Virus record (IMG/VR): IMGVR_UViG_3300017748_000070
Span: 1 to 29,980 of that record
DNA length: 29,980 nucleotides
From: a virus
Reading direction: 5' to 3' (one strand)
A model generated the notes under the pieces. It was not told the DNA's origin. It made no database searches and worked only from the letters and a program-made list of their open reading frames with translations. This document shows positions 1-29,980 of this stretch, one piece after another (within the stretch, counting starts at the first letter, position 1; each line of letters starts with the position of its first letter). The translations under genes and the position numbers were made by a program.

Positions 1-3000
1 TATATCAGTTGCAACGGTTTGTTCTACGCCTCCTCTAGTACCACCTGAACCTCTTAGTTCATAAAAAGGAAAACCGTCAACGGGACGCGTTAATTCAGTA
101 GTAAAAAGAACAGTAGGATCGCCCTCTGTAAATATATCAGGCACAGCTGTAAAAAATTGTGGGGTAATAGTAAGTGATTTTGTTAGGTCAAAAGAATCTC
201 TTAAAGTGATTTTTTCAGATTCAGGCGTTACAAAGAAATTAGATACTACACTTAAAGTAAAGGCATCTCCTAAGTCAAGAGAATCATTAAAAGGCTCCGA
301 ATAAAAATTAAAACTTGTTACAAGTTCTTCTGTCGCCTGTTGATCTGCTAAGCTTTTAGTAAAATTAACAATAGAATCTTCCAACAAAGTAGCTTTTTCT
401 TGGTTTGCGTCGTCAAAACTTCTATTATAAATTACGCTTAAAGTTTCTTCGTCGCTAACACCAAAATCACTTGGAGGCGCATTTTTTATATGTGCGCTAG
501 ATAAACCTTCTACACTTGCGTCTAGCATAGTAACACTGTCAGTAACTATTTCTACGTAATAAAAAGCGTTATTAGTATGCTCTTGCAGGGACTGAGAATC
601 GGTTAGGCTTTTTAGGAGCTGCAACTTAGCGACATCTGAATGAGTACCTATGTTCAGAGTGCGTAAGTTTCGGTTATATACTGTTTCAAAGCTATGCTCA
701 TCTAATAATTCAAAAGCTTTGCTAGTAGAAATAGAATTATTATCTGAAAATTGCAAAGAACTTTCATCAGCGATGTCAATTGTTTCTGTTATAAGCCTAT
801 TAAAATTAACCTGCAATGAGGGTGGAGCGTCGTCTACACCTAAACTATTAGTTAAATTTTTCAAAGGCTGCAGTTTAAGGACATCGTCAACGTCTATATC
901 AAGAGTAGGTAAGTCTCGGTTATATACTGTTTCAAAGCTATGCTCGTCCAGCATAGTTAATTCGGGTGAGCTCGGCTGCACAGAAAAAGCCGTACTAGGG
1001 ACAAGGTCAGCAGAGTCTTGTAGAGTAATAGCACTAGCTATAGTTTCTTGATAATGAGAAAACACAGCTAGTTGTTCTATTGAACTTTGAGTATCGGTTA
1101 AGTTTTTTAAAGGTAGTAGACTAGCAATTTCTAACAAATCAACTTTTTCTTCATTAACGTCGTTAAAAGACCTTAAAAAGAACGCGCTTCTGCTAAATTG
1201 ACTATCGTCCATATTAGCAAAACTTTCTATACCGGATACCGCATGCCCAAAAGATAAGACATCTGTTAAACCAAAAACGCTATTAGCATCTTCGGCATAT
1301 GCTATAGCTAAATTAATATTTTCTGCTGGGGTATAGCTATCAGAAAGTAGCGAAGCAGACTGTATAGAAACCGCGTCTGATACTTCAAAAAATTGTCCGC
1401 TAGTGAAACTTTTAACAGGGGTTAAATCAAATTCATCTGTTAGCCCTATTGTATGAATCCTATCAAACGCAGATATAACGAGGTCAACGTAACTTAAAAA
1501 GTTTAAATTCTCGCTAGAAGAAAAGCTGTCAGAAAAAGGTTTACTACTTAGTAAACTCGGTACATCAAGCGTTGCAAAGTTTTCTACGTCAACGTTGTCA
1601 AAAACTCTTTGGTAAACTATTTGAAAAGCGTGCTCATCTTTTATACCAAAAATATTTTCTTTGTCTTTAATTACATTGCCAGCATTAGCATTGCTATCTA
1701 GCCTAAAGCCGTCAGTAAAAAATTCGTTATAAGCAAAGAAACTGCTTACTGCCTCATCTACAGGTTGGTCGTCAGTTAAACTTGACGTAGTGTTTAACGA
1801 TGGCTCTGAACCAAGCCCAAACGAAAGCTCACCTACGTTTTTTACCGAAGTAATAACCGGAGGTATTTCAATTAATCCTAAAGTTTCAACCTCTGCTTGA
1901 TCTAAATAACTTAAATTAAAAATTGATTCAACTGAAGTTGTTACGTCATTAGTAGGGTCATTTATAGGTTTATCTACAGCAAAAGAATCTTTATCAACAA
2001 ACCCAAAACCAAAGCCCACTCGCTCGTGTAAATTAACTTCTCTTATCTTAGAAACGCCACCGTTTTGCTCAAAAAAGCCTCTAACTATTAGTGTAGTAGT
2101 ATTAGTAGTGGCTACAAACTCTATGGACAACGTTTGCCCGTTTCGCTCTGTCCACGTATTGGCGCTAGTTGATAGTAAACTGTTGTCTAATCCATCTCTG
2201 GCAGAAAGAGCAAGACTATTAGTTGTTGAAGACCTACTAAGGGTAATAATAGAAAATACGTAAACCGAACCCGGCGTAGTAGGTATAGTCTGTTTAATAA
2301 AAGAAAGTTCTTGGTTAGAATTACTAGCTATTTCGTAGTAAGCAACGTTTCGTATAGAAACTCGTTTAGTGCCTGTACCCGAAAAAGCAACCGTTTGATC
2401 ATATGCGGCAAACACATTAGGCACTTTTTCAAGATTGTCAGACCCTACAAAGTTCCTAAAATAGTTTACTTGGAAAGTCTGTTCATCTGATATACCTAAT
2501 GGATTACCCCTAACTTTGCCAATGCCCCTACCAAAGTCTGCAGAGCTTTGTAATGCAAACGAGTCTTCAAAGTTTTCTAAAAAACTATTCGAAAAGAAAA
2601 ATGCTTCTTTTGATGGGACAAAATCAGTAGTTATTTTCTCATTAGAAAATACCGTTTGCTGTTTAATCTCGAAGAAAGATTGCGCCCCTTTCAAAGAACT
2701 AGGTTTAATTTCCTCATCAAAAGAAAAACTGTTAGAAATAACTTCTTCAAAATATATGTTTTGAGTTACATTTTCTTGTGAGGCTTCTAGAGAGTCTGTA
2801 TGTAACGGTTGATATGTTAACGAAGGTAAATCCAATATTGTTGCTAAATCGTCTGCAGAATCAAAAACTCTTTCAAATTGAACTACTAACGTTTCTTGGT
2901 CTCCCATACCAAAAAAGTTTTCTCTGCCTTTTACTAAATCGCCGTTATTAATCTCATCTAGTAATGTTAAACCAGAAGAGGCGGTAACATTATAATAATT

Positions 3001-5550
3001 AGATAGTTGTATTGTTTCGGCTGTTTCTTGCTCGTCTTTAAATTTTTGAGCAACTTTAAAGCTAGAAACGTCTTTTACTGAACTAAAACTGTTAAAACCT
3101 TTCCCGACAGAAGGCGTTACTTCGTCCGCAATAGATAAAGCTTCAGTAATAGCTTCTATATAAAAAGGCTTAAACGTTATGACCTCTTGCACAGTTTGCG
3201 TATCTTCGGCGTTGTCAATACTAGTACTAAAATCTAAAGCGGGGGCGTCTGTAATTTTAGCAACTTGTAAATCATCATCCGCACCAAACGTTCTATATAC
3301 GACGCTTTGGAAATTTTGTTCATCTTTTGTACCTAGCTCGTCTATTCTAGAAGAGATTTCTTGGCCTAATTTAAAGAAGTCTCTAGCAGTAAGCCCATCA
3401 GAAAACTTTTCTTCGTAGAAAATAGAAGTGCTTAAAAACTCTTCTACATTATTAACGTCAGTAAATGTTTTACCTACAGAGGCCGCTAAAATTTCGCTAA
3501 CGCCGAAAGTATCGGCGTACGCTGTAGTAGGGGTAAATGAAAACACATCTTCTATAGAAATATTTTCGTCAACATTCTCGTTGTAATAAAAATCGTTATA
3601 AATTACTTCTTTAGGGCGGTAGCTATCAGCAAAAGGTTTAGCACTTAATAAAGAAGGCGCGTCGGCTACAGATAGGCTTTCGTCTGAACCAGTAAATACT
3701 CTATTAAAAATTGCTTGGAAACTATGTTTATCTACGAACCCGAACGATTCATCCTCACCACTTTGCGATAGGTCAGAGTGTTTATCAGTAGAGAAAAAGT
3801 CTTTTAGCTCTAAAGCATCCGTAAAAGTTTCCATGTAAAAGACGGAAGTAGTGAGCGCCTCGAAGATAGTCTGCTCATCTACAGTGACAGGCTTATAATC
3901 TAAAATAAATTCTTCCGCTACACTGAAAGTGTCGTCTGTATCAAATATCCCATACGCCATAGAAATATTTACTACATCTTCACCGAACCCAAAGCCACTT
4001 TCTTTATCAATAACGTTATAAAACAAAAGGTCTATATTTTCAGAAGTAATATGTTCGTCAAAAATAGGGCCTGATTTAGAAACAATAGGTGGAGAGTCTG
4101 TAATGCTAAACTGTTCGTCTACCCCAGAGAATTCTCTATTAAACGCAATAGTAAGAAACGCTTCTTCGCCTATCGAAAAACCATTAGCTTGAGCTTTTGC
4201 CACGGCAAAATGAGGAGCAGTATCTGCTATGGACATTGGAGACGAAAGCTCTGTTAACAGAGCTACGCTAGCAACATCTGCAATATTAAATGAATTGCTG
4301 ATTACTTCTTCGTGGTGAACGCCTTCAGACACTTGCGCTTTGATTTTAGGATAGTTCGCAATTGGAGTTATGTTTGTGTAATGAGCTACAGCTTGTAAAT
4401 CTACAAAAGAGTTCTCTGCCTGTATCTTTCTACTAATATCACTTAGTACAGGGTTTACTAGTCTGGGCGTAACAACACTATTTATCGCTTTTAGGCTTAT
4501 AGCAGATGAAATTGCTTTGGGTATAGTTACAGATAGAACAGATCTTGTGTCAGCCTTTTGAACCAGTTTAGGTGCTTCAGGTGTAATTACTTCGTCAAGC
4601 TGCGGCAAAAACTTTTCTATATACGCTTCAACTTCTTCGTGGGTGGTTCTGTTAGCCCCTATTGCAGTAGCTTCGTTAACTAGCGGTTCACCTCGAATAC
4701 CAAACGCATATCTAAGGAGAATCAAGCCATCAGTCAATGCATCTAAAGAACCGCTATCATCTATATCACCTATAACTTCTCCTACAGTATTTACATTAGC
4801 TTCTACTTCTTGAGGCGTAAGGGAAGACTGTGCAGATATAGCGCCCTGAGTGAGAGTAGTTCCACCAAGCCCAAACAAGTGCCTTAAAAACAATAACCCA
4901 TCAGTTAGGGCGTCAAGCCTGCCATCTTTATCTATATCAAAAGAAACGTAGGCTATGTCTATAGGAAAAGTTTCTGCTCTAAATATGTAACCGTAAGGAG
5001 TAGTAATTGGAGAGAAATTAAGATTAGTGTTACCTATATTGTTAAAGTCGTCTGATACACTAAACTTAAGTGTAACTAGTTGTATAGGAAGCTCATCTCC
5101 GTCACCCGGCCACGAAGCTCCCTCAGTAACTGGCAACCAACGAAGTCTTATAAATTTATCAGTAGTTGCGTCATTATCAGTGTCATTTGAATCAATAAGG
5201 CCTTCTGAAGCTTGTATGTACCCATTAGATACATGGTTGTCTACTGTGAGCAGGGACAGCTTGGAGCTATCATAGTGTAATCGAAATGCTAGACCGCTTA
5301 AGTTTCTATTATTATCAGACGTATTATAAGAAAGAGTTATGGCGTATTCTGAAAGGCCTATATAGGCTTGCGGACTGCTGCTTACATTTATTAGTTGTCT
5401 TGGTTCGGATGTATCTAAATTAGTATCTACATAATTTAGGATAGTAGTGCTACCAGTAACTGTCTGGTAAAAATCTACAGCCCGCGCAGTTTTGGCGCTA
5501 ACTAGCGCTCTCGGTTTAGAGTATGCTCCGAGAACGGATCGATATGCCAT
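1..5550 (-). CDS. Giant repetitive tail-fibre/attachment protein, partial (C-terminus beyond window)
   Basis: This frame is open from an ATG at 5550 to position 1 with no stop, so at least 1,850 residues are present and the C-terminus lies outside the window. Residues about 20-200 form a beta-rich region with LAFRLHYDSSKLSLL, which resembles cohesin-like domains. Two calcium-loop motifs follow at about residues 205 and 262 (DIDKDGRLDALTDGLL and DIDDSGSLDALTDGLI), like dockerin or EF-hand repeats. From about residue 460 onward a module marked by DEH/DEQ-x-F-x-x-x-Y-x-R recurs about ten times. Residues about 1043-1170 look like a jelly-roll carbohydrate-binding domain that replaces one module. 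The start overlaps the stop of the BppU-like gene (TAATG). Position after the lysis genes and the repetitive surface-protein style suggest a host-binding fibre or tail appendage. No enzyme motif was seen. The function is inferred; the domain matches are by eye. Confidence 0.85.
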   Translation of the reverse strand, partial: MAYRSVLGAYSKPRALVSAKTARAVDFYQTVTGSTTILNYVDTNLDTSEPRQLINVSSSPQAYIGLSEYAITLSYNTSDNNRNLSGLAFRLHYDSSKLSLLTVDNHVSNGYIQASEGLIDSNDTDNDATTDKFIRLRWLPVTEGASWPGDGDELPIQLVTLKFSVSDDFNNIGNTNLNFSPITTPYGYIFRAETFPIDIAYVSFDIDKDGRLDALTDGLLFLRHLFGLGGTTLTQGAISAQSSLTPQEVEANVNTVGEVIGDIDDSGSLDALTDGLILLRYAFGIRGEPLVNEATAIGANRTTHEEVEAYIEKFLPQLDEVITPEAPKLVQKADTRSVLSVTIPKAISSAISLKAINSVVTPRLVNPVLSDISRKIQAENSFVDLQAVAHYTNITPIANYPKIKAQVSEGVHHEEVISNSFNIADVASVALLTELSSPMSIADTAPHFAVAKAQANGFSIGEEAFLTIAFNREFSGVDEQFSITDSPPIVSKSGPIFDEHITSENIDLLFYNVIDKESGFGFGEDVVNISMAYGIFDTDDTFSVAEEFILDYKPVTVDEQTIFEALTTSVFYMETFTDALELKDFFSTDKHSDLSQSGEDESFGFVDKHSFQAIFNRVFTGSDESLSVADAPSLLSAKPFADSYRPKEVIYNDFYYNENVDENISIEDVFSFTPTTAYADTFGVSEILAASVGKTFTDVNNVEEFLSTSIFYEEKFSDGLTARDFFKLGQEISSRIDELGTKDEQNFQSVVYRTFGADDDLQVAKITDAPALDFSTSIDNAEDTQTVQEVITFKPFYIEAITEALSIADEVTPSVGKGFNSFSSVKDVSSFKVAQKFKDEQETAETIQLSNYYNVTASSGLTLLDEINNGDLVKGRENFFGMGDQETLVVQFERVFDSADDLATILDLPSLTYQPLHTDSLEASQENVTQNIYFEEVISNSFSFDEEIKPSSLKGAQSFFEIKQQTVFSNEKITTDFVPSKEAFFFSNSFLENFEDSFALQSSADFGRGIGKVRGNPLGISDEQTFQVNYFRNFVGSDNLEKVPNVFAAYDQTVAFSGTGTKRVSIRNVAYYEIASNSNQELSFIKQTIPTTPGSVYVFSIITLSRSSTTNSLALSARDGLDNSLLSTSANTWTERNGQTLSIEFVATTNTTTLIVRGFFEQNGGVSKIREVNLHERVGFGFGFVDKDSFAVDKPINDPTNDVTTSVESIFNLSYLDQAEVETLGLIEIPPVITSVKNVGELSFGLGSEPSLNTTSSLTDDQPVDEAVSSFFAYNEFFTDGFRLDSNANAGNVIKDKENIFGIKDEHAFQIVYQRVFDNVDVENFATLDVPSLLSSKPFSDSFSSSENLNFLSYVDLVISAFDRIHTIGLTDEFDLTPVKSFTSGQFFEVSDAVSIQSASLLSDSYTPAENINLAIAYAEDANSVFGLTDVLSFGHAVSGIESFANMDDSQFSRSAFFLRSFNDVNEEKVDLLEIASLLPLKNLTDTQSSIEQLAVFSHYQETIASAITLQDSADLVPSTAFSVQPSSPELTMLDEHSFETVYNRDLPTLDIDVDDVLKLQPLKNLTNSLGVDDAPPSLQVNFNRLITETIDIADESSLQFSDNNSISTSKAFELLDEHSFETVYNRNLRTLNIGTHSDVAKLQLLKSLTDSQSLQEHTNNAFYYVEIVTDSVTMLDASVEGLSSAHIKNAPPSDFGVSDEETLSVIYNRSFDDANQEKATLLEDSIVNFTKSLADQQATEELVTSFNFYSEPFNDSLDLGDAFTLSVVSNFFVTPESEKITLRDSFDLTKSLTITPQFFTAVPDIFTEGDPTVLFTTELTRPVDGFPFYELRGSGGTRGGVEQTVATDI
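421..4170 (-). repeat. Degenerate protein repeat array inside the giant fibre ORF (about 10 modules)
   Basis: The motif [L/F/I]xDExxFxxxYxRxF recurs with centres near 4150, 3720, 3310, 2885, 2475, 1625, 1180, 930, 685 and 435. Spacing is about 410-430 nt in the N-terminal part, a double gap of about 850 nt where the carbohydrate-binding-like domain sits, one gap of about 445 nt, then about 245-250 nt in the part nearest the window edge. A second conserved block (DxPSLxxxKPxxDS) follows many copies. This looks like modular duplication followed by shortening of the unit. Confidence 0.75.
658..945 (-). repeat. Recent direct repeat within the fibre ORF (copies 658-699 and 904-945)
   Basis: Positions 671-699 and 917-945 are identical over 29 bases. 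Extending both copies to 658 and 904 gives 42 bases with only three mismatches. The offset is 246 nt, exactly 82 codons, so the reading frame is kept. Both copies encode DEHSFETVYNR. The nucleotide identity is much higher than between other modules, which suggests a recent duplication or gene conversion. Confidence 0.85.
4684..4938 (-). other. Two dockerin/EF-hand-like calcium-binding repeats in the fibre protein
   Basis: Codons from 4938 read DIDKDGRLDALTDGLLFL followed by RHLFGLGG. Codons from 4767 read DIDDSGSLDALTDGLILL followed by RYAFGIRG. Both have Asp/Asn-type ligands at loop positions 1, 3, 5 and 9 and a helix after the loop. The period is 57 residues, longer than in classical cellulosomal dockerins. 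The form recalls dockerin-like repeats of large bacterial surface proteins. Calcium binding is inferred. Confidence 0.8.
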
Positions 5551-5921
5551 TAATCAAAATCACTACGCACTTTGAATTTGATTAAGTCATAAACAGTTTG
5601 TTTACCTCCGCCGCTAAAAGTAATTTCAAGCTCGCCTTCGTACGTGCCGGCTTGATCAAAAGCTGTTAAATCGGCAGTGACTTGTCCAGAGCTACCATCA
5701 CCGACCAATGAACACGTTACCGTCTTAAGTATAGTAGTACTCCCTACTGCCCTTACGCGTAGTATTACAGACGCGCCGTTAAGAGCGAGAGGAGCCCAAG
5801 TAGTAGAGTCAAACTCATCCAGTTGCTTTCCGGAAGCTGCAGTACTGCTGTCTTTTAAGCTGAAGTTAAGTTGTGGTAACGTGTCGCCTGTTACCATATT
5901 TACTGTATCTGAATAAGCCAT
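5550..5921 (-). CDS. BppU N-terminal-like baseplate/tail protein
   Basis: This 123-aa all-beta protein begins MAYSDTVNMVTGDTLPQLNF and contains LNGASVILRVRA, SSGQVTADLT and AGTYEGELEITF, ending with a KFKVRSDF-like strand. That order of strands is typical of the BppU_N family (phage baseplate upper protein, N-terminal domain), which usually joins receptor-binding components to the tail. An AGGTAAC ribosome site precedes the ATG. Its TAA overlaps the ATG of the giant fibre gene, so the two are probably co-translated, and this protein could be the adaptor or partner for the fibre. The family assignment is by eye. Confidence 0.7.
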   Translation of the reverse strand: MAYSDTVNMVTGDTLPQLNFSLKDSSTAASGKQLDEFDSTTWAPLALNGASVILRVRAVGSTTILKTVTCSLVGDGSSGQVTADLTAFDQAGTYEGELEITFSGGGKQTVYDLIKFKVRSDFD

Positions 5922-5935
5922 TCTAGTTACCTATA

Positions 5936-6283
5936 TTAGTAAGACCAAATAACGGGCGTTGTTTCACGTATATCTACGTGGACAAATGATTTTGCTACGC
6001 CTATACCGTTAAAACCTAAACGCAATGCATTTTCTATAATAGCACGACGTTCTACGCCGCCCGCAACTGCTATGTCTGCGGCAATGCCTTGCGCGTGCGT
6101 CCCCGGAGCTTTCTTTCGAGCTTCAATCGGATGTCCATCAGGATCACGAAATCCAGACGTTACGTAAAACGGAAAACCGCAGGCTTCCCTAAGTTCGTCT
6201 AGTCTATGTATAAACTCTTCCGACATTTTGTTGTTGCCAGTAGACTGACAATCAAAGTCTTCAATTTTAAAATACTTAAACAT
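5936..6283 (-). CDS. Endolysin, M15-family peptidase (D-Ala-D-Ala carboxypeptidase-like)
   Basis: This 115-aa single-domain protein matches the Peptidase_M15_3 layout. It has a YVTSGFRDPDG block, then THAQGIAADI with the H and D zinc ligands, then a C-terminal FVHVDIR carrying the last histidine and a nearby acid. The family hydrolyses peptide cross-links of peptidoglycan and is common among phage endolysins. There is no signal peptide, so export would depend on the holin encoded two genes upstream. An AAGGGA site precedes the ATG, and only two bases separate it from the upstream gene. The length is normal for a domain-only enzyme and the motifs look intact. Confidence 0.88.
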   Translation of the reverse strand: MFKYFKIEDFDCQSTGNNKMSEEFIHRLDELREACGFPFYVTSGFRDPDGHPIEARKKAPGTHAQGIAADIAVAGGVERRAIIENALRLGFNGIGVAKSFVHVDIRETTPVIWSY

Positions 6284-6285
6284 AT

Positions 6286-6570
6286 CTATCCCTTAAATAA
6301 CCAAGTAACGTAACCTACAAAACCGGCCCATATAGAAAAGAATATTTTTTCTGCAGTTCTAGCCGTAGTCGCGTTTTTAGCAACTTGCTCTGAGGTCTCT
6401 TCGATTTTCTTTTCGTTCTCATCAAGACGCCACTCGTGTCTTTTTAAACGAGCGTTCTGCCCGTTTATTTGTTCTTCGACGCGAGCTAGACTTGTTAAGA
6501 CGTCAGTAATTCTATCTATCTTGATTTCTAGTCTATCCAGCCGTTTGGCAACTTGTTGGTCATCACTCAT
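6286..6570 (-). CDS. Coiled-coil protein with C-terminal membrane anchor (lysis-associated, XhlA-like topology)
   Basis: This 94-aa protein has a long charged heptad-type helix (residues about 5-70, RLDRLEIKIDRITDVL onward) and one C-terminal membrane segment (IFFSIWAGFVGYVTWLF). The topology resembles XhlA-type hemolysin/holin accessory proteins. It sits between the holin and the endolysin and overlaps the holin gene by ATGA, so it is probably part of the lysis cassette, as a holin partner or regulator. No signal peptide or lipobox is seen, which argues against a spanin. Function is inferred from position and topology. Confidence 0.65.
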   Translation of the reverse strand: MSDDQQVAKRLDRLEIKIDRITDVLTSLARVEEQINGQNARLKRHEWRLDENEKKIEETSEQVAKNATTARTAEKIFFSIWAGFVGYVTWLFKG

Positions 6571-6941
6571 TTTCTAAGACTCATAATTTTGTTAACGCCT
6601 TTAATACCAAATGAGCTGCTTATGGCTATAAACAACAAATACTGATACCATTCGGGTAGTGCAGACAAAGCCACAAAACTTTCTTTTACACGATTTACAA
6701 CATCCATATCATCAGCTGCTATCGCATATCCTATCATAAATATAGGCACAGCTAGTATTATAGTCCAAAATTCGTCTTTCCACGAGCTTCCTGACGCTTC
6801 TGCCATTTTAGCTTCCCAGCTAGCATCGTTTTTAATCGTTTCCATTTTACGATTATGGACGGCTTTTTTCTCTTCTGCTTTGTTAGCTAAGTATCCTTTT
6901 GCTAAATTAGCCACTGGCCCTATTAAATTTAAGAAACCCAT
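6567..6941 (-). CDS. Holin, 3-TM gene-transfer-agent type
   Basis: This 124-aa protein has an amphipathic or hydrophobic N-terminus (MGFLNLIGPVANLAKGYL), a charged helix, then SWKDEFWTIILAVPIFMIGY and a last hydrophobic stretch (YQYLLFIAISSSFGI). The W-K-D-E-F/Y-W motif before the second membrane segment is typical of the GTA_holin_3TM family. Holins make the inner-membrane lesion that gives the endolysin access to peptidoglycan. It lies just after the giant ejection protein and overlaps the next lysis gene by four bases. Confidence 0.75.
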   Translation of the reverse strand: MGFLNLIGPVANLAKGYLANKAEEKKAVHNRKMETIKNDASWEAKMAEASGSSWKDEFWTIILAVPIFMIGYAIAADDMDVVNRVKESFVALSALPEWYQYLLFIAISSSFGIKGVNKIMSLRK

Positions 6942-6950
6942 ATTAATTTC

Positions 6951-9900
6951 CTATAGTTGATTGTAAATTGGTATTAAACGATTCTTTAATGTTCTGTCTA
7001 TTGAGAAACCATTTTCTAAAATAGTATCTACTGTTTCAGCAGTAGGCCCTAAGAAAGGTAGTATAGCATCTGGCGCAAACCCTTCTATACCTTTGTCGTC
7101 CCATTTAGCATTTTGATGAGACATCGCTGCTAAAGTAAATATACCTAAGAACCCAGATCTATCTATAGTCTCAGTAAGGTAAGTAGGCCAGTCCATACGA
7201 TCTGTTCTAAAATACTTGTTATCCATTTCAACTCCGGGTAGCACTGCCGCTAAACCCTGTTTAGTATATTCTCTTACTTCCATAGCTAACATAGCTAAAG
7301 GCATAGTTGCAAGAGCGGTAAGCGCTAAAACAGCGAGCGTTGCGGTCAGTTGAGGCATGCCCTGCCCATCCATTTCAGTTCTTCTCGCAATCATCTCTCT
7401 ATACACGCCGCCCATAATAACTTTACCGTACGCGTAAAAATAAGATTTTAACTGCCAAACAAGTGCCCAATGTGGGTCAGACGCCCACACAGGTCTTTCA
7501 GCTGAGTTTGGTCTTAGTATTGACGACTCTACAAAACGTTGCAACCCCTTCTTAACTTTCTTGCCTTCGGGGCTAGTAAGTTTTCTACCACCGTCGTTCC
7601 ATGCCATAACTTCTTTAGCTGTAAGACCTAACTCTCTAAGATAACGTTCTGACCTAGGGTTATTAAACTCGTTGCGAGCGTGTTTTAATATAAACTGTAC
7701 ACCCATACCCGCTGCAAACTCTCTTGAAAAAGTTGTAAACCATTGCAACGCCGTGTACTTAAAAAATACATCTGACATTTTACGGACTTTAGGGTCCATA
7801 TAATCTAGTTCAGCTTGAGTAACCCACGAGTTGGCAACAACTTCATTAGTCACGACACCTAAATCTCTAGCAAACTGTCTTGCCTCTGCACGGTTTTTTA
7901 TAGTAGTAGGGATTTGTTTTAGCCCCTCTACTAAACCGCCGAACTCTTTTGAGTTAATGATAGGCCCTGCAATTTCTGGAAGAGAAGCAATAGCAGCAAA
8001 CGGTAGTATTGTTACAAACTGTAAAAACTGACCATAGCTGTTTACTTTTCTCCACATTGGACTTAGCGGGTTTGTCTGATATCCCAAGTGCGTGGCAATA
8101 ATCTCTTCGGCAATCGCTCTATCTTCAGGGGCAAGCTTGTCTAACTCTTGATCAAGAATGCTATTACCTTGATTATCTTTAGTGTGTTTATTCCACTCAA
8201 CGCGTTTTACAACGTGTCTTAAGTACTGGACAAATGCATCTTGCGGTTCATGTAAAAAACCAGCATCGTAAAGGTTCTGCCTGCCGACATTTAGTGTTAG
8301 TTGTAAAGCTTTTTCTACAGCTGCTGCTGGGTTAGACGCGTCTACGTCAATAGGCTGCCCGTCTGCAATGCTTTGGTTATATTTTAAAACAGCTTGTATA
8401 GAATCTCTTACAGACTTTTCGTCAGCCGTCGGGTCTTGTTGTAACACCAACTCTACGAACCCATCTAGATTTTCTTGTATAGCCATTAAGTTAAGAGCTG
8501 TTGGGAAGTAGTTTTCTACTCTACCTATATCAGTAGCAGAAGGTGCTATATACTCATCGTAAACGCTTTCTAAAAACTTGCGAACAGCTTGCCCTTTTTC
8601 TGATAATTGATCTGTATCTCTATCACTCATGGCTTCAAGTAAAGCCGCTTGTACATCTGGATCGCTCATCTCGCCGACTTCGGTCTCAAACTTGTTTTGG
8701 AACTCAGCTATCTGCCTAGCTGACGCTCCGACAAAACCTAGTCCACCATCTGCGTTTGAGTCTTGAGAGCGTATGTAAAACATGTCCGCGATTTTTCTAC
8801 CCGCATGTAACCTCATAATACCGTCTGCTGTTCTTGCTAGTTTCATTAACGGACGCAGTTTAGGATTGCGGGCGATATCTGCAAGCTTTCCGCGCCAATG
8901 GTCGGCAAGCGCTTCTCCGCCCATCTTAACAACAGCTTGATTAACTTCTTGTACCATAGCTTTCTGTACAAAGTTGGGGTTGGCACTAGTGCCGGCTGTT
9001 TCGTAACCTTTTTTCTTAGCGTCTACAACTGCCTCGATGTAAGTTTCGAAGTCTTGAGAGGTGTTACCCAAACGACGTTTCATCGTCCTAGTAAACTCTC
9101 GGTACATAGCTTTTAATTTTTGTGCTAACTCTTTAAAATGTTTATCAGTTAAAGACCTAGCTTGTTTGTTAATAAACTTCTTAGTGGCCCATCTTGCTAC
9201 TTGGTCGGCATACCATTCTTCAAACGCTAATTCATAGTCGTAAGCATTTAAGTAGTTTTGATATCTAGGGTCTTTTTCAAAGGCTTTAAGTAGTCTAGCT
9301 CTTAAAGCTGGATTAGCTGTAGCTGCCGCCATTTCTTCCCTAAACAACGCGTGGCCAAACTCGTGTGCCAAAACAGCTGCGTCTCTAAGCATGTTGCCAG
9401 ATTCGTTTAAGATAATCAGATTAGCTTCACTGCCTGAGTCAACCAAAGTAAGGTGCATGCCTCTTAGGTTGCCGTTACTTTCACGCATTCTGTTGATAGC
9501 GGCTAAAACTTGATTTACATTTTCTACACCGAACTGCTGCTCTATCTCACCTATAGTCATATTTACTAGATTTTCATAAGTAAACACTCTTGGTGGGTTT
9601 TTTAGTTTTATAGCTTTTCGCAGGTTGTTTATCAGACCTACTAAAAACGATTCTTCTACGCCAGCAATTGTTTCAGGCTCGGCTTGCGGTCTGTTAGGTT
9701 GAGTAGGCTCGGCTTGGTTGTTAGTGGTAGGTGCTCTACCTGTACGTCTGTCTGTTTGACGATCTGCGTCTTGTGCAGTTTCTGGCTGATCGAGCATTCT
9801 ATCAACTTCTGAACGGCCGTCCGTTTCATCTACTTGGTCGTCTGGATCAAATTCCTGATTAACTCTTCTGGTCTCACGGCCCATGACGTCTCTTTGGAAG

Positions 9901-12611
9901 CGCTCGAACGCATCCATAGCTTCATCTGTACCGGACTGAACACCCGCTCTCTCACTAGTTGGCCTTCCTTCGGAATCTACGTCTTCCGCTATAACAGCTT
10001 CTGGGCGTTGTTCAGGGATAGTCTGAGGAGGAGAAAGCAGTTCACCCAAAGTAACTTCTTTTCCATTTATAACAGCGGCTACTGTGCTGCCTTGATAGTC
10101 AGGGACCGGTTGATTACCGATGTCAAATATTGATTCGCCGGATACGACTACATCATATCCCGCTAATCGTAGTTCTGTAAGTATCTCTTGTAAACCTTTT
10201 CTAGCAGCTTCAAATGGCGTTTGACCTTCGAATCTGCCATCGCCACGGGCTGATGCTAAACGCTGACCTGCTCGAGTAAGATCAGCCAAATTTACTTTAA
10301 TACGCTTGCCATCTGGCGTTACTAAAACTATGTTTTTAAACTTACTTTTCTTAGCTATTTTAATAGCTCTGTCTAAGAACTCTGCTTCTGTAACGCGATA
10401 AACTTTCTTATCGACAGGGTCTACCAACTCTATTAAGTTTGAATCAAACGATGTCCTTACAACCTCAAACTTACCGGCGCTGTTTTTTCTGATTGTCACA
10501 ACTGCGTTTTTATTAGCACGTTGCTGCCTTACAGCTTCTCTTAAAGTACTTTCTGAAACTTCGCCTATCTCAGCAGTATCCCATTCTTGAGCGCCAAAGG
10601 CGGCATCATAATCATCTCTTGCTTCTTGGGTGTTATCAAACACTCTAGCCCGATCTGCTTTAGGCTCGTAAGTACCTGTTACGGTTTCTTCACCCTCTAT
10701 AGTTTGTACGCCTTCTTGATTTTCTAGATCGGTTTCTTGGTCAACCTCTGTTTGAGGGGCGTCCTCAACATCTTTAGGCGATCTTTTTTTACCTTGAGTC
10801 AACTTCTCAGCTGCTGCGGTCAAGTCTGCTAGTCCTATCTTTACTTTAGTACCATCAGGTCTAGTAACTGTAATGCTTTTAAATTTACTACCTTTTGCTA
10901 GTTCTATAGCGTCAAACAAATCGTCTTCGTTCATTTCACGAATGGAGTCGTCAACGTCTGCATCTCTAATATCAGGCCCTTGCTCTTGTTGATATTTTTT
11001 AGCTCTAGTCTCTAATGCCTGCTCAGCAGTCGTTATGTTTATAGAGCCGCCGTCTGGTTTTAAACCTTCCGCATTTTCTATGGTTTGTTGTAAAACATCT
11101 TGATTAGTAACTTCTTCAGAAACAACATTTCCATCTGTATCAAAAACTTGCACAACTATGTCAGTCGGGCCTGCTTCAGTCTTGGATTGATTGTATCCAA
11201 GTGCTATTGCAAGCGAGCTATCAGTAGCCCTAGAGTTTATAACCTCTTGAACAATGTTTTTATCTGCAGAGATAATAGTGCCTCTACCGGGAATAAATGC
11301 GGCGAAAGCACGTTTGCCGTCTACAGTTACTGGAGTGACCTTATTAGGTCGAGCATTAAATGCTGGGTCTGTTCCCGCCTGCCATACTGATTTTTTAGTA
11401 CTGGTGGGGTCTACCATTGCTTTTAACTGAGCGTTTAAATCGGCTTGCGATTCTGGAGTAGTAGTACTACTAAGTGGGTCACCGTACTGCTCATCATCAA
11501 CTACGTCGTTTATATCTTTTGTTCTTTTCTCGTCCATCATACGACGAGCTTTATCCATTATATCTGCAGTAGCATCTAGTACCCCCGCTTCCGCTACTTT
11601 ACGTATACCAGTAGCTGCAACCGTACCTGTAGCACCGACAGGAGCTCCACCAAAAAAACCGCCGAACGCTGCTTCTGCCAATCGAAGTTGCGCGTCTTCA
11701 GCAGTGTAAGTGGGATCTAAATCCATTCTATTTAATACGGCTAAGCTTTCTTGACCTACTTCTGTGGCGCCCTCTATAGCTCCAGTCCTAAGTGTATTAG
11801 TAGCAACGAGCTTAGCGAAGTCTCCGAAAGTAGAGCTCTCTTTTACAGCTCTTTTTTTAGCTACGTTACCTAGTAGCTTTACTATAGCAACTTCGCCAGC
11901 TACGCCTATAGCTGCTTGAGGTAGCCCCAATAACCCAGCTCTAGCCGCTTGCTCTGTATCTAGTTCTTTCCCAGAGTCTAAAGCCTCACTCAAGTTTGAA
12001 CCAGATAGCGGCACATACTCAGCCGCAAAAGCCCCGCCTATAGCGCCGTTTTTGAAAGTTTTATATAAAGAGTTTGCTAAATCTTTCTCGTCGGGAGTAG
12101 CCGTTCCTTTTATAGTCCTGTTTATAGAGTCTCGCCCAATACGTTCTGCGATCTTCCTACTACTATAAGTAACGCCTTTTTTACCTAAAACTGTAGCTAC
12201 GCCACCAACACCGCCGCCTGCTACAGTTGTAACTAAACTAGGTACAGCTTGGCCACTAAACTTTACAGCTTGCTCAAAAAAACCGCTCACGGTTGGGGCT
12301 TCTAGAAACTCACCAAACGTGTCTATGTCTTGCACTGCAAGGCTAGCGTTCTCTTCTAATCTTCTAGCTTCAGCTATGTTGTCAGCTATAGAATCTTCGT
12401 CTGACCCTACTAAAGTTTTACTAAGTGCTTTGAAGTATTCAACATCTGCAGCAAGGCCTTCCGACCCCTGCAGCATACCATCTGAAAAAGTTTCAGATAT
12501 GGTTCTCTTACGTTCTGTCTCGGGGGTATCTTCTGTTACAGAAAAATCGGGAGTCTCGTTATCCAGCACTGACTGAGTAAGCGTTGATATGTAGTCTGTA
12601 GGATCGGCCAT
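6951..12611 (-). CDS. Giant internal virion/ejection protein with zinc metallopeptidase motif (gp16-like position)
   Basis: This 1,886-aa protein is in the position of the T7 gp16-type internal virion protein, after two smaller internal proteins and a 694-aa one. Residues about 125-175 are Gly/Val-rich and could contact membrane. Residues about 571-604 and 749-784 hold a duplicated module (KSKFKNI... TPDG... LADLT). AVLAHEFGHALF at about residues 1083-1087 is an HExxH zinc-protease signature, and AFEEWYADQVARW about 43 residues later offers a third-ligand glutamate. A C-terminal membrane-like segment lies near 1756-1780 (LAVLALTALATMPLAMLAM). No lysozyme or transglycosylase motif was recognised. 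The AGGAG site seven bases before the ATG is strong. It probably enters the host envelope with the DNA; whether the protease acts on cell wall, host proteins or virion proteins is unknown. Confidence 0.8.
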   Translation of the reverse strand: MADPTDYISTLTQSVLDNETPDFSVTEDTPETERKRTISETFSDGMLQGSEGLAADVEYFKALSKTLVGSDEDSIADNIAEARRLEENASLAVQDIDTFGEFLEAPTVSGFFEQAVKFSGQAVPSLVTTVAGGGVGGVATVLGKKGVTYSSRKIAERIGRDSINRTIKGTATPDEKDLANSLYKTFKNGAIGGAFAAEYVPLSGSNLSEALDSGKELDTEQAARAGLLGLPQAAIGVAGEVAIVKLLGNVAKKRAVKESSTFGDFAKLVATNTLRTGAIEGATEVGQESLAVLNRMDLDPTYTAEDAQLRLAEAAFGGFFGGAPVGATGTVAATGIRKVAEAGVLDATADIMDKARRMMDEKRTKDINDVVDDEQYGDPLSSTTTPESQADLNAQLKAMVDPTSTKKSVWQAGTDPAFNARPNKVTPVTVDGKRAFAAFIPGRGTIISADKNIVQEVINSRATDSSLAIALGYNQSKTEAGPTDIVVQVFDTDGNVVSEEVTNQDVLQQTIENAEGLKPDGGSINITTAEQALETRAKKYQQEQGPDIRDADVDDSIREMNEDDLFDAIELAKGSKFKSITVTRPDGTKVKIGLADLTAAAEKLTQGKKRSPKDVEDAPQTEVDQETDLENQEGVQTIEGEETVTGTYEPKADRARVFDNTQEARDDYDAAFGAQEWDTAEIGEVSESTLREAVRQQRANKNAVVTIRKNSAGKFEVVRTSFDSNLIELVDPVDKKVYRVTEAEFLDRAIKIAKKSKFKNIVLVTPDGKRIKVNLADLTRAGQRLASARGDGRFEGQTPFEAARKGLQEILTELRLAGYDVVVSGESIFDIGNQPVPDYQGSTVAAVINGKEVTLGELLSPPQTIPEQRPEAVIAEDVDSEGRPTSERAGVQSGTDEAMDAFERFQRDVMGRETRRVNQEFDPDDQVDETDGRSEVDRMLDQPETAQDADRQTDRRTGRAPTTNNQAEPTQPNRPQAEPETIAGVEESFLVGLINNLRKAIKLKNPPRVFTYENLVNMTIGEIEQQFGVENVNQVLAAINRMRESNGNLRGMHLTLVDSGSEANLIILNESGNMLRDAAVLAHEFGHALFREEMAAATANPALRARLLKAFEKDPRYQNYLNAYDYELAFEEWYADQVARWATKKFINKQARSLTDKHFKELAQKLKAMYREFTRTMKRRLGNTSQDFETYIEAVVDAKKKGYETAGTSANPNFVQKAMVQEVNQAVVKMGGEALADHWRGKLADIARNPKLRPLMKLARTADGIMRLHAGRKIADMFYIRSQDSNADGGLGFVGASARQIAEFQNKFETEVGEMSDPDVQAALLEAMSDRDTDQLSEKGQAVRKFLESVYDEYIAPSATDIGRVENYFPTALNLMAIQENLDGFVELVLQQDPTADEKSVRDSIQAVLKYNQSIADGQPIDVDASNPAAAVEKALQLTLNVGRQNLYDAGFLHEPQDAFVQYLRHVVKRVEWNKHTKDNQGNSILDQELDKLAPEDRAIAEEIIATHLGYQTNPLSPMWRKVNSYGQFLQFVTILPFAAIASLPEIAGPIINSKEFGGLVEGLKQIPTTIKNRAEARQFARDLGVVTNEVVANSWVTQAELDYMDPKVRKMSDVFFKYTALQWFTTFSREFAAGMGVQFILKHARNEFNNPRSERYLRELGLTAKEVMAWNDGGRKLTSPEGKKVKKGLQRFVESSILRPNSAERPVWASDPHWALVWQLKSYFYAYGKVIMGGVYREMIARRTEMDGQGMPQLTATLAVLALTALATMPLAMLAMEVREYTKQGLAAVLPGVEMDNKYFRTDRMDWPTYLTETIDRSGFLGIFTLAAMSHQNAKWDDKGIEGFAPDAILPFLGPTAETVDTILENGFSIDRTLKNRLIPIYNQL

Positions 12612-12622
12612 TTAACCGCTCC

Positions 12623-14707
12623 TTATTTTGCGTCAGTAAATGGATGACGTTTAGTTACTACTGCCCTTAAAGCCTTCGCTAGATTCTCATCCAAAGATTT
12701 CACCTGCCCGACTGATATTTCAGAATCAGTCTGTCTTCCGTACTGATCTGTGTATACATACCCAGTAACTTTCCCTTTAGCTGAATAAACAGGTCTTACT
12801 TTAGATATATCGAAGTCTGTTGACTGAATGCTATTTCTAGCATTAGGTCTAAACCACGCGAAAAAAGCTTCGCCTAGACCTGTGTCGCCATCTTCAGCGA
12901 GTGCACCAACTGTCGTACTGATCAAACTACCGAAAGCTTTTGACCACTGGTCTTGAGCTTGCGGACTTGTAGTGTTCTCTATTCTAGATAGTAGAGTGGG
13001 CAAAAACTGTCTTATAACACCTTTAGCAGTTCGTCTATCAAGATTCTCGTCTTGGAAATTTTCGCCGAAATACACTTTGTTCATACCGGTATAGAACGTT
13101 TCTAAGTCGTCATTCAAATTCTCGTATTGCCCTTCAGCCCATTGCCGACTCTCGTTATTTATCTTTCTTAAGGCAATCTTGTTTTTATCTGTATTAATTC
13201 TATTAGTCGCTGCGTCTTTTGCGGACATAGATGCTCGGCCCGTCTCATAGATATTATCTATCTCCTCTCGTAAGGCGCGACGAGAAGTTTCATCTGTGGT
13301 CATAGACAGTATGACCGCTCTAGCAAGGGCTCTATCTTTAGTGTTAAGACGCGTTAAATCATTTAGCTCTCGTACTTCTTGGTCTTGCATCTTAGTTGTA
13401 ATTTCTTTAACGTCTTCTTGATTAAGCTGTATCTCGCCGTTTTCTATCTTTTCATCGATCTCTTTTTTTGACTCGGTCTCTAACTGTAAACTTAAACGTT
13501 TTAACCCCTCGGATGTGTATGAGCTACCGAGCTCGACATCTAGCTGGTTTTGTACATCTTGAGCATCTTCAGTAAAGCCCCTTTTCAAAAGCTCATCCCT
13601 TCTAGTAGCTAAGTTTTTTATCTTCTTAGACGATGCTCTATTCGCCCCTTTTATTAAGGTGTCTTCACGTTTTTGTATGCGGGCCAAGTCTCTTTCATAG
13701 TTAGACGGTTTTCGGTCATAAGCCCCTTCTTTAAACGCTTTTGTAGCGGCTTCTTTTTCCGCTTTTAACGAATCAAGTTTTTTCTGGAACGAGCTGTCTC
13801 CATCGTCAACAAGTAGTTCATCACGAGCTCTTGATTTAGCAGTTGGTAGCTGATAATAGTCTGGAGTTAGTTCTGCACGAGGATCATCCTCCGACAAACC
13901 AGATCCAGCATCGGGTGCTAGCTTAGTAACGTCGGTTAGTATATTGGGGATTTGCAAACTATCTGATATATCAGATTTTATCGTCGATTCTTCATCGGTT
14001 TCGTCAACCTCTGCCACAGCGTTCATAGCATCTCTGCCGAGCTGTAAATCGCCGGTAGATGCAACTCCATCTATTATATTGCTAGACTGTAAAATGTTCG
14101 CGTATCTGTTATTCAAATTCAAAGCATCGTCTTCAGTTTCTACCATGTTTGCAGTAGCGCGAAACATAGCAGGCGAGATTAAAGAGGAGTTGGATACAAC
14201 TGTACCTTTGTAATACTGGTTGCCTAAATTTGCTAACTGCCCGGGCGAAAACTTAACTACGTTATCGTCACCGGCAGACGTTGCGTTTTTTGTAATTGGA
14301 GCTAGAGCGCCTTCAAAAGTTCTTAAAGTCACTGCGTACCCGCCATTAGGCAGAGGTACTATGCTTTCTGCCACAGAACCGTTAGGGAGTAACCCACTTC
14401 TGTTAGCTAAATCTAGCATTACACCAGTGGTGGCGGCATCGCCTTTAGAAATACCGTCCGCTAGTTTTTGCTTATCTAAGCTAAGCATATCTTTCGATAG
14501 CAGATTTGATGCGGCTAAATTCTGTATGTATTGATCGTTATTAGCTATAACGCCTTTTTGAGCAGCCGCATCTTGCCTTAATTGCAATTCAGCTTCTAAC
14601 CGATTTGCTTCTTTAGTTAACAAATCATTACTAAATTTTTGCTGCTTTGATGCTCTAGCGGCGTTAAACCCACCGAGTATAGCCGAGCCTACATCTTGAT
14701 ATGCCAC
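12623..14707 (-). CDS. Internal virion protein (gp15-like position), 694 aa
   Basis: This soluble-looking, helix-rich protein starts MAYQDVGSAILGGFNAARAS. It has long charged helical stretches (residues about 320-470, rich in Lys, Glu and Arg) and no enzyme motif I recognise. The start is a GTG at 14707, supported by AAGGAG seven bases upstream. It sits between two small Gln/Ala-rich internal proteins and the giant metalloprotease protein, the same order as T7 genes 14-15-16, whose products form the ejection channel. The role as an ejectosome scaffold component is inferred from order, size and composition, not from detectable similarity. Confidence 0.6.
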   Translation of the reverse strand: MAYQDVGSAILGGFNAARASKQQKFSNDLLTKEANRLEAELQLRQDAAAQKGVIANNDQYIQNLAASNLLSKDMLSLDKQKLADGISKGDAATTGVMLDLANRSGLLPNGSVAESIVPLPNGGYAVTLRTFEGALAPITKNATSAGDDNVVKFSPGQLANLGNQYYKGTVVSNSSLISPAMFRATANMVETEDDALNLNNRYANILQSSNIIDGVASTGDLQLGRDAMNAVAEVDETDEESTIKSDISDSLQIPNILTDVTKLAPDAGSGLSEDDPRAELTPDYYQLPTAKSRARDELLVDDGDSSFQKKLDSLKAEKEAATKAFKEGAYDRKPSNYERDLARIQKREDTLIKGANRASSKKIKNLATRRDELLKRGFTEDAQDVQNQLDVELGSSYTSEGLKRLSLQLETESKKEIDEKIENGEIQLNQEDVKEITTKMQDQEVRELNDLTRLNTKDRALARAVILSMTTDETSRRALREEIDNIYETGRASMSAKDAATNRINTDKNKIALRKINNESRQWAEGQYENLNDDLETFYTGMNKVYFGENFQDENLDRRTAKGVIRQFLPTLLSRIENTTSPQAQDQWSKAFGSLISTTVGALAEDGDTGLGEAFFAWFRPNARNSIQSTDFDISKVRPVYSAKGKVTGYVYTDQYGRQTDSEISVGQVKSLDENLAKALRAVVTKRHPFTDAK

Positions 14708-14718
14708 TGCATGTCTCC

Positions 14719-15372
14719 TTATATGAGTCCCGACATTATAGCGGCCGCACCTAGCCCGCCTACAGTCGAAAACACCTGTGATTTGTGAGCAGCTTTAGCT
14801 TGTTCGTAAGCCTGTTTTCTGCGAGACGCGTCTTGCGCGGCATTGCCCAATTGCGTTAAAGACGTTCTATTTATATCTTGACCTATATTTATTAGGTCAG
14901 ACATAAGCGCCTGATTTGATTCTGCTTGAGCAATTCTGCCGTCATTAACCGCTTGTATGCCCCCAAGTAAACTGCCTGACCTGTTTGCGCTTTGTACAGC
15001 TTTCATTTGAGCTGGAGTAAACGACATTCCGTAGCGTTCTCTGTTTCTTTCTGCTACGCCTTCCATTAACGCCGGTGTCCTAGCTGCGTCTTCTCTGGCT
15101 TGATCTACTATACTAGTGTCTGTTTGCGCTTTTTCTAAGAGGTCCTCTTCAAAACCCCTATACTCTTTTACGTAGTCTTGGAAGTCCTGTTTAGTTATTT
15201 CAGCCTGCAAATCATCTGGATCGGCAGTCCTAATTTTTAGTTCTTCTTTATAGTCTTCGTAGGATAAGCCCATTTCTTTGGCCCTTTTCCTATGAAGTTT
15301 TTCTTGCCTTTTTTCACCAATCCTTCTATATGCGTGTGGGGCCAAGCCAGCTGTTAAAGAAAATAAAGACAT
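14719..15372 (-). CDS. Putative internal virion protein (gp14-like), 217 aa
   Basis: This protein begins MSLFSLTAGLAPHAYRRIG, has a basic/acidic helical middle, a Gln/Ala-rich segment (QAVNDGRIAQAESNQALM) and a glycine-rich hydrophobic C-terminus (GGLGAAAIMSGLI). Small Ala/Gln-rich proteins with a hydrophobic end are typical of T7 gp14-type proteins, which insert in the outer membrane during DNA ejection. A strong GGGAGGTG site precedes the ATG. It is followed after 11 bases by the 694-aa internal protein. Function is by composition and synteny only. Confidence 0.55.
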   Translation of the reverse strand: MSLFSLTAGLAPHAYRRIGEKRQEKLHRKRAKEMGLSYEDYKEELKIRTADPDDLQAEITKQDFQDYVKEYRGFEEDLLEKAQTDTSIVDQAREDAARTPALMEGVAERNRERYGMSFTPAQMKAVQSANRSGSLLGGIQAVNDGRIAQAESNQALMSDLINIGQDINRTSLTQLGNAAQDASRRKQAYEQAKAAHKSQVFSTVGGLGAAAIMSGLI

Positions 15373-15386
15373 CTACATTCACCTCC

Positions 15387-16106
15387 CTACACGTTTTTAT
15401 TTAGGTTAACGACGGGTTGCGAAAACGGCGATGGGCCAAACAACGCGTTGTTAACGTTCTGACCTAAAGTGTTTGGCGTTGTGCTCATACTACCTGTCGG
15501 GGTAAGGTTAAGGTTATTCATAAAATTACCCTGCGACTGCTGCTGCAAAAGAGCGGGAGCTTGTGCAATTTGGCTTTGCGGCATAGTACTAGTAGTAGTG
15601 GGCGCAACGCCGCCTTTCATACCTATATATGCACCAGCTATCTGGCCTGCTGCCTTCATTGCAGCCATACGAGCGTCTTGTTTTGCTTTAGCCCTAGTTA
15701 GATTTTCGGAAGTCTCCAACTTAGAAGCCAGTGACATGCCAGACTGTGCCTCTGCTGCTTGCCCCCTAGCTGTCGCCAGAACACCCGTCTGCATACGGCC
15801 CTTTATGTTTTCTCCCTTTCTAGTGGCTTGGCCGAGCTGGCCTAACATACCGCTAGTCATATTAGCTGCGCTACCCGTGTCTCGGGCTTGGCCAATATTA
15901 GGGTTAGACGTTAGAGTTTGCATAGTGTCAGCATTCGCCCTGCTACGAAGTTGTTCAGTAACAGGTATAGTTTTACTTTTGTCGCGCATATCTCGCAACA
16001 GCGGGTCGTACTTCTCTTTGAAGTATTTATGCTCTCTATACGCTACCCTTGTAGAAGCTTTTTCTGCTTCACTAGGTTTATACTCTGAACTACTTGGTCC
16101 GCTCAT
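15387..16106 (-). CDS. Putative internal virion/structural protein, Gln/Ala-rich, 239 aa
   Basis: The N-terminal half is charged (KASTRVAYREHKYFKEKYDP) and is followed by DNPxxGQARDTGSA-like Gly/Ala/Met segments, an Ala-rich helix (MAAMKAAGQIAGAYIGM) and a low-complexity Gln/Asn/Pro tail. The ATG overlaps the stop of the GNAT-like gene (ATGA), so the two are translationally coupled. Together with the next gene it may represent a split gp14-type internal protein pair. I recognise no catalytic motif. It could also be a tail-nozzle or connector accessory protein. Confidence 0.5.
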   Translation of the reverse strand: MSGPSSSEYKPSEAEKASTRVAYREHKYFKEKYDPLLRDMRDKSKTIPVTEQLRSRANADTMQTLTSNPNIGQARDTGSAANMTSGMLGQLGQATRKGENIKGRMQTGVLATARGQAAEAQSGMSLASKLETSENLTRAKAKQDARMAAMKAAGQIAGAYIGMKGGVAPTTTSTMPQSQIAQAPALLQQQSQGNFMNNLNLTPTGSMSTTPNTLGQNVNNALFGPSPFSQPVVNLNKNV

Positions 16107-16558
16107 ACTAACTCTCTTGTATAAAGTACAGTTTCTTTAATCCAACCTTGTTTTAGTAAATAAGGCTCTAATTTTGTAACTGGCGTCTTTACCATTAGTT
16201 TACTATATTCAGCTTCTTTTGCCACTGTAGCGAAGAAATCCCAATACTTAATAACGCAGTTATTGCCTAATTCTTTTGCCCACGCTAACCACACAAGTAG
16301 GTTTTTTTGTCCGTTAAACCTATCAAACTCCGTACTGGTTATTACAAAACCTTCGGGAGCTACCCAGAGTATGGCTTCACCGGATACGCATTCGGCGTAT
16401 ACGTCTTCGGCTCTAAAAGTTAACTGCGGTTGTTGGGCTAGTATCTCTTCAATGCCCTGTTTAACCCAGTCCCACTCACGCCTAATGTCCGCCGCTACAG
16501 GATTAATACTTGTTTCCGTAGTCTCTTGTTCGTCTACGCCATGACCCTGATTTTGCAC
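16103..16558 (-). CDS. GNAT-like phage protein (T7 gp13-type position)
   Basis: A protein of about 151 aa with the alternating helix/strand order of a GNAT fold: IEEILAQQPQLTF, an AILWVAPEGFVIT strand pair, LLVWLAWAKELG, then YWDFFATVAKEAEY and a C-terminal LLKQGWIKETVLYTREL. The ending resembles the terminal strands of phage GNAT-like proteins such as T7 gp13. A clear acetyl-CoA loop (Q/RxxGxG/A) is not obvious, so it may be structural rather than catalytic. I prefer a GTG start at 16558 because GGAGG lies eight bases upstream; an in-frame ATG at 16573 overlaps that site. Either start overlaps the preceding adaptor gene by more than 50 bases, and the stop overlaps the next gene by ATGA. Confidence 0.55.
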   Translation of the reverse strand: MQNQGHGVDEQETTETSINPVAADIRREWDWVKQGIEEILAQQPQLTFRAEDVYAECVSGEAILWVAPEGFVITSTEFDRFNGQKNLLVWLAWAKELGNNCVIKYWDFFATVAKEAEYSKLMVKTPVTKLEPYLLKQGWIKETVLYTRELV

Positions 16559-17195
16559 CTTGGATTCCTCCATAACTTACCTTCCTGTATACGCCTACGT
16601 TAGCGCCGCGTGCGTCCTGTTCTGCTCGTACTACATCTTGAGTAAACAAGCTTCCGTATACCCCCGCAGCATTCATATCAGACCAACTAACGTTTGGCAT
16701 TCGTAATAGTCTAAATAAAGCACCATTTACTATAGTGTCTCTGTAGTTATTCATAACATCATTGTCGCAGGCTGAGCTCGTATGTGTCGGCTTTAATATA
16801 GCTCTAACTTGAAACGCTAAAGACGAGTTACTTGCTGGAACTGGTGCGACGTAAAAACTGGTACTAGACTGCTGTACATAGTATTCAGGCTGACCAGTTT
16901 CTTCTCTCCATTTGCGTATGCGTTGCTCTAATAACGTGCTGCTTATTGGTTCTAGCTCCTCACCTTCAAACGTTATCCATTCGATCCTGTGTACTGTAGT
17001 GCCTGTAGGGGCGTCAAAATCGTATTGGAAAGTATTAGCCACGGCAGACACTTTATCGAGCTCTTTACGATACACTCCCGCACGTTCGCATAAGTCTATA
17101 GTTGCAGACCTGATAGCTTTTTCTGCTGTAGAGTCTAGGCAGCCCGGTACGTGCGGTAATACTTCTGGGAGCAACGCTTCGTATTGAATCGCCAT
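16503..17195 (-). CDS. Head-tail adaptor/connector-like structural protein, 230 aa
   Basis: It begins MAIQYEALLPEVLPHVPGCL, then a helical domain with AIRSATIDLCERAGVYRKEL, a beta-rich middle (FQYDFDAPTGTTVHRIEWI) and a helical YRDTIVNGALFRLLRMPN segment near the C-terminus, ending in a very basic tail. This pattern is common in adaptor or tail-completion proteins encoded just after capsid genes in marine podoviruses. It follows a DUF6682-type adaptor by three bases and has GGGAG ahead of the ATG. It probably joins portal to tail. The exact stacking position is inferred. Confidence 0.6.
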   Translation of the reverse strand: MAIQYEALLPEVLPHVPGCLDSTAEKAIRSATIDLCERAGVYRKELDKVSAVANTFQYDFDAPTGTTVHRIEWITFEGEELEPISSTLLEQRIRKWREETGQPEYYVQQSSTSFYVAPVPASNSSLAFQVRAILKPTHTSSACDNDVMNNYRDTIVNGALFRLLRMPNVSWSDMNAAGVYGSLFTQDVVRAEQDARGANVGVYRKVSYGGIQGAKSGSWRRRTRDYGNKY

Positions 17196-17198
17196 ATA

Positions 17199-18038
17199 TT
17201 AGACTCCCGCAACTGGTTGTATAGTTCTCTCAGCGTTAGGCGTGGTTATTGTGTCTATTTGACCCTTACCCGTCACTGCCTGTTGGAATAACTGATAATG
17301 GCTGCCGGCACGTTGCTGGCTACCAGCGAACTCTGCATCTTTCATATATGCCATATACAGGACATAGTTCATTATAGAGTTAGCGTATATGTCAGGGATT
17401 GATATGTTATAACCAGTAACCTCGGCCCAGTTAGCACTGTTAGAGGCAGAAGGCGTTTGGTTCGCCAGTACGTTTGAAGGGACTGCTTCCCATATTTTAG
17501 AGCCGTGGCTCACTCTGTTACCATCTACGTATGTTGCAGAACTGTCCCAAGCCGTTACCGAAGAAGCCGCAAATACATCTGTAGGGTTTGCAGAGTATAT
17601 AATGTCTACTTTAACAGTAGCGCCTAATGCGCCGGGGTATACATAAAAATTTCTAGGGTTTGAATCGTTGTATATGTAATGCTTTATAGTTGTAGAGTGG
17701 GCCGCGTCCCCACCGACAGTAGCGTTATGCCAGTCAGGAGTTTGGGAGTCTAAAATGTTCCCATCTACCAAACGTATAGAACTGCTGGCGGCAGTGCCTA
17801 CAACGTTGCGTACTACTTTTAGTAGCCTGTTCCCATTAGCCGGTATACTTTGCTTAGTACCGGCCACTAAGGTTAGCGTCTCATTAACAGCAGACGCATC
17901 GGGTTTTAAAAGTGCTATTTCACGTTGTGCGTCGTTAACCCAAAGTACCAACTCTTCGTCTACTGGCCATCTTACCCCAGTAGTATCTTGAAGTACTCTT
18001 TGCACCCTGTCTATAATACTATTAACTGACACAGTCAT
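17199..18038 (-). CDS. Phage head-tail adaptor (DUF6682-like) with inserted carbohydrate-binding-like segment
   Basis: The N-terminal IIDRVQRVLQDTTGVRWPVDE and VLWVNDAQREIALLKPDAS block is characteristic of DUF6682-type adaptors, which bind under the portal ring. A beta-rich core follows, and a C-terminal YANSIMNYVLYMAYMKDAEF helix completes the family pattern. Residues about 160-208 form an extra module (YVDGNRVSHGSKIWEAV, then W near 204) with the spacing of aromatic residues seen in CBM5/12-type chitin-binding repeats. It sits immediately before the last helical part. Adaptors usually lack this. Family recognition is by eye, with good confidence for the N-terminus. Confidence 0.72.
   Translation of the reverse strand: MTVSVNSIIDRVQRVLQDTTGVRWPVDEELVLWVNDAQREIALLKPDASAVNETLTLVAGTKQSIPANGNRLLKVVRNVVGTAASSSIRLVDGNILDSQTPDWHNATVGGDAAHSTTIKHYIYNDSNPRNFYVYPGALGATVKVDIIYSANPTDVFAASSVTAWDSSATYVDGNRVSHGSKIWEAVPSNVLANQTPSASNSANWAEVTGYNISIPDIYANSIMNYVLYMAYMKDAEFAGSQQRAGSHYQLFQQAVTGKGQIDTITTPNAERTIQPVAGV
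17415..17561 (-). other. CBM5/12-like segment inserted in the adaptor gene
   Basis: The segment encodes VTAWDSSATYVDGNRVSHG, then KIWEAVPSNV and NWAEV. The pattern W-x5-Y-x2-G-x2-V-x3-G-x2-W-x-A, ending with another W, is that of small chitin/glycan-binding modules of the ChtBD3 type. It is about 48 residues long, a plausible size for that fold. Glycan binding has not been shown, and some phages use such modules only as structural decorations. Confidence 0.55.
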
Positions 18039-18049
18039 AACTAATTACC

Positions 18050-18436
18050 CTATAGGTTTAGAGCCGCTTCCCAAGCTGCTTCGCGCTCATCGCTGCGAAC
18101 AGTTCGGCCTACAGCTTTATTAATGATAGCCGCTTTTGGCGTACCATCTACTTTAAAATCTTCTGGGTTACCCTGCTCTATTAGGTTAGCTAAGCATTCC
18201 ATTAGAGCTGGATCAAATTCTTCTGTAGTCTCTTCAACTACTTCTTCAAACTCCGCATCTTCTATCTCTTGCGGGGTGACACTGTTTTCGTCATATAGCT
18301 TAGCACCCATCTGTAGCGCAATTGTGCCTAATTCTTCGTGGCAAGGGTTTAACTCTCTAACTACGCCAGCGTATAGTCTAAGCGCTTGACCTGATGGATG
18401 TGGTACATATAGGTCTTTGTCACTAATAATCTTCAT
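18050..18436 (-). CDS. Small acidic protein of the head-completion region, function unknown
   Basis: This 128-aa protein begins MKIISDKDLYVPHPSGQALR. It has a very acidic middle (residues about 52-75, mostly Glu and Asp) and a C-terminal helical part with DGTPKAAIINKAVGRTV and EREAAWEAALNL. The order capsid, decoration, this protein, adaptor suggests a head-tail joining or assembly role. I see no catalytic motif. The ATG has a GAGAGGA site and lies just downstream of a strong terminator-like hairpin, so its mRNA depends on read-through or on a separate start that I could not identify. Confidence 0.6.
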   Translation of the reverse strand: MKIISDKDLYVPHPSGQALRLYAGVVRELNPCHEELGTIALQMGAKLYDENSVTPQEIEDAEFEEVVEETTEEFDPALMECLANLIEQGNPEDFKVDGTPKAAIINKAVGRTVRSDEREAAWEAALNL

Positions 18437-18450
18437 GATATATATCCTCT

Positions 18451-18478
18451 CAATAAAATCCCCCTCCGAAGAGGGGGG
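18451..18478 (-). terminator. Rho-independent terminator with UUCG loop after the decoration gene
   Basis: On the minus strand the order is CCCCCCTC, loop TTCG, GAGGGGG, then ATTTTATTG. This is a perfect 7-bp G/C-rich stem closed by the stable UUCG tetraloop and followed by a U-rich tail, six bases after the stop of the 164-aa gene. The next gene starts about 15 bases further, so the site probably lowers, rather than ends, downstream expression. Confidence 0.85.
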
Positions 18479-18484
18479 TATAAC

Positions 18485-18979
18485 TTAGCTTATGTATGCA
18501 GTTACTGTAAGAGTACCAGCAGCGGCAGTTGCAGCAGCAACCTGTACGTGTACATCAATAGTAGTATCTGTAGTAACGCTAAGCGGGCCTGCAGCAAAAG
18601 CAGTGCCAGCATCGTCGCTACTTGAGAAACAGCTAGCAACAGCAGCTCCACCAGTCTTACCGATAGCACTTCCATCTATAATAGCATTAGAAGTACCTGC
18701 AGTAGCAGGGGTAGAAGCAGCATGATCGTTGCCGTAACCTACATCAAGGGTTAGAGTAGGACTACCATTAGTATCCATATCAGTAGAAACAACTTGAACA
18801 CCGTGCAGAGTTTCACCAGCGTTTAGGCTAATTGCTTTGATAACCGCGTTAACTGCTAGGCTACCAGTTGGAACAGAAATAACTGCTTTACGAGTGAAAA
18901 GTTGGCCGTTAGGAAAACCTTTGTACTCAGTGTTGCTAGATATTTCGGTTGAAGTTTGTGTAACAGCTATATTTGGCAT
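18485..18979 (-). CDS. Probable head decoration/structural protein, 164 aa
   Basis: This Ala/Thr/Ser-rich all-beta protein begins MPNIAVTQTSTEISSNTEYK. It contains LNAGETLHGVQVVSTDMDTN, LTLDVGYGNDHA, and a C-terminal VHVQVAAATAAAGTLTVTAY. No enzyme motif is present. It follows the major capsid gene directly, has a good GGAG site, and is bracketed by two near-identical hairpins, which fits a high-copy virion protein such as a capsid decoration or stabilising protein. The fold and role are inferred; a tail component is the main alternative. Confidence 0.62.
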   Translation of the reverse strand: MPNIAVTQTSTEISSNTEYKGFPNGQLFTRKAVISVPTGSLAVNAVIKAISLNAGETLHGVQVVSTDMDTNGSPTLTLDVGYGNDHAASTPATAGTSNAIIDGSAIGKTGGAAVASCFSSSDDAGTAFAAGPLSVTTDTTIDVHVQVAAATAAAGTLTVTAYIS

Positions 18980-18991
18980 TTTATATTCTCC

Positions 18992-19021
18992 AAAAAGTTA
19001 GCCCCCCTCCTAAGAGGGGGG
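18992..19021 (-). terminator. Terminator-like hairpin after the major capsid gene
   Basis: On the minus strand CCCCCCTC, loop TTAG and GAGGGGGG form a perfect 8-bp stem, followed by CTAAC and TTTTT. It begins 15 bases after the capsid stop and ends just before the GGAG site of the next gene. The run of U is displaced by five bases, so termination may be partial; it could also protect the capsid mRNA 3' end. It is almost a copy of the hairpin at 18460-18477, including the flanking TATAA and TTA. Confidence 0.75.
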
Positions 19022-19036
19022 TATAAATTAAGTTTA

Positions 19037-20158
19037 TTAAGACTGTAGAGTATCTAAGCAGATAACGCCGAAGTCTTGAACGTCGCCAGTTACGTCGGTG
19101 TTGTACTTAGGCTTACGTAGACCGAAGATCTTACCTACAGAGATACCTGATTGGTTACCGTAGTCGAAAGTATCTTCAACCATTTCAGGTAGACCGATAT
19201 CAGCCATAGCAAGAGCTTGAGCACCGCAGAATAGAGCACGACCGCCGTTCTCATTACCGCTTGCGCCCCACTTAGAGCCAGCAGCAGCACCAGAAGTGTT
19301 GTATACGTGACGGAACTCGTGAACAATAACACCGTCAACCATAACGCTTGAAGAACCAGCGAACAATGCGTTGTTTGGACCACGAACGCCAGCGTTACGA
19401 ACGTTAGCGATGAAGTCAGTGTCCATTTTGAGGTCAGCCATTTGCTGTGGAGTAACGAACATGTGGAATACTTCTTCGCCTGCACCAGCACGGATACCAC
19501 GAACGTAACGATCTTTAGCTTTAGCTTTCAAGCTAATGATAGCTTTGTAAGACAGCTTTTTATGATCGGCAGCAGTAGTGTCACCAGCAACTAGCGCATG
19601 GTCAGTTGTTAGTCTGAAGTGACGATCAGAACTTGGACCAGATACGTCTGAAGCAAACTCAAGATCAGCAAGATCGTGACCAAGAGAACCAGAAGCTTGA
19701 CGCAATGTACCGTTGTTCTTGTAAGTGTAAGCAACGCCTGAAAGAGTCAAGAACGCTAGTTGGTCAATACGGTCAGCCATTGCATAAGCAAGAGCGTCAC
19801 GAGATTGCTCACGGAAGTTAACAACAGTCTTTTGATCAGCCATGCGGCCAGCCATACGGTTAGCAAAACGTAGTTGATCTAACTCAATGCTGATGTCAAA
19901 GGCGCGTAGCGCTTCTTCGTTGCCTTCTAGAGTGTTATCACCAGTGATACCGTCTCCAGTCATGTCAGCAAGCAAAGTAATGTTAGCTTTAGTGCCTTTT
20001 TGAGATTTAGTTAATTCAGTAATACGTTGGACCATAGCGTTAGAGCCAGTTCCAGCGAATTGATTGATGAAAGATTGGTTACGAGCAACTTTCCAGAAGT
20101 CACGTGACCACGCTTGTAGTTGAGCACCTGTAAGTTGCCCGAAGTTTGTTAAAGCCAT
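19037..20158 (-). CDS. Major capsid protein, N4-gp56 / DUF4043-like
   Basis: A protein of about 373 aa beginning MALTNFGQLTGAQLQAWSRD. Hallmarks are WSRDFWKVARNQSFINQF, a NAMVQRITELTK block, DMTGDGITGDNTLEGNEEAL and ISIELDQLRFANRMAGRMAD, the signature region of N4-gp56 family capsid proteins. HMFVTPQQMADLKMD and GLPEMVEDTFDYGNQ occur further on. The start is ATG 20158, six bases after a perfect GGAGG; the frame continues 15 codons upstream but without a ribosome site. GC-richer, smoother codon use than its neighbours fits high expression. A structured leader precedes it and a hairpin follows it. This protein forms the icosahedral shell. Confidence 0.9.
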   Translation of the reverse strand: MALTNFGQLTGAQLQAWSRDFWKVARNQSFINQFAGTGSNAMVQRITELTKSQKGTKANITLLADMTGDGITGDNTLEGNEEALRAFDISIELDQLRFANRMAGRMADQKTVVNFREQSRDALAYAMADRIDQLAFLTLSGVAYTYKNNGTLRQASGSLGHDLADLEFASDVSGPSSDRHFRLTTDHALVAGDTTAADHKKLSYKAIISLKAKAKDRYVRGIRAGAGEEVFHMFVTPQQMADLKMDTDFIANVRNAGVRGPNNALFAGSSSVMVDGVIVHEFRHVYNTSGAAAGSKWGASGNENGGRALFCGAQALAMADIGLPEMVEDTFDYGNQSGISVGKIFGLRKPKYNTDVTGDVQDFGVICLDTLQS

Positions 20159-20415
20159 GATAGGCCTCCATATAAATTGACAAAAAAAGTTTATGCGGCA
20201 CATGCCGCGATTCTTAGCCGACTTAAAGGAGCGGCTAATCCGTAATTCCCGTATCGTGGGACAACGAACTAGCGCTATTTAACGAGACGCGATCTCGACA
20301 GGTTTTACGCCTTGTGTAGGCGGGGGTACGTTTTTTACGGCTACGGGCCGATCAGTTATCGTACTGATAGACGAACCTAAGTTAGATACTATCGCAAGTA
20401 TCCAAACTATGCAAA
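20159..20415 (-). promoter_or_regulatory. Structured 257-nt leader upstream of the major capsid gene
   Basis: No gene fits here. Perfect short inverted repeats are seen at 20385-20402 (GATACT/AGTATC), 20351-20368 (ATCAG/CTGAT), 20308-20322 (CGCCT/AGGCG), 20283-20297 (CGAGA/TCTCG), 20214-20238 (TTAGCCG/CGGCTAA) and 20195-20208 (GCGGC/GCCGC). No tRNA or clear sigma-70 promoter was recognised. The density of stems suggests an RNA leader that affects capsid mRNA stability, processing or translation, or a late promoter of unknown type. Confidence 0.5.
20182..20208 (-). terminator. Hairpin plus T-tract just upstream of the capsid ribosome site (attenuator-like)
   Basis: Reading the minus strand, GCGGC, a four-base loop and GCCGC are followed by ATAAAC and then seven T. 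The stem is short and the T-run is displaced by six bases, so this is weaker than a classical terminator. It lies only about 12 bases ahead of the GGAGG of the capsid gene, where pausing, partial termination or RNA cleavage would tune capsid expression. Confidence 0.4.
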
Positions 20416-20892
20416 CTAATTGAGGGGATTAGATAGATAATCCATCCCATCCCATAAATCTTGTATTTCTCTGCTAGTACTTTTGACTTGCGCTTCGAAC
20501 TTATCTACTTTATCTAGTATAAGTTCAGCCTTCTCTACAGTGGTCTGCATCTGTATCACGCTTTCTTTTAAGTCTTTTACTTCTTCTTTAACAGATAGTA
20601 ATTTTTCTTGCTGCTCAGCAATAGTCTTCAGGTTTACACCTAGTTCTGCTAGCTTGCCCTGTAGCTGAGATACGTCGTTAGCAGTAAGTTCTTGTTCGAT
20701 TAGTAAAACTTTTTCTTCTAAAGGTACGATGTCGGGTACTTGTATACCTTCAACAGCTTCTAGACGAGAGTACAGACTGCTAGCTGTCCATACACCCCCG
20801 CCTATAGTAGACCCAATAGCTAAAACTACGGCGATCCAAGCGCCTTTGAATGTCTGACCGCCTATCTTTAGCTCGCTATCTTCAATACTCAT
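20416..20892 (-). CDS. Membrane-anchored coiled-coil protein, 158 aa
   Basis: Residues about 14-40 form one membrane segment (GAWIAVVLAIGSTIGGGVW), followed by a long heptad-patterned region (about 50-150; EEKVLLIEQEL, QGKLAELGVNLKTIAEQQEKLL, VEKAELILDKVDKFEAQV). The layout suggests an inner-membrane protein with a long periplasmic or cytoplasmic coiled coil. AAGGAG lies nine bases before the ATG, and the gene overlaps the upstream exported protein by 11 bases. It is coded directly before the capsid leader, together with two signal-peptide proteins. Function is unknown; a host-membrane role, a spanin-like role or a superinfection block are possibilities without direct support. Confidence 0.65.
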   Translation of the reverse strand: MSIEDSELKIGGQTFKGAWIAVVLAIGSTIGGGVWTASSLYSRLEAVEGIQVPDIVPLEEKVLLIEQELTANDVSQLQGKLAELGVNLKTIAEQQEKLLSVKEEVKDLKESVIQMQTTVEKAELILDKVDKFEAQVKSTSREIQDLWDGMDYLSNPLN

Positions 20893-21730
20893 ACTCGCAA
20901 TCTCCTTGAGACATAAAACAATTAAACCCTTGTGCTGTAGGGCCTGTTAAGTAATATTCTGAATCCGAACCTATAGCTAACACATCTGCTTCAGTGACAT
21001 ATAAGTCTAAGCCATAGTTTTGCCCGTTGAGGTAGACTGCAGTTGCGTTGTTTGTTCCCGCCCAACTCATCGATACCCACTGATTGTTAGCTGAGTAGTT
21101 GAGCGTGGCTTGCTCTGCAGTGGTGTTATTGTTTTCTGCACCCTGTTCAAGGAAGCTAACTGCTTCTTGGTTCTCGGCAACAGCGATAAACGCACTCGCT
21201 TGGTTAGCGTGTGTCTCGATATCATCTATGGATTGATTGTAAGTATCTACTTCGTCTTGTGAAATGGTTAGTACTTCTTGATTTGAAGCTACGAAATCTT
21301 GTACAGCCGCTTCTTCATCAGGCGAAGCTGCAGTTTCTGCCATCTCTGCTACTTCTACAACTTGTACCATCTCAACGACTACTTCAGTAAACGTATCGAT
21401 AGCATTGTCCATAAGATCTAGCTCTTGTGCAGCACGTTCGTTTAGTACATCTTGTACAGAACCATATGGCAAGTACGTACTCATACCCGCCAACGCGTTG
21501 TTGTAAGCATCTAGCTGAGCGGTGCTTATGTGAGCTGAGCCTGATAGAGTTCCATCAGATAGGCCTGTACCACTATACGCGTACTGTTGACCAGCACCGA
21601 CTAGTTTTATACCTCTATCTATCTGATCTACAATAGCAGATGAAGCGTTAATTAAGTTATCAAGTTCAGTCGCGGAGTGAGCTGCGGAACTTATCGCTAA
21701 CAGACTCACTATCATCATTTTGTTCTTCAT
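20882..21730 (-). CDS. Exported acidic protein with signal peptide, unknown function (282 aa)
   Basis: MKNKMMIVSLLAISSAAHSA followed by TELD is a textbook signal peptide with a short basic start and an Ala-rich cleavage region. The mature part is acidic and rich in Ala, Gln, Asn and Thr, with a helical middle (EVVVEMVQVVEVAEMAETA) and a C-terminal C-x(7)-C pair that could form a disulfide in the periplasm. No lipobox is present. I chose ATG 21730; a GTG 12 bases upstream is also in frame. The gene overlaps the end of the preceding exported-protein gene by 65 bases. Exported proteins inside a capsid operon are unusual. Confidence 0.65.
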   Translation of the reverse strand: MKNKMMIVSLLAISSAAHSATELDNLINASSAIVDQIDRGIKLVGAGQQYAYSGTGLSDGTLSGSAHISTAQLDAYNNALAGMSTYLPYGSVQDVLNERAAQELDLMDNAIDTFTEVVVEMVQVVEVAEMAETAASPDEEAAVQDFVASNQEVLTISQDEVDTYNQSIDDIETHANQASAFIAVAENQEAVSFLEQGAENNNTTAEQATLNYSANNQWVSMSWAGTNNATAVYLNGQNYGLDLYVTEADVLAIGSDSEYYLTGPTAQGFNCFMSQGDCEYEY

Positions 21731-22316
21731 TGGATTCGACACCTATACCAAGTACTGCATTAAACCAAAGTTGAGTTTTTGTAGGTTTTCTGCCTAGTTT
21801 TCCATAGGCAGGGACAAACAATTCGGGGTCACTTTTCATAAGTAAGTAAGCCCTTTTCCCAACGACCAGTCTACCGCCTTGCTGTATTGGGCACGGCGTT
21901 CCTGACATAAACATCGACTTCCATACGACTTCGTCCTCACACATCCTAGCTACTGCTGCTACCTTCATACCTAAGTCTGATAGCAACTTTGCATCTCTTC
22001 TGCGATCACAGTTTGGATCGACTTCGTATTCACCGTTCGATATACCAACACCGACAGTTTGCAGCGAGCTTCCGCTGCCTTTTAAGCAGGTGTCCATACC
22101 ATTGCTCATATACGTAGGGCTGATAGCACTACCAACGGGCATTTCGCTAGATGAACCAGCACCGTTGTATGTGTTACTAACAGACTTATCTTCCGTAGTA
22201 TTGTTACTCGACACCGTACTGCCATCGCCGTTGAAAGTATTTAAACTACCTTCTTGAGCGTTATCGGCATGGGAAAACCCTGCGACAAACAGTATGATGT
22301 ATAAATATCTACGCAC
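21666..22316 (-). CDS. Exported protein with signal peptide and conserved cysteines, unknown function (216 aa)
   Basis: The GTG-initiated N-terminus MRRYLYIILFVAGFSHA is a typical Sec signal peptide with cleavage after SHA. A Ser/Asn/Gly-rich linker follows (residues about 20-75), then a conserved-looking core with four cysteines: DTCLKG, DPNCDRRRDAKLLSDLGMK, ARMCEDE and GTPCPIQQGGR. The C-terminus has LLMKSDPELFVPAYGK and an acidic/Ser tail. Paired cysteines suit an oxidising periplasm. I recall similar proteins in marine phages but no function. The start overlaps the stop of the upstream basic protein (TAGTG). Confidence 0.65.
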   Translation of the reverse strand: MRRYLYIILFVAGFSHADNAQEGSLNTFNGDGSTVSSNNTTEDKSVSNTYNGAGSSSEMPVGSAISPTYMSNGMDTCLKGSGSSLQTVGVGISNGEYEVDPNCDRRRDAKLLSDLGMKVAAVARMCEDEVVWKSMFMSGTPCPIQQGGRLVVGKRAYLLMKSDPELFVPAYGKLGRKPTKTQLWFNAVLGIGVESNEEQNDDSESVSDKFRSSLRD

Positions 22317-22567
22317 TACCTGTACCTAGCTGTCTTCTTGGCTACTTTTTTAGGCTGTTTACTAAACTGCTTGCCCGCTTTCGTATCCTTACGTTTTTTA
22401 GCACTAGTTTTTGCATACTCTTTTTTACTAAGGGCTTCTCTAGCCTTCTTGGGTAGATATCTTTCGCCCGTAGCTTTAGCGCCTTGGGTACTGTTCTTTC
22501 CTGACTTAGTACCCCACTTCTCTTTAGTCCATTTTTTTAGGCTTTTCTGCGATTTTTTAAGAGGCAT
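22316..22567 (-). CDS. Small lysine-rich phage protein (83 aa)
   Basis: This 83-residue, strongly basic protein has KKWTKEKWGTKSGKNSTQG, TGERYLPKKAREALSKKEY and KAGKQFSKQPKKVAKKTAR. The WxTKSG...TGERYLPxxAxxALS pattern is one I recall from small proteins shared by phages and large DNA viruses (possibly annotated as DUF5872; the number is unverified). The very high Lys content suggests nucleic-acid binding or packaging with DNA in the capsid, but this is inference. It is coupled to both neighbours by one-base overlaps. Confidence 0.75.
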   Translation of the reverse strand: MPLKKSQKSLKKWTKEKWGTKSGKNSTQGAKATGERYLPKKAREALSKKEYAKTSAKKRKDTKAGKQFSKQPKKVAKKTARYR

Positions 22568-22740
22568 TACTTCTTACCCTTTGCTTTCATCTGAGCCTTT
22601 TTAGACAGGTCTTTTAGGTGGAATAGCTTCACGCTTGTTTTAGTGTGAGACTTATTAGTATGCAATTCACCATTAGGCATCTTATGTGTACTGCCTTTGT
22701 GTTCAGTACCATCTCTTTTATAATGTTTAACGCCTTTCAT
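22567..22740 (-). CDS. Tiny basic protein (57 aa)
   Basis: Translation from ATG 22740 gives MKGVKHYKRDGTEHKGSTHK, then MPNGELHTNKSHTKTSVKLF and a Lys-rich end (KAQMKAKGKK). It is rich in Lys, His and Thr. The G-x-E-H-K-G-x-T-H-K-M-P-[ND]-G block recalls very small phage proteins found beside capsid genes. The ATG overlaps the upstream stop (ATGA) and its TAA overlaps the next ATG (TAATG), the main evidence that it is a gene. Function unknown. Confidence 0.72.
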   Translation of the reverse strand: MKGVKHYKRDGTEHKGSTHKMPNGELHTNKSHTKTSVKLFHLKDLSKKAQMKAKGKK

Positions 22741-22916
22741 CTATAACCTCCGCCTTTAGCCTTATATTCTTTAGCAAGCATCTGCGCTTTCCTAGCTGAC
22801 CATTGGCCCGGTTTTCCGCCCTTTCCACCTGCTTTGATCCTGTTAAACAAGTTCTTCCGCATAGTAGGCTTAGTATAGTTACCGGCCTTGTTTACCGTAG
22901 ATTTTTTAGCGGGCAT
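22737..22916 (-). CDS. Tiny basic protein of a widespread phage family (59 aa)
   Basis: Translation from ATG 22916 gives MPAKKSTVNKAGNYTKPTMR, then KNLFNRIKAGGKGGKPGQWS and ARKAQMLAKEYKAKGGGYR. The KAGNYTKPTMRKxLFxxIKAG and GKPGQWSARKAQxLAKxYKxKGGGY blocks are strongly conserved among many phages and giant viruses as I remember them; the role is unknown. It is coupled to the upstream gene by TAATG and to the downstream gene by ATGA. Its strong family resemblance makes it the most reliable of these mini-genes. Confidence 0.82.
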   Translation of the reverse strand: MPAKKSTVNKAGNYTKPTMRKNLFNRIKAGGKGGKPGQWSARKAQMLAKEYKAKGGGYR

Positions 22917-23026
22917 TAGTATTTACCCATTTTCATCGGTTTCTTTTTAGGTTTAGCTTTAGCTTTGGTTTTCTTCTTAGTGGGTCTACCTACTTTACTA
23001 CCGTATGTACCTTTACCGTATGGCAT
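22916..23026 (-). CDS. Very small lysine-rich protein (36 aa)
   Basis: ATG 23026 is preceded by AGGGAG with good spacing. The product is MPYGKGTYGSKVGRPTKKKT, then a tail of Lys/Ala/Pro repeats ending KMGKY. About 40% of residues are lysine or arginine. MPYGKGTYG at the start is shared with small phage proteins I have seen annotated only as hypothetical. Its stop overlaps the next start by one base. It may act as a DNA-condensing peptide in the head; that is inference from composition and position. Confidence 0.72.
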   Translation of the reverse strand: MPYGKGTYGSKVGRPTKKKTKAKAKPKKKPMKMGKY

Positions 23027-23038
23027 AATAGTTTCTCC

Positions 23039-23329
23039 CTACCATTTTGATTTATTCGCCCAATAAGCCGCAGACATTTTTCCTTTGGCTATATTCTTGG
23101 CGTGTCGTGCTTTAAAAGATTTACGTTTTGCTTTCATCCTAGCAGACTCACCCGCTTTAGGCTTACCTGCTGTACTTGCACCCTGCTCGCCGTAGCGGAT
23201 AGTCTTAATCTTATCACCTTCTTTAGCCACTACAATGTGCGACTTCTTCGGGTGATTAGGTGTCCGTTTCGGTTTATTATAGCCCGACACTCCGGCTCGG
23301 GCTAATCGTGGGTCTTTCTTCGATGGCAT
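23039..23329 (-). CDS. Small basic protein, GVSGYNKPKRTP family (96 aa)
   Basis: It begins MPSKKDPRLARAGVSGYNKP, then KRTPNHPKKSHIVVAKEGD, IRYGEQGASTAGKPK and a C-terminal KRKSFKARHAKNIAKGKM with AAYWANKSKW. This arrangement, especially RRKSFKARHxKNIxKGxMSAAYWANKxKW, is a conserved family in phages and giant viruses (I recall DUF6321; number unverified). It is strongly basic. AGAGGTGAT precedes the ATG, and it follows the scaffold gene by 10 bases. A role with DNA in the capsid is plausible but unproven. Confidence 0.8.
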   Translation of the reverse strand: MPSKKDPRLARAGVSGYNKPKRTPNHPKKSHIVVAKEGDKIKTIRYGEQGASTAGKPKAGESARMKAKRKSFKARHAKNIAKGKMSAAYWANKSKW

Positions 23330-23339
23330 AGATCACCTC

Positions 23340-24368
23340 TTAGAGGATATCTCCTCGTAGTCTTTTTAATGTAGCTTCTGGCAACGAGTTAAACTCATCT
23401 TCAGTCATGTTATTAATGTCGTACTGACTTTCGCCTTTAGCAGCAGAGCTTTCACCCGGCATCTCGGGCGGTTGTGATTCTGCAGCTTTTAGCTTGCGGC
23501 TGACTTCTTTACGCTTCTTAGCCACTTCATCGGCGGCGTTAGGCGTGCTTGCTAATGCTGGAGTCTCCTCTGCATTATCTACCAAATCGTACTCTCGTAC
23601 AACGAACCTAGCTGCTTTAGATAGTGCCGCTACGGGGTTATCACCCTTCATCATAAATGCATCTCGTAGCTCAACAACTTCGTTCGTCAGAGTTTCATCG
23701 TACTGGTCAGACGCCCTGTTAAACTGTGGGAATGCATTCTCTAATTGGCTGGCAGCTTGTTGCAATGCGTTAGCTTCTCTATCTTGTGAAACTGTCTTAG
23801 TCATCTTTTGAGTCATTTCAAACTCAATCTGTGCTCTTTCAGCTTTTCGGATTTCAGTTCTAACAGCCGTTGCTTTTTCTACCTCGCCGTCAAGCAAAGC
23901 ATTTTGATATTCAACTTCTTTAGCGGCAAAGTCGTACTCTTCAGGGGCTTCCTCTTCTGCTGCTTGCGAAGCCCGCATATCTTCTAACTGCTTCTGTAGT
24001 TCTTTCTGCTTAGCGAGTACCTCGTCCAGTCTTGACTTAGGGACCATCGGCTTTTTAGCTTTAGGTTCAGTAGGCTTTTCTTCTACTTCAGGTTCTGGTT
24101 CTGGCTCTGGTTCTTTTAGAGCTTCCGGCTCCTCCTCAGACTCTGCTTCAGGTTCAACATCTTCTGCAGGCTCCTCGGTCTCTTCTTCGGCCACAACTTC
24201 TTCGGATTCTTCGGCGACAGTCTCTTCAACAGTTTCCTCCTCTTTGGCTTCTGGCTCGTCTGGGAAACTTAAGTCAATAGCAGGTGCGTCATCCTCTTCA
24301 ATTGGGTCAGCTCCCGGCATTACGTCGAACGTAGTTGTGTTTACATTTTCGTCTTTATCATCACTCAT
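23340..24368 (-). CDS. Capsid scaffolding protein
   Basis: This 342-aa, extremely acidic protein has residues about 25-110 nearly all Glu, Asp, Pro, Ala and Val. A helical core follows with MVPKSRLDEVLAKQKELQKQ, EAEEYxFAAKEVEYQNALLDG-like helices and KAARFVVREYDLVD. A Lys/Arg-rich C-terminal segment ends with MTEDEFNSLPEATLKRLRGD, probably the capsid-binding helix-turn-helix. Acidic N-terminus, coiled-coil core and basic C-terminus are the classic scaffold architecture, and it lies between portal and capsid genes. The VPKSRLDEVL motif is typical of podovirus scaffolds. Usually removed or degraded during maturation. Confidence 0.82.
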   Translation of the reverse strand: MSDDKDENVNTTTFDVMPGADPIEEDDAPAIDLSFPDEPEAKEEETVEETVAEESEEVVAEEETEEPAEDVEPEAESEEEPEALKEPEPEPEPEVEEKPTEPKAKKPMVPKSRLDEVLAKQKELQKQLEDMRASQAAEEEAPEEYDFAAKEVEYQNALLDGEVEKATAVRTEIRKAERAQIEFEMTQKMTKTVSQDREANALQQAASQLENAFPQFNRASDQYDETLTNEVVELRDAFMMKGDNPVAALSKAARFVVREYDLVDNAEETPALASTPNAADEVAKKRKEVSRKLKAAESQPPEMPGESSAAKGESQYDINNMTEDEFNSLPEATLKRLRGDIL

Positions 24369-24377
24369 ATCAATGTC

Positions 24378-26525
24378 CTATTGGTTGTTGGTGGTTCTAA
24401 TGTTAGGTATGTCCACCTGTTGGGGTTTAGCTGCTTCTTTCTTCGCGGCAGTCTGCATAGCAGTAGCAGCTATGCGAGTTGCAGCATTAGTTTGAGATTG
24501 ATTTGTTCTAGTCTGATTAGTAAGCGAGGCAAGTTCCCTACGTAGCATTAACTCTTGCTCTTTCATACCAATCTTAGCTTGTAGCTCTTGCATACGGATT
24601 TGCGGTGCGACGCCTGCTGTGTCTTGGGCTTTAGCCATATTGACTGCAGCTTCTGATTGTAGCTTCTGAACTTCTGCTTGCATCTTAGCCAACTCTAGCT
24701 GTACTTGCTGCATTTGAATCTCTTGCTGCATAGCCGCTGCTTGCATCTGTTCTTCTGACTGCTCTACACCTGTCATCATGCGTATACGTTTAGCAAGTTC
24801 GCCTTTACGAGCTAGATGCGAATACTCGATGATTGCGTCATCAGGAATACTAACACCGACTTGTCGTAGATTAAGAGCTTCAGCGAACTGAACTTCATCA
24901 AAGCTATCGCGGGCTGGAGCAGTAGCTACAACAACATCGTACTCGCCTATAGTTAAGTTGTTAATGATTTCACCCTCTGGAGTCATCTGATTAACAACCA
25001 TTTCTTCGCGTGGCTTCAGGGGGTCATCTTCGTTAGTAACCTGAATAACGCGCTGTTCTGTGTAGAATCCTTGAATAAGATCAAGGATACGTTCTGCTAG
25101 ATATTGACGCGACTTACGTAGGTTATCTAGTGGCACTTGGATCATAACTGCGCCACGGTTTTGCTTAGCCTGAATAGCTACGCCTGATACTTCGGCACTA
25201 TCTGTGCCTAGCATTGAGTCATTGATACCTGAGATGCTTTGGATATTCGCTTGTGCTTTTTGGGCGATGCGATCCAAACCAGTTGGGATACTATTAGGGT
25301 TGATCTTAGTTGGGGGTGTAGAACCTCTGTTGTATTCAAGAACAAGGCCTGTCTCTGCGCCATGCTCCTCGAGGTCATCTGCCGTCATACCAACCAGTGA
25401 GCCTGACTCTACCATCCAGCCACTGTTAGCTGTGGTGTTAACAATGTGTAACTCTTGCGAAGCAATTTTATTTAGCTGCTCTTGCGGTGATAGAAGGTTG
25501 CGAACCATACCAAAAGGTTTACCGCGTCTAAAGTAGGCGAAAAACGGTATAATTGTAAAGTCTCGATATGGAGACCAATCATCGTGCAGCACAACGTGGT
25601 CACATGTTACTGTCCAACGTACCTTCTTTATCATCTTACTAATAAGGTTTAAGCCGTACTGCTTAGCAAATTTTTTCTTTTTCTGATCTGACCAAGTAGT
25701 TGGGGAATGTCTTTGGTCACCTGTATTAGGGTCAACGAAGAAGTCACAACGTGATAGTTTCTTATGTTGACGCTCAATCACTCGAAGTGAACGTACGTTG
25801 CGGTACTCATCGTCTCCCGGAACATCCGCCCCGAAGTAATCGTCACTTGGATCAAGGTCACCGAATCGTGTCTCTTCGTACTCAATAGAGTCTCGTCCGA
25901 AACTACTGCCGTTCTCAGCGATGAAACGCAAGTCTTCAGCTTTCTTCTTACCGTATAACTCTTCGATCTCATCGAGGGTCATCCACTTGGTTTCAAAGAC
26001 CTCGTTCCAGTTTTTAGGGTCTGCATCTTTGGCATCTGGATCGATGAGGATGTCTAGTGGGTCTTTGGCAGTGATTCGTATCTCACCTTCGACATGGTCT
26101 GAAAAGTCCATACGTGCATCAAAGTAACCACGACCGTCCATAATAAGACCGTCGCTAAATACTTGCTGCTCAACCCAATCCAGCTTGTTACTGTCTGCAA
26201 TCTGCATATATAACTTAGTAAGGGTATGCGCTACTTCTTCGTCGCCACCTCTGCGTGGTTTGAACTTAATGTCCGCTCTTCGTGATGACTGCTCACCGAG
26301 TACAGTATTAATAGTAGGTAGTACTGTATTAATAGTAAGTGCTGGACGGCCTTCTGCTTCTAACGACATTTTGTCGTATTCGTCCCACTGATCACCTGAA
26401 TAATAGGCGTCACATTTTTTAGCCATATCGATGTAGTCAAGATGGCCGTTGTCTCGGGCTCGTTCATAACGGTCCCACTGCGCTCGTGCTATTTCTTGCT
26501 GTTTGGCAGAACTTAGCTTCTTCAT
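24378..26525 (-). CDS. Portal protein, P22-like
   Basis: The 715-aa length is close to the 725 aa of P22 gp1. MDMAKKCDAYYSGDQWDEYD-type N-terminal helices, RPALTINTVLPTINTVLGEQ, KDPLDILIDPDAKDADPKNW and WMTLDEIEELYG are family hallmarks. GINDSMLGTDSAEVSGVAIQ near residue 440 is the usual stem/wing segment of this portal type. The C-terminal 110 residues are a Gln/Ala-rich helix (QQEIQMQQVQLELAKMQAEV) that fits a P22-like barrel. The dodecameric ring is the DNA entry gate and adaptor platform. The ATG follows the terminase stop by three bases. Confidence 0.92.
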   Translation of the reverse strand: MKKLSSAKQQEIARAQWDRYERARDNGHLDYIDMAKKCDAYYSGDQWDEYDKMSLEAEGRPALTINTVLPTINTVLGEQSSRRADIKFKPRRGGDEEVAHTLTKLYMQIADSNKLDWVEQQVFSDGLIMDGRGYFDARMDFSDHVEGEIRITAKDPLDILIDPDAKDADPKNWNEVFETKWMTLDEIEELYGKKKAEDLRFIAENGSSFGRDSIEYEETRFGDLDPSDDYFGADVPGDDEYRNVRSLRVIERQHKKLSRCDFFVDPNTGDQRHSPTTWSDQKKKKFAKQYGLNLISKMIKKVRWTVTCDHVVLHDDWSPYRDFTIIPFFAYFRRGKPFGMVRNLLSPQEQLNKIASQELHIVNTTANSGWMVESGSLVGMTADDLEEHGAETGLVLEYNRGSTPPTKINPNSIPTGLDRIAQKAQANIQSISGINDSMLGTDSAEVSGVAIQAKQNRGAVMIQVPLDNLRKSRQYLAERILDLIQGFYTEQRVIQVTNEDDPLKPREEMVVNQMTPEGEIINNLTIGEYDVVVATAPARDSFDEVQFAEALNLRQVGVSIPDDAIIEYSHLARKGELAKRIRMMTGVEQSEEQMQAAAMQQEIQMQQVQLELAKMQAEVQKLQSEAAVNMAKAQDTAGVAPQIRMQELQAKIGMKEQELMLRRELASLTNQTRTNQSQTNAATRIAATAMQTAAKKEAAKPQQVDIPNIRTTNNQ

Positions 26526-26528
26526 ATT

Positions 26529-28178
26529 TTATGCACTCATTGGTGATTTATCACGTTTTGTATTAAACATCGTTGGTAACTTATCTCTCCACGACGGTAT
26601 ATGCTGTACTGGCGCCTCATACGTGGCAAACTCGGTCATCATAAGGCCTAGCCAAGCTAAGGCATCCACCTGATCATCGTGTATCCCATTAGGGAAGCGC
26701 AGTAACTCAGCCACTAATGGGCCAGTAAACTGTGCGTCGCTAGGCATGAACACCATACCTTGTTGCATTCTACCTTGTATTGCACGGGCTCTAGCCTCTT
26801 TATCCCTACGACCCGTTTTTAGGTCCTTAAAATAGGCTTCGTGTAACCCTCGTTCGCGGACACGTTTCTCCAAGAATGGGCCTAATGCCATCTCAATATG
26901 ACCTTTCTCAATGCCAATTATAGATGGCCGCCATTCTTCGTAAAGGTCAAGTATCCGTTCTACGATTTCAAATCCGTCAAACTTACCTCTGACAACATCA
27001 ACAACGAACATATTATCTTCGGCATCTACTCCTATAACCATACCTACTGTATAGTCATTGCGATCACGTTTACCAATTGCCAAATCCCACGCGCAATAGT
27101 AACGCATCTCGTCTAGATCCGCCTCTTCATAGTTGAAGTATTGGATCATGTCCCTTGTAAAATAATCACCGTCATCAGCCACTGGGTTCTGCTGATATAG
27201 AGCTGACCAATCTCTGGGGCCAACTGCTTTCTCAATTCTAGACAAGGCTACTTCATCGTAGCGCTCTCTATGTAACGGCTCGCCTGCTTTTCGAAACTCT
27301 TCATCAACTTCAGCTCTTGCTGGATAGTTGACAACTTCCCACTGTTCGCCGTTATTGTCAGCGGCCTTTAAGAGCCGCCCCGCCAGATCATCATCATGCC
27401 AACGAGTAAGGATAACAAGTACGCCACCTCCCGGAGCAAGTCGGGTATAAGCGGTAGATGTGTACCAATCCCAAGAGGAATCTCTAGCATTTTGTGACTC
27501 TGCCTCGTCTCTGTTCTTTACTGGATCATCAATGACCAGTACGTGTGCACCTTTACCTGTTATACCACCGCCGACACCAGCAGCAACAAAGCCACCGCCA
27601 TCAGAAGTAAGCCAAGCTTCCGCTGATTGGCTGTCTGGGTCAAGTCTAGTTGTGAACGCAGTTTTGTAAGTTGGTTCACGCAAGAGTTGACGGACTTTAC
27701 GACTGAATCCCATAGCGAGCGAACCAGAGTACGAACAGCTAATAAACTCGTGTTGAGGGTGGCGACCAAGATGCCAAGCTGGGAAAGCAACTGAAGCAAG
27801 CGTGCTTTTACCGTGTCTAGGCGGCATAAAGAGCATAAGTCTTGGAGACTTTTTCTCAGCGACATCTTTAGAGAATTTTTCAAGACGGTTACAAATGTCT
27901 TTATGGACCCAGCCTGCTTGGTAGTCTGGGTTGAATCGCTCAACGAAAGGGAGTAATCTTTTCCTTGTGAGGAACCTGAGCGCGAGTTCTGCTTTTGCTT
28001 TTTCTTCAACTGAAACCTCCTCTGCCGTAATGACAGGTTGTTCAACATCGCTTGGTGTCGGTAGTGCTTCTGCATAGTCTGCCTTACAATAAACGCAGAC
28101 GTTGTCATCTCCCGAGTAAAGCGTAATCGGGTGCAACTTCTTACAACGGATGCACGTTTTCTTTTCTACCACTGTCAC
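26529..28178 (-). CDS. terL: Terminase large subunit (ATPase and nuclease) with N-terminal zinc ribbon
   Basis: The 549-aa product has a Walker A-like MPPRHGKST at residues 118-125, Walker B VLVIDD at 213-218 followed by DP, and a motif-III-like ILTRWHDDDLAGR near 256. The RNase-H-like nuclease region starts with CAWDLAIGKRDRND (Asp 365), continues through SIIGIEKGHIEMAL, and ends with IHDDQVDALAW. It drives DNA packaging through the portal and cuts the concatemer. The first 35 residues contain C9-x2-C12 and C28-x2-C31, a zinc ribbon that most terminases lack. It starts with GTG inside the small-subunit stop (GTGA), so translation is coupled. Confidence 0.94.
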   Translation of the reverse strand: MTVVEKKTCIRCKKLHPITLYSGDDNVCVYCKADYAEALPTPSDVEQPVITAEEVSVEEKAKAELALRFLTRKRLLPFVERFNPDYQAGWVHKDICNRLEKFSKDVAEKKSPRLMLFMPPRHGKSTLASVAFPAWHLGRHPQHEFISCSYSGSLAMGFSRKVRQLLREPTYKTAFTTRLDPDSQSAEAWLTSDGGGFVAAGVGGGITGKGAHVLVIDDPVKNRDEAESQNARDSSWDWYTSTAYTRLAPGGGVLVILTRWHDDDLAGRLLKAADNNGEQWEVVNYPARAEVDEEFRKAGEPLHRERYDEVALSRIEKAVGPRDWSALYQQNPVADDGDYFTRDMIQYFNYEEADLDEMRYYCAWDLAIGKRDRNDYTVGMVIGVDAEDNMFVVDVVRGKFDGFEIVERILDLYEEWRPSIIGIEKGHIEMALGPFLEKRVRERGLHEAYFKDLKTGRRDKEARARAIQGRMQQGMVFMPSDAQFTGPLVAELLRFPNGIHDDQVDALAWLGLMMTEFATYEAPVQHIPSWRDKLPTMFNTKRDKSPMSA

Positions 28179-28714
28179 CCCTCGGGTTCTAAGTAAGTAG
28201 TGTTTTTACCTGCTATTTCTAGCAATTCTTCGTCGGAAAGCCGCTCTAGCTGCTTAGCTGTAGTGTTTAAATTAACATTAACCTGCACAGCGCTTTCTGG
28301 AGCGTTCAAACCATGTAATTTAACAAGAGAATCTACCGTGTTTTTCATTTCAGTAGCTGTAGCAGAAGCATTATAGGCTTCCATATACATAGAATGCGCG
28401 TTTGTGCGTTCGAATTTCACCTCTTCGCGCATCTGTTCTCTAAAATACTGTATAGCTGTTTGGACATCTGGCTTTTTTGAGGCTTCAAGCGCTGTACTGT
28501 AGCTTGCATACCCCGCACCACGTCCCGCTGCTGCTATAGTCATACCACTAGTAATCAACAACACTAGCTTTTCTTGCTGTACTGTCAACGCATTAAGCGA
28601 AAGTCCCATGTAAGGTACATGAGACTGGAATTCTGTTCTAGCTGATACTTCGCTAGTGGACGATTCGGAGACCGCCTCTTCGTTTGTCGCTGAGTTCACT
28701 GCCAAGTTCGTCAT
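28175..28714 (-). CDS. terS: Terminase small subunit
   Basis: A protein of about 179 aa from ATG 28714; the frame extends to a TTG at 28726 with no ribosome site. LTVQQEKLVLLITSGMTIAA and GRGAGYASYSTALEASKKPD form a helix-turn-helix typical of terminase small subunits. EEVKFERTNAHSMYMEAYNA and VDSLVKLHGLNAPE are the oligomerisation helices seen in this class. The C-terminus LERLSDEELLEIAG may bind the large subunit. The protein recognises the packaging site on phage DNA. The start lies inside the end of the preceding gene (62-base overlap) and the stop overlaps terL. Confidence 0.85.
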   Translation of the reverse strand: MTNLAVNSATNEEAVSESSTSEVSARTEFQSHVPYMGLSLNALTVQQEKLVLLITSGMTIAAAGRGAGYASYSTALEASKKPDVQTAIQYFREQMREEVKFERTNAHSMYMEAYNASATATEMKNTVDSLVKLHGLNAPESAVQVNVNLNTTAKQLERLSDEELLEIAGKNTTYLEPEG

Positions 28715-28928
28715 CCAAAAACACAAAAATGGGTGCGTCTTCGCCTAACTCATCGAATCCGCAGCTAACTAAGAAAGGATATAGCGCATCATCGCCATAT
28801 CCCGCGTCAAAAAGTATTTGTTCAGCTTTATTGGCGTCATATACTAATACTTCTTTGGACCCTACACATAAAGCAGTGCCAATTACAGCTTTATCGAGCC
28901 CTTCTATTGCAACCATAGATACTTCCAT
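28653..28928 (-). CDS. Small conserved-looking protein upstream of terminase, unknown function (91 aa)
   Basis: This small acidic protein contains AIEGLDKAVIGTALCVGSKE, ANKAEQILFDAGYGDDALY and LVSCGFDELGEDAPIFVFLD, ending with a basic tail. No recognised motif. The ATG at 28928 has only a weak ribosome site; the ATG four codons later follows GGAAG and may be the true start. It overlaps the small terminase subunit by 62 bases in another frame. Phages often carry one such ORF ahead of terS. Confidence 0.65.
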   Translation of the reverse strand: MEVSMVAIEGLDKAVIGTALCVGSKEVLVYDANKAEQILFDAGYGDDALYPFLVSCGFDELGEDAPIFVFLDDELGSELSDKRRGGLRIVH

Positions 28929-28952
28929 AGTGAATCTTATCCCAACTTATAA

Positions 28953-29417
28953 TTAATCGCAAGAATGTTCGCTAATTGTCTTAATCCACCAATAAAACAT
29001 GTCGATTTGCAGACTGTGACGTAATATATTAACACGATAACAAACTAAATGGACGTTATGTGGTTCATATCCTTGATTTTGGTCTAATCTATCTATAGAA
29101 GCGTTGAACTCTTTCCTACCCGACCCGTCTCTGTGGTGAGTCATGGCTACACCTGACAACGCGCACTTGCCATTTTGCTTTTCCCACAGATCTATTAAGT
29201 GCTCGACAGTTATGTTGAAGTCCATTGTCTTACTGCGATTACTTTTAGAGCTTTGTAGTAGTTTGTTTAGGTACTCTTGATAAGAACTAGACCATTTTTT
29301 GCGGCGAGTCGCCTCTACACATTTTTTACATGCGCTGCGTAGAGCTCCTTCGGATATATTGAACTCTGATTCGGGGCGAATAACGTTGCATTCAACGCAC
29401 TTCTTCATTTCATCCAT
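28953..29417 (-). CDS. HNH endonuclease with N-terminal zinc ribbon
   Basis: A 154-aa protein. The N-terminus has MKKCVECNVIRPESEF and CKKCVEATRRKKW, a CxxC...CxxC zinc ribbon. The C-terminal half has GKCALSGVAMTHH, then NASIDRLDQNQGYEPHNVHL and VCYRVNILRHSL, the Asn-x-x-x-Asp-Arg and His-Asn elements of this HNH subgroup. Such proteins make nicks or breaks in DNA; next to terminase genes they may assist packaging, or they may be homing-type insertions. Position as the first leftward late gene next to terS favours a packaging helper. The ATG has no strong ribosome site; a second ATG three codons later is possible. Confidence 0.82.
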   Translation of the reverse strand: MDEMKKCVECNVIRPESEFNISEGALRSACKKCVEATRRKKWSSSYQEYLNKLLQSSKSNRSKTMDFNITVEHLIDLWEKQNGKCALSGVAMTHHRDGSGRKEFNASIDRLDQNQGYEPHNVHLVCYRVNILRHSLQIDMFYWWIKTISEHSCD

Positions 29418-29685
29418 CGGTCAACTATACACGTATAAATCGGTTTTGCTATTTTTTAGTAAAAAAATTTTAGGAAAAAAATTTGAAAATGTATTTATAA
29501 ATCGCTCACGCTCTATCTCCCTTCCTGTCTGGCGGTAGCCCCCAACCCCGGACTCCGGACTTGGAACCTTGTATCGAACTTGCTTCACGGAACCTTGTCC
29601 CTCAGTAACCCTTTTACTTTTAACTTCGCTCCTCACGTCGCTCGTCGTCAGTGTGTCTTATGAATTTATTATAGGACTTACTATT
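29418..29685. promoter_or_regulatory. Divergent control region between leftward late genes and rightward operon
   Basis: No convincing gene lies here; a 71-codon minus-strand frame (29421-29636) has no ribosome site. The left part is very AT-rich with two A-tracts (AAAAAAATTTT at 29461-29471 and AAAAAAATTT at 29475-29484) and a palindrome ATTTATAAAT at 29493-29502. The right part is GC-richer and has a tandem CCGGACT repeat at 29548-29561 and a GGAACCTTGT repeat at 29563-29572 and 29589-29598. A-tract DNA is usual near promoters. No clean -35/-10 pair was seen on either strand, so the exact start sites are unknown. Confidence 0.5.
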
Positions 29686-29850
29686 ATGTATCTTATCTTC
29701 TTATTATCTTTCTATGTATTACTGTTTGCTATCCCGGTTTACTTATTCGGCTTAACTAACTTCTTAATCTTCGCTGGCTGTCTTACTTGCATCGCTTCAT
29801 TCGCACAACTATGCCTACATCTAACACTTTATTATGGAGAAAAATCATGA
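29686..29850 (+). CDS. Small membrane protein (54 aa), first gene of rightward operon
   Basis: ATG 29686 follows TATAGGAC at a usable spacing. The frame extends upstream to 29569, but the internal ATG is better placed. The product is almost wholly hydrophobic: MYLIFLLSFYVLLFAIPVYL, then FGLTNFLIFAGCLTCIASFA, ending LYYGEKS. Two membrane segments are likely. Its TGA overlaps the next ATG (ATGA). Small membrane proteins at the start of early phage operons often act on the host membrane or exclude other phages, but nothing here shows that directly. Confidence 0.6.
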   Translation: MYLIFLLSFYVLLFAIPVYLFGLTNFLIFAGCLTCIASFAQLCLHLTLYYGEKS

Positions 29851-29980
29851 AACTATCTAAAACCTTAGCTTCTTATGCTCTATCAGCTATCAATGCTACT
29901 GAATCAGTCGCTTCTAAAGCTACTACTTATACTAAAACTAAACTTGAGGAACACTCTAAAACTCCCTCTCTTCAAGAACA
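29847..29980 (+). CDS. Start of a rightward gene, partial at the window edge
   Basis: ATG 29847 overlaps the preceding TGA and is preceded by TGGAGAAAAATC, a good ribosome site. The visible 44 residues read MKLSKTLASYALSAINATES and then VASKATTYTKTKLEEHSKTP, rich in Ser, Thr, Ala and Lys. The frame stays open to the edge, so C-terminal residues are missing. The sequence is too short to recognise a family. Coupled with the small membrane protein, it begins the other transcription unit of the phage. Confidence 0.6.
   Translation, partial: MKLSKTLASYALSAINATESVASKATTYTKTKLEEHSKTPSLQE

Follow-up and report, generated by a model that had tools for sequence, protein, structure and literature searches.

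A cohesin-like and dockerin-like module near the N-terminus of a phage tail-fibre-like protein: a possible calcium clasp

The window analysed here, 29,980 nucleotides of the viral record IMGVR_UViG_3300017748_000070, carries on its minus strand a tail-fibre-like gene (1..5550) that opens with an ATG at 5550 and runs without a stop for 1850 aa to base 1 of the window, so that its 3′ end is cut by the contig end. A preliminary description had taken 4684-5550 as a whole feature encoding some 290 to 330 aa, with cohesin-like and dockerin-like domains in one chain. That interval covers residues 1-289 only, ending inside the second dockerin-like repeat (which extends to about residue 317), and its plus strand has many stops; the real protein has at least 1850 aa. 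The two domains in one chain are real and lie on the minus strand, as a modelled sandwich at residues 51-201 and a loop pair at residues 202-317.

The layout of the protein, all on the minus strand, is as follows. Residues 1-50 (MAYRSVLGAYSKPRALVS; 5401..5550) form a conserved N-terminus and are a probable virion anchor. Residues 51-201 (4948..5400), which include LAFRLHYDSSKLSLL at residues 87-101, make up a beta-sandwich of cohesin fold. Residues 202-317 (4600..4947) hold a duplicated dockerin-like calcium-loop module, with calcium-type loops DIDKDGRLDALTD (residues 205-217; 4900..4938) and DIDDSGSLDALTD (residues 262-274; 4729..4767); the pair of loops noticed earlier, DIDKDGRLDALTDGLLFLRHLFG at residue 205 and DIDDSGSLDALTDGLILLRYAFG at residue 262, is indeed 57 residues apart. 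From residue 341 to 1850 (1..4530) there follow Cys-free, degenerate repeats rich in Ser, Thr and Asp.

The identity of the protein as the tail-fibre (adhesion) protein of a tailed phage is supported by gene position, synteny and divergence rather than by a family match, in agreement with its earlier description as an attachment protein. The gene is long and repetitive, lies beside tail and lysis genes, and diverges much faster than the head genes. In a syntenic IMG/VR contig of 52,334 bp (G001), TerL is 94% identical to that of the window phage and the portal and major head proteins 91%, and the genes downstream match tail-fibre and internal-virion PHROGs. The G001 fibre is complete (1713 aa) and holds the whole module; identity between the two fibres is highest at the N-terminus (58%), falling to 43% in the cohesin-like and 50% in the dockerin-like part and to 24-29% in the fast-diverging distal repeats. 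The fibre is thus a fast-changing gene and the module a slower part within it.

Just upstream, a 123-aa gene (5550..5921, minus strand; 73% identical in G001) overlaps the fibre start in the sequence TAATG, and the adjacency is kept in G001; overlap and conserved adjacency suggest that the two genes are co-expressed. The proposal that this neighbour is a BppU-like tail partner found no family support, since the protein has no Pfam or PDB sequence match and only weak PHROG matches, to groups without an assigned function. A distant relative is encoded by Achromobacter phage CF418P1, near a putative collar gene. Elsewhere in the window, 6951-12611 (minus strand) encodes a protein of 1886 aa, probably an internal virion protein, in which one stretch weakly resembles Peptidase_M78 (E 0.0096); against its 2044-aa counterpart in G001, the best segment is 88% identical over 911 aa.

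Residues 1-340 were modelled with AF2 from a 13-sequence alignment. Confidence is low for residues 1-43; for residues 51-318 pLDDT is mostly about 90 or above, with a mean of about 89 over residues 51-200, where the strands of the sandwich lie. The top 26 Foldseek matches in the PDB are cohesins, with the single exception of 9ifr. The best is 5lxv (Ruminococcus ScaC; E 1.9e-7), and others include 6kgc (C. acetobutylicum), 2vn5 and 1g1k (C. cellulolyticum) and 2jh2/2vo8 (C. perfringens); identities are 10-16%, and TM-scores, taken by target length, are about 0.6-0.7. Judged by whole-fold match, structure prediction, which had been proposed as the check for a cohesin fold, gave a jelly-roll sandwich of cohesin type at residues 51-201. 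The window protein has no match to Pfam Cohesin (PF00963), and PDB profile searches found neither cohesin nor dockerin; 5 of the 13 homologues match Cohesin at E values up to 1 (best E 0.00042), and matches of homologues at E 0.00042-0.025 fall just under the cut-off. With a confident model, cohesins at the head of the structural matches and homologues that touch the Pfam family, we regard the predicted cohesin-like sandwich as well supported.

A predicted fold match by itself is no proof of a cohesin. The exception, 9ifr, is a CLIPPER domain of CnaA fold and is among the best matches of the sandwich (TMt 0.74); CLIPPER is a stalk domain (PMC12617251). The module could accordingly be read as an inert stalk, a rigid beta-sandwich followed by a calcium-stiffened spacer, with no mutual binding, much like the CnaA-type stalk domains of fibrillar adhesins. 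The giant proteins of related phages described below, rich in other DxDxDG loops, fit such a spacer too. What makes us think this rather unlikely is that the cohesin-like and dockerin-like parts stay together across cyanobacteria, proteobacteria and phage, as expected if they work together.

The dockerin-like pair is clearly a duplication at the sequence level: its two halves align with a BLOSUM62 score of 104, whereas 2000 shuffles never gave more than 47, and the signature DxDxxGxxDALTDGL occurs twice, exactly 57 residues apart. In the AF2 model the loop that begins at 205 leads into a helix at 214-225 and the loop at 262 into one at 271-282; a further helix (246-260) separates the two loops. 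The canonical type I dockerin loop has 12 residues, with calcium ligands at positions 1, 3, 5, 9 and 12. The loops here have 13 (DxDxDGxxDALTD), one longer, and position 5 of the second is Ser. Modelled alone, the dockerin-like part reached a pLDDT of 92.6, and a Foldseek search of the PDB with this model returned no dockerin (best E 1.1); we call this half dockerin-like because it has no match among solved structures. Dockerin_1 (PF00404) is matched by 6 of the 13 aligned homologues (best E 7.2e-7), with L030 and L031 above the cut-off; in Prochlorococcus the match exceeds the gathering cut-off. The earlier dockerin assignment is supported by the homologues and weakened by the fold search, the loop length and the window protein itself, which scores nothing in Pfam. 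The module is best described as cohesin-like plus dockerin-like, not as a certified member of either family.

One might suspect a chance resemblance or a misread frame, since Pfam, NCBIfam, PHROG and PDB sequence searches with the window protein itself gave nothing useful; a weak DUF642 match (E 0.11) was discarded. The same module in a syntenic homologue, a duplication far above its shuffles and a confidently predicted fold refute that reading, to which we give almost no credence.

Scanning genomes recovered the two-domain module from Thiomicrospira, Planktothricoides, Microcoleus, two Prochlorococcus genomes and one bacterial MAG; Porticoccaceae gave a relative with the cohesin part alone. 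In the four named genera the cohesin-like and dockerin-like parts stand side by side in secreted-type proteins, at 30-37% identity to the phage module. Compared with PDB sequences, the bacterial homologues gave chance matches only; scoring as well as E 7.2e-7 for Dockerin_1 and E 4.2e-4 for Cohesin, they bridge the gap between the phage sequence and these families. In a tree made to look for a recent bacterial donor, the phage modules form one clade (100/98) with no supported bacterial neighbour. In one Prochlorococcus genome of 1.8 Mb there are 18 matching stretches: complete modules lie at the C-termini of proteins, some frames have the cohesin or the dockerin alone, and the partner domains include PA14, C-type lectin, cadherin and matrixin (a metalloprotease). 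The small Prochlorococcus single-cell genome G007 (L058-L062) carries many cohesin-like and dockerin-like modules on large surface-type proteins. The titles and abstracts returned by a literature search did not describe this multi-module genome.

If the module also terminates surface proteins of the host, the phage copy could plug into a host surface cohesin/dockerin network for adsorption. Some marine bacteria do carry many modules, as the 18 stretches in one small genome illustrate, and related phages have dockerin-like doublets with no detected cohesin. Such docking nonetheless seems improbable to us: the module adjoins the conserved N-terminus and is better conserved than the distal region, the phage modules are a clade of their own with no near bacterial neighbour, and the module is rare: at E 1e-20 it turned up in 2 out of 369 genomes from the class of G008 and in 2 out of 194 from that of G007.

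The doublets just mentioned occur on 13 other viral contigs, in other giant proteins and without the cohesin-like part. Most of the doublet-bearing contigs compared share an endolysin with the window phage, and several have holin-like and membrane genes in common with it as well, at about 62-73% identity. In one related phage the giant protein has a Dockerin_1 stretch above cut-off; Pfam Cohesin was not detected in the fragmentary records of these phages. Only the dockerin-like region and some following sequence align with the fibre, and the giant genes are placed after other genes; we therefore treat these proteins as different from the fibre. Four of them, all fragments on the minus strand (L011:1-9417, L007:2-5677, L013:3-8636 and L024:2-10900; 1892 to over 3600 aa), have the doublet towards the N-terminus, and several of these also have thrombospondin-type-3-like DxDxDG repeats. 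Separately, a 244-aa frame beside a PAAR-like gene on a viral contig (L056:4573-5304, plus strand; the same in L057:4596-5327) shows two truncated matches to the cohesin-like profile, with the later part of the profile coming first (profile 51-133, then 6-51): a second phage type with cohesin-like sequence, possibly frameshifted. Scanning DNA with a coarse pattern of the cohesin motif gave nothing informative.

How might the module act? Calcium-dependent fibre assembly or host mimicry is possible, and we prefer a calcium clasp, formed inside one fibre subunit or from one to another, to docking on the host. Tailed-phage fibres generally attach to the virion by the N-terminus, and the module adjoins that conserved end. 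Each of the two phage records has one cohesin-like and one dockerin-like module in the same chain, and neither our searches nor Pfam Cohesin added a second; the window record, being incomplete, may lack a further partner that the phage has. With one pair per chain and the conserved N-terminus alongside, a clasp within or between subunits is the simplest account. We imagine that the dockerin-like part would bind Ca2+ and would grip the cohesin-like part of a neighbouring fibre subunit (most likely) or of its own chain; this virion-proximal clasp would hold the fibre together or to the tail, with the long distal repeats facing the host. The occurrence of both domains as one unit in bacteria, and the 43-50% identity of the module to its G001 homologue versus 24-29% distally, argue for the clasp. 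Against it stand the doublets with no detected cohesin in the fragmentary records of related phages, which indicate that the dockerin-like part can exist without the cohesin-like part, and also the one extra residue in each loop and the lack of a PDB match for the dockerin-like model. On balance, a fibre protein whose bacterial-type, non-cellulosomal module forms such a clasp comes, in our judgment, close to an even chance. That a phage virion uses a working calcium-dependent bond of cohesin-dockerin type at all, whether between its fibre subunits or with a host surface network, we put forward more hesitantly still.

The unusual combination in a phage fibre-like protein is real, with known modules in a new setting, and we know of no earlier viral use of a cohesin-dockerin interaction. 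With a bond of this kind in the virion, calcium would control the assembly or attachment of a tail fibre in a manner not seen before; our findings suggest that some phages may build or attach their fibres by a cellulosome-type clasp. The related bacterial proteins also draw attention to a surface-assembly system, so far little studied, that may be shared or exploited by phages. Cohesin-dockerin binding ranks with the strongest protein-protein bonds known (PMC6030884).

Dockerin-type similarity has been reported for gene 40 of Vibrio phage VvAW1 and gp02 of E. coli phage vB_EcoS_HSE2 (PMC3558961, PMC5967307); the available portions of these reports mention no cohesin, and an isolate-phage collection of 50,697 records holds no protein similar to that of the window. 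With the clostridial type I cohesin-dockerin system, in which dockerins have a dual binding mode (PMC12484212), the phage module shares the cohesin fold and duplicated, near-symmetric calcium loops; it differs in its 10-16% identity, longer loops, extra helix between them, lack of cellulosome context and lack of a dockerin fold match. Non-cellulosomal archaeal modules likewise place cohesin and dockerin outside cellulose degradation: examples are the Archaeoglobus fulgidus pair (PMC9705933) and the ANME scaffoldin-like proteins, with cohesin and dockerin in one chain; archaeal versions bind strongly (PMC9012536). Compared with these, the phage version is viral, lies near the N-terminus of a tail-fibre-like protein, and has 13-residue loops at a 57-residue spacing. 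The modules of Prochlorococcus, Thiomicrospira, Microcoleus and Planktothricoides share with it the domain order, the loop signature (D.D..G, then ALTDG or variants) and a helix ending in LFG. In Thiomicrospira and Prochlorococcus the module is C-terminal, and in others it recurs, whereas in the phage it stands near the N-terminus.
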